Assembly (NCBI RefSeq): GCF_030814995.1
Contig: NZ_JAUSVX010000001.1
Location: forward strand, 124,001 to 188,000
Source of the DNA: Labrys wisconsinensis
GTDB taxonomy: Bacteria > Pseudomonadota > Alphaproteobacteria > Rhizobiales > Labraceae
DNA: 64,000 bases
Direction: 5' to 3'
Program-made: the position numbers and the translations under genes
Notes under the pieces: model-generated
Seen by the model: the letters and a program-made list of their open reading frames with translations, nothing else
What the model was told of the DNA's origin: nothing
Database searches by the model: none
Shown here: positions 1 through 64,000 of the stretch, in pieces
Position numbering within the stretch: position 1 is the stretch's first letter
How the letters are laid out: each line of letters opens with the position of its first letter

Positions 1-2310
<2,310 letters not shown>

Positions 2311-2323
2311 GCCCGGTCCTCCC

Positions 2324-4384
2324 TCATTCCCTGCCGTCGAGAAGGCGGCGCGCGGCCTCGGCCACGGCCTCTGCGGTGATGCCGAATTGCCGGAACAGCA
2401 CCTCGGCCGGCGCCGAGGCGCCGAAGCCGGCCATGCCGACGAAGGCGCCGTCCTCGCCGAGCCAGCGGGCCCAGCCGCCCTCGATCGCCGCCTCGACGCC
2501 GACACGCGGCGCCGAGCCCAGCACCGCCCGCCGGTCGTCCGGCGCCTGGCGCTGGAACAGCTCGAAGCAGGGCGCCGAGATGACGGCGGCACGGATGCCG
2601 TCCGCCGCCAGGGCCTCGGCCGCCCCAAGCGCGAGCGAGACCTCCGATCCCGTGGCGATCAGCGTGACGTCGCGACCGCCGTCGGGTTCGACCACGACAT
2701 AGGCGCCGCGGGCGACCCCGCCGCGCGTCGTCTCGCCCCGCGGCAGGGTCGGCAAGGCCTGGCGGGTGAGGCAGAGCACGGACGGCGTCTTTTCCGAGCC
2801 GAGCGCAAGGGCCCAGGCCTCAGCCATCTCGACCGCATCCGCCGGCCGGAACACCAGGAGGTTCGGGATCGCCCTGAGACCGGCCAGGTGCTCCACCGGC
2901 TGGTGGGTCGGGCCGTCCTCGCCGAGGCCGATGGAATCATGCGTCATCACATGGATGACGCGGATGCCCATCAGCGCGGCGAGCCGGATGGCCGGGCGCG
3001 AATAGTCGGAGAACACCAGGAACGTGCCGCCATAGGGCACGAAGCCGCCATGCAGGGCGATGCCGTTCATGGCGCAGGCCATGCCGTGCTCGCGGATGCC
3101 GTAATGGATGTAGGAGCCGGCAAAATTTCCGGGCCTGACCGGCGCCTGGGACTTGGCCTGCGTCAGGTTGGAATGGGTGAGGTCGGCCGAGCCGCCGGCG
3201 AGGTTGGCCATGGCCGGCGCCAGGGCCTCGATCACCTGCTGCGAGGCCTGGCGCGTCGCGATGACGGGCTTTTCGCCGGCGAAGCGTTCGCGCACGGCGT
3301 CGAGCGCCGCATGGGCCGTGGCGGGGATGTCGCCCCGCACGCCTTCCGCAAAGCGCCGCCGCGTCTCCACCGGCAAGCTGTCGAGGTGCCGGCGCCAGGC
3401 CCGGTGGGCGGCGGCGGAGCGCTGCCCCGCCTGCCGCCAGGCGGCGCGGATCGGCTCCGGCACCTCGAAGGGCGCATGCGGCCAGTTCAGCCTGGCGCGG
3501 GCGGCGGCGATCTCCTCGGGCCCGAGCGGGGCGCCGTGCACCTTCTCCGAGCCCTGCTTGTTCGGGGCGCCATAGCCGATGATGGTGCGGCAGGCGATGA
3601 AGGACGGCCGGTCGGTGCGCCGCTCGGCCGCGATCGCCACGGCCACCGCCTCGGGATCATGGCCGTCCACCCGCCGCACCGACCAGCCCGCCGCGGCAAA
3701 GCGCGCCGACTGGTCGTCGGAGCAGGACAGGCTGGTGGCGCCGTCGATCGAGATCGCATTGTCGTCGAACAGCACGATCAGCTTGGAAAGGCCGAGATGC
3801 CCCGCCAGCGAGATCGCCTCGTGGCTGAGCCCCTCCATCAGGCAGCCGTCGCCGACTAGGGCATAGGTGTGGTGGTCGACGACGTCGGCGCCGAAACGGG
3901 CGGCCAGCATGCGCTCGGCCAGCGCCATGCCGACGGCGGTGGCGATGCCCTGGCCGAGCGGCCCGGTCGTGGTCTCGACGCCCGGCGTGTGGCCATATTC
4001 GGGATGGCCGGCCGTCAGCGCTCCCCATTGCCGGAAGGAGCGCAGCTCGTCCGCCGTCATCCGGGGATAGCCGGTGAGGTGCAGCAGGGCGTAGAGCAGC
4101 ATCGAGCCGTGCCCGGCCGACAGCACGAAGCGGTCGCGGTCGGCCCAGGCCGGGTCGGCCGGATCGAACTTGAGGAAGCGGGTGAACAGCACCGTCGCCA
4201 CGTCGGCCATGCCCATCGGCATGCCGGGATGGCCGGAATTGGCCGCCTGCACCGCATCCATGGCCAGGGCCCGGACGGCATTGGCCATGTCGCGGAGCGA
4301 GACGTCGGCGGCGGCAGGCGCGGGCGCCCCGGCGATGCCGTGCAGGCCGGCCGCGGGCGGCGCGAAGGTGGTGGCTGACGTCAT
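2324..4384 (-). CDS. cbbT: transketolase
   Basis: Thiamine-diphosphate enzyme that moves two-carbon units between sugar phosphates in the regenerative phase of the Calvin cycle. The 686-residue length is normal for the family. The N-terminal TPP domain shows [23 protein letters not shown] and the GDG motif at residues 178-180; the pyrimidine domain shows [12 protein letters not shown] and a C-terminal domain follows. The ATG at 4384 is preceded by GGAGGG and overlaps the cbbP stop as ATGA, so the two are probably translationally coupled. The N-terminal 25 residues are Ala/Pro-rich and probably disordered. Confidence 0.95.
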
Positions 4385-5256
4385 GACGCCCTCCGCTTGC
4401 GCTCGATGAGCGTCAGGATGATCGGGGTGAGGATGAGCTGCATCGCCAGGTCGAGCTTGTTGCCGGCGATGACGATCGAGTTGGCCCGCGACATGAAGCT
4501 GCCGGGGATCATCGACAGGAGGTAGGGGAAGTCGATGCCGCGCGGATTGGCGAAGCGGATCACCACCATCGATTCGTCCGGCGTCGGGATCCAGCGCGCG
4601 ATGAACGGGTTGGAGGTGTCGACCGTCGGCACGCGCTGGAAGTTGATGTCGGTGCGGGTGAACTGCGGACAGATCGTGTTCACATAGTCCGGCATGCGCC
4701 TGAGGATCGTGTCGGTCACCGCCTCGGTGGAATAGCCGCGCAGCGAGCGGTCGCGATGGATCTTCTGGATCCATTCGAGGTTGATCACCGGCACGACGCC
4801 GATCCGGACGTCGGAATGGCGGGCGATGTCGATGCCCTCGCCCACCACCGCGCCGTGCAGGCCCTCGTAGAACAGGAGGTCCGTCTCCGGCTCGAACGGC
4901 TTCCAGGCGGTGAAGGTGCCGGCCGGGCAGCCCAGGATCTCGGCTTCCTCGGCGTCGTGGACATAGTGGCGGGTGCGCCCGCCGCCGCTCTCGGCATAGT
5001 CCGCGAAGGTCTGCTCGAGCTCGGCCAGGAGGTTGGCGTCGGGACCGAAATGGCTGAAATGGCGGTTGCCCCGCTCATATTCCTCGGCCATCCGCGCCTT
5101 CATCTCGGCCCGGTCATGGCGGTGGAAGGCGTCACCCTCGATGAAGGCGGCGGTGATCTTCTCGCGCCGGAAGATCTGCACGAACACGGTCTTGACCGAG
5201 GTCGTGCCCGCTCCGGAGGAGCCGGTGACGGAGATGATGGGATGCTTGGCGGACAT
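4381..5256 (-). CDS. cbbP: phosphoribulokinase
   Basis: Phosphorylates ribulose-5-phosphate to the RuBisCO substrate; with RuBisCO it defines the Calvin cycle. The 291-residue protein is the bacterial class I type. The P-loop GSSGAGTTS is at residues 12-20, followed by a conserved GDAFHRHDR segment and FYEGLHG. The ATG at 5256 sits after GGGGGAG. Its last four bases overlap cbbT (ATGA) and it starts 17 bp after the cbbF stop, so it is second in the operon. Confidence 0.95.
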
Positions 5257-5273
5257 GGGCTCCCCCCGGGGCG

Positions 5274-6308
5274 TCAGACGCGGAACAGGCTGCGGCGGCC
5301 GAACAGGGGCGAGGTCTCGCCCGTGTCCTGCGGCGCGGCGTAGTAGCGGGCGATCCTCTCCACCTCCCGGCGCGAGCCGAAGACCAGCGGCACGCGCTGG
5401 TGCAGGGCGGCGGGGACGAGGTCGAGGATGCGGCTGCGCCCGTCGCTGGCGCCGCCGCCGGCCTGCTCGACGAGGAAGGCGATCGGGTTGGCCTCGTAGG
5501 TGAGGCGCAGGCGCCCCTGCCGGTAGTTCGGGCGAGCGTCGGCGGGGTAGAGATAGATGCCGCCGCGCGTCAGGATGCGCGTCGCCTCCGCCACCAGCGA
5601 GGCGTTCCAGCGGGTGTTGAAGTCGGTGCCGTGCGGGCCGGACGCACCCTTCTGGCAATCCGCGACATAGAGCCGGACCGCCTCGTCCCAATGCCGGTGG
5701 TTCGAGCCGTTGATGGCGTATTCGCGGGTCTCGCGCGGGATCTCGACGGCGGCGCTGGTCAGCACGAAGGCGCCGCAGTCCGGATCCAGGGTGAAGACCT
5801 GCGTGCCCGAGCCGAAGGTGAGCGCCAGCAGCGTGCGCGAGCCGTACATGAAGTAGCCGGCGGCGATCTAGGCGGTGCCGGGCTGCAGCAGGCCGCCGGC
5901 CGCGTCGCCGGCCCGCGGCAGCACCGCGAAGATGGTGCCGACCGGCACGCCGGTGTCGATATTGTCGGAACCGTCGAGCGGATCGATCGCCACGGCGATC
6001 GGCGCGGCGGCCGCGGCGGAGAGCGGCGCATCGAGCTCCTCCGAGCCGATCACCGCCACCGGCGCGGCGCGGAGCGCGTCGACCATCAGCCGGTTGGCGA
6101 CGAGGTCGAGCTCCTTCTGGGTGTCGCCCCCCTGCCCCTCCCCGCGCACCGCCGCCAGCGATCCGGCGAGCGGTCCGCGGGCGAGCAGGGCCGACAGCGC
6201 TCGCGCCGCACCGGCCAGCGCCAGGACCGCATCGGCGGCCGCGGCCTCGGCCGCGCCCAGCGGGCGATAGCGCATCAGATGAGTTTCGAGCCTGGTGCTG
6301 CCCGGCAT
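5274..6308 (-). pseudogene. cbbF: fructose-1,6-bisphosphatase with in-frame amber codon 147
   Basis: First gene of the cbb operon; the family hydrolyses fructose-1,6- (and sedoheptulose-1,7-) bisphosphate. From the ATG at 6308 (after GGGGGAGG) the frame encodes 146 residues including the metal site IDPLDGSDNIDTG (about 108-120), then TAG at 5868-5870. The same frame continues without a shift to TGA at 5274, supplying the rest of the enzyme (AAGYFMYGSRTLLALTFGSG, NGSNHRHW, RGGIYLYPAD, TYEANPIAFLVEQAGG). Total length of 344 codons is the normal family length. Homologues have QPGT-x-Q-x-AAGY here, so CAG to TAG (one C-to-T change) is the simplest explanation. TAG terminates other genes in this window, so recoding is unlikely. 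It may be a true nonsense mutation or a sequencing error. An internal ATG at 5849 has no ribosome site. Confidence 0.85.
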
Positions 6309-6461
6309 GCCGACCTCCCCCTCGCCCGCTTCGACCGGCGGGTCATCGCTCCGGGAAGGACGCAGCGCCTTCGCCCGATGCAGCCATCATGGCGGGCCGG
6401 TCTTGTAAGTAAATTTGAATTTTGTTACGGTCGTTTTCAGAAAAAATGAACGAGACCATCG
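6309..6461. promoter_or_regulatory. cbbR-cbbF divergent control region with LysR-type inverted repeat
   Basis: This 153-bp gap separates the divergent cbbR and cbbF genes and must hold both promoters. A local A+T-rich stretch at 6405-6450 contains the interrupted inverted repeat GTAA-N12-TTAC (6409-6412 and 6425-6428). LysR-family CbbR proteins bind T-rich interrupted palindromes in exactly this position, so it is a candidate operator. The A+T richness and dyad are seen directly; binding is inferred. Confidence 0.5.
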
Positions 6462-7424
6462 ATGCGCAACGTGACCATGAAGCAGCTGCGCACCTTTGCC
6501 GCCCTGGTGAAGGCAGGTTCGGTCACCGGCGCGGCCCAGAGCCTCAACATCACGCCGCCGGCGGTGACGCTGCAGATGCAGCTCCTGCAGGAGCAGGCCG
6601 GCCTGCCGCTGATCGAGCGCACCTCGGCCGGCATGACGCCGACCGATGCGGGGCGCGAGGTGCTGGCGGCCGCCGAGCGCGTGGCGGCGGTGCTGTCGGA
6701 ATGCGAGGCGGGCCTGGCCGAGCTCGCCGGCTCCCAGCGCGGCACGGCTTCGGTCGGCATCGTCAGCACCGCCAAATATTTCGCCCCGCGCGCCCTCGCC
6801 GCCTTCGCCCGCCAGCATCCGGAGATCACGCTGCACCTCACCGTCGGCAACCGGTCCGAGATCATCGCCGGGCTGCGCCAGCTCGATTTCGACATCGCCA
6901 TCATGGGCCGCCCGCCCGAGGAGCTGGAGGTCGAGGCCACGGTGATCGGCGAGAATCCGCATGTGATCATCGCCGCGCCCGACCATCCCCTCGCCGGCCG
7001 GCGCGCCATCGACCCTGCGCTGCTCGCCGGCGAGACCATGATGGTGCGCGAGCCCGGCAGCGGCACGCGCAGCCTGATGGAGCGCTTCTTCGCCGACGCC
7101 CGCGTCGCGCCCCGGCGCGGCATGCAGATGTCGAGCAACGAGACCATCAAGCAGGCGGTCATGGCCGGGCTCGGCATCGCCTTCATTTCCGGCCACACCA
7201 TCGAGGCGGAGATCGCCTCGGGGCGCCTCACCATGCTCGACATCGTCGGCCTGCCGGTCATCCGGCAATGGATGATCGTCCACTTGCGCCAGCGCCGCCT
7301 GATGCCGGCGGTGAAGACGCTCTGCCGCTTCCTGATCGACCACGGCGAGACCTTCCTGCCGGTGCCGCGGACCGGCTTTCAGGGCATCGACCGCCGCTTT
7401 GCCGAGATCGACCTGCCGCATTGA
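6462..7424 (+). CDS. cbbR: LysR-family regulator of the Calvin operon
   Basis: Transcription activator expected to sense Calvin-cycle metabolites and switch on the divergent cbb operon. The 320-residue protein has an N-terminal winged HTH (MKQLRTFAALVKAGSVTGAA, about residues 6-65) followed by the LysR substrate-binding fold (from about 95; VGIVSTAKYFAPRAL, the conserved CbbR entry to the effector domain). Its position next to cbbF and its effector-domain start support CbbR over a generic LysR. The ATG at 6462 lies just downstream of the A+T-rich shared promoter; an in-frame ATG six codons later is an alternative. Confidence 0.88.
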   Translation: MRNVTMKQLRTFAALVKAGSVTGAAQSLNITPPAVTLQMQLLQEQAGLPLIERTSAGMTPTDAGREVLAAAERVAAVLSECEAGLAELAGSQRGTASVGIVSTAKYFAPRALAAFARQHPEITLHLTVGNRSEIIAGLRQLDFDIAIMGRPPEELEVEATVIGENPHVIIAAPDHPLAGRRAIDPALLAGETMMVREPGSGTRSLMERFFADARVAPRRGMQMSSNETIKQAVMAGLGIAFISGHTIEAEIASGRLTMLDIVGLPVIRQWMIVHLRQRRLMPAVKTLCRFLIDHGETFLPVPRTGFQGIDRRFAEIDLPH

Positions 7425-7490
7425 CGGCCTCGCCTTATCGGGCCGCCTCGGGCATGATGGAAGGCTCGGCCCTGAAGGGGAGGAACACCC

Positions 7491-7727
7491 ATGGGCTCCT
7501 ACTTCGCCATCGTCCTGATCTGCGCCTCGACGCTGGCGCGGGACGCCTGCAACGAGAAGACGGCGGCCGACGTCCTGTCGATCAAGGTCGCCTCGGAGCT
7601 CGCCTGCACCCAGGGCTGGCAGGAGATCGTCGCGCGCTCGGCGCTCAACCAGCAGCTGGGCTCGACCAGCTACCTCAAGACGGTCTGTCGCCGCGTGACG
7701 CGGGTCTTGCCGCCCGCGGCGGAGTGA
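7491..7727 (+). CDS. small hypothetical protein with four cysteines
   Basis: Not recognised. Encodes 78 residues from an ATG preceded by GGGGAGG at ideal spacing. The N-terminus (MGSYFAIVLICAS) is hydrophobic but short, and cysteines at about 11, 20, 39 and 66 could form disulfides if exported. It lies 66 bp after cbbR in the same direction and ends seven bp before the convergent pentapeptide-repeat gene. The good ribosome site and compact placement support a real gene; the function is unknown. Confidence 0.55.
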   Translation: MGSYFAIVLICASTLARDACNEKTAADVLSIKVASELACTQGWQEIVARSALNQQLGSTSYLKTVCRRVTRVLPPAAE

Positions 7728-7733
7728 CGCGGG

Positions 7734-8522
7734 TCAGTCGCGCCGCGCCCGGTCGAGATTGCGGGCCTTGTCGAGGCCACGGGGCGTGCCGACCATGCCC
7801 TGGAGGCGGGCCGAGGCGACGTCGGCACCGGTGAAGTCGGCGCCCTCGACCAGGGCGCCTGTGAGGTCGGCGCCCGCCAGCAGCGCGCCGGTGAGGTCGG
7901 CGCCGGTGAGATGCGCCCCGCGCAGGCTGGCGAATTCGAGGTCGACCCGCGTCAGGTCGGCGCCCGAGAAATCGGCGCCCTCGAGCTGCGCCGACTTCAG
8001 CACGGCCCGCATCAGGCCCATCGACTGGTTGCGCATGTCGGCGCCGAGGCGCGCACCCGGCAGCCGCGCGCCCTTGAGGCTGGCGCCGGTGAAGTCGCCG
8101 GCGAGACGCGCCTTGGCGAGGTCGGCCCCGTCGAGCAGCGCGCCCATGGCCTGGGACCCGAACAGGCTCGCCCCGGCGAGGTTCGCGCCCCTGAGATCAG
8201 CCTTGAGCATCCAGGCCTGGTCGAGGACGGCGCCGGCGAGATCGGCGCCGCCGAGCCTGGTGCCGTTGAGCACAGCGGCCTGCAGCCGGGCGCCGTGGAA
8301 GTCGAGGCCGGAGAGATCGAGATGAGCCAGCCGCTTGCCGGAGAGGTCGGGATTGGGCGCGGCGAGCGCCCGCTCCACCTCGGCACGGGTCATCTCCGCC
8401 CGCGTCATCGCCGGCGAGTCGAGGTCGAGATAGCGCATCATGTCCTGCGCCGGCGCGGGCCCCGTCATCCCGGCTGCGGCCGCGGCCGCCACCAGCGCCA
8501 TCATCGCCCGGCGCATGCCCAT
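7734..8522 (-). CDS. secreted pentapeptide-repeat protein
   Basis: 262-residue protein with a cleavable-type signal peptide (AMMALVAAAAAAGMTGPAPAQ) and then a long run of A(D/N)LXX pentapeptides (about residues 58-235, for example LGGADLAGAVLDQ, LKADLRGANLAGASL, LTGADLTGALLAGADLTG), which fold into a right-handed quadrilateral beta-helix. There is no enzyme motif; the periplasmic role is unknown. The ATG at 8522 follows AGGGAG; a second ATG at 8516 is possible. It lies 17 bp downstream of the pterin dehydratase gene in the same direction, so the two may be cotranscribed. Confidence 0.85.
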   Translation of the reverse strand: MGMRRAMMALVAAAAAAGMTGPAPAQDMMRYLDLDSPAMTRAEMTRAEVERALAAPNPDLSGKRLAHLDLSGLDFHGARLQAAVLNGTRLGGADLAGAVLDQAWMLKADLRGANLAGASLFGSQAMGALLDGADLAKARLAGDFTGASLKGARLPGARLGADMRNQSMGLMRAVLKSAQLEGADFSGADLTRVDLEFASLRGAHLTGADLTGALLAGADLTGALVEGADFTGADVASARLQGMVGTPRGLDKARNLDRARRD

Positions 8523-8539
8523 GGCTCCCTGTGCGGCCG

Positions 8540-8920
8540 TCAGTCGTACTTGATGTAGGAGAAGCGCATGTCGGCCTGAGGCGTGCCCTCGAGCGCGCCG
8601 CCCTCCTTGGCCGGCTGCCACTGCACCACCTCCTCGATCTTGCGCGCCAGCTGAAAATCCTTCTCGGTGATGCCCTTGGCCGCGTGGTTCATCAGCCGCA
8701 CCTCGACCCAGGCATAGGAGGCGGTGATGTCGGGGTGGTGCCAGGCCGCCTCGGCGAGATGGCCGACGGTGTTGATCACCATCAGCGTGCCCTTCCAGCT
8801 GTTGGTCCGGTAGCGGCGGCGGATCCAGCCATTCTCCAGGTGCCAATGCGGCAGCTCGCTCTCCAGCCGGCGCGTGACCTCCTCGTCGGAGAAGACGGTT
8901 TCCTTGGCGGCTTCGCTCAT
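8540..8920 (-). CDS. phhB: 4a-hydroxytetrahydrobiopterin dehydratase (pterin carbinolamine dehydratase)
   Basis: 126-residue protein of the PCD/DCoH family, which dehydrates 4a-hydroxytetrahydropterin to recycle the cofactor of aromatic amino acid hydroxylases. The family signature is seen as WHHPDITASYAWVEVRL with the catalytic histidine pair, and the C-terminal LARKIEEV helix is normal. ATG at 8920 follows GGGAGG-type sequence. No aromatic hydroxylase gene is in the window, so the partner enzyme is elsewhere. Confidence 0.88.
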   Translation of the reverse strand: MSEAAKETVFSDEEVTRRLESELPHWHLENGWIRRRYRTNSWKGTLMVINTVGHLAEAAWHHPDITASYAWVEVRLMNHAAKGITEKDFQLARKIEEVVQWQPAKEGGALEGTPQADMRFSYIKYD

Positions 8921-9137
8921 CGCATCCCTCCCGTTCGCTCGGTTGGCTCCACCCTATCACAGGCCCGCCCGCAGGAAACGAGGATGACGGCGCCCGCGCA
9001 CGAAAGCAGCGGTCCGCGCCGACGATTTTCTCCGGCGTTTCCAAGAGAATAGTAAGAATTGCCCGGATTCTCCGGTTTCGATACGCTACAGGCCGGATGC
9101 AATACTATTAGAAGAAAATAAGGATCGGAGGATATCC

Positions 9138-9626
9138 ATGAAAAGGCTGGCTTTCATCGGCGCCTTGACGATCGCGGCGCTCGTCGCGGGCGAAGCGTCC
9201 GCGGCCAAGAACAGCAATCGCGTCGAGGGGGTCGCCACGCTCGACCAGGCCTGGGCGCTGATCGGCGATTTCTGCGGCATCAAGAACTGGCACCCCGCCG
9301 TCACCAAATGCGAGGAGACGGAGAAGGACGGCGCCAAGATCCGCACGCTCACCACCAAGGATGGCAGCACCTTCGTGGAGAAGCTGGTGAAATGGGACGA
9401 CAAGGACCATTCCTACACCTACGAGGCCCTGGAGAGCCCGCTACCGGTCACCAACTACGTCTCGACGCTGAAGCTCGAGGAGGATGACGAGCCGGGCAAG
9501 GTCGCCATCACCTGGTCCTCCACCTTCGAGCCCAAGGGCGTGCCCGAGCGCGCCGCCAAGAAGGCGGTCGCCGACATCTACCTCGCCGGCCTGCTGGCGC
9601 TGAAGGCGAAGATGAAGGGCAAGTAG
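9138..9626 (+). CDS. MxaD-like periplasmic SRPBCC protein
   Basis: 162-residue protein with a signal peptide (MKRLAFIGALTIAALVAGEASA) and an SRPBCC/START-like fold: WALIGDFCGIKNWHPAVTKCE, then the alternating strands LPVTNYVSTLKL and the C-terminal helix YLAGLLALKAKM. This pattern matches the MxaD family of methylotrophs, implicated in coupling methanol dehydrogenase to its cytochrome. GGAGGA lies seven bases before the ATG. It is divergent from phhB and convergent with the xox genes, consistent with a role in methanol oxidation; this role is inferred from family and position. Confidence 0.75.
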   Translation: MKRLAFIGALTIAALVAGEASAAKNSNRVEGVATLDQAWALIGDFCGIKNWHPAVTKCEETEKDGAKIRTLTTKDGSTFVEKLVKWDDKDHSYTYEALESPLPVTNYVSTLKLEEDDEPGKVAITWSSTFEPKGVPERAAKKAVADIYLAGLLALKAKMKGK

Positions 9627-9693
9627 GTCGGCGCAGCCGATGCCGGAGGAAACTCCGGCAGCACGGACCCGCGACGGGCACACCAACCGCAAC

Positions 9694-9727
9694 CGTCATG
9701 GGCGGACTTGATCCGCCCATCCACGCG
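9694..9727 (+). repeat. dispersed palindromic repeat, copy 1
   Basis: CGTCATGGGCGGACTTGATC and following bases form a hairpin with arms ATGGGCGGA (9698-9706) and TCCGCCCAT (9712-9720) around a 5-base loop. It sits in the gap between two convergent genes and pairs as an inverted copy with the element at 9793-9826. Repeats with the core CTTGA between G/C-rich arms are scattered in many rhizobial genomes. Confidence 0.7.
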
Positions 9728-9792
9728 ACCACCGGCGGCCGGTCGAGAAGAACGTCGATCGGCCTCGCGCCGCTTATGCCCCCCACCGCGTC

Positions 9793-9826
9793 CGCATGGA
9801 TGGCCGGGTCAAGCCCGGCCATGACG
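9793..9826 (-). repeat. dispersed palindromic repeat, copy 2 (inverted)
   Basis: Arms ATGGCCGGG (9800-9808) and CCCGGCCAT (9814-9822) with a 5-base loop; read on the minus strand it starts CGTCATGGCCGGGCTTGACC and aligns with copy 1. The arm bases differ between the copies but each copy stays fully paired. It could also serve as a terminator between the convergent MxaD-like and CXXCW genes. Confidence 0.7.
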
Positions 9827-9862
9827 TTGAGGTTCTGGCGCGACGATGATCCGGGGCCGGCG

Positions 9863-10420
9863 TCACGGCCGCGGCTGCACCTCCTCCAGCGCCAGGCCCG
9901 CCTCGGACCAGCCCTCGACGCCGTCGGGATACCAGTAGACCTTCGCATACCCCTCGGCGAGCGCCCGCTTGGCGGCGTTCCACGACATCCAGCATGCGCG
10001 CCTGCAGAAGAACAGCAGAGGCCTGGCATGGTCGCCGCCGGTCGCCTCGGCGAGGCCGCGGCGGAAATAGGCCGCCATGGACGGCGCCAGCGCGCCGAAG
10101 CCGACATCGCGCAGCCACACCGCCCCGGGCACGCTCGTGTGCGGGGGATCATGCCACACCGTGCCCGCCGGCAGGCCGGCCGGCTTGGGCGGGCGCGGCA
10201 GCACGTCGACGAACACCGCCGCCCTGGCCGTCCACAGGGCCTGCGCCTGCGCCGTCGTCACCACGGTGGCGCCTTGCAGCGTCGCCGGTGTCGGCGCCTT
10301 GTAGTCGTCGAGGCGGTAGCCCTCCGGCTCCGCCGGCTGTCCGGCCGCTGCCGGCGCGATCATCAGGCCGAGGGCCGCGACGACGGCGATGGCGAGGCCG
10401 GACCGACGCCCTGCGCTCAC
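9863..10420 (-). CDS. PQQ-associated CXXCW-motif periplasmic protein
   Basis: 185-residue exported protein (signal peptide LAIAVVAALGLMIAPAAAG) with a rhodanese-like end. The motif FFCRRACWMSWNAAKRA followed by YWYPDGVEGW is the hallmark of the PQQ-dependent-catabolism-associated CXXCW family, found beside quinoprotein dehydrogenases. The start is GTG at 10420, chosen because it overlaps the xoxJ stop as GTGA and places the signal peptide correctly. It is the last gene of the xoxFGJ group. Biochemical role is not established. Confidence 0.85.
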   Translation of the reverse strand: MSAGRRSGLAIAVVAALGLMIAPAAAGQPAEPEGYRLDDYKAPTPATLQGATVVTTAQAQALWTARAAVFVDVLPRPPKPAGLPAGTVWHDPPHTSVPGAVWLRDVGFGALAPSMAAYFRRGLAEATGGDHARPLLFFCRRACWMSWNAAKRALAEGYAKVYWYPDGVEGWSEAGLALEEVQPRP

Positions 10421-11331
10421 GGGCCCGAGCCCCCCAGCGCGGCGGCGATCGGCTTGTCGTTGGCATCGAGCAGCGGCGTGCCGTAGTCGGTCAGCACCTT
10501 GTCGATGTCGCCCTGCCGCTTGCGGATGACCTCGTTGAGCGCATGCTTCCACTCGCGTTCGTTCGGCCGGATGCCGAAGGTGACGCGGTAGGCCATCGCC
10601 GGGCGCTGCGCCTCCTGGAGCAGCGGCACCACCTTCAGCGGCACCGGCGCCTTCCTGGCGAAATAGCCGCCGATCGGTCCCCAGAGCAGCACCGCGTCGA
10701 TCCGGCCCTCGGCGAGGTCGGCGATCGCCTCCTCGGCCGGCGAGTCGAAGCGCCGGTCCACCAGCAGGGCATAGGTCTTGGCGTCCGGCAGCAGCCCGAG
10801 CGCCAGGAGATGGTCGACCGGCGGCGTCGCGGCGATGACGCCGAGCTTGTGCCCCTTCAGCCTGGCGTCGTCGAGGCGCTCGACCCCGTCGAGGGGACCG
10901 CCGGCCTTCACCACCAGCACATAGGTGGAGGTGTAGTAGGGGTTGGTGTGATCGACGATGTCGGCGCCCGAGGCATAGCCGACGATCAGGTCGCACAGCC
11001 CCGAGGACAGGGTGTTGCGCACGAAGCCGGGGCCCTGCGGCAGCCAGTAATAGCGCAGCGGCACCTTCAGCTCCTGCGCCACGATCTCGGCGATCCGGTT
11101 CTCGAAGCCCTCCCCCTTGCGGTCGGAGAAAGGCATGGCGGCGGGATCGGCGCAGACCCGCAGCACGTTGCGGGTGACGAGGTCGGGAACCTGCTGGGCC
11201 GCGGCCCGGTCGAAAGCCGGCCCCGCCGCCCAGAGGAAGGCCGCGGCGGCCAGCGCCGCGGCCTTCGCCCTGCGATCAGGGCCCCATGCAAGCCGTCTCG
11301 TTGTCCTTGGCAGTCTGGGGTTTGGCATCAT
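10417..11331 (-). CDS. xoxJ: XoxJ-like periplasmic binding protein of quinoprotein methanol dehydrogenase
   Basis: 304-residue type 2 periplasmic-binding fold (LRVCADPAAMPFSDRKGEGFENRIAE is the usual opening) with an N-terminal signal sequence (AAALAAAAFLWAAGPAFDRAAAQ). Proteins of this family sit after xoxF-xoxG and are thought to help activate or deliver partners to the dehydrogenase rather than import a nutrient. The start at 11331 (ATGATG) overlaps xoxG by 56 bp; no better in-frame start exists before the signal peptide. The GTGA junction links it to the CXXCW gene. Confidence 0.85.
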   Translation of the reverse strand: MMPNPRLPRTTRRLAWGPDRRAKAAALAAAAFLWAAGPAFDRAAAQQVPDLVTRNVLRVCADPAAMPFSDRKGEGFENRIAEIVAQELKVPLRYYWLPQGPGFVRNTLSSGLCDLIVGYASGADIVDHTNPYYTSTYVLVVKAGGPLDGVERLDDARLKGHKLGVIAATPPVDHLLALGLLPDAKTYALLVDRRFDSPAEEAIADLAEGRIDAVLLWGPIGGYFARKAPVPLKVVPLLQEAQRPAMAYRVTFGIRPNEREWKHALNEVIRKRQGDIDKVLTDYGTPLLDANDKPIAAALGGSGP

Positions 11332-11803
11332 GATTTTCCGGGCGGATGCGTCCCAGGGCACCGTCCGAGCGGGCCTTGAGATAGACATAGATGTCGTCGA
11401 GGTAGCACATGACATTGCGGTTCTCGCCGAGCGCCGGCATCACCTTCTCGTTGCCGTTGCCGACGTCCTTCTTCCCCTGGGCGACGGTGGCGATGAAGTC
11501 GCCATATGTCAGGTGCTTCAGCGAATCCACCAGGGGCGGAGCGTAGGTCGACCCCATGCCGTCCGGTCCGTGGCAGACATGGCATTCGGAATGGTAGCGG
11601 CGATAGCCGGAGAACGTGTACCAGTCGACCTTGCCGTCGGGATCGATACGATAGGTCGGGTTGCCGTCGGCATCGGCATATTTGCCGTCCTCGCTGCTGG
11701 CCGGCTTGGTCGGATCGGCCGAGGCCGCCCCGACACTCCAGGCCGCGACACCGGCCATGACGGTGGCGACGGCGAGGCGTCGCATCTGCAGTTTCCAGAA
11801 CAA
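11276..11803 (-). CDS. xoxG: XoxG cytochrome c, electron acceptor of XoxF
   Basis: Periplasmic c-type cytochrome taking electrons from methanol dehydrogenase. It has a signal peptide (RRLAVATVMAGVAAWSVGAASA), one heme site in SECHVCHGPDGMGS, and the extra cysteines in NVMCYLDDIYVYLKAR and ETACMGP seen in the four-cysteine methanol-metabolism cytochromes. A GGGAGG ribosome site is five bases before an in-frame TTG at 11803 but 23 bases before the first ATG (11785), so TTG is preferred (175 residues; 169 from the ATG). It lies 151 bp after xoxF and overlaps xoxJ. Confidence 0.88.
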   Translation of the reverse strand: MFWKLQMRRLAVATVMAGVAAWSVGAASADPTKPASSEDGKYADADGNPTYRIDPDGKVDWYTFSGYRRYHSECHVCHGPDGMGSTYAPPLVDSLKHLTYGDFIATVAQGKKDVGNGNEKVMPALGENRNVMCYLDDIYVYLKARSDGALGRIRPENHDAKPQTAKDNETACMGP

Positions 11804-11954
11804 TACAACCTCCCGCAACGCGGGGCCGGATCGCCGGCGGTCCATCGCCGCCCTGCCAGCCGCCGCTCTCTCGGCGTTATCGAAAAGGGCCGGCACGGCG
11901 GTCGCCCCGCGTGCCGGCCCCATCCTAGGTTTCAGCGACAGTCTCGACGCGCCC

Positions 11955-13757
11955 TCATTCGGGGAGCGTGAAGACGGTGAGCTGACCGCCGAGAGCGGTG
12001 TAGTTGTTGAGGGCCGCATAGCCGCCCACCGCGCCGAGACCGGCGTTGGGGTCGGTGAGGCCCGCCGCCAGGCCGATGCCGGCCCAGCCGCCCACGCCCG
12101 AGAGCACCGCCACGTATTGCTTGCCCTTGTGGGTGTAGGTCATGACGTTGCCGATGATGCCGGACGGGGTCTTGAACTTGTAGAGCTCCTTGCCCGTCTT
12201 GGCGTCGACCGCCTTCAGATAGCCTTCCAGCGTGCCGTAGAACACGATGTCGCCGGCGGTGGCCAGGGCGCCCGACCAGACCGAGAACTGCTCCGGCAGC
12301 GACCAGACGATCTTGCCCTTGGTGGCGTCCCAGGCGATGAAGTTGCCCATGGTGTTGCCGCCGGGGGCCGGATACATCGACAGCGTGGCGCCGACATAGG
12401 GCTGGCCGGGGGTGTAGCTCACCTTGAACGGCTCGTAGTCCATGCACACGTGGTTGGTGGGCACGTAGAACAGGCCGGTCTTCGGCGAATAGGCCGAAGG
12501 CTGCTGGTCCTTGGAGCCGAGGGCCGCCGGGCAGATGCCCTTGGAGTTCACGTCCTCGCCGTTCTGCTCGGTCGAATATTGCGACACGACCAGCGGGCGA
12601 CCATAGGTCTTGCTGTTCTTGTCCATGTCGACCTTGGTGGCCCAGTTCACCGCCGGGTCGTACTTCTCGGCGACGAGCAGCTCGCCCGTCTCGCGGTCGA
12701 GGGTGTAGCCGAAGCCGTTGCGATCGAAGTGGACGAGCAGCTTGCGCTCCTTGCCGTCGATCACCTGGTTGACCAGCGGCACCTCGTTGACGCCGTCATA
12801 GTCCCATTCGTCGTGGGGCGTCATCTGATAGACCCACTTGGCCACGCCCGTGTCGGGATCGCGGGCGAAGATGGTCATAGACCACTTGTTGTCGCCCGGG
12901 CGCTGCTTCGGGTTCCAGGTCGAGGGGTTGCCGGAGCCGTAGTAGAACAGGTTCAGGTCCGGATCGTAGGAATACCAGCCCCAGGTGCAGCCGCCGCCGG
13001 TCTTCCACTGGTCGCCCTGCCAGGTCTTGATCGATGAATCCTTGCCGATGGGCTTGCCGAGATCGGTGGTCTTTTCCGGATCGACCAGGAGCTGGTCGTC
13101 GGTGCCCACCGAATAGGCGCGCCAGGCGAGCTTGCCGGTCTTCATGTCGTAGGCGGTGACGTGGCACTGCACGCCGAACTCGCCGCCGGAGATGCCGACG
13201 ATGACCTTGTCCTTCACCGGCAGCACGGTCGCGGTGTTGGTCTCGCCCTTCTTCGGGTCGCCGTTGACGACGGACCACACCACCTTGCCGTCCTTGGCGT
13301 CGAGGGCGACGACCGTGGTGTCGGCCTGGTGCAGGAACACCTTGCCGTCGGCATAGGCGAGGCCGCGGTTCACGGTGTCGCAGCACATCACCGGAATGAC
13401 GTTGGGATCCTGCTTGGGCTCGTATTTCCAGATGATCCTGCCCTCATTGTCGAGATCGAGGGCGTAGACGATGTTCGGGAAGGGCGTGTGGACATACATC
13501 ACGTTCCCGACCACGAGCGGCGAGCCCTCGTGGCCGCGCAGCACGCCGGTCGAGAACGACCAGGCCACCTGCATCTTGCCGACATTGCCGGCGTTGATCT
13601 GGTCGAGCTTGGAGTAGCGGGTGTTGGCGTAGTCGCCGGTCTGGATCACCCACTGGTTGGGGTCCTCGGTGAGCTTCTTCACCTCGTCGTTCGCACTGGC
13701 CGTCCCACTATAGAACAGGGACCCGAGGATCCCCGCCAAGACCAAGAGTCGTTTCAT
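11955..13757 (-). CDS. xoxF: lanthanide-dependent methanol dehydrogenase XoxF
   Basis: 600-residue PQQ-dependent alcohol dehydrogenase that oxidises methanol in the periplasm. It has a signal peptide (residues 1-22), an eight-bladed propeller, the adjacent-cysteine disulfide MCCDT (C125-C126), metal ligands E193 (GGEFGV) and N277 (GSGNPSTWN), and the key [10 protein letters not shown]: catalytic D319 followed by D321, the extra aspartate that marks rare-earth-using XoxF and is alanine in calcium MxaF. The ATG at 13757 follows GGAGGAAACG. xoxG and xoxJ follow in the same direction. No mxaF or mxaI small-subunit gene is present in the window. Confidence 0.97.
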
Positions 13758-14130
13758 GAACGTTTCCTCCGAGTGGCTGCGGTCATCCCACCCGGATGGA
13801 TGGCATGCCGAAATGAGCGTTGCTCGTTCGCCTTGGGGATACCTCGTGTCTTCGGCAGCGTGTCACAGCCAGCGATTGCTCTTGAAGCCGAGCGGTGACT
13901 TTCGTCGTTCCGCTGGCTTTCGAACCGGCCCTGCGATCCCCATCACAGAAGCCGTTGAAGCCGAAGATGAAGGGAGTCTAAGCAGAATTTCATGAGAGGC
14001 GCAATAGATTGGAACGATTATGCAAAAATTCCCATCGAACACTCCGTCGCAGGCCACCTATACTGCATCGCGTCAATAATAATAAGTTGCGCCGCAGCAT
14101 CGCCGTTGCCGGCCGCTTGCGGCGCGAAAC
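13758..14130. other. xoxF upstream region without genes
   Basis: 373 bp between the metallo-hydrolase stop and the xoxF start, both on the minus strand. The half near the hydrolase (13975-14090) is clearly more A+T-rich than the neighbourhood and probably holds the xoxF promoter; no unambiguous -35/-10 pair is visible. A G+C dyad at its far end is listed separately. No open frame in it looks genuine. Confidence 0.5.
14089..14125 (-). terminator. possible terminator of the ABC/metallo-hydrolase operon
   Basis: Perfect 8-bp arms GCGCCGCA (14089-14096) and TGCGGCGC (14118-14125) with a 21-base loop that can itself fold. On the minus strand it begins six bases after the hydrolase stop and is followed by the A+T-rich AACTTATTATTATTG. 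The long loop and lack of a pure T run make it a weak call. Confidence 0.35.
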
Positions 14131-15060
14131 CTACTCCCATTCCAGCTCGTGGAAGGCCGCGGTGGCGTTGCGGGCGTTGAAATCGTCGAACAGCGCCCAG
14201 TTGCCGGCTTCCGACCGGGCCGCCTCCCGCACCGCGTCCTGGATGGTCCGCCCGTCCCGGATCATGGCGCGGACGTCGTCGCGCAGCCGCTCGAGATAGC
14301 GCTGCATCGGGACTGCGGCATCGGGCCACGCCATCACGGCCGGACCGTGGCCGGGCACGACGCGGGCGGCAGGCCGCGTCCTGGCCTCGGCGATGTCGGC
14401 CAGCCAGCCCTTCAGGCTGCCGTCGAGCGCCGGCACGTGGCCGGCGAACAGGATGTCGCCGAGGAACCAGGTCCCGGTGCGGCGATCGAGCACGGTGAGG
14501 TCCGAATTGGTGTGGCCGGTCGGCCAGGCCTCCAGCTCGATCGGCCGGTCGCCGAGGTCGAGGGTCATGCGGCCCTCGACCAGCAGGGTCGGGACGACGA
14601 TGCGGGTGCCGGCAAAGGCGTCGTCGCCGATCAGGGCCTTCGTCGCCGCCAGATAGGTTTCCGCCCGCGCCGCCAGGGCGTCCGGCAACGTCTTGTGGCC
14701 GACGAAGCGGGCGCCGGTCTCCAGGAAGGCGGCGTTGCCCAGGAGATGGTCGGGATGGACATGGGTGTCGATGACGTAGCGGATCGGCAGGCTGGTCCTG
14801 GCCCGGATCGCCGCCAGCAGGCGCCGGCCGGCGCGATAGCTGCCGCTCGTATCGATCACGGCGACGCCGTCGCGCCCGACGATGAAGCCGGCATTGCTGA
14901 TGGCGTCGAGATTGGCCGGCGTCGCCAGCTCGTAGGGCCCGGCATGGACGAACACCCCCGCGGCGATCTCGGTGACCGGGAAGGGCTCGACCGCGGCCTC
15001 ACCGCCAGCGGCCGGCGCGGCGGCGAGGAGGAGCAGCAGCGCGAGGATGCGTCCCATCAT
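14131..15060 (-). CDS. metallo-beta-lactamase-fold hydrolase of the quinoprotein-relay / SoxH-related type
   Basis: 309-residue exported protein (signal peptide LALLLLLAAAPAAGGEA) with the zinc motif THVHPDH (H100, H102, D104, H105), a further histidine in WPTGHTNSD, D in LGDILF and H in VVPGHGP, the full metal set of the metallo-beta-lactamase fold. Homologues called quinoprotein relay system zinc metallohydrolases occur with PQQ dehydrogenases; the substrate is unknown. ATG at 15060 overlaps the ABC ATPase stop as ATGA, so it is translationally coupled to an importer. It lies upstream of xoxF on the same strand. Confidence 0.82.
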   Translation of the reverse strand: MMGRILALLLLLAAAPAAGGEAAVEPFPVTEIAAGVFVHAGPYELATPANLDAISNAGFIVGRDGVAVIDTSGSYRAGRRLLAAIRARTSLPIRYVIDTHVHPDHLLGNAAFLETGARFVGHKTLPDALAARAETYLAATKALIGDDAFAGTRIVVPTLLVEGRMTLDLGDRPIELEAWPTGHTNSDLTVLDRRTGTWFLGDILFAGHVPALDGSLKGWLADIAEARTRPAARVVPGHGPAVMAWPDAAVPMQRYLERLRDDVRAMIRDGRTIQDAVREAARSEAGNWALFDDFNARNATAAFHELEWE

Positions 15061-15773
15061 GCCGTCGCCCCCCGTGCCGCAAGCATGGCGCGCTGCGCCT
15101 CGATCCAGGCGGGGCCGCGCTCCGGACGCGCCGCCGCCAGCGCCACCTCCTCGATCACCCGCGTCGGCCGCGGCGCCAGGAAGACCAGGCGGTCGGCGAG
15201 CTCGATCGCCTCGCGCAGATTGTGCGTCACCATCACCACCGTCATGCGGTGGCGGGCGACGGCGGCCATGACAGCCTGGCGCAGCTCGGCCGCGGCACGG
15301 TCGTCGAGCGAGACGAAGGGCTCGTCCAGCACCAGGAGGTCCGGGCCGTTGACGATCGCCCTGACCAGGGAGACGCGGCGGGCGAGGCCCAGCGACAGCT
15401 CGCCGGGATAGCGCCCCCGCCACTCCGCGAGGCCGAAGGCGGCGAAGAGCTCGTCGAGCGGCCGGGCCCGATGCTGGCGCGGCATGCACAGCCGGATGTT
15501 CTCCTCGACGCTGCGCCAGGGCAGCAGGCGCGGCTCCTGGAACACCATGCCGATCCGCAAGGTCGCGGGGTCGGGGACGACGCGCCCCTCATAGGCGCGG
15601 TCGAGCCCGAGCAGGATGCGCAGCGTCGTGGTCTTGCCGCAGCCGGACGGGCCGATCAGGCAGACGAACTCGCCGGGCGCGAGGACCACTCTCAGGCCGC
15701 GCACCGCCTCCACCGCCGTGCCGTCGGGCCGGCGATAGGTCTTGGCGGAAATATCGATCTCAAGCCGCGGCAA
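15057..15773 (-). CDS. ABC transporter ATP-binding protein (nitrate/taurine-type)
   Basis: 238-residue ATPase energising the adjacent importer. Walker A GPSGCGKTT (about residues 42-50), Q-loop VFQEPRLLPW, a divergent signature SLGLARRVS (usual LSGGQ replaced), Walker B LLVLDEPF and the switch H in VTHNLREA are visible. It overlaps the permease gene by 14 bp and the hydrolase gene by 4 bp. The degenerate signature (ELSLGLARR) is common in SsuB/TauB-like subfamilies. Substrate is undetermined. Confidence 0.88.
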   Translation of the reverse strand: MPRLEIDISAKTYRRPDGTAVEAVRGLRVVLAPGEFVCLIGPSGCGKTTTLRILLGLDRAYEGRVVPDPATLRIGMVFQEPRLLPWRSVEENIRLCMPRQHRARPLDELFAAFGLAEWRGRYPGELSLGLARRVSLVRAIVNGPDLLVLDEPFVSLDDRAAAELRQAVMAAVARHRMTVVMVTHNLREAIELADRLVFLAPRPTRVIEEVALAAARPERGPAWIEAQRAMLAARGATA

Positions 15774-16530
15774 GGCGCCACCTGCGGGCCCGCGCTTCCA
15801 GGGGCTGCAGCACCAGGAACTCCACCGCCAGCATCACCGCCATGAAGGCGACGGCATAGCCGAGCACGGCGGTGACGTCGAAGAGCTGGAAATAGACCGA
15901 GATGGCGTAGCCGACCCCGTCGGGGCGGCCGAGCAGCTCGACCAGCAGCACGATCTTCCAGACCAGGGCGAGCCCCGAGCGCGCCGCCGCGGCGAGGAAG
16001 GGCGCGAGCTGCGGCGCCAGCACATGCCGGGCCCAGGTCGCCGGGGAGAACCGGTAGACGCGGGCCATCTCCTCCAGGCCGGGATCGAGCGAGCGGGCGC
16101 CCTCGCGCAGGATCACCACCACGTTCGGGATCTTGTTGAGCGCCACCGCCGTCACCGCCGCGGCCTCGCCGAGGCCGAGCCAGATGTAGCAGAGCACCGC
16201 CACGACCAGCGCCGGGGCGTTGAGCAGGGCCATGAGCCAGGGATCGAAGGCGGTGTTGGCCGCCGGCGAGCGCCCCAGGCCGACGCCGATCGCCGTGCCG
16301 ACCGCCATGGCGACGACAAAGGCCATGACCACCCGCCGCAGGGTAGCGCCGATATTGGCGAGGAGGTCGCCGTGCAGCGCCTCCGCGGCGAGGAACTGCG
16401 CCACCGCCGCCGGCGACGGCAGGGCCCTGCTGGCTGCGAGCACCGCCGCCGCCTGCCACAGCACCAGGAGCGCCAGCAGCGAGCCGGCGCGCATGGCGGC
16501 CTCCAGGCTGCGTCCGTGCCCCTGCGCCAT
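15760..16530 (-). CDS. ABC transporter permease (nitrate/taurine-type)
   Basis: 256-residue inner-membrane protein with about six hydrophobic segments (for example LLALLVLWQAAAVLAAS, VVMAFVVAMAVGTAIGVGL, PALVVAVLCYIWLGLG) and a cytoplasmic coupling segment EMARVYRFSPATWARHVLAP matching the permease EAA-type loop. It begins at the stop of the binding-protein gene (TGATG, one-base overlap) and overlaps the ATPase, so the three are a tight operon. Confidence 0.87.
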   Translation of the reverse strand: MAQGHGRSLEAAMRAGSLLALLVLWQAAAVLAASRALPSPAAVAQFLAAEALHGDLLANIGATLRRVVMAFVVAMAVGTAIGVGLGRSPAANTAFDPWLMALLNAPALVVAVLCYIWLGLGEAAAVTAVALNKIPNVVVILREGARSLDPGLEEMARVYRFSPATWARHVLAPQLAPFLAAAARSGLALVWKIVLLVELLGRPDGVGYAISVYFQLFDVTAVLGYAVAFMAVMLAVEFLVLQPLEARARRWRLAAA

Positions 16531-17513
16531 CAGCCGGCATCCGCATAGAGGCCGGGCGGCAGGCTCCTGGCCGATCCGACCAGCTTCTCCCCGCCGATCT
16601 CGGCCAGCACCGCATAGAGCCTCTGCGCATCGGCCTGCTCCGCGGCGATCGGCCGGTGTGGAATGCCCTCGACGAAGCGTCGGCGCAGCGCCTGGAACGC
16701 GGCCTCGTCCTCCGCCTGCATCAGGGGCCGGATCGCCGTCCAGGCCGCGTCGGCGCCGGCATCGGCGCCGGCGAGCAGCGCCTTGGCCTGCCGCGAGGCG
16801 GCGAGGAAGGCGGCGAGCGCCGCCGGCCGGCCGGCGACGAAGGGCTCGGCGAAGACATAGCCGACCAGCGCCAGCGGCCCGGTGACGCCGAAGCCGCGCG
16901 CCAGCTCGTCCGCCCCGATCAGCCGGCGGAAGCCCTTGGCCTCCAGCCGGGCGCAGAAGTTCCAGTAGAGCAGCGCCGCGTCGAGCTCGCCGGTTTCCAG
17001 CTTCTCCGTCAGCAGCGGCGGCGCGCCGTAGGCGGGCCGCGCCGCGCCGGCGAGGTCGATGCCGGCGGCCCGCCGGGCATGGGCCTGCAGCAGGAGCCAG
17101 CTCTTGTCGAGCGCCCCCCCGGCCACCCCGATCGACCGGCCGGCGAGGTCGGCGACGCCGCGGATCGGCGAGGCCGCCGGCACCATCACCGCCCCTTCCG
17201 TCGCCGAGAACGGCGCATAGAGGATGGCGCGACCCTCCGCGCGCAGGCGGGCGGCGAGCAGGAGGTCGCTGACGATGGCGTCGACCGCGCCCGCCTGGAA
17301 GGCGATGCGGGCGGCGTCGCTGGAGGCGAGCCTGACCGGCTGCACCTCCAGGCCCCGCGCCGCGTCGAAGCCCTGCCGGCGGATGGTCTCGATCTCCCAG
17401 CTGACCGTGCCGAACTGCAGCACGCCGACCCGGACCGGCTGGGCCCCGGCCGCGGCGGCGGGCCCGGCGAGCAGCGCGCCGGCGAGCATCAGCATCTCAC
17501 GTCGTGTCGGCAT
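16530..17513 (-). CDS. ABC transporter substrate-binding protein (NMT1/TauA-like)
   Basis: 327-residue periplasmic protein with a twin-arginine-like or Sec signal (MPTRREMLMLAGALLAGPAAAAGA) and a type 2 binding fold: VRVGVLQFGTVSWEIETIRR, then DAIVSDLLLAARLR and GVAGGALDKSWLLLQAHAR. The family binds small organic or inorganic ions such as taurine, nitrate or thiamine precursors. The ATG at 17513 begins the operon SBP-permease-ATPase-metallo-hydrolase, upstream of xoxF. The linkage to methanol oxidation suggests a substrate or cofactor related to it, which remains an inference. Confidence 0.87.
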   Translation of the reverse strand: MPTRREMLMLAGALLAGPAAAAGAQPVRVGVLQFGTVSWEIETIRRQGFDAARGLEVQPVRLASSDAARIAFQAGAVDAIVSDLLLAARLRAEGRAILYAPFSATEGAVMVPAASPIRGVADLAGRSIGVAGGALDKSWLLLQAHARRAAGIDLAGAARPAYGAPPLLTEKLETGELDAALLYWNFCARLEAKGFRRLIGADELARGFGVTGPLALVGYVFAEPFVAGRPAALAAFLAASRQAKALLAGADAGADAAWTAIRPLMQAEDEAAFQALRRRFVEGIPHRPIAAEQADAQRLYAVLAEIGGEKLVGSARSLPPGLYADAG

Positions 17514-17839
17514 GCCGATCCTCCCGCGCCGGACGTTCCTTCCCTGCGGCCGACGCGAAGACCCCGCGTGAGCCGCACTCCCGCCGGCAACCTAGAGGCT
17601 CGCCGGCGGCGCGGCCCGTGCAATCCAGCCACCCCACCGCGACGAAAAGAAGCATGCGGTCCCGCGAAAAAATTAGAACTATTCTTGACATGCAGTCTGA
17701 ACATCATTTCTCATACTGTCCAGCGTCATTCCGGCGTCAAAGCGGAGGAATGCCACGCACCAAGATCGCGCAAGTCGATCCGGCGTATTCAACAAGCTTT
17801 CAGGCAGATCGCCGGAGGCTTTCGTGGAGAGGGCTCGTT
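17514..17839. other. divergent promoter region between ABC operon and cytochrome c
   Basis: 326 bp between divergently transcribed genes. The left half is G+C-rich leader; the right half (17640-17780) is A+T-richer and holds a candidate promoter toward the cytochrome gene (listed separately). No coding sequence seen. Confidence 0.5.
17685..17714 (+). promoter_or_regulatory. candidate sigma70-type promoter for cytochrome c gene
   Basis: A perfect TTGACA (17685-17690), an 18-base spacer and TCTCAT (17709-17714, four of six matches to TATAAT) lie 125 bp before the cytochrome c start in an A+T-rich pocket. Seen in sequence; activity is not shown. Confidence 0.4.
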
Positions 17840-18226
17840 ATGAAACGTATTGTGTTCGCTGCACTTGCCTTTCTAGCCTTTGAAGGCGCGGCAAGAGCCC
17901 AGGACGTCGCAGCTGGCGAAAAGGTATTCATCAAATGCAAGGCCTGCCATCAAATCGGTGAGACGGCAAAGAATGCAGTAGGCCCCGAATTGAATGGACT
18001 CATCGGACGGCATTCCGGAGCCGTGGATGGGTTCAATTATTCTGCGGGAATGAAGAATTCTAATCTTCAATGGACCGAAGAGAATCTCTCAGAATATCTT
18101 AAGAGCCCGAAACAGAAAGTTCCTGGCAACAAGATGGCCTTCGTCGGCCTGAACAAGCCCGAGGACATCGCCAACGTCCTCGCCTATCTCAAGCAGTTCG
18201 GGCCCGACGGCAAGAAGGCGCCGTAG
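17840..18226 (+). CDS. soluble class I cytochrome c (c2/c550-like)
   Basis: 128-residue periplasmic electron carrier with signal peptide (MKRIVFAALAFLAFEGAARA), heme site CKACH (C33, C36, H37) and a probable axial methionine at M99 (PGNKMAFVGL), the typical mitochondrial/c2-like arrangement. The likely role is passing electrons from XoxG to a terminal oxidase, inferred from its location. ATG at 17840 follows GGAGAGG. The first two thirds use more A/T-ending codons (GAATTGAATGGACTC, TTCAATTATTCT) than the neighbouring genes, while the end returns to G/C-ending codons. Confidence 0.9.
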   Translation: MKRIVFAALAFLAFEGAARAQDVAAGEKVFIKCKACHQIGETAKNAVGPELNGLIGRHSGAVDGFNYSAGMKNSNLQWTEENLSEYLKSPKQKVPGNKMAFVGLNKPEDIANVLAYLKQFGPDGKKAP

Positions 18227-18264
18227 CGCCCGGGACCGTCCGGAGGCTGCCGGCGGGCCGATCG

Positions 18265-19368
18265 TCACGAGCCCCCCCGCCGGGGCAGCGGCGCCGGCGC
18301 GGTGCTGTCGCGCACCACCAGCTCGCCGTGCAGCACCGTCAGCGGCTGGGGCGGGCTCTCGCCGCCGAGCAGGCCGAGCAGGATGCGCGCGCCCGTCGCG
18401 CCGAGGTCGAAGCGCGGCTGGCGGATGGTGGTCAGGGTCGGCTCGACGAAATCGGCGAACTCGATGCCGTCGAAGCCGACGAGCGACACGTCCTGCGGCA
18501 CGCGCACGCCGGCGGCGCGGATCGTCTTCATGAAGGCGATGGCGACCTCGTCCGAGGTGGCGACGACACCGGTCGGGCGCCGCGCCATGGCGAGGAACGC
18601 CTGCCCCGCCTCGACTCCGGCCCGGAAGACGTAATCCCCCTCCAGGCGCACCACGTCCTCCCGCGGCAGGCCCGCCTCGCGGACCGCGGCCTCGAAGCCG
18701 CGATAGCGCCGCACCTCGTTGTAGTTGCCCTTCGGTCCGGCGATGTAGAGCAGCCGGCGATGGCCGAGACCGATGAGGTGGCGCGTCTGCGCCAGCGTGC
18801 ATTCGGTGTCATCGACCACCACGGTCGGCACCTCGGCGACGCCGGTCCCGGCGCAGACCGCCACCACCGGGATGCCGGCCTGCAGGATCGAGCGCCCGTC
18901 GCGCGCCGGCACCGCGGCCGACAGCACGATCGCCCCGTCGAGATGGCCGCCGAAGACGAGGTCGACCAGGTAGTCCTCCTTGCCGTCGACGCTGTCGAGA
19001 TTGCCCATCAGCATGGCATAGCCGGCCGCGGACAGCTCCATGTCGATGCCGTGCAGCACCTCGCTGAAGAAGGGCGGGTTGCGCCGCTTGGGCACCACCA
19101 CCAGGATGGCGCGCGAGCGGCCGGCGCGCAGCTGGCGCGCCGCCGCGTTCGGCGTGTAGTCGAGCACCCGCACGGCCTCGAGCACGCGCAGGCGCGTCGC
19201 CTCCAGCACCCGGTCCGGCGCCGTCAGGGCCCGGCTCACCGTCGCCGTCGAGACGCCGGCGGCCCGCGCCACGTCGGCGATCAGGGCCTTCGCCCGCTCC
19301 GGGCGGGGCCGGCTGCGCCGGCTCTTGCGCCCCTCTCCGCCTCCCCCCTGGCCCGTCGCTGCTGTCAT
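18265..19368 (-). CDS. LacI-family transcriptional regulator of the downstream sugar operon
   Basis: 367-residue repressor-type protein: basic N-terminal extension, LacI HTH and hinge (ALIADVARAAGVSTATVSRA through YTPNAAARQLRAGRS, about residues 28-85), then a periplasmic-binding-like effector domain (AILVVVPKRRNPPFFSEVL, VGFDGIEFADFVEPTLTTIRQP). Start ATG at 19368 was chosen because the longer frame has no support. It is divergent from the CUT1 operon and a perfect LacI-type operator lies in the shared 162-bp gap. It ends 38 bp from the convergent cytochrome c gene. Confidence 0.9.
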   Translation of the reverse strand: MTAATGQGGGGEGRKSRRSRPRPERAKALIADVARAAGVSTATVSRALTAPDRVLEATRLRVLEAVRVLDYTPNAAARQLRAGRSRAILVVVPKRRNPPFFSEVLHGIDMELSAAGYAMLMGNLDSVDGKEDYLVDLVFGGHLDGAIVLSAAVPARDGRSILQAGIPVVAVCAGTGVAEVPTVVVDDTECTLAQTRHLIGLGHRRLLYIAGPKGNYNEVRRYRGFEAAVREAGLPREDVVRLEGDYVFRAGVEAGQAFLAMARRPTGVVATSDEVAIAFMKTIRAAGVRVPQDVSLVGFDGIEFADFVEPTLTTIRQPRFDLGATGARILLGLLGGESPPQPLTVLHGELVVRDSTAPAPLPRRGGS

Positions 19369-19444
19369 GGCGGCCCGATCACGTCCTGCGCCGGGGCGAG
19401 GCCGGGGCGGCCGCAGCCTGCAATCCGGCGTTGCACGAGGCTGC

Positions 19445-19496
19445 TTGACATCGGCCTCGCCCACTTACAATATCGGCCAGCATGCAAACGATTACA
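19445..19496 (+). promoter_or_regulatory. promoter and LacI-type operator of the CUT1 sugar operon
   Basis: TTGACA (19445-19450) is followed by TACAAT (19466-19471, spacing 15) and then TGCAAACGATTACA (19483-19496), which fits the LacI-family dyad TGNAANCGNTTNCA at every fixed position. The operator lies just after the -10 region, where bound repressor would block initiation. It is 35 bp before the binding-protein ATG. Confidence 0.65.
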
Positions 19497-19530
19497 TAAA
19501 AATGCAATGCAATCCTTTGGGAGGATGTCC

Positions 19531-20799
19531 ATGACGTTATCGACGGGAAAATCGATGCTAGCGTCGTCTCGCGCCCTCGCCGTCGGCATGCTGGCCGGGC
19601 TCGCCTTCGCCGGCTCCGCCCTGGCGCAGGACAAGCCGCGCGCGGAGGTGATGCACTGGTGGACCTCGGGCGGCGAATCCGCCGCGGTCAAGGTCCTGGC
19701 CGAGCAATACACCAAGGCGGGCGGCGAATGGGTCGATGCCGCCATCGCCGGCGGCGAGGCCGCCCGCGCCGCCGCCATCAACCGCATCGTCGGCGGCAAG
19801 CCGCCGACCGCCTCGCAGTTCAACACCGGCAAGCAGTTCGACGACCTCGTGACGCAGGGCCTGCTCAACACGCTCGACGAGGTGGCCGAGCAGGGCAAGT
19901 GGAAGAGCTTCCTGCCGCCCTCCTTCGTCGACGCCGCCAGCCGCGACGGCCATTTCTACGCCGTGCCGATCAACGTGCACGGCCAGAACTGGGCCTTCTA
20001 TTCCAAGCCGGTGCTCGACAAGGCCGGCGTCACGGCGGTGCCGAAGACCTGGGACGAATTCTTCGCCGCCATGGACAAGATCAAGGCCGCCGGCCTGATC
20101 CCGATCGCCCAGGGCGGCCAGCCCTGGCAGGAGCGCATCCTGTTCAACGTCGTGCTGCTCTCGGTCGGCAAGGACGTCTACAACAAGATCTATGTCGAGC
20201 GCAGCGCCGACGCGGTGAAGTCGCCGGAGTTCCGCAAGGCCGTCGAGATCTACGGCCGCATGCGCGACTATGTCGATCCCGGCTCGCCCGGCCGCAACTG
20301 GAACGACGCCACGGCGCTGCTGATCACCGGCAAGGCCGGCGTGCAGTTCATGGGCGACTGGGCCAAGGGCGAGTTCAAGGCGGCCGGCAAGGTCGCCGAC
20401 CAGGACTTCTACTGCCAGGTCGGCCTCGACGGCACGGATCTGATGATCGGCGGCGACGTCTTCGTCTTCCCCAAGACCAGCGACCCCGGGCAGGTGAAGG
20501 CGCAGACCCTGCTGGCCTCGACCATGCTCACCCCCGAGACCCAGCTCCTGTTCAACATCCAGAAGGGCTCGATGCCGGTGCGCGGCGACGTCGATGCCGG
20601 CAAGCTCGATGCCTGCGCCCAGAAGGGCATGAAGCTGCTGGCCGACCCGGCCCACCAGACCGCCGTCAGCGACATGCTGATCTCGGCCGACCTCACCGGC
20701 TCGCTCCAGGACGTGCTGACCAATTTCTGGAACGACAAGGGCCAGAGCGTCGACGACCTCCTCGCCAAGTTCGCCGCCGCGCTGCAATCGGGCGATTGA
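19531..20799 (+). CDS. CUT1 sugar ABC transporter substrate-binding protein (glucose/mannose-type)
   Basis: 422-residue periplasmic protein with signal peptide (residues about 8-35, ending GSALAQ) and a family 1 solute-binding fold: MHWWTSGGESAAVKVLAEQY, PINVHGQNWAFYSK, KTWDEFFAAMDKIKAAGLIP. The opening and length resemble the GtsA glucose/mannose-type proteins, so an aldose or polyol is likely. The ATG at 19531 is six bases after GGGAGG; an ATG at 19525 is too close. First gene of the LacI-controlled operon. Confidence 0.88.
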   Translation: MTLSTGKSMLASSRALAVGMLAGLAFAGSALAQDKPRAEVMHWWTSGGESAAVKVLAEQYTKAGGEWVDAAIAGGEAARAAAINRIVGGKPPTASQFNTGKQFDDLVTQGLLNTLDEVAEQGKWKSFLPPSFVDAASRDGHFYAVPINVHGQNWAFYSKPVLDKAGVTAVPKTWDEFFAAMDKIKAAGLIPIAQGGQPWQERILFNVVLLSVGKDVYNKIYVERSADAVKSPEFRKAVEIYGRMRDYVDPGSPGRNWNDATALLITGKAGVQFMGDWAKGEFKAAGKVADQDFYCQVGLDGTDLMIGGDVFVFPKTSDPGQVKAQTLLASTMLTPETQLLFNIQKGSMPVRGDVDAGKLDACAQKGMKLLADPAHQTAVSDMLISADLTGSLQDVLTNFWNDKGQSVDDLLAKFAAALQSGD

Positions 20800-20819
20800 G
20801 CCCCGCCTGACGTGAAGCC

Positions 20820-20843
20820 GCGGGGCCCGCCGTCGGGCCCCGC
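20820..20843 (+). other. intercistronic hairpin after the binding-protein gene
   Basis: Perfect 10-bp arms GCGGGGCCCG (20820-20829) and CGGGCCCCGC (20834-20843) with a 4-base loop, 20 bp after the binding-protein stop and 25 bp before the permease start. No T run follows, so it more likely protects the upstream mRNA and lowers downstream expression than terminates outright. Confidence 0.6.
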
Positions 20844-20868
20844 TTCGGGACCCGACGGAGCGCACCGC

Positions 20869-21774
20869 ATGGCCGAGCCAGCCAGAGCGCGGACATCACG
20901 CCCCCGGCGCCGCTCCGCCGCGGCCTGGGCGCTGGCGCCGGCGTGGATCGTCGTCGTGGTCGCCTATCTCGGCACCATGGCCTGGACCGTGGTGATCTCC
21001 TTCACCCCGTCCAAGCTGCTGCCGGTCTACACGTTCGTCGGCTTCGACCAGTACGCGCGCCTGTTCACCTCCGACCGCTGGCAGGTCTCGCTCTGGCATC
21101 TTCTGATCTTCGGCGTGCTGTTCATCGCCTGCTGTCTCGTCACCGGCTTCCTGCTCGCCGTGGCGCTGGACCAGAAGGTGCGGTTCGAGAACACCTTCCG
21201 CACCATCTTCCTCTACCCCTATTCCATGTCGTTCATCGTCACCGGCCTGATCTGGCAATGGCTGATGAACCCCGGCCTCGGCATCCAGAACACGGTGCGC
21301 GGCTGGGGATGGCAGGGCTTCACCTTCGACTGGGCGGTGAATTCCCGGATGGCGGTGTTCGCGCTGGTGATCGCCGCGGTCTGGCAGGCCTCGGGGCTGG
21401 TGATGGCGCTGATGCTGGCGGGCCTGCGCGGCGTCGACGCCGAATTGTGGAAGGCGGCCCGCGTCGACGGCATCCCGGCCTGGCGGGTCTATGTCTCGAT
21501 CATCCTGCCGATCCTCGCCCCGACCATCGCCACCGCGACGGTGCTGCTCTCCATCGCCGTGATCAAGGTCTACGACCTCGTCGTGGCGCTGACCAATGGC
21601 GGGCCAGGCACATCGTCGGAGATGCCGGCCAAGTTCATCATGGACAATCTCGGCTTCCGCCAGAATATCGGCCTCGCCACCTCGGCCGCCACGGTGATGC
21701 TGATCACCGTCGTCTGCCTGGTGACGCCCTGGCTCTACCGCACCTATTTCCGCAGCCAGGCCGGGAGGACGTGA
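20869..21774 (+). CDS. CUT1 sugar ABC transporter permease (MalF-like)
   Basis: 301-residue inner-membrane protein with six hydrophobic spans (LAPAWIVVVVAYLGTMAW through VMLITVVCLVTPWLY) and the EAA loop AARVDGIPAWRVYVSIILP that contacts the ATPase. The ATG at 20869 follows GGAG; an upstream GTG at 20812 would add a long non-membrane extension across the hairpin and is rejected. It overlaps the next permease by one base (TGATG). Confidence 0.9.
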   Translation: MAEPARARTSRPRRRSAAAWALAPAWIVVVVAYLGTMAWTVVISFTPSKLLPVYTFVGFDQYARLFTSDRWQVSLWHLLIFGVLFIACCLVTGFLLAVALDQKVRFENTFRTIFLYPYSMSFIVTGLIWQWLMNPGLGIQNTVRGWGWQGFTFDWAVNSRMAVFALVIAAVWQASGLVMALMLAGLRGVDAELWKAARVDGIPAWRVYVSIILPILAPTIATATVLLSIAVIKVYDLVVALTNGGPGTSSEMPAKFIMDNLGFRQNIGLATSAATVMLITVVCLVTPWLYRTYFRSQAGRT

Positions 21775-22670
21775 TGGCCGCCGTCGCCTTCCCCGCCGAG
21801 GCCCGCGGACCCAGGCCCCGCCGCCTCACCGCCGGCCGCATCGGGCTCTACGCCTTCCTCCTCGCCGCGGCCGCCTTCTTCCTGCTGCCGGTCGTGGTGA
21901 TGGTGCTGACCTCGCTCAAGACCATGGACGAGATCCGCCAGGGCCAGATCTTCGCCCTGCCGCAGGCCTTCGACACCAGCGCCTGGTCGACCGCCTGGTC
22001 GAGCGCCTGCACGGGCCTTGCCTGCGAGGGCATCCGCGTCGGCTTCTGGAACTCCGTGCGCATCCTCGCGCCGAGCGTGGTGCTGTCGATCGCCATCGGC
22101 GCGATCAACGGCTACGCCCTGTCGCTGTGGAACGTGCGCTACGCCAACCTGCTCTTCGCCATCCTGCTGATCGGCGCCTTCATCCCCTACCAGGTGTTCA
22201 TCTATCCCCTGGTGCGGCTGTCGTCGGCGGCCCAGATCTTCGCCACCCTGCCCTGCATCGTCCTCGTCCACACCATCTTCGGCATGCCCTACATGACGCT
22301 GATCTTCCGCAACTATTATGCCGGCCTGCCGCCGGAGCTGTTCAAGGCGGCGCGGGTCGACGGCGGCGGCTTCTGGCGCATCTTCCTCCATGTGATGCTG
22401 CCGATGTCGACGCCGATCCTGATCGTCGCCGTCATCCTGCAGGTCACCGGCATCTGGAACGACTTCATCCTCGGCCTGACCTTCGCCGGCAGCGCCAACA
22501 ACCCGATGACGGTGCAGCTCAACAACGTGGTCAATTCCACCACCGGCGAGCGCGCCTACAATGTCGACATGGCCGCCACCCTGCTCACCGCCGCCGTGCC
22601 GCTCTTCGTCTACTTCGTTTCCGGCCGCTGGTTCGTGCGCGGCATCGCCGCCGGCGCGGTGAAGGGGTAG
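21774..22670 (+). CDS. CUT1 sugar ABC transporter permease (MalG-like)
   Basis: 298-residue inner-membrane protein with six spans, EAA loop AARVDGGGFWRIFLHVMLP and the usual C-terminal GIAAGAVKG. The ligand-side segment TSLKTMDEIRQGQIFALP is typical of glucose/mannose-type permeases. The start overlaps the MalF-like stop, and the stop is three bases before the ATPase start, so all transporter parts are made from one message. Confidence 0.9.
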   Translation: MAAVAFPAEARGPRPRRLTAGRIGLYAFLLAAAAFFLLPVVVMVLTSLKTMDEIRQGQIFALPQAFDTSAWSTAWSSACTGLACEGIRVGFWNSVRILAPSVVLSIAIGAINGYALSLWNVRYANLLFAILLIGAFIPYQVFIYPLVRLSSAAQIFATLPCIVLVHTIFGMPYMTLIFRNYYAGLPPELFKAARVDGGGFWRIFLHVMLPMSTPILIVAVILQVTGIWNDFILGLTFAGSANNPMTVQLNNVVNSTTGERAYNVDMAATLLTAAVPLFVYFVSGRWFVRGIAAGAVKG

Positions 22671-22673
22671 CCG

Positions 22674-23798
22674 ATGCGGCCCGCCGACAGCGCCCAAGCC
22701 CCCGCCGCCATCCCGGCGCCCTCCGTCGCCGTGCGCGACCTCGCCATCCGCTACGGCGCGGTCACGGTGCTCGACAATCTCCGGCTGGAGGTGGCGCCGG
22801 GCGAGTTCATCGTCCTGCTCGGCCCCTCCGGCTGCGGCAAGTCGACCCTGCTCAACGCCATTGCCGGGCTGATCGACATCAGCGACGGCGAGATCTGGAT
22901 CTCCGGCCGCAACGTCACCTGGGCCGAGCCGGCGGAGCGCGGCATCGGCATGGTGTTCCAGTCCTATGCGCTCTATCCGCGCATGACGGTCGCGGGCAAC
23001 ATGTCCTTCGGCCTGAGGATGGCCGGGCTGCCGAGGGCGGAGATCGCCGTGCGGGTCGCCAAGGCGGCGAAGATGCTGCAGCTGGAACCGCTGCTGCAGC
23101 GCCGGCCGGCCGAGCTCTCCGGCGGCCAGCGCCAGCGCGTCGCCATCGGCCGGGCGCTGGTGCGCAACGTCGACGTGTTCCTGTTCGACGAGCCCCTGTC
23201 CAATCTCGACGCCAAGCTGCGCAACGAGCTGCGCGTCGAGATCAAGAAGCTCCACCAGGAGCTCGGCAACACCATGATCTACGTCACCCACGACCAGATC
23301 GAGGCGCTGACCCTGGCCGACCGCATCGCCGTGATGAAGGGCGGCGTCATCCAGCAGCTGGCGACGCCGCACGACATCTACCACCAGCCGGCCAACCAGT
23401 TCGTCGCCGGCTTCATCGGCTCGCCGACCATGAACTTCTGGGAGGGCCGGCTCGCCGGCGCGGCAGGCGGCTGGCGCTTCGAAGGCTCCGACCTCGCCAT
23501 CGACCTCGCGCGCTATCCCTTCGCGCGCGCGCCGGCGGCGGGACCGGCCGTGCTCGGCATGCGGCCCGAGCATATCGGCATCGGCGAGGCGCCGCCCGGC
23601 CGCCATGCCGGCCGCGGCCTCGTCACCATCGTCGAGCCGATGGGCGCCGACACCGTGGTGTGGACCGAGATCGGCGGCAAGCCCTCCACCATCCGCCTCG
23701 ACGGCGACCAGCCCGCCAGAGTGGGCGATGCCATCCCCTTCCATTTCGACCCGGCACGCGCCTCGCTGTTCGACGCGCAGGCCGGCACGCGCCTCTGA
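22674..23798 (+). CDS. CUT1 ABC transporter ATP-binding protein (MalK/UgpC-like)
   Basis: 374 residues: nucleotide-binding domain with Walker [10 protein letters not shown] (about 53-61), Q-loop [13 protein letters not shown], signature [16 protein letters not shown], Walker [17 protein letters not shown] and switch VTHDQIEA, then the C-terminal OB-type regulatory domain (MRPEHIGIGEAPP) of MalK-like ATPases. It can therefore energise the preceding CUT1 permeases and might serve other importers as well. Confidence 0.92.
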   Translation: MRPADSAQAPAAIPAPSVAVRDLAIRYGAVTVLDNLRLEVAPGEFIVLLGPSGCGKSTLLNAIAGLIDISDGEIWISGRNVTWAEPAERGIGMVFQSYALYPRMTVAGNMSFGLRMAGLPRAEIAVRVAKAAKMLQLEPLLQRRPAELSGGQRQRVAIGRALVRNVDVFLFDEPLSNLDAKLRNELRVEIKKLHQELGNTMIYVTHDQIEALTLADRIAVMKGGVIQQLATPHDIYHQPANQFVAGFIGSPTMNFWEGRLAGAAGGWRFEGSDLAIDLARYPFARAPAAGPAVLGMRPEHIGIGEAPPGRHAGRGLVTIVEPMGADTVVWTEIGGKPSTIRLDGDQPARVGDAIPFHFDPARASLFDAQAGTRL

Positions 23799-23823
23799 CA
23801 CTCATCCCGGCAAAGGACATTCC

Positions 23824-24585
23824 ATGGCGATTTCCACCCCCACTTCGTTTCAGCTCTATTCCGCCCGGAAGTTTCCGCCGCTGGCCGACCGGGTGAAGGA
23901 GCTGGCCGAGATCGGCTACACCGCGGTCGAGCCCTTCGGCGGCCTCTACGGCGACGCCGCAGGCCTGCGCGCGATGCTCGACGCGGTCGGCCTCGCCGCG
24001 CCCAGCGGCCATTTCGGCCTCGACATGCTGGAGCAGGATTTCGACGGCGCCCTCGCAGTCGCCCGCACCCTCGGCATGCGCTTCGTCGTCTGTCCCTACC
24101 TCATGCCCGAGGAACGGCCGGCGGATGCGGCCGGCTGGAAGGCGTTCGGCGCCCGGCTGCAGGCGGTCGCCGCCCGCTTCGACAAGGCCGGCCTCGCCTT
24201 CGCCTGGCACAACCACGATTTCGAGTTCCGGCCGCTGCCCGACGGCTCCGTGCCGATCGAGCACATCCTCGTCGAGGGCGTTGCCTGGGAGGCCGACCTC
24301 GCCTGGGTCGCCCGGGCCGCGGTGGATCCGCTGCCCTGGCTGCAGCGCTATGCCGGCCGCGTGCCGCTGGTGCACGTCAAGGATATCGCCCCGGCCGGCG
24401 AGAAGGCGGACGAGGACGGCTGGGCCGATGTCGGCGAGGGCGTGCTGCCCTGGGCGGCGCTGTGGCGGGCGGCGGAGGCGGCCGGGGCCGAGATCATGGT
24501 GGCCGAGCACGACAATCCCAGCGATGCGGAGCGTTTCGCCCGGGTGAGCTACGCCACCATGTCCAAGCTGAACGGGAAGGCCTGA
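23824..24585 (+). CDS. sugar phosphate isomerase/epimerase-family TIM-barrel protein
   Basis: 253-residue protein of the xylose-isomerase-like TIM-barrel (AP endonuclease 2) superfamily: SFQLYSARKFPPLADRVKEL, AWHNHDFEF, VPLVHVKDI and MVAEHDNPSD carry the usual metal-binding E/D/H residues. It probably isomerises, epimerises or dehydrates the imported sugar or its 3-keto form. ATG at 23824 follows AAAGGACATTCC. Four bases separate it from the dehydrogenase gene, suggesting consecutive catabolic steps. Confidence 0.82.
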   Translation: MAISTPTSFQLYSARKFPPLADRVKELAEIGYTAVEPFGGLYGDAAGLRAMLDAVGLAAPSGHFGLDMLEQDFDGALAVARTLGMRFVVCPYLMPEERPADAAGWKAFGARLQAVAARFDKAGLAFAWHNHDFEFRPLPDGSVPIEHILVEGVAWEADLAWVARAAVDPLPWLQRYAGRVPLVHVKDIAPAGEKADEDGWADVGEGVLPWAALWRAAEAAGAEIMVAEHDNPSDAERFARVSYATMSKLNGKA

Positions 24586-24588
24586 GCC

Positions 24589-25725
24589 ATGGCGCTGAAG
24601 ATCGGCCTCGTCGGCTGCGGCAACATCTCCGACATCTACCTCACCAACGCCAGGCTGTTCCGCGACATCGAATTCGCCGCGGTCAGCGACATCAACCCGG
24701 AGGCGGCGGCCCGGCAGGGCGCGAAATACGGCCTGCCCGTGCGCACGGTCGACGCGCTGCTGGCGAGCAGGGATGTCGACATCGTCCTCAACCTGACCGT
24801 GCCGGACGCCCACGCCCCGGTCTACCGGGCGGCGATCGAGGCCGGCAAGCACGTCTATGGCGAGAAGCCGCTGGCGACGACGCTCGAAGACGGGCGGCGG
24901 GTGGTCGAGGCGGCCCGCGCCAAGGGCCTGCGCATCGGCTCGGCCCCGGACACGGTGCTCGGCGGCGGCATCCAGACCGCCCGGGCCCTGGTCGACGGCG
25001 GCGCCATCGGCAAGCCGCTGCTCGGCCTGATGGCGGTGCTCTCGCACGGCATGGAGAACTGGCACCCCAACCCCGCCTTCTTCTTCAAGCCCGGCGGCGG
25101 GCCGGTGTTCGACCTCGGCCCCTACTATATCTCGGCGCTGGTGACGCTGCTCGGCCCGGTGGCGAGCGTCGTTGCGGTCGGCCAGATCGGCTTTGCCGAG
25201 CGCACCGTCACCACCGAGACCTCGCCGGTGCGCGGCAGCAAGATCAAGGTCGAGGTGCTGACCACGGCGCAGGCCCTGCTCACCTTCGCCTCCGGCGCCC
25301 AGATCACCTTCCTGGCCAGCTGGGATGTCTGGCGCCACGGTGTGCCGCCGATCGAGATCCACGGCACCGAGGGCTCGATGCGCGTGCCCGACCCGAACTT
25401 CTTCGGCGGCCCGGTCGACGTCGCCCGCGAGCGCGCCGACTGGGCCGCGACGCAGACGACCGACAAGACCTTCGGCGTGCCGAACTGGCCGGCGCAGACC
25501 CCCACCGTCGCCAATTATCGCGGCCTCGGCCTGGCCGAGATGGCACGCGCCATCGGCGAGGGCCGACCGCACCGGGCGAACGGCGACCTCGCCCTGCACG
25601 TCCTCGCCGTCATGGCCGGGATTCTCGACTCGGCCGTCAGCGGCAAGCCCGTCGCCATCACCGACGGCTGCGAGCGCCCGGCACCACTCGGCGAGGACGA
25701 GGCCAGGGGGCTGCTGGCCGGCTGA
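24589..25725 (+). CDS. Gfo/Idh/MocA-family NAD(P)-dependent oxidoreductase
   Basis: 378 residues. N-terminal Rossmann fold with IGLVGCGNISDIYL, then the family motif GEKPLA (about 96-101) and the catalytic-region segment GGGPVFDLGPYYISALVTLLG, where GPYY replaces the more usual GxH. This family oxidises sugars or inositols, often at C3, beside TIM-barrel partners exactly as here. It is the last gene of the LacI-controlled operon; a G+C hairpin lies 33 bp after the stop. Confidence 0.87.
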   Translation: MALKIGLVGCGNISDIYLTNARLFRDIEFAAVSDINPEAAARQGAKYGLPVRTVDALLASRDVDIVLNLTVPDAHAPVYRAAIEAGKHVYGEKPLATTLEDGRRVVEAARAKGLRIGSAPDTVLGGGIQTARALVDGGAIGKPLLGLMAVLSHGMENWHPNPAFFFKPGGGPVFDLGPYYISALVTLLGPVASVVAVGQIGFAERTVTTETSPVRGSKIKVEVLTTAQALLTFASGAQITFLASWDVWRHGVPPIEIHGTEGSMRVPDPNFFGGPVDVARERADWAATQTTDKTFGVPNWPAQTPTVANYRGLGLAEMARAIGEGRPHRANGDLALHVLAVMAGILDSAVSGKPVAITDGCERPAPLGEDEARGLLAG

Positions 25726-25758
25726 GGTATCGGAGTTCGCGGATCGCGACGCCTGCAA

Positions 25759-25784
25759 CCCCCCTCTTCCGACCGGGAGGGGGG
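25759..25784. other. G+C hairpin after the Gfo/Idh gene
   Basis: Arms CCCCCCTC (25759-25766) and GAGGGGGG (25777-25784) around a 10-base loop, in the gap after the sugar operon. No T run follows; it resembles the palindromic G/C repeats of rhizobial intergenic regions and may end or protect the operon transcript. Confidence 0.45.
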
Positions 25785-25945
25785 CAGGGCGAGGGTCTGA
25801 ACGCATCGGCAACAGGGTACGGGCCAATACAACGAGACGTGGAAAATCTCTGCCTTTTTCGAAAAGATTCGGCCCCTGGCGCCCATCGCCGATAGATTTC
25901 CTGCAGCAGGCATTCAGGCCTCAGCTGCCGTCACGATCCTTGAAA

Positions 25946-25964
25946 TGATACCGTAAAGTGATAC
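25946..25964 (+). promoter_or_regulatory. candidate hicAB autoregulatory site
   Basis: Two TGATAC direct repeats (25946-25951 and 25959-25964) lie 13 bp apart immediately before the hicA start codon in an A+T-rich pocket. HicB antitoxins usually bind repeats in their own promoter, so this is a candidate operator; no normal ribosome site is visible before hicA. Confidence 0.35.
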
Positions 25965-25967
25965 TAT

Positions 25968-26228
25968 ATGCCTCTAAGCGGGAAGCATCGAGCCACGCTC
26001 GAGGCGGTGTTTGCCGAACCTGTCCGCGCCGGCATTGCGTGGCGCGACATCGAAGCTCTGTTCGGCGCCTGCGGGGCGGAGATCAGCGAAGGCAGCGGGT
26101 CGCGAGTACGCGTGGCGCTCAATGGTGTGCGCGCCGTGTTTCATCGCCCGCATCCTCAGAAGGAGACGGACAAGGGAGCGGTCCGGTCAGTGCGACGTTT
26201 CCTGGCGGAAGCCGAGGTCTTGCCATGA
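25968..26228 (+). CDS. hicA: HicA-family toxin
   Basis: 86-residue mRNA-interferase-type toxin of a type II toxin-antitoxin pair. The KHRATLEAVFAEP start, WRDIEALFGACGAEISEGSG and VFHRPHPQKETDKGAVRSVRRFL match the longer HicA variety, including the conserved FHRPHP histidines. The stop overlaps the hicB start (ATGA). The pair lies between two unrelated sugar operons, consistent with lateral acquisition. Confidence 0.88.
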   Translation: MPLSGKHRATLEAVFAEPVRAGIAWRDIEALFGACGAEISEGSGSRVRVALNGVRAVFHRPHPQKETDKGAVRSVRRFLAEAEVLP

Positions 26229-26557
26229 CGGTGATGCATTACAAGGGCTACGAAGGCGTCGTCGACTATGACGAGGAGGCCGAGATCTTCCACGGCGAGG
26301 TCATCAACCTGCGCGACGTCATCACCTTCCAAGGCACATCGGTGAGCGAATTGAAGCAGGCGTTGGCGGATTCGGTCGAAGATTATCTCGCCTATTGCCG
26401 GGAACGCGGCGAAGAACCGGAGAAGCCGTTCTCGGGACACTTCGTCGTGCGCGCGGAGCCGGCGCTGCACAGGGCCATGTTCTCAGCCGCCAAGCGCGCT
26501 GGAATGAGCCTCAACAAATGGGTGACATCGACCCTGGAGCGGGCAGTCTCACGCTGA
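26225..26557 (+). CDS. hicB: HicB-family antitoxin
   Basis: 110-residue antitoxin: partial RNase H-like HicB fold (MTVMHYKGYEGVVDYDEEAEIFHGEVINL, DVITFQGTSVSELKQALADSV) and a C-terminal ribbon-helix-helix/Arc-like DNA-binding segment (ALHRAMFSAAKRAGMSLNKWV). It neutralises HicA and represses the operon. Start chosen from the ATGA overlap with hicA. Confidence 0.9.
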   Translation: MTVMHYKGYEGVVDYDEEAEIFHGEVINLRDVITFQGTSVSELKQALADSVEDYLAYCRERGEEPEKPFSGHFVVRAEPALHRAMFSAAKRAGMSLNKWVTSTLERAVSR

Positions 26558-26792
26558 CCGGATCGATCCGATGGCAGAGGCGGATTGCCAGCACCGATCG
26601 CGCTGACGTTTTCTCCTCACGCCTTGCATGCGCGGCAGCTTGCGGCGCCTCGCCCTCTCACGCTTTTTCAGCGGATGCCGTCATCGTCTGCATTGACTTG
26701 CCCGCCGACGCGGTCGGAAATGCTGCTCCGAGCGCCCGCCCGCTTGCGCCATGCCGGCCCGCGCCTCGCCGGGCAAGAGGATCACGCCGCCG

Positions 26793-27824
26793 ATGGCCAA
26801 GCGCCCCACCATCACCGATCTCGCCGAGGCCGCAGGCGTCAGCGTGGCGACGGTCGACCGTCTCCTCAACGGCCGCCATGCCGTGCGCGAGGAGACGGCG
26901 CGCCTGATCTACGACGCCGCCCAGGCCATCGGCTTCCATGCCGCCGGCCTGCTGCGCCAGCGCATCGAGCGCGACGTGCCGCCCTACCGCCTCGGCTTCG
27001 TCCTGCAACGGCCGGAGCAGCATTTCTACGCCAGCCTCGGCGAGCACATCGTCAGGGCGGTGGCCGCCGCCCGCGAATTCCGCGGCATCCCGACGCTCGA
27101 GCATGTGACGGAGCAGAGTCCTGCCGCGGTCACGGCGAAGCTGAGGGCGCTGGCCGGCCGCTGCCAGGCCGTCGCCGTGGTCTCGGTCGACCATCCCCTC
27201 ATCGCCGCCGCCGTCGCGGAGCTCAGGGACAAGGGCGTGCCGGTGTTCTCGCTGCTCTCGGACTTCGCCGCGGGCGTGCGGGCCGGCTATGTCGGCGTCG
27301 ACAACCGCAAGGCCGGCCGCACGGCCGCCTGGGCCATCGCCCGCACGGCCCGGCAGGCCGGCAAGGTCGGCCTCTTCGTCGGCAGCCACCGCTTCCTCGG
27401 CCACGAGATGCGCGAGATCGGGCTGCGCAGCTATTTTCGCGAGAATGCCCCGCAGTTCGAGGTGCTCGACAGCTATGTCAACCTGGAGGAGCGGCGCATC
27501 GCCTATGAGGCGACGTTCGACCTCCTGCATCGCCATCCCGATCTCGCCGGCTTCTACGTCGCCGGCGGCGGCATGGAGGGCGTGATCGAGGCGCTGCGGG
27601 AAGAGGGCGGCGGCCGCGACGTCGTCGCCGTCTGCAACGAGATCACGCCGGACTCGCGCGCCGCCCTGGCGGAGAACATCATCACCATGGTGATCGCCAC
27701 GCCCGTGGCCCGGCTCGCCGCCGAGCTGGTCCAGATCATGGCCGCGGCGATCGCCTCGCCGGCCCAGGAGCCGCCCGGACAGACCTTCCTGCCCTTCGAT
27801 CTCTACACCTCCGAGAACATCTGA
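26793..27824 (+). CDS. LacI-family transcriptional regulator of the moc-like cluster
   Basis: 343 residues: LacI HTH (PTITDLAEAAGVSVATVDRL, residues about 5-25) and a sugar-binding effector domain (LGFVLQRPEQHFYASLGEHI; GYVGVDNRKAGRTAAWAIA). The start at 26793 puts the HTH at the N-terminus as in the family; an ATG at 26751 has no ribosome site. It is upstream of, and in the same direction as, the MocC-like gene and CUT2 importer, so it probably senses their substrate. Confidence 0.88.
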   Translation: MAKRPTITDLAEAAGVSVATVDRLLNGRHAVREETARLIYDAAQAIGFHAAGLLRQRIERDVPPYRLGFVLQRPEQHFYASLGEHIVRAVAAAREFRGIPTLEHVTEQSPAAVTAKLRALAGRCQAVAVVSVDHPLIAAAVAELRDKGVPVFSLLSDFAAGVRAGYVGVDNRKAGRTAAWAIARTARQAGKVGLFVGSHRFLGHEMREIGLRSYFRENAPQFEVLDSYVNLEERRIAYEATFDLLHRHPDLAGFYVAGGGMEGVIEALREEGGGRDVVAVCNEITPDSRAALAENIITMVIATPVARLAAELVQIMAAAIASPAQEPPGQTFLPFDLYTSENI

Positions 27825-28023
27825 TCCGCAGCCGATGCCCGGCGTCGATGACGAAAATCCATCACGCCTCCATCACGTTTCTCTCACAGATGACGCCATT
27901 TCAGTCATTCCGCGATTGACGGACCGCGTCGCCCGGCTTGAATGGAGCCGTGCCGCGAGAACCCGGGTCCGCCGGGCGAGCGGCGAGCGACAGGCGGCGA
28001 TACGCCGGCGCTGGGAGGACACG

Positions 28024-28857
28024 ATGACGGACGGGACAGCGCCGACCTTCGCGCTCAACCATATGGCCGCGCCGCGCCTCGGCCTGGGGGCCTTCTTCGA
28101 GCTGGCCGGCGCGCTCGGCATCAGCCGGATCGAGATCCGCAACGACCTCGAAGGGCATTCCATCCCCGACGGCACGCCCGCGGCGCGCGTCCGCGCCCTG
28201 GCCGAGGCGGCAGGCCTGACCATCCTCTCGATCAATGCCCTGCAGCGCTTCAACGAATGGACGCCGGACCGTGCCGCCGAGGCGGAGGCCCTGGCCGACT
28301 ATGCCGCCGGCTGCGGCGCCGAGGCGCTCGTTCTGGTGCCCGTCAACGACGGCACCGGCCGCGCCAACGGCGAGCGCCAGGCCAATCTGCGCGTCGCCCT
28401 CAAGGCGCTCGAGCCGATCCTGGCCGAACGCAGCTTGATCGGCCTGGTCGAGCCCCTCGGCTTCGAGAGCTGCTCGCTGCGCCTGAAGCTGGAAGCCGTG
28501 GCGACCATCGATTCCATCGGCGCCGGCGAGACCTTCCGCCTGGTGCACGACACCTTCCATCACCATCTCGCCGGCGCGGCCGAGATCTTTCCGCGGCGCA
28601 CCGGCCTCGTCCACATCTCCGGCGTGACGGCATCCGTCGGCATGGCCGGCCTGCGCGACTCCCATCGCGCCCTGGTCGACGGCGCCGACCGGATCGGCAA
28701 CCTCGCCCAGATCCGCGCCCTGATCGACGGGGGCTATCGCGGCGCCTTCTCCTTCGAGCCGTTCGCCGAGGCGGTGCATGCGCTGGCCGATCCCGCGGCT
28801 GCGATCCGGGCCAGCATGGACTTCATCCGCGCGCAGATCCTGCGCCACGCGGCCTGA
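28024..28857 (+). CDS. IolE/MocC-like TIM-barrel protein
   Basis: 277-residue xylose-isomerase-like TIM-barrel enzyme with metal-site segments EIRNDLEGH, GLVEPLGFE, VHDTFHHHLA and FSFEPFAE. The family includes inosose dehydratase IolE and rhizopine protein MocC. The ATG at 28024 follows GGGAGG; a longer frame from 27835 has no support. It is followed 95 bp later by a MocB-like binding protein, so it probably acts on an inositol-like substrate. Confidence 0.78.
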   Translation: MTDGTAPTFALNHMAAPRLGLGAFFELAGALGISRIEIRNDLEGHSIPDGTPAARVRALAEAAGLTILSINALQRFNEWTPDRAAEAEALADYAAGCGAEALVLVPVNDGTGRANGERQANLRVALKALEPILAERSLIGLVEPLGFESCSLRLKLEAVATIDSIGAGETFRLVHDTFHHHLAGAAEIFPRRTGLVHISGVTASVGMAGLRDSHRALVDGADRIGNLAQIRALIDGGYRGAFSFEPFAEAVHALADPAAAIRASMDFIRAQILRHAA

Positions 28858-28952
28858 CGGCAGCCGCCGCGGCGGCGCGCGCCCATACCCCTTCGAGGGG
28901 TGATCCGGAAGAACAAGGGCGCCGCCGGACGCCCGACCAGGAGGGACATGAC

Positions 28953-29879
28953 ATGAAGAAGACGTTGCTTGCGCTGGTCCTGTCGACCGCGATGATCGGC
29001 TCGGCCTCGGCCGAGACCATCGGCGTCTCGATGGCGCTGTTCGACGACAATTTCCTCACCGTGCTGCGCAACGGCATGCAGGACTATGCCAAGACCAAGC
29101 CCGGCGTGTCGCTGCAGGTGGAGGACGCCCAGAACGACGTCGGCAAGCAGCTCAACCAGATTCAGAACTTCATTGCCCAGAAGGTCGACGCGATCATCGT
29201 CAACCCGGTCGACACCGATGCCACCCCGGCCATGACCAAGCTCGCCGTGGCCGCCCATGTCCCGCTCGTCTACGTCAACCGCATGCCGGCCGACAAGCAG
29301 CTGCCCGCCAACGTCTCCTTCGTCGGCTCCGACGAGCGCCAGTCCGGCACGCTGGAGATGCAGGAAGTCTGCAAGCTGCTCGGCGGCAAGGGCAAAATCG
29401 TCGTGATGATGGGCGAGCTCTCCAACCAGGCCGCCCGCCAGCGTACCCAGGACGTGCTCGACGTGATCGCCAGGCCGGAGTGCAAGGGCATCGAGATCCT
29501 GGAGAAGCAGACCGGCAACTGGAAGCGCACCGAGGGCACCGACCTGATGACCAATTGGATCAGCGCCGGCATCAAGCCGGACGCGGTGGTGTCCAACAAT
29601 GACGAGATGGCGATCGGCGCCATCCAGTCGCTGAAGGCGGCCGGCGTGCCGATGGACAAGATCGTCGTCAGCGGCGTCGACGCGACGCAGGACGCCCTCG
29701 CGGCGATGAAGGCCGGCGAGCTCGACGTCACCGTGTTCCAGAACGCCGCCGCCCAGGGCTCGGGCGCGGTCGACACCGCCCTGAAGCTCGCCAAGGGCGA
29801 GAAGGTCGACCAGATGGTGTGGATCCCGTTCGAGCTGGTGACGCCGGCCAACATGGGCCAGTACCTCAGGAAGAACTGA
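28953..29879 (+). CDS. CUT2 ABC transporter sugar/inositol-binding protein (MocB-like)
   Basis: 308-residue periplasmic protein with signal peptide (MKKTLLALVLSTAMIGSASA) and a ribose-binding-type fold: IGVSMALFDDNFLTVLRNGM, QKVDAIIVNPVDTDA, VVSNNDEMAIGAIQSLKAAG, VSGVDATQDALAAMKAGEL. Its family includes myo-inositol-binding proteins and the rhizopine-binding MocB. ATG at 28953 follows AGGAGGGACATG. ATPase and permease genes follow. Confidence 0.87.
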   Translation: MKKTLLALVLSTAMIGSASAETIGVSMALFDDNFLTVLRNGMQDYAKTKPGVSLQVEDAQNDVGKQLNQIQNFIAQKVDAIIVNPVDTDATPAMTKLAVAAHVPLVYVNRMPADKQLPANVSFVGSDERQSGTLEMQEVCKLLGGKGKIVVMMGELSNQAARQRTQDVLDVIARPECKGIEILEKQTGNWKRTEGTDLMTNWISAGIKPDAVVSNNDEMAIGAIQSLKAAGVPMDKIVVSGVDATQDALAAMKAGELDVTVFQNAAAQGSGAVDTALKLAKGEKVDQMVWIPFELVTPANMGQYLRKN

Positions 29880-29966
29880 GCCGGCGATCGACGAATTCGG
29901 CACGCGACCTCGGGCGTGCCGATGGCGGGGACCGGCGGCCGCCTCGAACGACCTCCTCCCGTCGCC

Positions 29967-29986
29967 CCCGGCCGCGTGCGGCCGGG
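29967..29986 (+). other. intercistronic hairpin after the CUT2 binding-protein gene
   Basis: Arms CCCGGCCGC (29967-29975) and GCGGCCGGG (29978-29986) pair to give about eight base pairs with a tight loop, 87 bp after the binding-protein stop and 67 bp before the ATPase start. There is no T run. Same placement as the hairpin in the first sugar operon. Confidence 0.5.
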
Positions 29987-30053
29987 CAGCGTCGCCGGTC
30001 CCGCCTTTCTTTCGACAGTCCCGCGCCTCGCACGTCCCGAACGGAGGTCCGCA

Positions 30054-31589
30054 ATGGCAAGCCCGATCGAGCACTGCGCCCCCGATGCCGGTGGGCGCCA
30101 TGACGGCGCCGAGCTCCTGGCGGTGGAAGGCATCCACAAAGCGTTCCCGGGCGTGGTGGCGCTCGACGACGTCTCCTTCCGCCTCCGGCGCGGCAGCGTC
30201 CACGCCCTGATGGGCGAGAACGGAGCCGGCAAATCGACCCTGATGAAGATCATCGCCGGCATCCACCAGCCGGATGCCGGCACCATCCGCCTCAACGGCG
30301 AGGCGGTCCGTCTCGCCTCGCCCCTCGACGCTTTGAAGCGCGGCATCGCCATGATCCATCAGGAGCTGAACCTGATGGCGTTCATGACGGTGGCGGAGAA
30401 CATCTGGATCGGCCGCGAGCCGCGCAACCGGCTCGGCCTGGTCGATCACCGCGAGCTCAACCGGCGCACGGCGGACCTGTTCGCGCAGCTCAGGATCGAC
30501 GTCGACCCCGAGGCGGAGGTCCGCAGCCTGACGGTCGCGACCCGGCAGATGGTCGAGATCGCCAAGGCCGTGTCCTTCGAGTCCGACGTGCTGATCATGG
30601 ACGAGCCGACCTCGGCCCTGACCGAACGGGAGGTGGCGCATCTCTTCCGGATCATCCGCGGCCTCAAGGCCGAGGGCAAAGGCATCGTCTACATCACCCA
30701 CAAGATGAACGAGCTGTTCGAGATCGCCGACGAGGTCTCCGTCTTCCGCGACGGGCGCCACATCGCCAGCGACCGTGCCGAGGCCCTCACCCGCAACGAC
30801 ATCATCCGCATGATGGTCGGGCGCGAGATCACCCAGATGTTCCCGAAGGAGACGGTGCCGATCGGCGACGTCGTGCTGTCGGTGCGGGGACTCTCCCTCG
30901 ACGGCGTCTTCCGGGACGTCTCCTTCGACATCCGCGCCGGCGAGATCCTCGGCGTCGCCGGTCTGGTCGGCTCCGGCCGCAGCAACGTGGCCGAGACCAT
31001 CTTCGGCGTGACGCCGGCGAGCGCCGGGCGTATCGAGGTGCGGGGCCGGCCGGTGCGCGTCGATTCCCCCGGCACGGCCATGCGTCACGGCATGGCCTTC
31101 CTCACCGAGGACCGCAAGGAGACCGGCTGCTTCCTCATCCTCGACGTGCTCGAGAACATGCAGGTGGCGGTGCTGAACCGGGCATTCTGCACGGCCGGCT
31201 TCGTCGCCCAGAACGCAGTGAACGCCGCCTGCGAGGAGATGCGGGCGACGCTGCGGGTGAAGACGCCCGACCTGCAGGAGCGCATCCAGAACCTGTCCGG
31301 CGGCAACCAGCAGAAGGTGCTGGTCGGGCGCTGGCTCCTGACGCAGCCGAAGATCCTGATCCTGGACGAGCCGACGCGCGGCATCGACGTCGGCGCCAAG
31401 GCCGAGATCCACAAGCTGATCAGCCGCCTCGCCGGCGAGGGCGTGGCTGTCATGATGATCTCGTCCGAGCTGCCGGAAGTGCTCGGCATGAGCGACCGCA
31501 TCATGGTGATGCACCAGGGCCGCGTCACCGGCTTCCTCGACCGCGCCGCGGCCGACCAGGTCAAGGTGATGGAGCTCGCGGCCCAATGA
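30054..31589 (+). CDS. CUT2 ABC transporter ATPase with two nucleotide-binding domains (RbsA-like)
   Basis: 511 residues with duplicated ABC domains, as usual for ribose/inositol-type importers. Domain 1 has Walker [10 protein letters not shown] (about 60-68) and [13 protein letters not shown]-type Walker B; domain 2 has [12 protein letters not shown], signature [15 protein letters not shown] and [16 protein letters not shown]. The ATG at 30054 follows GGAGG. It overlaps or abuts the permease gene. Confidence 0.92.
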
Positions 31590-31621
31590 GCGCACCGGGC
31601 ATGACGAAAGAGAGGGGAACC

Positions 31622-32650
31622 ATGGCGAGCGAAGGCGCGGCTACGGGCGCGGTGCGTCCTCCGGCGGCACGGCGCCGGCGCAAATGGCCGCCGGAGGCCA
31701 GCATCTTCCTGGTGCTCCTCGGGATGGCGCTGGCCTTCGAGGTGCTCGGCTGGATCGTCACCGGCCAGAGCTTCCTGGTGAACAGGGAACGCCTGGTGGT
31801 GATGATCCTGCAGGTCTCCGTGATCGGCATCATCGCCGTCGGCGTGACGCAGGTGATCATCACCGGCGGCGTCGACCTCTCCTCGGGATCCGTCGTCGGC
31901 CTCACCGCGATGATGGCGGCGAGCTTCGCGCAGACCTCGGACTATGCCCGTGCCGTCTATCCCGCGCTGACCGACCTGCCCGTCATCGTGCCCGTGGCCG
32001 TCGGCATGGCGGCCGGGCTCGCCGCCGGCCTGATCAACGGCAGCCTCGTCGCCTATGCCGGCATCCCGCCCTTCATCGCCACGCTCGGGATGATGGTCAC
32101 CGCCCGGGGCCTGGCCAAATGGTACACGCGCGGCCAACCGGTCAGCATGCTCTCGGACGGCTATGCCGCCATCGGCTCGGGCATCTGGCCGGTGGTGATC
32201 TTCCTCGGCGTCGCCCTGATCTTCCACATCGCCCTGCGCTATACCCGCTACGGCAAGTTCACCTATGCCATCGGCGCCAACGTCCAGGCGGCGCGGGTCT
32301 CCGGCATCGATGTCGGCCGCCACCTGGTCAAGGTCTACGCCATTGCCGGCCTGCTGGCGGGCCTCGCCGGCGTCGTCACCGCGGCGCGCGCCATCTCCGG
32401 CCAGGCCGGCATGGGCGTGATGTACGAGCTCGACGCCATCGCCGCGGCGGTGATCGGCGGCGCCTCGCTCGCCGGCGGCGTGGGGCGCATCACCGGCACG
32501 GTGATCGGCACCATCATCCTCGGCGTGATGACCTCCGGCTTCACCTTCCTGCGGATCGACGCCTACTATCAGGAGATCGTCAAGGGCATCATCATCGTCG
32601 CCGCCGTGATCGCCGACCAGTATCGCCAGCACCGGCGCCGCCGGGCGTGA
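31622..32650 (+). CDS. CUT2 ABC transporter permease (RbsC-like)
   Basis: 342-residue inner-membrane protein with eight or more spans and the RbsC-family sequences [43 protein letters not shown] and [16 protein letters not shown]. The ATG at 31622 follows AGAGGGG; an ATG at 31586 overlapping the ATPase stop (ATGA) is in frame and would add 12 residues. It ends the operon and is convergent with the mocE-like gene. Confidence 0.9.
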
Positions 32651-32802
32651 GCCGACGAGACGGGAGGAGCCGACCCGCTCGCCAGGCTGGAGAGGACGAC
32701 GGCGGGGCGCGTCCTCGCCCGACGCAAGCCGGGACCGCGGCCGAAATCGGGTAAACTGTTGTCCCGACAAGCGGCCGTCGGCGACCATGCCGCCCCGCGC
32801 GA

Positions 32803-33117
32803 TCACCCCAGCTTGAGATGAACCCTGCCGGCTTCGACCTTGACCGGATAGGTCCTGAGGTTGACGCAGACCGGCCCGCCCTTGGCTTGCCCGGTCCTGT
32901 AGTCGAAGCGGCCATTATGCTTCGGGCACTCGATGATCTCGTCCATGACGAGGCCCTCGGCGAGGTGCACCTTCTCGTGGGTGCACAGGCCGTCGGTGGC
33001 GAAATAGGCGTCGTCCCGCGAGCGATAGATCGCGAAGGTGCGCCCGGCATGGTCGAAGCGGATCACGTCCTCCCGATCGATCTCGCCGGCGTCGCAGGCT
33101 TCGATCCATTCGCTCAT
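32803..33117 (-). CDS. Rieske-type [2Fe-2S] ferredoxin, MocE-like
   Basis: 104-residue small Rieske protein with both cluster boxes: CTHEKVHL (C45, H47) and CPKHNGRFDY (C64, H67). It carries electrons to an oxygenase; MocE-type ferredoxins partner with the MocD hydroxylase in rhizopine breakdown. It is 31 bp downstream of the MocD-like gene on the same strand. No ferredoxin reductase (MocF) gene is present in the window. Confidence 0.85.
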   Translation of the reverse strand: MSEWIEACDAGEIDREDVIRFDHAGRTFAIYRSRDDAYFATDGLCTHEKVHLAEGLVMDEIIECPKHNGRFDYRTGQAKGGPVCVNLRTYPVKVEAGRVHLKLG

Positions 33118-33148
33118 GGCTTTCCTCCCTGGATGCGCGGGCCGGCCG

Positions 33149-34258
33149 TCATTCCGCCGCCATGGACGCGACGTCGTGCAGGTCCTCGCGATAGGGCCGC
33201 GCCGTCGGCGGCAGCTCGCGCTTCAGACAATAGTCCTCGTTGCGCAGTTGGCGCAGGAAGGCCGGGATCATCTCGCGATAGCCGGCCAGGATCGACGGGC
33301 TCGGCGCCGGCAGGTCGTTCTTGATCAGGTCGTGCAGCCTGGGCAGGGCGTGATAGGGCACCATCGGGAACATGTGGTGCTCCACGTGATAGTTCATGTT
33401 CCAGTAGATGAAGCGGCTTAACGGGTTCATGGTGACGGTGCGGCTGTTCAGCCGATGGTCGGTGACGTTGTCGGCCAGGCCCCCGTGCTGCAGCAGCCCC
33501 GTCATCACGTGATGCCAGGCGCCGTAGAGCCGCGGCAGGCCGACCAGCATCAGCGGCAGCCAGGAGTGCAGGGCGAGGGCGAGCGCGACGGTCGCCATGT
33601 AGATGGCCAGCCAGACGCGGGCGATGCGGATCGCCTTGGGCTGCTCCTGCTCCGGAATGAAGGTCCTCTCCTCGGCGCTCATCCGGCCGGCGGCGTTGCG
33701 GGCCATGTCGAGCATCGCGTGCCAGGCATCGAGCAGGCCGAAGAGGTTCAGCACCAGCCGCACCAGGTCCGGCGGCCGCATCACGGCGATCTCCGGATCG
33801 CGCCCGACGATCACCGTGTCGGTGTGGTGCCTCGCATGGCTCCAGCGCCAGGTCACGGGATTGCGCATGATCATGAAGCAGGCGAGCTGATAGACGGCAT
33901 CGTTCATCCATGGCGTCCTGAACGCCGTGCCGTGGCCGCATTCGTGCCAGCGCGAGTCGCTCGCCGAGCCGTAGAGCGTGCCGTAGACGAAGAAGAACGG
34001 CACGCACCACGCCGTGCCCCAGAACCAGGTGCCGCCGGCGGCCGAGAGGCCCAGCGCCGCCAGCCAGATCAGCGTGTCGCGGATGGCGGGGCCGTCGGAG
34101 CGCTTCATCAGCTCCTTCATCAGCTTGCGCGGAATGTCGGTGTGGTACCATTCCGCGGCCGCCAGGCCGGTCTCGACGGCGCGCCGGGCATCGCGCCCGA
34201 CCAGGCTGTAGTCGCGCCGGGATGGCCGGAGATCGTCGCCGCTGCGCGCCCTGTCCAT
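33149..34258 (-). CDS. fatty-acid-desaturase-superfamily di-iron oxygenase, MocD-like
   Basis: 369-residue membrane di-iron protein with three histidine boxes HECGH (105-109), HARHH (141-145) and HVEHH (291-295), and a further H in GAWHH. Family members are desaturases or hydroxylases; with an adjacent Rieske ferredoxin the pattern is that of MocD/MocE, which act on O-methyl-scyllo-inosamine. ATG at 34258 follows GGAGAGGG. Divergent from the GntR regulator and convergent with the CUT2 operon. Confidence 0.83.
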   Translation of the reverse strand: MDRARSGDDLRPSRRDYSLVGRDARRAVETGLAAAEWYHTDIPRKLMKELMKRSDGPAIRDTLIWLAALGLSAAGGTWFWGTAWCVPFFFVYGTLYGSASDSRWHECGHGTAFRTPWMNDAVYQLACFMIMRNPVTWRWSHARHHTDTVIVGRDPEIAVMRPPDLVRLVLNLFGLLDAWHAMLDMARNAAGRMSAEERTFIPEQEQPKAIRIARVWLAIYMATVALALALHSWLPLMLVGLPRLYGAWHHVMTGLLQHGGLADNVTDHRLNSRTVTMNPLSRFIYWNMNYHVEHHMFPMVPYHALPRLHDLIKNDLPAPSPSILAGYREMIPAFLRQLRNEDYCLKRELPPTARPYREDLHDVASMAAE

Positions 34259-34389
34259 TGCCCTCTCCTGTCGACCGCAGCCTCGGCCGCGATGCCGGCC
34301 GTCTCAGTAGCAGAGCCTGCGCCGCCCCCTCAATCGGCGTGCAATATTTTCTATCATCGGCGCTCACGTGCGATGGCGATGAGACTTTA

Positions 34390-34419
34390 TCCATGATGGA
34401 ATATGATGGACTCCATCAT
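34390..34419. promoter_or_regulatory. overlapping palindromic operators upstream of the GntR gene
   Basis: TCCATGATGGA (34390-34400) and ATGATGGACTCCATCAT (34403-34419, perfect 8-bp arms, one central base) share the half-site ATGGA/TCCAT. They lie in the 280-bp gap between the divergent mocD-like and GntR(FCD) genes, so the regulator may repress itself and perhaps mocD. Palindromes are seen; regulation is inferred. Confidence 0.6.
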
Positions 34420-34538
34420 TGCTGCCGAACCGGATTGCGGGGATGTGCGGGCCCGCCGTGTGGGCGGCGCCTTTTCGCTTGACGCTCCCACCAAGATCGA
34501 TCAGATGTCAGACCAATTCTGGCCCTGACGAGACCCGG

Positions 34539-35255
34539 ATGCGCAAGCCTTCCATCGATGGCCTCTCGCCGCTGCCGCCCGCCGACCGGGTGGAGAGCGT
34601 GCTGCGCGCCATGGCCGGGTTCATTGCGCAATCCAAGCTCGGCGCCGGCGACCGCCTGCCGACGGAGCGCCAGCTCACCGAGGCCCTCGCCGTCGGCCGC
34701 TCCACCGTGCGCGAGGCGATCAGCCAGCTGCAGGTCATGGGCGTGGTCGAATCGCGCAAGGGCAGCGGCACCTACCTCCTGCGCCCGTTCTCGGCCGACG
34801 CCATCCACATGCCGCTGGTGATCGACGCCGCGCACCTGCGCGACCGGCTCCTGCAGACGCTGGAGGTGCGCCGCGGCATCGAGATGGAGGCGAGCGCCGT
34901 CGCCGCGCTGCGCCGTACGCCGGCCGACCTCGTCGTCATCGAGGAGAAGCTCGACCAGATGGAGCGGGTGCACATCGCCAAGGGCACGTCCGGGCGCGAG
35001 GACCTCGCCTATCACCTCTCCATCTACGACGCGACGCACAACCCGCTGTTCCGCCAGCTGCTCGAGCAGATCCGCGAGGCCTTCGAAAGCTTCTTCGACG
35101 AGCCGTTCGACCGGCCGGACTTCGCCCGCCGCTCCTTCCCCTTCCACCGCGAGCTGTTCGACGCCATCCGCGACCAGGACGCGCCCAAGGCCCGGGCCAA
35201 GACCCTCGCCATCCTCGACATCGTCGAGGAGGACATCAAGGACATGTCGCAATGA
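34539..35255 (+). CDS. GntR-family (FCD/FadR subfamily) transcriptional regulator
   Basis: 238 residues. N-terminal winged HTH (LGAGDRLPTERQLTEALAVG, STVREAISQLQVMGVVE) and a C-terminal all-helical FCD effector domain with metal-type residues (LAYHLSIYDATHNPLF, FHRELFDAIRDQD). The start at 34539 gives the normal length but the ribosome site is weak. Its TGA overlaps the next gene's ATG, making it the first gene of its own operon. Confidence 0.88.
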   Translation: MRKPSIDGLSPLPPADRVESVLRAMAGFIAQSKLGAGDRLPTERQLTEALAVGRSTVREAISQLQVMGVVESRKGSGTYLLRPFSADAIHMPLVIDAAHLRDRLLQTLEVRRGIEMEASAVAALRRTPADLVVIEEKLDQMERVHIAKGTSGREDLAYHLSIYDATHNPLFRQLLEQIREAFESFFDEPFDRPDFARRSFPFHRELFDAIRDQDAPKARAKTLAILDIVEEDIKDMSQ

Positions 35256-36445
35256 CCGATTTCGCCGACAGCGCGGACACCATCGTCGCCCATGACGGCG
35301 ACCATGCCTTCGACGCGGTGGTGCCGCCGATCGTGCAGACCTCGCTGTTCACCTTCTCCTCCTTCGACGAGATGGTGTCGACCTACAAGGGCGAGCGCTC
35401 GCGCATGGTCTATTCGCGGGTGACCAACCCGACCGTGCGCGCCTTCGAGGAGAAGCTGGCGGCGCTGGAGGCGGCGGACGATGCCATCGGCTTCGCCAGC
35501 GGCATGGCGGCGATCTCGGGCACGGTGCTGGCCTTCGTCGAGCCCGGCGACCGCATCGTCTGCGTGCGCCACGTCTATCCCGACAGCTACCGCCTGTTCG
35601 AGACGCTGCTGAAGCGCTGGAAGGTGACGACCACCTATGTCGACGGCCGCGACCACGAGGCGGTGGCCGCCGCGCTCAAGGGCGCCAGGCTGTTCTACAT
35701 GGAGAGCCCGACCAGCTGGATGATGGAGGCGCACGATGTCGGCGCCCTCGCCGCCCTCGCCAAGGCCGAAGGCGTCGTCACCGTCATCGACAACAGCTGG
35801 GCGACGCCGGTGTTCCAGCAGCCGGTGACGCTCGGCGTCGACCTCGTGCTGCATTCGGCCTCGAAATATATCGGCGGCCACAGCGACACGGTGGCCGGCG
35901 TCGTCGCCGGCAGCGCCGCGCTGATCCGGCGCATCCGCCAGACCATCCATCCCTATATCGGCGCCAAGCTCGCCCCGTTCGAGGCCTGGCTGCTGCTGCG
36001 CGGCCTGCGCACCCTCCCCGTCCGCATGCGCAGCCACGAGGCCGCGTGCCTGACCATCGCCCGCCGCCTCCAGGCGCTGAAGCCGGTGACGGCGGTGCAC
36101 CATCCCGGTCTGGCCAACCGGCTGCCGCCTGGCCTCATCGGCACCTCGGGCCTGTTCTCCCTGGAGCTCGACGAGAGCGTCGACATCCCGGCCTTCTGCA
36201 ACGCCTTGCAACTGTTCAAGCTCGGGGTGAGCTGGGGCGGCCACGAGAGCCTGGTCGTGCCGGCGCTGGTGACGCGCCACCAGGCGGCGGGGCCCAATTC
36301 GGCGATCGATTTCGGCGTGCCCGAGCGCGTCGTCCGCCTTCACGTCGGCCTGGAGGGCGTCGACGCCCTCTGGCGCGACATCGAGCAGGCGCTGGCCAGC
36401 GCCTCGACCACGGGGAGGGAAGCACCGGGCCTGGCAAGCCTGTGA
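35252..36445 (+). CDS. PLP-dependent transsulfuration-family lyase (cystathionine beta-lyase-like)
   Basis: 397-residue Cys/Met-metabolism PLP enzyme. The PLP lysine is K205 in LHSASKYIGGHSD; other landmarks are the phosphate site YSRVTNPTVRAFEE, SGMAAISG, VIDNSWATP and the late SWGGHESLV. The subfamily is close to MetC-type beta-lyases, but here it is coupled (ATGA) to an FCD regulator and followed by a sugar-type importer, which suggests a catabolic beta- or gamma-elimination on an imported compound rather than methionine synthesis. Confidence 0.85.
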   Translation: MTDFADSADTIVAHDGDHAFDAVVPPIVQTSLFTFSSFDEMVSTYKGERSRMVYSRVTNPTVRAFEEKLAALEAADDAIGFASGMAAISGTVLAFVEPGDRIVCVRHVYPDSYRLFETLLKRWKVTTTYVDGRDHEAVAAALKGARLFYMESPTSWMMEAHDVGALAALAKAEGVVTVIDNSWATPVFQQPVTLGVDLVLHSASKYIGGHSDTVAGVVAGSAALIRRIRQTIHPYIGAKLAPFEAWLLLRGLRTLPVRMRSHEAACLTIARRLQALKPVTAVHHPGLANRLPPGLIGTSGLFSLELDESVDIPAFCNALQLFKLGVSWGGHESLVVPALVTRHQAAGPNSAIDFGVPERVVRLHVGLEGVDALWRDIEQALASASTTGREAPGLASL

Positions 36446-36534
36446 CGCCCGGCCGTCATCCGTCCGGGCCACCATACGAAGCGGCGCCTCACGCCGCCCG
36501 CACCGACATTCCACGCGTCCAACAGGGGAAGCCC

Positions 36535-37800
36535 ATGATCAGAAAACTGCTCCTCGCCGCCGCCGCGACCATGATGGTCGCCGGCACGGCCCAGGCCGAC
36601 ACCACGCTCAAATTGGTCGAGGTCATCACCAGCCCCGAGCGCACCGAGACGCTCAAGAGCATCGTCAAGACCTTCGAGGACGCCAATCCCGGCGTGAAGG
36701 TCGAGATCGTCTCGCTGCCCTGGGGCCAGGCCTTCGAGAAATTCGCCACCATGGTCTCGGCCGGCGACACGCCCGACGTGGTCGAGATGCCGGACCGCTG
36801 GCTCTCCCTCTACGCCAACAACGGCATGCTGGAGAGCCTGGAGCCCTATCTGGCCAAGTGGGAGCACACCAAGGACCTGAACGACCGCGCCCTGCAGATG
36901 GGCCGCTACGTCAAGAACACCGCCTATGCGCTGCCCTACGGCTTCTATCTCCGGGCGCTGTTCTACAACAAGAAGCTGTTCGCCGACGCCAAGGTCGATG
37001 CTCCACCCAAGACCATGGACGAGTTCATGGACGCGGCCAAGAAGGTCTCGGCCCTGCCCGGCAAGTCCGGCTACTGCCTGCGCGGCGGGCCCGGCGGCCT
37101 CAACGGCTGGATGATGATGGGCGCCACCATGAACGGCGACGACACCTACTTCAAGCCGGACGGCACCTCCACCATGGCCGACCCCGGCTGGGTCAAGGGC
37201 GTCACCTTCCTGGTCGACCTCTACAAGAACGGCTACGCGCCGAAGGACAGCGTCAACTGGGGCTTCAACGAAATCGTCTCCGGCTTCTATTCCGGCACCT
37301 GCGCGATGCTCGACCAGGATCCGGACGCGCTCATCGCCATCGCCGAGCGCATGAACAAGGACGATTACGACGTCGTGCCCATGCCCAAGGGTCCGGCCGG
37401 CAAGGCCTTCCCCACCATCGGCTACGGCAGCTGGTCGATGTTCTCCAACTCCAAGGAGAAGGACCTCGCCTGGAAGCTGATCGCCACCCTCGACGGCCCG
37501 GAGGGCAACATCGCCTGGAACAAGAAGATCGGCGCGCTGCCGATCTACACGGCGGCGGAGAAGGACCCCTTCTACGCCGATCCCAAGTTCAAGGGCTGGT
37601 TCGCCGAGCTCGCCGACAAGAACGTCATCCCGACGGTGATGCCGACCTATCTGTCCGAGTTCGCCTTCTTCGCCGATTCGATCGCGGTGAAGACGACGCA
37701 GCAGGCCCTGCTCGGCCAGCTCTCGCCGGAGGATCTCGCCAAGCAATGGGCGGATTATCTGACCAAGGCACAGCAGAAGTACCTGGCGGAGAAGAAGTAG
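36535..37800 (+). CDS. CUT1 ABC transporter substrate-binding protein
   Basis: 421-residue family 1 solute-binding protein with signal peptide (residues 1-22, ending GTAQA): LVEVITSPERTETLKSIVKT, MVSAGDTPDVVEMPDRW, TMDEFMDAAKKVSALPG, GSWSMFSNSKEKDLAWKL. ATG at 36535 follows AGGGGAA. The following 245-bp gap holds a large folded repeat before the permease genes. Substrate unknown; the neighbouring PLP lyase and creatininase-like protein hint at an amine-bearing compound. Confidence 0.88.
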   Translation: MIRKLLLAAAATMMVAGTAQADTTLKLVEVITSPERTETLKSIVKTFEDANPGVKVEIVSLPWGQAFEKFATMVSAGDTPDVVEMPDRWLSLYANNGMLESLEPYLAKWEHTKDLNDRALQMGRYVKNTAYALPYGFYLRALFYNKKLFADAKVDAPPKTMDEFMDAAKKVSALPGKSGYCLRGGPGGLNGWMMMGATMNGDDTYFKPDGTSTMADPGWVKGVTFLVDLYKNGYAPKDSVNWGFNEIVSGFYSGTCAMLDQDPDALIAIAERMNKDDYDVVPMPKGPAGKAFPTIGYGSWSMFSNSKEKDLAWKLIATLDGPEGNIAWNKKIGALPIYTAAEKDPFYADPKFKGWFAELADKNVIPTVMPTYLSEFAFFADSIAVKTTQQALLGQLSPEDLAKQWADYLTKAQQKYLAEKK

Positions 37801-37821
37801 AGCGGAAACAGGATGTGGCGC

Positions 37822-38014
37822 GAAGCCTTCTCCGCGCAAGCGGGGAAGGTGGCGCCACGAAGTGGCGACGGATGGGGTGTGGTCCGCAGGGCTGAGCCCT
37901 TCGACACGCTTGCATGACGGTTGTGCCAGCCGAACACGGCCGAGACCTGCCCGCCACACCCCATCCGACCCGACTTCGTCGGGCCACCTTCCCCGCTTCG
38001 CGGAGAAGGCTTTC
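37822..38014. repeat. large folded palindromic repeat between binding-protein and permease genes
   Basis: Two arms of about 60 bp (37822-37882 and 37954-38014) are inverted near-copies with one indel and a few substitutions. Each arm carries its own internal hairpin: CGCCAC-GAA-GTGGCG in the left arm and CCCGAC-TTC-GTCGGG in the right, so the differences are compensatory. The 71-base centre also has AGGGCTGAGCCCT. It looks like a dispersed rhizobial intergenic element inserted in the operon; no T run for termination. Confidence 0.75.
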
Positions 38015-38045
38015 GCCGGCACAGCTCTAGACCAAAGGACCCGGG

Positions 38046-38963
38046 ATGGCCGTCGAGGCACTCAGCATCGGACCGAGCCGGCGGCGCTTCGTGCTCGCCG
38101 TCGAACCCTATCTCTATGCCGCCCCGTCCGTGTTCCTGATCGCGGCGATCATGCTGGTGCCGCTGGTCATCGGCCTGTCCTATGCCTTCCGCGACATCCA
38201 GCTGCTCAACCCCTTCGGCGGCGGCTTCGTCGGGCTCGACAATTTCCGCGAGCTGTGGGCTGACGCCAATTTCTGGAACGCGCTGAAGAACACCTTCGTC
38301 TGGACCGTGTCCGCGGTGGTGCTGCAGTTCGTCTTCGGCCTGATCCTGGCCCTGCTGCTCAATCGGCCCTTCCCCGGCCGCAGCATCGTCCAGGCCCTGG
38401 TGTTCCTGCCCTGGGCGGTGCCGACCTTCCTCTCCGGGCTCGACTGGGCCTGGCTGTTCAACCCGGTGGTCGGCCCCCTGCCCCACTGGGCCCATGCGCT
38501 GGGGCTGATGGCGACGCCGGAGAACATCCTGTCGGACCCGCGCACCGCGCTGTGGGGCCCGATCATCGCCTGCGTCTGGTGGGGCATCCCCTTCTTCGCC
38601 ATCACCCTGCTGGCGGCGCTGCAGTCGATCCCCAAGGACATCTACGAGGCGGCCGAGATCGACGGGGCATCGAGCTTCGAGCGCTTCCGCTCCATCACCG
38701 TGCCGTTCCTCGCGCCCACGGTGGCCATCACCGTGATGCTGCGCACGGTGTGGATCGCCAATTCCGCCGACCTGATCGTGGTCATGACCAAGGGCGGACC
38801 GGCCGATTCCTCGCAGATCGTCGCGAGCTACATCTTCACCCAGGCCTTCCAGCGCCTCGACTTCGGCTATGCCTCGGCCATCGCCGCGGCGCTCCTGGTG
38901 CTGCTGCTGGCCTATGCCTTCCTGCTGGTGGCGCTGCGCCAGCTCCTCATCAAGGCGAGTTGA
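38046..38963 (+). CDS. CUT1 ABC transporter permease (MalF-like)
   Basis: 305-residue inner-membrane protein: spans such as [19 protein letters not shown] and [15 protein letters not shown], and the EAA loop [22 protein letters not shown] at 38046 follows AAAGGA. Three bases separate it from the second permease gene. Confidence 0.9.
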
Positions 38964-38966
38964 GCC

Positions 38967-39808
38967 ATGCGCGGATCGGCACGCAAGCGCGCGACGCTCT
39001 GGACGATGCACTATCTGGCCATCGGCCTCTACGTCCTGTTCGCCCTCTTCCCGCTCTACTGGCTGCTCAAGGTCTCGGTGACGCCGAACGACCTGCTCTA
39101 CAGCGAGGGCGTGCGGCTCTGGCCCTCGCGCACCGGCTTCGAGCACTACGCCTCGGTGATCAGCCATTCCGATTTCCCGCTGTTCTTCCGCAACAGCGTC
39201 ATCGTCTCCGGCTCCACGGCGATCATCACCACGCTGGTGGCGGCGGGCGCGGGCTACGCCTTCTCGCGCTTCGCCTTCCGCGGCAAGTTCTGGCTGGTCG
39301 GGCTGATGCTGGTGACGCAGATGTTCCCGCTGGTGATGATCATCGCGCCGATCTTCAAGCTGTTCGCCCCGCTCGGCCTCACCAACAGCCTCACCGGCCT
39401 GATCGTCATCTACGTCGCCTACAACGTGCCCTTCGCCGCCTTCCTGATGCAGTCCTTCTTCGACGGCATCCCCAAGGACCTGGAGGAGGCTGCGATGATC
39501 GACGGGGCGACGCGCTTCAAGGCGGTGCTGCAGATCATCCTGCCGCTGACCCTGCCGGGCCTCGCGGCGACGCTCGGCTTCGTCTTCACCGCCGCCTGGA
39601 GCGAGCTCCTGTTCGCGCTGATGCTGAACTCGGCCCAGGCCGCCACCACCTTCCCGGTCGGGCTGCTCTCCTTCGTGTCGAAATTCTCGGTCGATTTCGG
39701 GCAGATGATGGCGGCGAGCGTGCTCGCCCTCATTCCGGCCTGCGCCTTCTTCTTCCTCATCCAGCGCTATCTCGTGCAGGGCCTGACGGCCGGCGCGGTC
39801 AAGGGGTA

Positions 39809-39809
<1 letters not shown>
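38967..39809 (+). CDS. CUT1 ABC transporter permease (MalG-like)
   Basis: 280-residue inner-membrane protein with six spans, EAA loop [19 protein letters not shown] and the typical C-terminal [12 protein letters not shown]. The TAA stop overlaps the ATPase start (TAATG), so the importer genes are translationally coupled. Confidence 0.9.
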
Positions 39810-40891
<1,082 letters not shown>

Positions 40892-40957
40892 GCCGCGCCG
40901 GCGGGATTCGCATGGAGCCTATGGCAGCGGGCGCAAAACTCTGCTGATGTCGGCACC

Positions 40958-41770
40958 ATGGCGATCCGGCTCCTGCTGATTCTCCTCACCGGCCTGCTCC
41001 TCGGGTCTCCGGCCACGGCCGGGCCGGCCCCGGACACGGTGTTCCTGGAAGAGCTGACCTGGACCGAGCTGCGCGATCTCGTCGCCGCCGGCAAGACCAC
41101 CATCCTCGTCCCGATCGGCGGCACCGAGCAGAACGGCCCGGACATGGCGCTCGGCAAGCACAATATGCGGGCGCATCTGCTGGCCGAGACGATCGCCAGG
41201 ACGCTCGGCAATGCCCTGGTCGCGCCGGTCATCGCCTATGTGCCGGAGGGCGGCGTCAGCCCGCCGACGGCGCATATGCGCTTCCCCGGCACCATCACCG
41301 TGCCCGACGACGTCTTCGAGAAGACCTTGGAATACGCCGCCCGCAGCTTCCGCCTGCACGGCTTCACCGACATCGTCTTCCTCGGCGACCATGGCGGCTA
41401 TCAGGCGGACGAGGTCGTCGTGGCGGACCGGCTCGACCGCGAATGGGCCAAGACCGGCGTGCGCGCCCATGCCATCGAAGCCTATTACCGCGCGACCGAG
41501 ACCGACTATGTCCAGGCCCTGGAGGCCCGCGGCCATGACCGCGCCGAGATCGGCACCCATGCCGGCCTCGCCGACACCTCGCTCACCCTCGCCCTCGCTC
41601 CCGGCCTGGTGCGGCTCGACCGCCTCCGGACGGGGCCGCGGCGAGGCGTCGAGGACGGCGTCCACGGCGACCCCCGAGGCTCCAGCGCCGAGCTCGGCCG
41701 GCTCGGCGTCGACGCCGTCGTCGCCCGAGCGGTCGCGGCGATCCGCAAGGCGGTCGAACGCTCGCCATGA
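40958..41770 (+). CDS. creatininase-family metal amidohydrolase, exported
   Basis: 270 residues with an N-terminal hydrophobic signal (LLLILLTGLLLGSPATA) and the creatininase metal motif GGTEQNGPDMALGKHNMRA (E57, H68), plus PTAHMRFPGT and LGDHGGYQ. Members hydrolyse cyclic amides or small amides (creatinine, formylamino-pyrimidines, mycofactocin peptide), so the exact substrate is open. It lies 66 bp after the ATPase; the ribosome site is weak. An exported creatininase-type protein is unusual because most are cytoplasmic. Confidence 0.8.
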   Translation: MAIRLLLILLTGLLLGSPATAGPAPDTVFLEELTWTELRDLVAAGKTTILVPIGGTEQNGPDMALGKHNMRAHLLAETIARTLGNALVAPVIAYVPEGGVSPPTAHMRFPGTITVPDDVFEKTLEYAARSFRLHGFTDIVFLGDHGGYQADEVVVADRLDREWAKTGVRAHAIEAYYRATETDYVQALEARGHDRAEIGTHAGLADTSLTLALAPGLVRLDRLRTGPRRGVEDGVHGDPRGSSAELGRLGVDAVVARAVAAIRKAVERSP

Positions 41771-41825
41771 CCCCCGCATCGCCGCGGGGCCGCAGTCCCC
41801 GATCACCCCCGCCCCGGATGCTCCC

Positions 41826-43037
41826 GTGCCTCCTCTGCCGCGACCGCGCCTGCTCCAGCCCCTGCTCCTCGCCCTCCTCCTCCTGATGCCGCTGCCGGCG
41901 GCGCGTGCCCAGGTCCAGTCGGACCCCGAGGGGCCGGCCGTGCCCGCCGCCCCGGCCGCGGTGGACACGCTGCCCGGCATGCCGCCGGTGCCCGACCCCG
42001 CCAACCTCTACAGCGAGGCCGCGGCCAACCGGCTGTCGGCGGCGGTGGCCGGGGCGCTGCCGCGGGTCTATGTGCCCGATGTCGGCTCGGGCGACGTCAC
42101 GGTGATCGACCCCGCCACCTTGACCGTGGTCGACCGCTTCCGCGTCGGGCCCAACCCGCAGCACGTCGTGCCCGCCTGGGACCTCGGCACGCTCTGGGTG
42201 GCGAGCAGCGCCGGCCGCGGCCACGTGGGCGGCCGGCTGGTGCCGATCGACCCCAAGACCGGCAAGCCGGGCCAGCCGATCGAAGTGGACGACGCCTACA
42301 ACCTCTATTTCACCCCCGACGGGCGCTCGGCCATCGTCGTGGCCGAATCGCAGCGGCGCCTGGAGTTCCGCGATCCCCACACCATGGCGCTGCAGCGCAC
42401 CCTGCCGACGCCGAGCTGTCCCGGCATCAACCATGCCGACTTCGCCATCGACGGGCGCTATGCCATCTTCACCTGCGAGTTCGGCGGCGCGCTGGTCAAG
42501 ATCGACCTCGTCGCCGGCAGCGTCGTCGGCACGCTCAAGCTCTCCCGGGGCGGCATGCCGCAGGACATCCGCATCGCGCCGGACGGCAAGGCCTTCTATG
42601 TCGCCGACATGATGGCCGACGGCGTGTTCGTGCTCGACGGCGACGCCTTCGCCGAGACCGGCTTCATCCCGACCGGCATCGGCACCCACGGGCTCTATCC
42701 CAGCCGCGACGGGCGCAAGCTCTACATCGCCAATCGCGGCTCCCACCAGGTCAGCGGCCCGCCGCATGGCCGCGGCAGCATCTCGGTCCTCGACTTCGGC
42801 ACAAGGCAGGTGGATACGACCTGGCCCATCCCCGGCGGCGGCAGCCCGGACATGGGCAATGTCAGCGCCGACGGGCGCACCCTCTGGCTCTCCGGCCGCT
42901 TCGACGACGTCGTCTATGCCATCGACACCACGAGCGGCGCGGTGCGCAGCGTCGCGGTCGGCCACACCCCGCACGGTCTCACCGTCTGGCCCCAGCCCGG
43001 ACGCTACTCTCTCGGCCACACCGGCAACATGCGCTGA
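41826..43037 (+). CDS. secreted YncE-like beta-propeller protein
   Basis: 403 residues from GTG at 41826, chosen because no in-frame ATG precedes the signal peptide (LLQPLLLALLLLMPLPAARA). A Pro/Ala-rich stretch follows, then repeated YVTN/NHL-type blades: PRVYVPDVGSGDVTVIDPA, GKAFYVADMMADGVFVLDG, KLYIANRGSHQ, TLWLSGRFDDVVYAIDTTSG. Such propellers are periplasmic scaffolds, sometimes tied to redox enzymes or metal uptake. It follows the creatininase gene by 55 bp. Function not known. Confidence 0.8.
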   Translation: MPPLPRPRLLQPLLLALLLLMPLPAARAQVQSDPEGPAVPAAPAAVDTLPGMPPVPDPANLYSEAAANRLSAAVAGALPRVYVPDVGSGDVTVIDPATLTVVDRFRVGPNPQHVVPAWDLGTLWVASSAGRGHVGGRLVPIDPKTGKPGQPIEVDDAYNLYFTPDGRSAIVVAESQRRLEFRDPHTMALQRTLPTPSCPGINHADFAIDGRYAIFTCEFGGALVKIDLVAGSVVGTLKLSRGGMPQDIRIAPDGKAFYVADMMADGVFVLDGDAFAETGFIPTGIGTHGLYPSRDGRKLYIANRGSHQVSGPPHGRGSISVLDFGTRQVDTTWPIPGGGSPDMGNVSADGRTLWLSGRFDDVVYAIDTTSGAVRSVAVGHTPHGLTVWPQPGRYSLGHTGNMR

Positions 43038-43299
43038 GCCCGGAGCGCCGCGCCGCATCGCCGCAGGCCGGCCGGGCCGGCGGCGGCGGCCGTCGGGGCT
43101 CGGGCAGCGTTACCTTTTGTTATCCATCTCGGCGCCAGAGTGCGGCGGCTGTCTTCGCAGGCAGCGCCGGTGAAGTTCGAGTCCGTGCTTCCAGAAATCG
43201 AGACACGCGCCCGTTAAAATTTTATTCAATGGGAAGAGGCCCCGTTCAGGGCTGCCTGTTACCGTGCTACGTCCGCCATAACCCCCCTGCGTCGGCTGC

Positions 43300-45636
43300 A
43301 TGACCTTGCTGTTTCGCAAACTGCTCGACGTCCGGAACGCGGATGCGAAACTCCCCGGCGACGTGCGGATGGCGCTCGTCGATTCGCTCTATGCCCCCTT
43401 CGCCTCGCTGGTGGTCGGGGCGGTGGCCGGCGGCCTGGTCGGCGCCATGGCCTCCTACCAGTCCCGGGATCCCTGGCTGACGGCCTGCTCGGCGGCGATC
43501 TTCCTCGTCGGCCTGGCGCGGGTGCTGTCCGCGCTGGCCTATCGCCGGCGGCGCGATCCCGGCCTGGTCGAGACGGCCCATCGCTGGGAGCGTGTCTACG
43601 AGCTCGGAGCCTGGAGCTATTCCGGCCTGCTCGGCCTGCAATGCCTGCTGGCCGTGATGCGCACCAACGACCCGGCGCTGCACCTGGTGGTCTCGACCCT
43701 GTCCGTCGGCTACGCCGCCGGCATCACCGGGCGCAATGCCGGACGCCCCTATATCGCCGTGGCCCAGCTGACGCTCGCGGCCGTGCCGCTGTCGATCGGG
43801 CTCTACCTCAACGGCGGGACCATGCAGGCGACGCTCGCCACGGTCCTGCTGATGTTCGTCTATGCGATGATCGACATCACGCTCAGCATCCGCGACATCA
43901 TCGTCCAGGCGCTGGTGACGACCCGCGACAAGGCCGAGCTCGCCGGCCGCTACCGCGAGCAGGCCAACCGCTTCGATGCCGCCCTCACCAACATGTCGCA
44001 CGGCCTGTGCATGTTCGACCGCGACGGCAGCCTCGTCGTCTGGAACGAGCGCTTCCTGGAGGTGACCGGCCTGCCGGCGGGCCTGGTCCGGGCCGGCGTC
44101 TCCACCCACGAGCTGATGCAGATCGCCATCCGCAGCGGCCATCACAGCCATGCCGTGGTGCGCCGTGTGTTCGGCAAGCTGGCGCGCGAGGCCGCGGGCG
44201 GCCATGTCGGCCAGACCGAGGCGCGCCTCACCGACGGGCGCACCATCTCTTTGTCGCAGCGCGCCATGCCGGAGGGCGGCTCGGTGGTGATCTTCGAGGA
44301 CATCACCGCGCGCAAGGAGGCCGAGCGCATCGTCGCCCGCATGGCGCGCTATGACGAGCTGACGGGCCTGGCCAACCGGCGCACCTTCCACCAGCACACC
44401 GACAGCGCCCTGGCGCGCCTGCGTGGCGGCGCCGACCGCCTCGCCGTGCACTGGATCGACCTCGATCGCTTCAAGTCGGTCAACGACACGCTCGGCCATC
44501 CCGTCGGCGACGGGCTGCTGCGCGCCGTCGCCGACCGCCTGCGCGCCGCGGTGCGCGACACCGACGTCGTCGCCCGGTTCGGCGGCGACGAGTTCGTCAT
44601 CATGCAATACCCGATCCGCCGCGGCGAGGACGCCTCACGCCTCGCCCGGCGGCTGATGGAGGCCTTGTCCGCGCCGTTCCAGATCGAAGGCCACCATCTG
44701 GAGATCGGCGCCTCGGCCGGCATCGCCATCGCGCCGCGCGACGGCATGGACGGCGATCGCCTGCTCAAGAACGCCGACCTCGCGCTCTATCGTGCCAAGG
44801 CGGACGGGCGCGGCGCCTACCGCCTGTTCGAGCCGAGCATGGACGCGGGGGCGCAGGCGCGCCGGGCCCTCGAGCTCGACCTGCGCCACGCCTGGGAGCG
44901 CGGCGAGTTCGAGGTGCACTACCAGCCGCTGGTCGAGCTCTCCAACCGGCGCATCGCCGGATGCGAGGCGCTGGTGCGCTGGCGGCATCCGAGCCGCGGC
45001 TGGATCTCGCCGCTGGAATTCATCCCGGTCGCCGAGGAGACCGGCCTGATCGTCTCCCTCGGCGAGTGGGTGCTCAACCAGGCCTGCGTCGAGGCGACGG
45101 CCTGGCCCAAGGGCACGCGCCTGGCCGTCAACCTCTCGCCGGTGCAGTTCAAGAGCCGGAGTCTGGGCAGCAGCGTGGTGACGGCCCTCGCCAAGTCCGG
45201 CCTGCCGGCCAGCCGCCTCGAGCTCGAGGTCACCGAGATGGTGCTGCTGCAGGACAGCGATCTCACGCTCGCCACCATGACGCAGCTGCGCCAGCTCGGC
45301 GTGCGCCTGTCCCTCGACGATTTCGGAACCGGCTATTCCTCGCTGAGCTATCTGCGCAAATATCCCTTCGAAAAGATCAAGATCGACTCCTCCTTCGTCA
45401 AGGACATCGGCCACGACGCCGGCTCGGCCGCGATCGTGCGGGCCGTGGCCAGCCTCGGGCGCGACCTCGGCATGTCGATCCTCGTTGAGGGCATCGAGAC
45501 CACCGAGCAGTTCGAGCGGGTCAAGGCCGAGGGCTGCACCGAGGGCCAGGGTTATCTCTTCGGGCGGCCCGTGCCCTCGCACGAGATCCGCGAGGTGCTG
45601 CGGGGCGACGCGCAGCGGGCCAAGCTCGTCGCCTGA
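43300..45636 (+). CDS. membrane PAS-GGDEF-EAL cyclic-di-GMP protein
   Basis: 778 residues: N-terminal membrane domain of several spans (about 25-195), a PAS-like segment (about 218-335; GLCMFDRDGSLVVWNERFLE), GGDEF domain (about 345-505) with an intact RFGGDEF active site, and EAL domain (about 520-765) with CEALVRW, LSLDDFGTG and VEGIET. Both cyclase and phosphodiesterase motifs look intact, so it could make or degrade c-di-GMP depending on the signal. It ends nine bp from the convergent RpfF-like gene. Confidence 0.92.
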   Translation: MTLLFRKLLDVRNADAKLPGDVRMALVDSLYAPFASLVVGAVAGGLVGAMASYQSRDPWLTACSAAIFLVGLARVLSALAYRRRRDPGLVETAHRWERVYELGAWSYSGLLGLQCLLAVMRTNDPALHLVVSTLSVGYAAGITGRNAGRPYIAVAQLTLAAVPLSIGLYLNGGTMQATLATVLLMFVYAMIDITLSIRDIIVQALVTTRDKAELAGRYREQANRFDAALTNMSHGLCMFDRDGSLVVWNERFLEVTGLPAGLVRAGVSTHELMQIAIRSGHHSHAVVRRVFGKLAREAAGGHVGQTEARLTDGRTISLSQRAMPEGGSVVIFEDITARKEAERIVARMARYDELTGLANRRTFHQHTDSALARLRGGADRLAVHWIDLDRFKSVNDTLGHPVGDGLLRAVADRLRAAVRDTDVVARFGGDEFVIMQYPIRRGEDASRLARRLMEALSAPFQIEGHHLEIGASAGIAIAPRDGMDGDRLLKNADLALYRAKADGRGAYRLFEPSMDAGAQARRALELDLRHAWERGEFEVHYQPLVELSNRRIAGCEALVRWRHPSRGWISPLEFIPVAEETGLIVSLGEWVLNQACVEATAWPKGTRLAVNLSPVQFKSRSLGSSVVTALAKSGLPASRLELEVTEMVLLQDSDLTLATMTQLRQLGVRLSLDDFGTGYSSLSYLRKYPFEKIKIDSSFVKDIGHDAGSAAIVRAVASLGRDLGMSILVEGIETTEQFERVKAEGCTEGQGYLFGRPVPSHEIREVLRGDAQRAKLVA

Positions 45637-45645
45637 CCGGCCCGC

Positions 45646-46590
45646 TTATTTCTCCGTCGGAACGCCCAGGAGCCGGTCCTGGGCGGCCACCAGGCGGCGC
45701 ATCACCTTCAGGTCCTGCTCGCGCAGCTGCAGCGCCGTGTCCGCCCAGATCTCGACGATGCTGTCCAGCTCCTGCAGCGTGATCGGGTTGACCGTGCGCG
45801 AGGCCCGGTAGATCGCCTGGTGCCCTTTGTGGCGGCGCGTATGGGCGGCGATGTACTCCTTGACCGCCACAACCCCCTCGCCGGGCTCGGTCAGCACGTG
45901 GACGATGCCCATCTGGTACATCTCCTCGGCGGTGTAGATGCCGCCGCTCAGGATCATCCGCTCCGCCTGCGCCGCGCCGAGGCGCCGGGTCAGGAAGCAA
46001 TGGGCCCCCATGCCCGGGAACAGGCCGAACACCGTCTCGGGCAGGCCGAACTTCGAGCCCTTCTCGGCCACCACCACGTTGAAGGAGAGCAGCGATTCGA
46101 AGCCGCCGCCGAGCGCGTCGCCCTGCACCAGGCCGATGGTGACGATCGGCAGGTCCAGCCCCCGCATGTTGCGATGCAGGATGCGCACGCAGGACTTGCC
46201 GTAGCGCACCAGGGCTTCGCGATCGCGCTGGACGATGCGATCGGCGAAATGGCTGAGGTCGCCGCCGAGGCAGAAGACGCGCGGAAAGCGCGAGCCGAGG
46301 ACGATGTAGCGCAGGGCGCCCTCGCTGTCGCCGAAGGTCTCGACGATGCCGTCCTGCCAGGCATGGAAGTCCAGCAGCATCGAAGGATTGTAGCTGGGGC
46401 GGCCGAACGGCCGCATGAAGGTCCACAAGGTCGCCGCGTGAGAATCCAGCGTGACCTCCAATTGCCGGAGGTTGAACAGGTCCTTGGCCGGGCCCGGCTG
46501 CGGCTGGCCCTGCGGCTGTGATGGCGCCCCGGTCGCAGATTTTTGCACCGCAGGCGGGGGCAGCGCGACGCGCGGCACCGACATGGTCAT
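45646..46590 (-). CDS. crotonase-family DSF synthase, RpfF-like
   Basis: 314 residues. The crotonase core has LGSRFPRVFCLGGDLSHF, VQGDALGGGFESLLS and GLPETVFGLFPGMGAH. E165 and E185 are 20 residues apart, as are the two catalytic glutamates of RpfF, which makes cis-2-unsaturated fatty acid (diffusible signal factor) messengers. A Pro/Gln-rich N-terminal tail of about 35 residues is extra. The ATG at 46590 follows AAAGGGG. No rpfC/rpfG-type sensor is in the window, but a c-di-GMP protein is adjacent. Confidence 0.8.
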   Translation of the reverse strand: MTMSVPRVALPPPAVQKSATGAPSQPQGQPQPGPAKDLFNLRQLEVTLDSHAATLWTFMRPFGRPSYNPSMLLDFHAWQDGIVETFGDSEGALRYIVLGSRFPRVFCLGGDLSHFADRIVQRDREALVRYGKSCVRILHRNMRGLDLPIVTIGLVQGDALGGGFESLLSFNVVVAEKGSKFGLPETVFGLFPGMGAHCFLTRRLGAAQAERMILSGGIYTAEEMYQMGIVHVLTEPGEGVVAVKEYIAAHTRRHKGHQAIYRASRTVNPITLQELDSIVEIWADTALQLREQDLKVMRRLVAAQDRLLGVPTEK

Positions 46591-46951
46591 GACCCCTTTA
46601 AGTATTTATATACCATAACAACGCTCTTGCGCCGGCGCCATGACATGATGATTGACGCAGCAGCGCGCAGCGTCGCGCCGATGCGGCGATCGACGGCCGA
46701 ATCCTCACCTTTTCAGCAAATTTTCCGGATTGAGATCCGCTTCGAACCAGAATACCATCGGTTTTAACTATATATTTACGAACTGGGCCGAGCCCACAGG
46801 AGTCGAGGCGGTCGACAATTTAAGATAAATTATACAAATAAAATTCTACCATGACGCGAAAATCCGCTCCCTGACGACACGGCCGCGCGTCCCGCCGCGG
46901 AGTCCTGCCGGATCGCGAGCCTGCTCCCGGCGCCTCGCCGGCCGCCACCGC
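46591..46951. other. A+T-rich intergenic region upstream of the RpfF-like gene
   Basis: 361 bp with no convincing gene. Two stretches (46595-46625 and 46755-46860, for example TTTTAACTATATATTTACG and AAATTATACAAATAAAATTC) are far richer in A+T than the rest of the window. The first is likely the RpfF-like promoter (TATATAAATACTTAAAGG on the minus strand). The second may be a promoter or a remnant of acquired DNA. Confidence 0.5.
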
Positions 46952-47275
46952 TCATATCCCCGAACCGCCCGCCTCCTCCTCGCGCTGCGGCGGCGCCGGC
47001 AGGTCCGCGGCGGCATAGGGCGTCTGCCGGTCCGTCACCGGCGAGGGCAGCGGCATCCAGAAGGCGAGCTCGGCCTCCGCGTAGAGGATGACGCACTCCG
47101 AATCCCCGTCGGTGGAGATCCACCGTTCGTCCCCGGCCGTCGCGTCCCGGGCCCAGCGCACCACGTCGACCTCGTCGGGTCCCTGCTCGCTCTTGCGGAT
47201 CAGCGCGAGCACGCGCGTGCCGTCCCTGGGCACGCTGCCCATCCGCTGCCACTGACCGAAGACCGGCTTCGTCAT
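46952..47275 (-). CDS. small DUF551-like hypothetical protein
   Basis: 107 residues from ATG 47275, which follows GGAG. The core matches the DUF551 pattern: WQRMGSVPRDGTRVLALIR near the N-terminus and LAFWMPLPSP near the middle, then a disordered Pro/Glu tail. The function is not known; family members are common in phages and bacterial chromosomes. It reads away from pnp on the same strand, after the pnp terminator. Confidence 0.6.
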   Translation of the reverse strand: MTKPVFGQWQRMGSVPRDGTRVLALIRKSEQGPDEVDVVRWARDATAGDERWISTDGDSECVILYAEAELAFWMPLPSPVTDRQTPYAAADLPAPPQREEEAGGSGI

Positions 47276-47389
47276 GCGCGACGCTCCATCTCGCGGGTGG
47301 TCCCGGGTCGGCTCTCGACCCCGCGAGCTTATCACGGCCGGCCCGGCGGTCGAGGCCTCCCGCACAGGCCCCAAGCCGGGACCACACAC

Positions 47390-47412
47390 AAAAAGAGCGG
47401 CCCTGGGGCCGC
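47390..47412 (-). terminator. rho-independent terminator of pnp
   Basis: Stem GCGGCCC (47397-47403) and GGGCCGC (47406-47412); on the minus strand the hairpin is followed by TCTTTTT (47390-47396), a classic intrinsic terminator 31 bp after the pnp stop. Confidence 0.85.
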
Positions 47413-47443
47413 CCTTGTCACGATCGTCCGATGGGAAGACGGC

Positions 47444-49582
47444 TCACTCGGCCGCCTGGCCCTCGGCCTTCTTCTCCAGGTCCTCGCCGGTCTTCTGGTC
47501 GACCGCCTTCATCGACAGGCGCACCTTGCCGCGCTCGTCGAAGCCGAGCAGCTTGACCTTGACCTTGTCGCCTTCCTTGATCACGTCGGTGACCTTGTTG
47601 ACGCGGGTCGCCGCGAGCTGCGAGATGTGGACCAGGCCGTCCTTGGCGCCGAAGAAGTTGACGAAGGCGCCGAAGTCCGTGGTCTTCACCACGGTGCCGT
47701 CATAGATCATGTTGATCTCCGGCTCGGAGGCGATCGACTTGATCCAGTTGATCGCCGCCTTGATCGCCGTGCCCGAGGCGGAGGCGATCTTGACGGTGCC
47801 GTCGTCCTCGATGTTGACCTTGGCGCCGGTCTTCTCGACGATCTCGCGGATCACCTTGCCGCCGGAGCCGATGACTTCGCGGATCTTGTCGACCGGGATC
47901 TGGATCACCTCGATGCGCGGGGCGTGCTCGCCGAGCTCGGCCCGGGCGCTGGTCAGCGCCTTGGCCATCTCGCCGAGGATGTGCAGGCGCCCGTCCTTGG
48001 CCTGGTTGAGGGCGACGCCCATGATCTCCTCGGTGATGCCGGCGATCTTGATGTCCATCTGCAGCGAGGTCACGCCGTTCTGCGTGCCCGCCACCTTGAA
48101 GTCCATGTCGCCGAGATGGTCCTCGTCGCCGAGGATGTCGGAGAGCACGGCGTAGCGCTCGCCTTCCAGGATCAGGCCCATGGCGATGCCGGCGACCGGC
48201 GCGCGCAGCGGCACACCGGCATCCATCAGCGCCAGCGAGGTGCCGCACACCGTCGCCATCGAGGACGAGCCGTTCGACTCGGTGATCTCCGAGACGACGC
48301 GGATGGTGTAGGGGAACTCGTGCGCCGGCGGCAGCATCGGGTGGATGGCGCGCCAGGCGAGCTTGCCGTGGCCGATCTCGCGGCGGCCGGGCGAGCCCAT
48401 GCGGCCGGCCTCGCCCACCGAATAGGGCGGGAAGTTGTAATGGAGCATGAAGCGCTCCTTGTACGTGCCCTCCAGGCTGTCGACGAATTGCTCGTCCTCG
48501 CCGGTGCCGAGCGTGGCCACGGCCAGGGCCTGGGTCTCGCCGCGGGTGAACAGGGCCGAGCCGTGGGTGCGCGGCAGGAAGCCGGCTTCCGCCACGATCG
48601 GGCGCACGGTCTTGACGTCGCGGCCGTCGATGCGGATCCCCTTGTCCAGGATGTTCCAGCGCACGACCTTGGCCTGCAGGTCGTGGAAGACCTCGGCGAT
48701 CTCCTGCTTGGAATAGGTCGGGTTCTCGACGCCTTCGGGCAGGAAGTGCGCGACGACCTTGGCCTTGGCGGCGTCGACGGCGGCGTAGCGCTCCTGCTTG
48801 GCGGTGATCGAATAGGCGGCGCGCAGGTCGTCCTCGATCAGGGCCAGGACCGCCTTCTCCGCTTCGGAGCGGTCGGCCGGCTGGAAGTCGCGCGGCTCCT
48901 TGGCGGCCTTCTCGGCGAGACGGATGATCGCCTCGATCACCGGCTGGAAGCCGCGATGGCCGAACATGACGGCTTCGAGCATGGTCTGCTCGGAGAGCTC
49001 CTTGGCTTCGGACTCGACCATCAGCACCGCGTCGGCGGTGCCGGCGACGATCAGCTCGAGGGTCGACTCCTTCATCTCGTCGATGGTCGGGTTGAGCTTC
49101 AGGGCGCCGTTGATGTAGCCGACGGACGCGCCGCCGATCGGGCCCATGAACGGCACGCCCGACAGAGTCAGCGCGGCGGAGGCGGCGACCATCGACAGGG
49201 CGTCGGTGTCGTTGACGAGGTCATGGGAGAGCACGGTGACGATGACCTGCGTCTCGTTGCGGTAGCCCTCGACGAACAGCGGGCGGATCGGCCGGTCGAT
49301 CAGGCGCGAGATCAGCGTCTCGCGCTCGGAGGGACGGCCTTCACGCTTGAAGTATCCGCCCGGGATGCGGCCCGCGGCGAAGGCCTTCTCCTGATAGTTG
49401 ACGGTCAGCGGGAAGAAGTCGAGGCCCGGCTTCGGCTGCTTGGCCGAGACGACGGTGGCGAGCACGGTGGTCTCGCCATAGCTGGCGAGCACGGCGCCGT
49501 CGGCCTGGCGGGCGACCTTGCCGGTTTCGAGCGTGAGCTTGCGCCCGGCCCATTCGAGTTCTTCGCGGTAAATGGTGAACAT
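47444..49582 (-). CDS. pnp: polynucleotide phosphorylase
   Basis: 712-residue 3'-5' exoribonuclease using phosphate, part of RNA decay. Two RNase PH domains (roughly 10-145 and 320-460; [44 protein letters not shown]) flank a helical domain; a KH domain (about 555-615; [18 protein letters not shown]) and an S1 domain (about 620-690; [17 protein letters not shown]) follow. Length and order are normal. It follows rpsO on the minus strand, the conserved rpsO-pnp arrangement. Confidence 0.98.
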
Positions 49583-49758
49583 GGTTTCTTATCCTGTCGA
49601 TATGCGTCGACCGGACGCGCCGAGCCGTTCAGACGGCAAGGCCCAACGCAACAAAGCCATGCGCAAGACGGCGCGACGCGCCCTCGAAGCCGGAAGGGCT
49701 TTGAGAGTTGCGTCCCGCGATCCTGCCATGGCGTGCCGCGCGTCCGGTCGGATGGAAA

Positions 49759-49783
49759 GCGCGGCGGCCCCATGCCGCCACGC
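49759..49783 (-). other. hairpin in the rpsO-pnp gap
   Basis: Arms GCGCGGCGGC (49759-49768) and GCCGCCACGC (49774-49783) pair with one wobble around a 5-base loop. In other bacteria the leader of pnp carries an RNase III-processed hairpin used for autoregulation, and rpsO has a terminator here; either role fits. No strong T run follows. Confidence 0.45.
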
Positions 49784-49809
49784 CCCGTTTTCTGAAGATG
49801 AGCCGTCGA

Positions 49810-50079
49810 TCAACGACGAATGCCGAGCCGCTCGATGATCGTCTTGTAGCGCGCCTCGTCGCGGGACTTGAGATAGTCCAGCAGCGAACGGCGCAGGGCC
49901 ACGAGCTTGAGCAGGCCGCGGCGCGAATGGTTGTCCTTCACATGGGTCTTGAAGTGGCCGGTGAGGTTGGTGATACGCTCCGTCAGGATCGCAACCTGCA
50001 CCTCGGGCGAACCCGTATCCCCCGGCTTGGTGCCGTAGTCCTTGATGAGCGCTTCCTTGCGCTCGGCCGTGATCGACAT
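49810..50079 (-). CDS. rpsO: 30S ribosomal protein S15
   Basis: 89-residue S15, complete: [17 protein letters not shown], the highly conserved [16 protein letters not shown] and [15 protein letters not shown], and the C-terminal [13 protein letters not shown]. Binds 16S rRNA early in 30S assembly. ATG at 50079 follows GAAAGGATC. Normally preceded by truB in proteobacteria, but here the upstream neighbour is divergent pheT. Confidence 0.98.
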
Positions 50080-50413
50080 CGATAGATCCTTTCAAAGCAC
50101 GCCGCCGCGCCGGGCGCGGGAGCGAGAACCGTCTTGCGACGAGGGATACGGACAAAGTCCGTGGTCCGCTTTGCACGTCGGCCCGGCCGGGATGTCGTCC
50201 AGGAGGGTCAGCGGGAGCGGAGTCTTCAGCCAGGCGCAGAGCCGGGCTGGCGCCGCCTAATAGTGGAAACCGCCGGGAAAAGCTAGCACAAAGCGCAGCA
50301 CCGCCGCCGGCCGCTCCCGCCGGTCCTTTCATCACCACCGACACGGTTCCTTTGCATCCGCCGCGCCGACGCGCTATCGGCTGGCGCAACCGTTTCCTGC
50401 GCAGGCCCGTCCG
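50080..50413. other. rpsO/pheT divergent gap
   Basis: 334 bp between divergent genes. It contains a short perfect dyad ACGGAC-AAA-GTCCGT (50148-50162). The promoters for rpsO and pheT should be here but no clear -35/-10 is recognisable, and no pheS or tRNA is present. Confidence 0.45.
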
Positions 50414-52831
50414 ATGAAATTCACGCTCTCCTGGCTGAAGGACCACCTCGACACCGACGCCTCCCTCGATGCCGTGGTCGAGACGCTGACCCGCATCGGG
50501 CTGGAGGTGGAGCGGGTGGAGGACCGCGCCCGGGCGCTGGCCCCCTTCACCATCGCCGCGGTGGTCTCGGCCGAGCAGCACCCCAATGCCGACAAGCTCA
50601 GGGTGTGCATGGTCGATACCGGCAGCGGCAGCCCGGTGCAGGTGGTGTGCGGCGCGCCCAACGCCCGCGCCGGCATGCGGTCGGTGTTCTCGCCGCCCGG
50701 CACCTATATTCCCGGCAAGGACATCACGCTCGGCATCGGCTCGATCCGCGGCATCGAGAGCCGCGGCATGCTGTGCTCCGGCGCCGAGCTGGAGATCTCC
50801 AGCGACCATGACGGCATCCTCGACCTGCCGGCCGACGCGCCGGTCGGCGCGCCCTACGCCGCCTGGGCCGGCCTCGACGATCCCATCATCGAGATCAACC
50901 TCACGCCGAACCGGCCCGATTGCACCGGCGTCGCCGGCATCGCCCGCGACCTCGCCGCCGCCGGCCTCGGCCGGCTGAAGACCCCGCCCGTCCCCGCCGT
51001 CGAGGGCCGGGGCCCCTGCCCAGTCTCGGTGACGCTCGACTTCGGCGACGGCCCCTCGCTCTGCCCCGCCTTCGCCCTGCGCCTGGTGCGCGGCGTGCGG
51101 AACGGCCCCTCGCCGGACTGGCTGCAGCGCCGCCTCACCGCCATCGGCCTCAGGCCCATCAACGCCCTGGTCGACATCACCAACTACGTCACCTTCGATC
51201 GCGGCCGGCCGCTGCACGTCTTCGATGCGGCCAAGGTGAAGGGCGATCTCACGGTGCGCCGCGCCCGGGAGGGCGAGAGCGTGCTGGCGCTCGACGGCAG
51301 GACCTATGCGCTCGACCCGACCATGTGCGTCATCGCCGACGGCGGCGGCGTGGAATCGATCGCCGGCATCATGGGCGGCGAGCATTCGGGCTGCGACGCC
51401 GCCACCACCGACGTGCTGATCGAATCCGCCCTGTGGGAGCCGCTCAACGTCGCCCGCACCGGCCGGACGCTGGGCATCAACACCGATGCGCGCTACCGCT
51501 TCGAGCGCGGCGTCGACCCGGCCTTCATGGTGCCGGGCGCCGAGCTTGCGACCGCGCTGGTGCTGGAGCTGTGCGGGGGTGAGCCGACCGAGCTCACGAT
51601 GGCCGGCGCCGTGCCGGGCAAGGCCGCGCCGATCGCCTTCCCGCTCGCCGAGGTCCGGCGCCTGACCGGACTCGACACGCCGGAGGCCGAGATCCTGCGC
51701 ATCCTCGCCTCGCTCGGCTTCGAGATCGCCGGCAACGGCCCGGTGCGCTCGGTGACGCCGCCGACCTGGCGTCCCGACATCGAGGGCAAGGCCGACCTCG
51801 TCGAGGAGGTGATGCGCATCGTCGGCGTCGACGCCATTCCGGTGACGCCGCTGCCGCGCGAAGCCCATGTGCCGGCCCCGGTGCTCACCCCGATCCAGAA
51901 GCGCACGCGCCTGGCCAAGCGGGCGCTGGCCGCCCGCGGCCTGATGGAGGCGGTCACCTGGTCCTTCATCGCCCGGGCGCAGGCCGTGCTGTTCGGCGGC
52001 GGCCAGCCGGCCCTGGCGCTCGCCAACCCGATCGCTGCCGACCTCTCCGACATGCGCCCGAGCCTGATCCCGGGCCTGGCGGCGGCGGCGCAGCGCAATG
52101 CCGACCGCGGCAATGGCGACGTCGCCCTGTTCGAGGTCGGCCAGGTGTTCCGGGGCGACAAGCCGGAGGACCAGAAGATCGCCGCCGCCGGCCTGCGGCG
52201 CGGCCTCGCCCGGCCGGGTGGCGGCGGCCGCCACTGGTCGGCGCCCGCCGCGCCGGCAGGCGCGTTCGACGCCAAGGAGGACGCGCTGGCGCTGCTCGGC
52301 GCCCTCGGCGCGCCGGTCGACAAGCTGCAGATCGTGCCCGGCGGTCCGGCCTGGTTCCATCCCGGCCGCTCCGGCACGATCCAGCTCGGGCCGCAGACCG
52401 TGATCGGCTGGTTCGGCGAGCTGCATCCCGCCGCGCTGGAGGGCCTCGACGTCGCCGGGCCGCTCGCCGCCTTCGAGATCGTGCTCGACCAGATCCCGCT
52501 GTCCAAGCCCAAGCCGACCAAGAGCCGCGGCGTGCTCGACGTCTCGGCCTTCCAGCCGGTGACGCGCGACCTCGCCTTCGTGGTCGACCGCTCCGTCAAG
52601 GCCGCCGACATCGTCAAGACCGCGCTGGGCGCCGACAAGAAGCTCGTGGCGGACGTGGCGGTGTTCGACGTCTACGAGGGCCGCGGCGTCGAGCCCGGCG
52701 CCAAGTCGGTCGCCGTCGCCGTCACGCTGCAGCCGCGCGAGAAGACCCTCACGGATGCGGAGATCGAGGCGGTGGTCGGCCGCATCGTCGCCGAGGTCGC
52801 CAGGAAGACCGGCGCGACCCTGAGGGCCTGA
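50414..52831 (+). CDS. pheT: phenylalanyl-tRNA synthetase beta subunit
   Basis: 805-residue subunit of the alpha2-beta2 enzyme that charges tRNA-Phe. Standard order: [19 protein letters not shown]-terminus, tRNA-binding OB domain (about 40-150; [15 protein letters not shown]), B3/B4 editing domain (about 205-390), B5 domain (about 400-475), core, and C-terminal anticodon-binding FDX-ACB domain (about 710-805; [14 protein letters not shown]). Complete and intact. pheS is not beside it, which is unusual because pheST normally form an operon. Confidence 0.97.
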
Positions 52832-52848
52832 GGAGAGGGCGGCCGGCC

Positions 52849-52954
52849 AAGCAGGTTCTCTCGAACCTGCTTGCACTTGCTAGTCTGAGCAGCATTGATT
52901 TTGCATGGAAGATGCAAAATCAAGTCGTGGCCGAGGCCACGAGAAGCTGCTCAG
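52849..52954 (+). repeat. three-hairpin repeat element, copy A
   Basis: A hairpin of perfect arms AAGCAGGTTC (52849-52858) and GAACCTGCTT (52863-52872) is followed by a branched fold: outer arms CTGAGCAGC (52885-52893) and GCTGCTCAG (52946-52954) enclose hairpin TTGATTTTGCAT / ATGCAAAATCAA (52895-52906, 52912-52923) and hairpin TCGTGGCC / GGCCACGA (52925-52932, 52935-52942). It begins 17 bp after pheT and may also terminate it. An inverted copy lies at 54270-54374. Confidence 0.85.
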
Positions 52955-53094
52955 GGCCGGCCGCCGCATCAACCCTTCGTTTACCACACCGCCGGGAATC
53001 CGCCGCCCCGCGCCGTCCGCAGCCCTCCCGGCGCGCGGATTGCGATTGCTTCGACATCCCGACCCTAGCATCCCTGACCGGGACAGGAGCGCAG

Positions 53095-54189
53095 ATGACG
53101 AAGGCACAGAGCGGCATGCACGTCCCGGCCCGGGACGAGGGGCGCGTCCCCTGGGTGGATTATGCCAAGGGCCTGTGCATCATCATGGTGGTGATGATGC
53201 ACACCACGCTCGGCGTCGAGAAGGCGGCCGGCACGGTGAGCTGGCTCAACGCCGCCATCGAGTTCGCCCGGCCCTTCCGCATGCCGGACTTCTTCCTGAT
53301 CTCGGGCCTGTTCCTGGCGCGGGTCATCGGCCGCGACTGGCGCACCTATCTCGACCGGAAAGTGGTGCATTTCCTGTATTTCTACGTGCTCTGGGTCGTC
53401 ATCCAGTGGGCGATGAAGGACGTCTATCCGGCCTACAAGGCCGGCGATCCCGCCGGCGCCGGCTGGGACCTGCTGTCGGCCGTCTGGGACCCGCCGGGCA
53501 CGCTGTGGTTCATCTACATGCTGCCGATCTTCTTCGTGCTGGCCAAGCTGGTGCGGCCGCTGCCGCCGGTGCTGGTGCTCGGCGCGGCGGCGCTGCTGCA
53601 GGCCTGGCCGCGCGACAGCGCCTTCCTGCAGGACAGCGGCCTGTTCATGGTCGACGAGTTCTGCGAGCGCCTGGTGTTCTTCCTGGCCGGCACCTATGCC
53701 GCCGAATACGTGTTCCGCTTCGCCGACCTGGTCGACCGCCATCGCCGCCTCGCTCTCGGCGGCCTGGCGCTCTGGGGCCTCGTCAACGGCCTCCTGGTCC
53801 AGGCCGGCATCGCCCATGCCCCGGTGGTCGGCCTGCTGCTCGGCCTCGTCGGCGCCCTGGCCGTGATCACCACGGGCGTGCTGCTCAGCGCCGTGAACTG
53901 GCTCGGCGCGCTGCGGTATTGCGGCCAGCATTCCCTGGTCGTCTATCTCGCCTTCTTCGTGCCGATGGCCTTCCTGCGCACGGTGCTGCTCAAGCTCGGC
54001 GTGATCGACGACCTCGGCACGCTCTCCCTCCTCATCACCGCCGTCTCGGTGGTGCTGCCGCTCATCCTGCACCGGGTGGTGAAGGGCGGGCCGCTGCGCT
54101 TCCTGTTCGAGCGCCCGGCCTGGGCCTGGATCGCGCCGAAGCGCCCCGCCGTGCCGCGCGAGCGCCTGGCGATGGTGGCGGCCGAATAG
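53095..54189 (+). CDS. acyltransferase family 3 membrane protein
   Basis: 364-residue polytopic membrane protein of the OafA/acyltransferase-3 type, which moves acetyl, succinyl or similar groups onto sugars of surface polymers. It opens with the family signature VPWVDYAKGLCIIMVVMMHTTLG, has FRMPDFFLISGLFLARV, and ten or so spans. ATG at 53095 follows AGGAG. It is flanked on both sides by inverted copies of the three-hairpin element, so the gene may have moved as a unit or lie between two element insertions. Confidence 0.87.
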   Translation: MTKAQSGMHVPARDEGRVPWVDYAKGLCIIMVVMMHTTLGVEKAAGTVSWLNAAIEFARPFRMPDFFLISGLFLARVIGRDWRTYLDRKVVHFLYFYVLWVVIQWAMKDVYPAYKAGDPAGAGWDLLSAVWDPPGTLWFIYMLPIFFVLAKLVRPLPPVLVLGAAALLQAWPRDSAFLQDSGLFMVDEFCERLVFFLAGTYAAEYVFRFADLVDRHRRLALGGLALWGLVNGLLVQAGIAHAPVVGLLLGLVGALAVITTGVLLSAVNWLGALRYCGQHSLVVYLAFFVPMAFLRTVLLKLGVIDDLGTLSLLITAVSVVLPLILHRVVKGGPLRFLFERPAWAWIAPKRPAVPRERLAMVAAE

Positions 54190-54269
54190 GCTGCGCGGGT
54201 CGGGGCGGGGCCTGGCACGGCCGGCGGAATCTGCCTAAGACTCTGTCGGCGCGGGCTGCGGCCGCTGCG

Positions 54270-54374
54270 CCAAGCAGCTTTTCGTGGCTTCGGCCACGAC
54301 TTGATTTTGCATTTTCCATGCAAGATCAAGTCTGCTCGGACTACGAAGTGTAAGCAGGTTCGAGAAAGCCTGCC
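54270..54374 (-). repeat. three-hairpin repeat element, copy B (inverted)
   Basis: Read on the minus strand it matches copy A along its length with scattered changes. The branched outer arms are CCAAGCAG (54270-54277) and CTGCTCGG (54332-54339); the inner hairpins are TCGTGGC-TTCG-GCCACGA (54282-54299) and CTTGATTTTGCAT / ATGCAAGATCAAG (54300-54312, 54318-54330). A T-A pair of copy A is C-G here, so pairing is kept. It ends 16 bp before the next gene. Confidence 0.85.
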
Positions 54375-54390
54375 GAGCCGAAGAGACCGC

Positions 54391-55662
54391 ATGCCCGAGC
54401 CCACCCCTCCCGCGCCCGTCAGGACGCGCCGCGTCCTCTACATCTCCGGCTTCGACCCGGCCGGGCCGGGCCGCTACCACGCGCTCTATCGCGAGCAGGC
54501 GGCGCGGCAGGACAGGCACAACGGCCTCGGCATCGCAGTCGGACCGCGCAGCACGGCGGTGCCGGACGTGGTCTCCTGGACCGTCCGGGCCATCGCCGGC
54601 GGCGAGCCGATCGCCGGCGAGGCGGTCGCCATCACCTACGACTTCCTGCGCTACGACAACATCATGCGCCGCCACTGGGCCCGCGGCGACGCCGCCCTGC
54701 TCGGCCAGATCGCGGCGACGGCCTGGCGCACCCTCGTCAACGGCCAGTGGCTGGCCGTGCTGCGCACCTCCTGGCCGATCGGCATCACCATCACCGTCCC
54801 GACGGTGCTCGCCCTCGTCCTGGTGCTGATCGCCGCGGTCGTGCCGCTGCTGCCGGTCCTGTTCGGCGCGCCCTGGTGGGCGCCGGCCCTCGCCTACCCC
54901 CCCTGCATCGCCGGGGCCTGGTGGCTGCGCCGGCGGGTCGAGGCCAGGACGCACCCGTTCTGGATCGCCCGCATCACCCATTTCACCGCGCTGCAGGCGC
55001 TCGGCCGCATCCCCGGCCTGGAGGAACGGCTCGACCGCTTCGCCGACCTGATCGCCGCGGCCGCCGCCGATCCCGGCCAGGACGAGGTGCTGGTGGTCGG
55101 CCACAGCATCGGCTCGCAGCTCGCCGCCTCGGCCGTGGCGCGGGCCCTGCCGCGGCTCGACGCCGCCGCCCTCGGCCGCCTCTCCCTCCTCACCCTCGGC
55201 CAGACCCTGCCGCTGCTCGGACTGCATCCGGCCGCCGCCGCCTTCCGCGCCGAGGTGGCGAGCCTGAAGGCCTGCCCCGGCCTCACCTGGATCGACTTCA
55301 GCGCTCCGCCCGATCCCGCCTGCTTCCCGCTCACCGATCCGGGCCGGGCGATCGGCCTGCCCCCCTCCGGCGCGGCCGCCCGGCCCAAGCTCGTCAACCC
55401 GCATTTCGCCCGGCTGTTCGACGCCTCCCGCTACGCCGACGCCAAGCACGACTGGCACGCCATGCATTTCCAATACCTCATGGCGTCCGACCACAAAGGC
55501 GACTATGACTACTTCGCGATCACCGCCGGAAGATTGAGCCTCGGCGATCGCTTTCAGGCACTCGACAGCGCGGAGAATTTCGACAGGTTCCGCCTCTTCA
55601 AGACATGGCCAGTTTCACCCCGCCTTACCCGAAGCCACCCAAGAAGAAACACAATGCCCTGA
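54391..55662 (+). CDS. membrane-anchored alpha/beta-hydrolase-like protein
   Basis: 423 residues. An N-terminal segment opening RRVLYISGFDPAGPGRYHAL precedes two hydrophobic spans (about 131-156 and 163-178); the nucleophile elbow GHSIG with S239 follows in VLVVGHSIGSQLAASAVARA, and a late HDWHAMHF supplies a plausible catalytic histidine. I do not recognise a named enzyme. It overlaps the P450 gene by 58 bp, so the pair is probably translated together. ATG at 54391 follows CGAAGAGACCGC (weak site). Confidence 0.78.
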   Translation: MPEPTPPAPVRTRRVLYISGFDPAGPGRYHALYREQAARQDRHNGLGIAVGPRSTAVPDVVSWTVRAIAGGEPIAGEAVAITYDFLRYDNIMRRHWARGDAALLGQIAATAWRTLVNGQWLAVLRTSWPIGITITVPTVLALVLVLIAAVVPLLPVLFGAPWWAPALAYPPCIAGAWWLRRRVEARTHPFWIARITHFTALQALGRIPGLEERLDRFADLIAAAAADPGQDEVLVVGHSIGSQLAASAVARALPRLDAAALGRLSLLTLGQTLPLLGLHPAAAAFRAEVASLKACPGLTWIDFSAPPDPACFPLTDPGRAIGLPPSGAAARPKLVNPHFARLFDASRYADAKHDWHAMHFQYLMASDHKGDYDYFAITAGRLSLGDRFQALDSAENFDRFRLFKTWPVSPRLTRSHPRRNTMP

Positions 55663-57074
55663 TGCGCCTGATCAAGGCGCGCAAATGTGGGATCTCGGTG
55701 CTGTTCGAGCGCGCCTATTCCATGAAGGCGGGGCGCGTGTGGTCGCTGCGCGGCTTCTACTACATGCTGAACGAGCCGGCGGAGGTCCGCCGCATCCTGA
55801 CCGAGGATGCGGAGAAATATCCCAAGAGCCTCTTGATGGGCACGATGCTGCAGCTCCTCATCGGCAACAGCATCTTCGTCAGCCAGGGCAAGGTGTGGCG
55901 TCGCCAGCGCCGCATGATGGACCCCGCCTTCGAGAACGCCCGCATCCGCGACGTCTTCCCGCAGATGCTGGCGGCGACGCAGGCGATGGAGCAGCGCCTC
56001 GACGCCCTCGTCGGCGCCGAGCAGCGCGAGATCGGCATCGACATCGAGACCACCCATATCGCCGCCGACATCATCTTCCGCACCATCTTCTCCACCACCT
56101 TCGGACGCGAGGAGGCGGAGATCGTGTTCTCCTCCTTCACCCGCTTCCAGGAGATCGCCTACGCCTACGGCATCGCCCGCATCGCCGGGATCCCGGCCTG
56201 GCTGATGCCCGGAGCCCGCTGGCGCGCCGCCCGCGCCGCCCGCCGCATCCGCGTCATCCTCGACCGCCTGGTGCGCCAGCGCTACGACGCCCACCAGGCC
56301 AAGGCCGCGGGGGCGCCGACCAACGACATCCTCGCCGCTCTCCTGGAGGCGCGCGATCCCGACGACGGCACGCCCTTCGCCTTCTGGGAGCTGGCCGAGC
56401 AGATCGCCATGCTGTTCCTCGCCGGCCACGAGACCTCGGCGAGCGGCCTCGCCTGGTCGCTCTACCTCATCGCCGCCTGCCCGCACATCCAGGACAAGCT
56501 CCTGGCCGAGGCGGAGGCGGTGCTCGGCGAGCGGGAGCCGCGCTTTTCCGACATGAAGCGCCTCGCCTATTGCCGCGACGTGTTCCGCGAGGCGCTGCGG
56601 CTCTACCCGCCGGTCGCCTTCCTCCTGCGCGACGCCAGCGAGCGCTGCCCGGTCTACAACAAGACCGCCGAGGCGGGCGAGACGGTGATCATCTCGCCCT
56701 GGCTGGTGCAGCGCCACCGCGAGCTCTGGGAGCGGCCGGACGAGTTCGATCCCGACCGGTTCTCCACCCCGGCGGGCGAGGCCTCGGCGCGCTGCGCCTA
56801 CCTGCCCTTCAGCCAGGGGCCGCGGGTGTGCATCGGCGCGGCCTTCGCCCTGCAGGAGGCGACGCTGGTGCTGGCGAGCCTGGTGCGCCGCTTCGAGTTC
56901 GCGCTGGTGCCGGGCCACACGCCCGAGCCGGTCGCGCGCCTGACGCTGCGCTCCGAGAACGGCGTGCGCCTGCTGGTGCGCCGGCGCGCCCCGCGCGAGC
57001 GCGCCGAGCCGGCCTACGACGCCACGCCCTCGGCAGCGGCCGCGGGATCGTCGCCCCAGACCATGCTGCGATAG
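55605..57074 (+). CDS. cytochrome P450
   Basis: 489-residue heme-thiolate monooxygenase. The I-helix AGHET (273-277), the ExxR pair (E329, R332 in EALR) and the heme loop FSQGPRVCIG with ligand C409 are all intact. The long length and the GNSIFVSQGKVWRRQRRMMDPAF N-terminal region resemble class II fatty-acid or terpenoid hydroxylases; no redox partner is adjacent. Coding overlap with the hydrolase-like gene suggests coupling; it converges on the YiiX-like gene with a 61-bp overlap. Confidence 0.93.
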   Translation: MASFTPPYPKPPKKKHNALMRLIKARKCGISVLFERAYSMKAGRVWSLRGFYYMLNEPAEVRRILTEDAEKYPKSLLMGTMLQLLIGNSIFVSQGKVWRRQRRMMDPAFENARIRDVFPQMLAATQAMEQRLDALVGAEQREIGIDIETTHIAADIIFRTIFSTTFGREEAEIVFSSFTRFQEIAYAYGIARIAGIPAWLMPGARWRAARAARRIRVILDRLVRQRYDAHQAKAAGAPTNDILAALLEARDPDDGTPFAFWELAEQIAMLFLAGHETSASGLAWSLYLIAACPHIQDKLLAEAEAVLGEREPRFSDMKRLAYCRDVFREALRLYPPVAFLLRDASERCPVYNKTAEAGETVIISPWLVQRHRELWERPDEFDPDRFSTPAGEASARCAYLPFSQGPRVCIGAAFALQEATLVLASLVRRFEFALVPGHTPEPVARLTLRSENGVRLLVRRRAPRERAEPAYDATPSAAAAGSSPQTMLR

Positions 57075-57787
57075 TCGAAGCCGCGCTCGATCGTCGGCTT
57101 CACCACGGCGAAATAGGGCGAGAGGTCGAAGTCGCGCGGCGCGAACAGGGAATGGTGCCGGATGTGCAGGATCTCGCGGGCGGAATAGTCGCCCGAGGCC
57201 TCGATGCGCGGCAGGATGGGGTAGCGCACGCTCTCGAAGGCCTGGGCGATCAGCGTCGAGCAGATCGTGCGTGTCGGCTCGCCCGAGCCCATGGCGATCA
57301 TCCGCCGCCGCCAGCGCGTCGGCACCGGCAGCGGCACGAGGTAGCGCAGCATGTCGGTGACGTTCTTGACGTCGTAGTCGAGCCCGACATGGTCGTGCAT
57401 ATGCGCCACGACCCGCGCCCGGTCCGGCGCGGTGAGCCCCACCGGGCGGCAGACCCGCACGTGGGCCTCGCGATATTTCGACAGCGGCGCGGTGACCACG
57501 CCCTCGCCGAGATTGGCCTCGACCAGGACATGCGGCTCGCCCTCGGCCGTCATCCGGCCGGCGATCGGCCCGACATACATCGCCGCATGCGACCAGGTGG
57601 ACTGGGTCAGGTATTTGATCACCGCCGAGACGCGGCTGTTGCCCTCGACCAGGATCACGTCGGCCGGCCGCAGCGCGGCGGCGAGCGCCGCGGCATCGGG
57701 CGGCGTCGAGGGCTCGTAGCCCTTGATGGGCCGGTCGAGCATCGTGGCGACCCAGCCGCCGATCCTGTCCAAGTGCCGCCCCGACAT
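57014..57787 (-). CDS. YiiX-like permuted NlpC/P60 cysteine hydrolase
   Basis: 257-residue protein of the permuted papain-like family. The pieces are PADVILVEGNSRVSAVIKYL, the histidine in STWSHAAMYVG (H67) and cysteine in TICSTLIAQAF (C176), the swapped order expected for this clan. There is no signal peptide. The family cleaves lipid- or peptide-linked amide bonds; substrate unknown. Its 3' end overlaps P450 on the other strand by 61 bp. Confidence 0.82.
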   Translation of the reverse strand: MSGRHLDRIGGWVATMLDRPIKGYEPSTPPDAAALAAALRPADVILVEGNSRVSAVIKYLTQSTWSHAAMYVGPIAGRMTAEGEPHVLVEANLGEGVVTAPLSKYREAHVRVCRPVGLTAPDRARVVAHMHDHVGLDYDVKNVTDMLRYLVPLPVPTRWRRRMIAMGSGEPTRTICSTLIAQAFESVRYPILPRIEASGDYSAREILHIRHHSLFAPRDFDLSPYFAVVKPTIERGFDYRSMVWGDDPAAAAEGVAS

Positions 57788-57944
57788 GTGAACCTCACGC
57801 CCGGATTGCCGGCGCCCCTGCCGAAACGCCGCCAGACTGGCATGGATTTCCTACGAATTTGGTGCAAGCCCGCACACGGCGCGTTACGGCGCGGCCCAAG
57901 CTTGGCTATGCATGGTCGCAGCGATTCGCCGGACGGGAGCTCCC

Positions 57945-58745
57945 ATGACCCTCTTCGACGTGGCAGAAGCCATCATCCTCGGCATCGTCGAGGGCCTGAC
58001 CGAGTTCATCCCGGTCTCCTCCACCGGCCATCTGCTGCTCGCCGCGCATTTCCTGAAGTTCGAGGGCAGCAACAGCTTCGAGATCCTGATCCAGCTCGGC
58101 GCCATCCTGGCGCTGCTGGCCGTCTATGCGGAGAAGCTGTGGCGCATCGCCGTCGCCCTGCCGCACGACAGGGAGGCGCAGCATTTCGTCATCGGCGTGC
58201 TGCTCGCCTTCCTGCCCGCCGCCGTGATCGGCGCGCTGCTGCACGGCTTCATCAAGGACTATCTCTTCAACGTGCACATCGTCTGCTACGCCCTGATCGC
58301 CGGCGGCCTGGTGCTGATCGCCATCGACGAGATGCCACTGCAGAAGCGCTTCGCCAACGCCTATGTCATGTCCTTGCCGACCTACTTCAAGATCGGCCTG
58401 TTCCAGTGCCTGGCGATGATCCCCGGCGTGTCGCGCTCGGGCGCCACCATCGTCGGCGCCATGCTGCTCGGCGCCGACAAGCGCTCGGCAGCGGAGTTCT
58501 CCTTCTTCCTCGCCATGCCGACCATGTTCGGCGCCTTCGTCTTCGACCTCGCCAAGAGCTACAAGACGATCAGCTTCGGCGACGGCACCCTGATCGCCGT
58601 CGGCTTCATCGCCGCGTTCATCTCCGGCTGGTTCGTGGTCAAGGGCCTGCTCGACTTCGTCTCCAAGCGCGGCTTCGCCGTGTTCGGCTGGTGGCGCATC
58701 ATCGTCGGCGTGCTCGGCCTGGCGGCGCTCTACATCTGGGGATAG
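57945..58745 (+). CDS. uppP: undecaprenyl-diphosphatase
   Basis: 266-residue polytopic enzyme that recycles the undecaprenyl carrier used for peptidoglycan and surface polysaccharides. The family motifs [18 protein letters not shown] and PGVSRSGAT are intact. ATG at 57945 is chosen because it follows GGGAGC and begins at the family N-terminus; an ATG at 57912 is 11 codons longer and unlikely. It ends three bp from the convergent pyruvyl transferase gene. Confidence 0.95.
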
Positions 58746-58748
58746 CTC

Positions 58749-60866
58749 TCAGAGCCTGAGGCTCGCCAGCGCACGCAGCGGCAGCGGCCAGACGGGATCC
58801 TCCAGCCTCACGGCGTGCGGCACCGGAAAGGCCTCGAACAGGCCGGTCGGGTCGACGTCGGCCGGCACATGGCCGGCATCGATCGCCGCGATCGCCGCCT
58901 TCCAGTCGGTCTCCTCCACCCTGTCCTGGCCATAGGCGAGAAAACGCGGCCGCCGCGTGCCGGAATAGAAGTCGCGCAGGCGATGGTCCATCATCGCATC
59001 CGAATCCCTGGCGTCCAGGGTCACCGGGCCGTCGCCATGGGGAGCGAACCAGGCGCAGGGTATGCCGTAGGCCTCGGCGATGACCATGCCGTGGAAGCTG
59101 GTCGAGAGGATCCGGCGGCAGGCGGCGATCTCGCGCGTCTTGGCCCGGAGCGCCTCGAGCGTCGGCGCGCTCAACGTGTTGATGATGCGGATCTTGCCGG
59201 CGAGCGCCTCGGGGATGCGGTAGCGCCGGAACGCCGCCTGCGCCCCGGCCTCCGGCGTCTGCCGCTCCAGCTCGCTGAGGTGCAGGATCACCCCGAGCTC
59301 GTGCGTCTTCTCCACGCCGTCCATCGGAAAGATCCGGGGCAGGAACCAGACCGGATCGCCATAGGCCTCGGGCACGGCAATGCCCTCGGCCCGCAGCACC
59401 GCGGCCGTCCGGGGCCCGCGCACGGCGTGGACCCGGAACACCGTGTCCGGCGGCCGGACATAGCGCCTGGTCTCCGGATTCACCGCGTTGCGGGTGGCGT
59501 CGAGGCCCGTGCCCCACAGATGCACCGTGCCGAACTTCATGGCATGCGCGATCGTGCCGACCGCCACCAGCCGCTCGGCATCGCGGTGGAAGTTCGTGCG
59601 CGCGATCGGTCGTCCCGACATGACGCAGACGATCACCGCGCTCAGCGCGTCGCCGAGATTGGCGAACGGCGTTCCCGGCTTGGTCCAGCACCAGGCGAGC
59701 GGCAGCGCCGGCAAGGCCGGGCGCAGGCGCGCCAGAGGTGACCGGCTTTCGCGCGGGGCCAGCGCGGCGCGATGGCGCGAACGGGCCACCGCACCGGCAA
59801 CGCGCTTGCCGTGCAGCGCCCCGGCGGCCAGCCAGCCGCGCAGACCGCTGCCGCGCCGCGGCCCTGCCGCCTCGGCGAACAGCCGCGCGATCCGGCGATC
59901 GTCCCAGACCGTCCGTCCCGCCTCCGGCGCGATCGGCGCGACCTCGAGCGGAAAGGCCGCGAGCAGCGCATCCGTATCGGGCGCCGAAGGCTGCCAGGCC
60001 GTGTCGACGGCGCGCATCACCTTCGCCCAGTCGGTCTCGGTGCCCGGGTCCTGGCCGTAGACCGGGATGGCCCGTCGGCCGAGGCCGGCATAGAGGTCGA
60101 CGATGCGGGCATCCATCGCCGCGTCGGGGTCGAGCGCCCGACTGGCCAGGCCGCCTGCCGGCTCTGGCGAAAAATACAAGCAGGGAATGCCGTAGCTCTC
60201 CGCGAGAGCCAGGCCGTAGAGGCTGGTCGACACCAGCCGCCGGCAGGCCAGGATCGTGTCGAGCTTGGCCCTCACCCCCTCGGCCGAGGCGGGGACGAGC
60301 GTGTTGATCATCACGACGTGCTCGCGCATGTCAGCGGGAATGCGGTAGCGGCGATGCGCCTCCCAGACGCTCGCTTCCGCCGTCAGGGCCGACAGCTCGG
60401 AGACGTGCACGATCACGCCGAGGTCCCAGCGCTTGGGCACCGCCGCGGCATGGAAGCGGGGCAGAAGGAAGACCGGGTCACCATGGGGCCGGCTGCCCGG
60501 CGGGATGCCCATCAGCGCCGCCGAGAGCGGGCCGCGCGTGGCGGCGACATCGCGATCGAGGCCTTCCGGCAGCCGGAAGCGGATCTGCTCGTGCGCCGGG
60601 GCGGACGGATCCTGCCAGGGCGAGCATCCCGTGCCCCAGAAGCTGACGCCCCCGCCCCGCAGCGCCTGTCCGATCGTGCCGCCGGCCGCCAGGCGCGGAG
60701 CGTCGCCCTCGAAAGGGGCGCGCCGGACGGCGAGCCCCGACACCAGCGTCACGAGCAACGGGCTGAGCGCGTCGCCGAGATTGAGGCAGCCGCCCGGCTT
60801 GGCGGCGCCCCAGGCGAGCGGAATCACGCCCGCTTGCGCGACCAGGCGGCGCAGCGCCCCGCTCAT
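58749..60866 (-). CDS. tandem polysaccharide pyruvyl transferase-family protein
   Basis: 705-residue protein made of two homologous polysaccharide pyruvyl transferase-like domains (about 13-310 and 387-690), each beginning LAW-x-x-x-KPG...NLGDALS and containing HGDPVFLLPR / YGDPVWFLPR. The usual SxxHG site is STSFHG in domain 2 but STSLYG in domain 1, so domain 1 may be inactive. The family adds pyruvate ketals to extracellular sugars. No signal peptide or membrane span is visible. ATG at 60866; divergent from the three-domain protein. Confidence 0.82.
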   Translation of the reverse strand: MSGALRRLVAQAGVIPLAWGAAKPGGCLNLGDALSPLLVTLVSGLAVRRAPFEGDAPRLAAGGTIGQALRGGGVSFWGTGCSPWQDPSAPAHEQIRFRLPEGLDRDVAATRGPLSAALMGIPPGSRPHGDPVFLLPRFHAAAVPKRWDLGVIVHVSELSALTAEASVWEAHRRYRIPADMREHVVMINTLVPASAEGVRAKLDTILACRRLVSTSLYGLALAESYGIPCLYFSPEPAGGLASRALDPDAAMDARIVDLYAGLGRRAIPVYGQDPGTETDWAKVMRAVDTAWQPSAPDTDALLAAFPLEVAPIAPEAGRTVWDDRRIARLFAEAAGPRRGSGLRGWLAAGALHGKRVAGAVARSRHRAALAPRESRSPLARLRPALPALPLAWCWTKPGTPFANLGDALSAVIVCVMSGRPIARTNFHRDAERLVAVGTIAHAMKFGTVHLWGTGLDATRNAVNPETRRYVRPPDTVFRVHAVRGPRTAAVLRAEGIAVPEAYGDPVWFLPRIFPMDGVEKTHELGVILHLSELERQTPEAGAQAAFRRYRIPEALAGKIRIINTLSAPTLEALRAKTREIAACRRILSTSFHGMVIAEAYGIPCAWFAPHGDGPVTLDARDSDAMMDHRLRDFYSGTRRPRFLAYGQDRVEETDWKAAIAAIDAGHVPADVDPTGLFEAFPVPHAVRLEDPVWPLPLRALASLRL

Positions 60867-61326
60867 CCCACCGCCCCCGGGCGGGTCTCGCCGAGGGGCA
60901 GGCGTCGGCCGGCCGGCGCGACGGTTCTTTCTGCACGCTCAGCGCAGTCAGTGCAGTCAGCACGGTTCATGCCGTCCTCATGGCACGGCGGGAGCGCCGG
61001 GTACAGCCCCGACCGGCCGCGTCCGGATCCGTCGTCGATGCCGCAGCGTCATCCAGAGGCCTCGATCCGCTGGCAGCGTCGACGCAATTGCGGCATAAAG
61101 ATGCGGGCACCGTCGGCGCTCCCTGCCGCATCATCGAGGACCATCATCGAAACCGTGCGACGCGCGACCAGACGAAGCTTTCCCCCGGCCGCCCGCACGA
61201 GACGCGGCGGCGCCAGTCTCGACGGCCCGCGCCCCGCGGCGCCGATCCGATGCGCGCCGGAGCCCGGGGCTCCGCTTTTGGAAGACGATCGATTTATCAG
61301 ACTTGCTTGATGTTTCGGAGAACGCA
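60867..61326. other. divergent gap of the two pyruvyl transferase genes
   Basis: 460 bp without a credible gene. It holds a small direct repeat (CAGTCAGTGCAGTCAG, 60943-60960 area) and, near 61285-61320, A+T-richer sequence that probably contains the promoter for the rightward gene. Otherwise nothing recognisable. Confidence 0.4.
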
Positions 61327-63861
61327 ATGACGTCCACCAAGACGGTCACTGACGAGAATTTTCAACTGTTCAGAAGCTCGGACCTGGTGCCCAGCGCCTG
61401 GAAGCGCACCATCGCCGCCGCGCCCGACCACGATGCCGCCACCGACTCCGAAACCGACGCCGAAGGCGCGGCCAAACCGGGCAGGATCAAGTTCCGCGTC
61501 TTCAATCCGACGATGGTCGCCACCGACCAGGGATATGCCCTGGCCTATCGCGTCGTCGACGAGGAGCACAATATCCGCCGCCTGGCGACGTGCCGGCTGA
61601 CCAAGAACCTCAAGGTCGTCCGGAACAGCGTCACGCCGCTGTCCGACATCGTCACCTTCGCCTCCAGGAGCGAGCTCAACGAGCGGGCCCTGACCTGGCA
61701 TGCGGACCCGCGCTATTTCCGCCTCGGCGGCAAGATCTACATGCTGTGGAACGACGGCGCCAACAAGCCGGAGAACCACCAGTTCCTGCAGGAGATGTCC
61801 GAGGACGGCCTGCGCCCGGTCGGCCCGGCGCGCGAGGTGGTCACCGACCTGGAGCGCCGCTCGGTCGAGAAGAACTGGATGTTCTTCGAGAACGACAAAG
61901 GTGTCTGGGCGATCTACGCGATCTATCCGCACCATGTGCTGGCGGTCGATCTGAGCGACCCGGACGTGGTGACGTGCAAGAATGCGTCGGAGAGCCTCTG
62001 GGACAGCGAGTACAACCAGTTCTACGGCGTGCTGCGCGGCAGCGCCCAGCCGATCCGCCACGGCGAGGACTTCCTGACCATCGCCCATTCCAGCTACAAG
62101 ACCACCAAGGGGCGCATCTACCAGGCCTGCTTCTACAAGTTCGACCTGGAGTCTCCGTTCAAGGTCACGCAGGCGTCCCGGCGCCCGTTCGAGGTGCCCA
62201 ACCCGATCGGCGACCATTTCAGCATGCCCCGCCTCAATCCCGAGGTGCACAAGGTCGTCTACCCCTGCGGGTTCGTGCAGGCCGATGATAAGCTGCTGAT
62301 CTCCTTCGGCATCAACGACGAGCTCTGCGCCGTCGCCACGGTCGGCCTGCAGGACGTGCTGGAGTCGATGTCGCCGGTGGATCGCCCGGCGTCGGCAACC
62401 GTCCCGGCCACCGTGGCGACCGTCCCGGCCACCGTGGCGCCCGCCGCTGCGAGCCCGGCCAAGGCCAACGGCAAGGCCGACGTGTCTCTGCCGGTGTTCT
62501 GGTGGAACGCCGCCGGCAAGAAGTTCGACGGCCAGTTCGGCAACCGCAACTTCAAGATCGGCAATTTCGGCGACATCGCCGCCGCCGAAACGGTGGAGCG
62601 GCTGACGGGCGGCCGCGTCCGGGTGCCGGGCAAGGACGAGCGCAAGATCCTGACCATCGGCTCGGTGCTGCATACCGCGCGCGACGGCGACATCGTCTGG
62701 GGCACCGGCGCGAAGGGCACCAAGATGGAGCTCGACCCCTCGGTCAAGCACCTCCACGCCTATGCCTGCCGCGGGCCGCTGACCCTCGGCGTGCTGCTGC
62801 GCTCGGGCATCGACATCTCGAAGATCCGGCATTTCTTCGATCCGGGCTGCCTGGTGCCGCGGCTCTACGCCAAGGAGATCGCCGCCTGGAAGGCCTCGCC
62901 CAACTATCGGCCTGGCGGGATCAGGGTGGTGCCGCACTACCGCGACGACCTCCTGTTCCGGCGCGAATATCCCGAATATTCCGACAGCTTCGTCTCGGTC
63001 GACTGCACCCCGCTCGGCATGGTCGAGGCGCTGCTCGGCGCCGACGTCGTCGTCTCCAGCTCCCTGCACGGCGTCATCTTCGCCGAGGCGCTGGGCATCC
63101 CGGCCTATTGGCACGTGCCGATCGGCGGCGAGGACGACCTCAAGTTCTACGATTACTACTACGGCACCGGCCGCCACCAGGTGAAGCGCTTCGACACCCT
63201 TCACGAGGCGCTCAGGGCCGAGCCGATGGAGCTGCCGAAGCTCGATTTCGACGCCTATCTCGATACCTTCCCCGAAGGCGAGATGATGGTCCTGTCGGGC
63301 CGCAAGCCCGCGGCCGGCAAGTCCGCGGCGGCGCCGAAACCGGTGGCGCAGGCCAAGCCTCAGCCCGAGCCGCAACCGGCGCCGGTGCTGCCGCCGCCGG
63401 TGCGGGAGGACAAGGCCGCCAACGGCGCCCTCACGCTCGTGGCCGCCGCGCCGAAGCCGCAGATCGAGTACGAGAACTTCCTGCCGAGCTCGGCCGACGG
63501 AAGCTGGGGCTTCGGCAACCAGTCGGAGATCCGCACCACGGTGCCCGACACCGAGTCGGGCAAGCGCGTCATCGTCGCGCTGCAGCTCAAGCCCTTCAAT
63601 CCGGCGCTGTTCCGGCGGCCGCAAAGCGTCAGGATCCTGGTCAACGGCTCCTATGCCGCGACCGCCGAATGGCCGCGGGGCAACGAGACGGCGCTCGATC
63701 TTCGCCTCGCCGTCCAGACGAACCACGACAAGACCCCGATCGCGCTGACCTTCCAGGCGCGCAATGCCCGCACGCCCCGGTCCCTGGCCCAGCCCTCCCA
63801 CCCGCTGGCCTCGCACCAGATCTCGTTCTGCGTCAAGGACCTGACCGTGCTGCCGGGCTGA
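61327..63861 (+). CDS. three-domain protein: glycosidase-like propeller, pyruvyl transferase, C-terminal beta domain
   Basis: 844 residues from ATG 61327 (after GGAG). Residues about 55-345 resemble the five-bladed GH43/GH130-type propeller (FNPTMVATDQGYALAYRVVD, TWHADPRYFRLGGKIYMLW). An Ala/Pro linker with the repeat TVPATVA follows, then a pyruvyl transferase domain (about 388-655; NFGDIAAAETVERLTGG, SSSLHGVIFAEALGIPAYW, intact SxxHG). A second Pro-rich linker leads to a beta-rich C-terminal domain (about 725-844). No signal peptide. The arrangement suggests recognition, then modification, of a surface glycan; this is inference. Confidence 0.78.
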   Translation: MTSTKTVTDENFQLFRSSDLVPSAWKRTIAAAPDHDAATDSETDAEGAAKPGRIKFRVFNPTMVATDQGYALAYRVVDEEHNIRRLATCRLTKNLKVVRNSVTPLSDIVTFASRSELNERALTWHADPRYFRLGGKIYMLWNDGANKPENHQFLQEMSEDGLRPVGPAREVVTDLERRSVEKNWMFFENDKGVWAIYAIYPHHVLAVDLSDPDVVTCKNASESLWDSEYNQFYGVLRGSAQPIRHGEDFLTIAHSSYKTTKGRIYQACFYKFDLESPFKVTQASRRPFEVPNPIGDHFSMPRLNPEVHKVVYPCGFVQADDKLLISFGINDELCAVATVGLQDVLESMSPVDRPASATVPATVATVPATVAPAAASPAKANGKADVSLPVFWWNAAGKKFDGQFGNRNFKIGNFGDIAAAETVERLTGGRVRVPGKDERKILTIGSVLHTARDGDIVWGTGAKGTKMELDPSVKHLHAYACRGPLTLGVLLRSGIDISKIRHFFDPGCLVPRLYAKEIAAWKASPNYRPGGIRVVPHYRDDLLFRREYPEYSDSFVSVDCTPLGMVEALLGADVVVSSSLHGVIFAEALGIPAYWHVPIGGEDDLKFYDYYYGTGRHQVKRFDTLHEALRAEPMELPKLDFDAYLDTFPEGEMMVLSGRKPAAGKSAAAPKPVAQAKPQPEPQPAPVLPPPVREDKAANGALTLVAAAPKPQIEYENFLPSSADGSWGFGNQSEIRTTVPDTESGKRVIVALQLKPFNPALFRRPQSVRILVNGSYAATAEWPRGNETALDLRLAVQTNHDKTPIALTFQARNARTPRSLAQPSHPLASHQISFCVKDLTVLPG
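62398..62439 (+). repeat. 21-bp tandem duplication in coding linker
   Basis: The 21-base unit ACCGTCCCGGCCACCGTGGCG is present twice in a row (62398-62418, 62419-62439), encoding TVPATVA twice in the linker. It keeps the frame and probably arose by slippage. Confidence 0.8.
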
Positions 63862-63872
63862 CGCCGCGACGC

Positions 63873-63927
63873 GCCCGGCCCGATGCGGCCGGGCACCGCC
63901 TGCCGGCCGGCGCTCCCCAGCGCCGGC
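63873..63927 (+). terminator. twin hairpins after the three-domain gene
   Basis: GCCCGGCC / GGCCGGGC (63873-63880, 63887-63894) and GCCGGCGCT / AGCGCCGGC (63906-63914, 63919-63927) are perfect hairpins between this gene and the next. No T run follows, so a rho-independent call is weak. Confidence 0.4.
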
Positions 63928-63951
63928 ACCGATGTCCATACCGGAGCCGCG

Positions 63952-64000
63952 ATGGGGCACCGCAAGCCGACGATTGTGAGTTTCTACTGCGGACCGGCCT
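63952..64000 (+). CDS. start of a further gene, cut by the window edge
   Basis: ATG at 63952 after GGAG opens a frame of 16 codons (MGHRKPTIVSFYCGPA) to the end of the window. Position and ribosome site suggest a gene in the same polysaccharide locus; too short to identify. Confidence 0.5.
   Translation, partial: MGHRKPTIVSFYCGPA

Follow-up and report, generated by a model that had tools for sequence, protein, structure and literature searches.

The locus raises the question of how an amber (TAG) codon came to stand inside cbbF, the first gene of a Calvin operon, and what it means for the enzyme. Throughout, the window is the whole 64-kb stretch of DNA that was analysed. The original prediction had reported a single TAG that interrupts the frame at codon 147 without shifting it, and this was confirmed at 5868-5870. 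Most probably, a recent nonsense mutation has inactivated cbbF, the strain lacks a working class I fructose-1,6-bisphosphatase (FBPase), and the loss could be tolerated via GlpX, perhaps with a PPi-dependent phosphofructokinase (PPi-PFK). The gene and its parts are as follows.

5274..6308, minus strand: cbbF, class I fructose-1,6-/sedoheptulose-1,7-bisphosphatase, interrupted (344 codons plus TGA; named from family matches)
5868..5870, minus strand: in-frame TAG, codon 147 of cbbF (plus-strand letters CTA)
5868..6308, minus strand: N-terminal open frame of cbbF up to the stop, 146 aa
5274..5849, minus strand: C-terminal open frame of cbbF from the first ATG past the stop, 191 aa, FBPase_C domain inside (the domain scan of this piece began at the codon after TAG)

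Apart from the TAG, the frame (6308..5277, minus strand) is open over 344 codons and ends with TGA at 5276-5274, and the reading frame is unchanged across the stop. The NCBIfam model NF006780 is matched by one piece and then the other in succession (6-144, then 147-343, of 343), although either piece by itself falls below the whole-protein cut-off. With Pfam, PF00316 was matched at 31-149 before the stop and at 153-190 after it, followed by PF18913 at 1-126. Both domains of a class I FBPase are therefore present in the correct order, but not in a single uninterrupted frame. When X was placed at the stop, the full frame matched class I FBPases of known structure, 7k74 being the top match (E 3.1e-79). 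The stop falls inside the N-terminal FBPase domain and not at a domain boundary. The 146-residue fragment is thus without the end of this domain and without the entire C-terminal FBPase domain, and judging from its sequence it should be inactive. A PF00316 search of the genome returned cbbF as its sole match, so that no second class I FBPase match was found in the assembly.

The age of the break was addressed by comparison with 33 homologues, comprising the 29 top matches in the search of the order (the window's own gene not counted), three congeners, and Aureimonas glaciei. These are best matches and not a random sample. Homologues had been predicted to carry glutamine at or next to the stop, and all 33 have it at the codon-147 column (CAG in 30, CAA in 3); none of them has a stop there, as expected where the TAG is the premature stop of a nonsense pseudogene. 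Moreover, cbbF retains all 49 invariant columns, 13/13 before the stop and 36/36 after it, with the N-terminal ones under-counted because several homologues start late. By the same measure in a leave-one-out control, 24 of the 33 homologues deviate nowhere and nine deviate at one to four columns. GC content at third positions is 0.911 before the stop and 0.955 after, and eight other cbb genes nearby range over 0.914-0.946. Neutral substitution was also simulated (3000 runs): a further stop or an altered conserved residue had appeared in half of the runs by 6 substitutions and in 95% by 24 substitutions in 1032 bases (~2.3%). Since such damage comes early in the simulation and none is seen in cbbF, any neutral period must have been short. 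Long-standing decay or relaxed selection is therefore unlikely, given the intact columns, the normal third-position GC and the simulation. From the invariant glutamine and the intact columns it follows that the break is either very young or a base-call error.

Broader searches placed the gene among its relatives. Across the order, a protein match was found in 200 of 397 genomes, and among the matches listed an in-frame stop occurs in 3 of 150. These are the cbbF described here and two others with TGA (genomes G188 and G336), in which the alignment is stop-free through query residues 323 and 325 and the TGA lies beyond. Identity to 30 loci of other families is 50-58% for CbbF of the window and 44-50% for that of the congener G004, a comparison which favours the window, as 29 of the 30 loci were chosen as its own best matches; for A. 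glaciei CbbF, identity to loci of other families is 46-53%. A plasmid search gave 227 records, the best at 60.3% identity. A protein search of genome contigs confirmed one relative, with records from the same or a very near genome possibly left out. In the portions of the literature consulted on cbbF pseudogenes, stop codons and nonsense mutations, no naturally broken cbbF was found, and the nonsense mutations described in the excerpt of one report were laboratory-made and in cbbL (PMC12875217).

In the window and the contig beyond it, the operon runs cbbF, P, T, A, L, S, X, E, with cbbR divergent, and all of its cbb genes are open frames, cbbF excepted. Its members within the window are as follows.

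4381..5256, minus strand: cbbP, phosphoribulokinase, 291 aa, open frame (Pfam name)
2324..4384, minus strand: cbbT, transketolase, 686 aa, open frame (Pfam name)
1231..2310, minus strand: cbbA, fructose-bisphosphate aldolase, 359 aa, open frame (putative name)
1..1217, minus strand: cbbL, RuBisCO large subunit, 495 aa, extending beyond the window start (PF00016)
6462..7424, plus strand: cbbR, LysR-type regulator, 320 aa, divergent from cbbF, open frame with LysR domains

The name cbbA is assumed from the translation, and the frames beyond the window after cbbL are taken, likewise from their translations, to be cbbS, cbbX, and cbbE. The best NCBIfam match of cbbR is CbbR, below the cut-off (348.1 vs 450 bits). 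As to the possible polarity on cbbP onward raised in the original prediction, by eye a purine-rich stretch resembling a ribosome-binding sequence precedes the gene's own ATG. On one side of the operon lies a PQQ-type alcohol dehydrogenase (11955-13757; Pfam PQQ), which we take to be XoxF-like, and on the other side are frames presumed to be pqq-like (L007 103-2907). Together these flanking genes suggest methanol-linked carbon fixation.

Within the genus, four of five genomes were found to have a high-scoring RuBisCO match together with cbbF, while G001 has neither. The three other cbbF genes are without an in-frame stop, and therefore the break is peculiar to this genome among the five. Identity to congeners (window 5274-7424 against L009-L011) is 46-50% for cbbR and cbbF, and 73-88% from cbbP to cbbE where these were found. 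A replacement of cbbR and cbbF by transfer was considered on the basis of the low values and set aside, as low identities for both genes also occur between the other families compared. The operon's left end would thus seem to be its faster-evolving part. Two further observations concern RuBisCO and the operon in the genus. In the congener G002 (L011 7517-10991), no cbbA match lies between cbbT and cbbL, where 31 bases separate the alignments, and a cbbE match is absent too, unlike in G003 and G004; by its sequence, cbbA seems to have been lost from this operon. A second, divergent RuBisCO-large-like gene (G000:C3:301218-302048; L081), perhaps a RuBisCO-like protein in our assumption, has a match of similar score in all five genus genomes.

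The main rival to a recent nonsense mutation is a base-call or assembly error, a reading also named in the original prediction, in which case cbbF would be free of stops in the organism. It is clearly the less probable of the two, with a modest likelihood. Such an error would produce an identical picture, and it agrees with the intact columns on either side of the stop, with the stop-free cbbF genes of the congeners, and with the remaining open genes of the operon, a state which fits a still-working cbbF equally well. The assembly consists of 55 contigs with 4.91% estimated contamination. Against this explanation, an assembled contig of 1.39 Mb seldom contains isolated substitution errors. Moreover, the window was scanned for single stops with at least 100 coding-like codons on either side in the same frame, a scan that is blind to frameshifts and short pieces. 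Eight sites were obtained, cbbF included, of which 47703 and 31087 were dropped because GC at first positions was lower than at second positions. Pfam searches with the pieces of the other five sites found unlike domains on either side of the stop at four of them, while the fifth separates two permease domains, each of whose matches starts near the profile start. By these domain matches, each of the five seems to be the normal end of a gene. Only at cbbF, among the six sites kept, does one protein family continue across the stop, and the in-frame stop scan with Pfam on the pieces revealed no second break of its sort in the window.

A further explanation is that the stop is real and the enzyme is still partly made, either by read-through of the TAG or by a restart at 5849-5847, giving one long chain or two complementing ones. 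This is improbable. In its favour, an ATG located 18 bases past the TAG (the seventh codon after the stop) opens the 191-aa frame, and invariant columns are kept in both halves. For a restart, however, no strong ribosome-binding sequence was seen by eye before this ATG, and the break lies inside the N-terminal domain, which also argues against two complementing chains. For read-through, the base 3' of the TAG is A, whereas known leaky stop contexts have C, and no notable RNA fold was found around the stop (z +1.68). An amber-suppressing tRNA had been suggested as a check; among 47 tRNA-like hits in the genome (45 called by ARAGORN, the other two inspected by eye and with Infernal), none has a CTA anticodon. 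The same 47 hits are without tRNA-Ile(GAT) and tRNA-Ala(TGC), as if the interior of an rRNA operon were absent from the assembly. The assembly thus seems to lack part of the tRNA set, which leaves a small probability for an unassembled suppressor. Elsewhere in the genome, an odd pair of adjacent tRNA-like genes was observed (L096; G000:C2:668762-668904), the first with a GTA anticodon (53.6 bits) and the second degenerate (40.9 bits) and uncalled by ARAGORN. Pyrrolysine decoding was rejected, since PylS scores 23.7 bits against a cut-off of 178.15, with similar scores in control genomes, the release factor RF1 is present above its cut-off, and TAG is an ordinary stop here.

Even less probable is that a real stop is tolerated because CbbF is still made at a low level, through the ATG restart (as two chains) or through read-through, so that the stop would control the dose from the first gene of the Calvin operon. 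Least probable, to the point of being negligible, is that the organism decodes TAG generally as an amino acid, with the conserved downstream frame of cbbF as the sole point in favour: as the original prediction held, general recoding is unlikely and TAG ends other genes of the window (stops at 9624-9626 and 37798-37800), cbbS of the same operon terminates in TAG with all of its 139 residues aligned to counterparts, 5 of the window's 33 coding-like frames terminate in it, the TAG at 22668 separates a permease domain from an ABC ATPase domain, and RF1 is present.

If cbbF was inactivated by a recent nonsense mutation, a point mutation would have turned codon 147 into TAG, and the stop would be present in the organism and not in the assembly alone. 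The product would be the 146-residue fragment, which is missing the enzyme's C-terminal half and is presumably inactive. Dephosphorylation of fructose- and sedoheptulose-bisphosphate (FBP and SBP), in the Calvin cycle and in gluconeogenesis, might then fall to GlpX, and PPi-PFK may provide another route. The loss would be tolerated, perhaps at the cost of slower autotrophic growth. A second FBPase of the GlpX type had been anticipated, and such a gene was indeed found. The genome has a single match to GlpX (class II FBPase), which is 332 aa long, stop-free, and scores 342.8 bits against an NCBIfam cut-off of 259.3. It is related to solved class II FBPases, including the class 2 FBPase/SBPase entries 3roj and 5a5l, and a GlpX match is present in all five genus genomes. 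We take the frame directly before glpX to encode a homoserine dehydrogenase-like protein, and a frame farther on, past one on the opposite strand, to be RecJ-like. The best NCBIfam match of the phosphofructokinase in the genome, an open frame, is diphosphate--fructose-6-phosphate 1-phosphotransferase (333 bits, cut-off 273). The absence of Calvin flux, offered in the original prediction as the alternative to another such enzyme, does not follow, since GlpX and PPi-PFK are both present.

By analogy with distant relatives, GlpX and PPi-PFK of this strain may have SBPase activity, and GlpX, perhaps together with PPi-PFK, could cover for the lost CbbF. Brucella suis is another member of the Hyphomicrobiales. 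According to the excerpt of one paper, GlpX of B. suis 513 was reported inactive, and the dual activity was assigned to Fbp together with Bbp, a third enzyme (PMC11005471). A GlpX-type gene is therefore no proof of cover. The same excerpt cites a dual class II enzyme for Bacillus methanolicus (PMC11005471). As for PPi-PFK, the enzyme of Methylococcus capsulatus is cited, in the text available from another paper, for reactions like those of FBPase and SBPase. The same text proposes PPi-PFK for both steps in two ammonia oxidizers without FBPase and SBPase (PMC5960693).

The most likely account of cbbF is thus a commonplace gene lesion of recent date, or else a base-call error, and neither amounts to a new type of system. 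Should the stop be real, the strain would serve as a natural experiment on whether a Calvin cycle of the alphaproteobacterial type can run its FBP and SBP steps on GlpX or PPi-PFK; beyond this, it adds one more young pseudogene. It is also a caution that operon structure alone is insufficient to infer a working cbbF.

Compared with the proteobacterial class I F/SBPase CbbF (PF00316 and PF18913), the gene has the same consecutive family parts, the same place as first gene of a cbb operon with cbbR divergent, and all of the invariant columns, and differs in the TAG at codon 147, a position at which all 33 aligned homologues are stop-free. It resembles a young nonsense pseudogene with a possible backup in having a single stop with no further visible damage, and in that unrelated enzymes with the potential for the same reaction are encoded in the genome; it differs in heading an otherwise open Calvin operon. 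Like N. multiformis and N. ureae, as these are described in the excerpted text, the strain has a possible backup enzyme of the same kind, PPi-PFK, but FBPase is missing in those species, whereas the strain still carries its gene in newly broken form, and its use of the backup is putative (PMC5960693). In Synechocystis, a class II F/SBPase is found, and GlpX of this genome is of the same kind, a likeness that refers solely to the class II assignment of the cyanobacterial enzyme in the excerpt of that report (PMC10507043).
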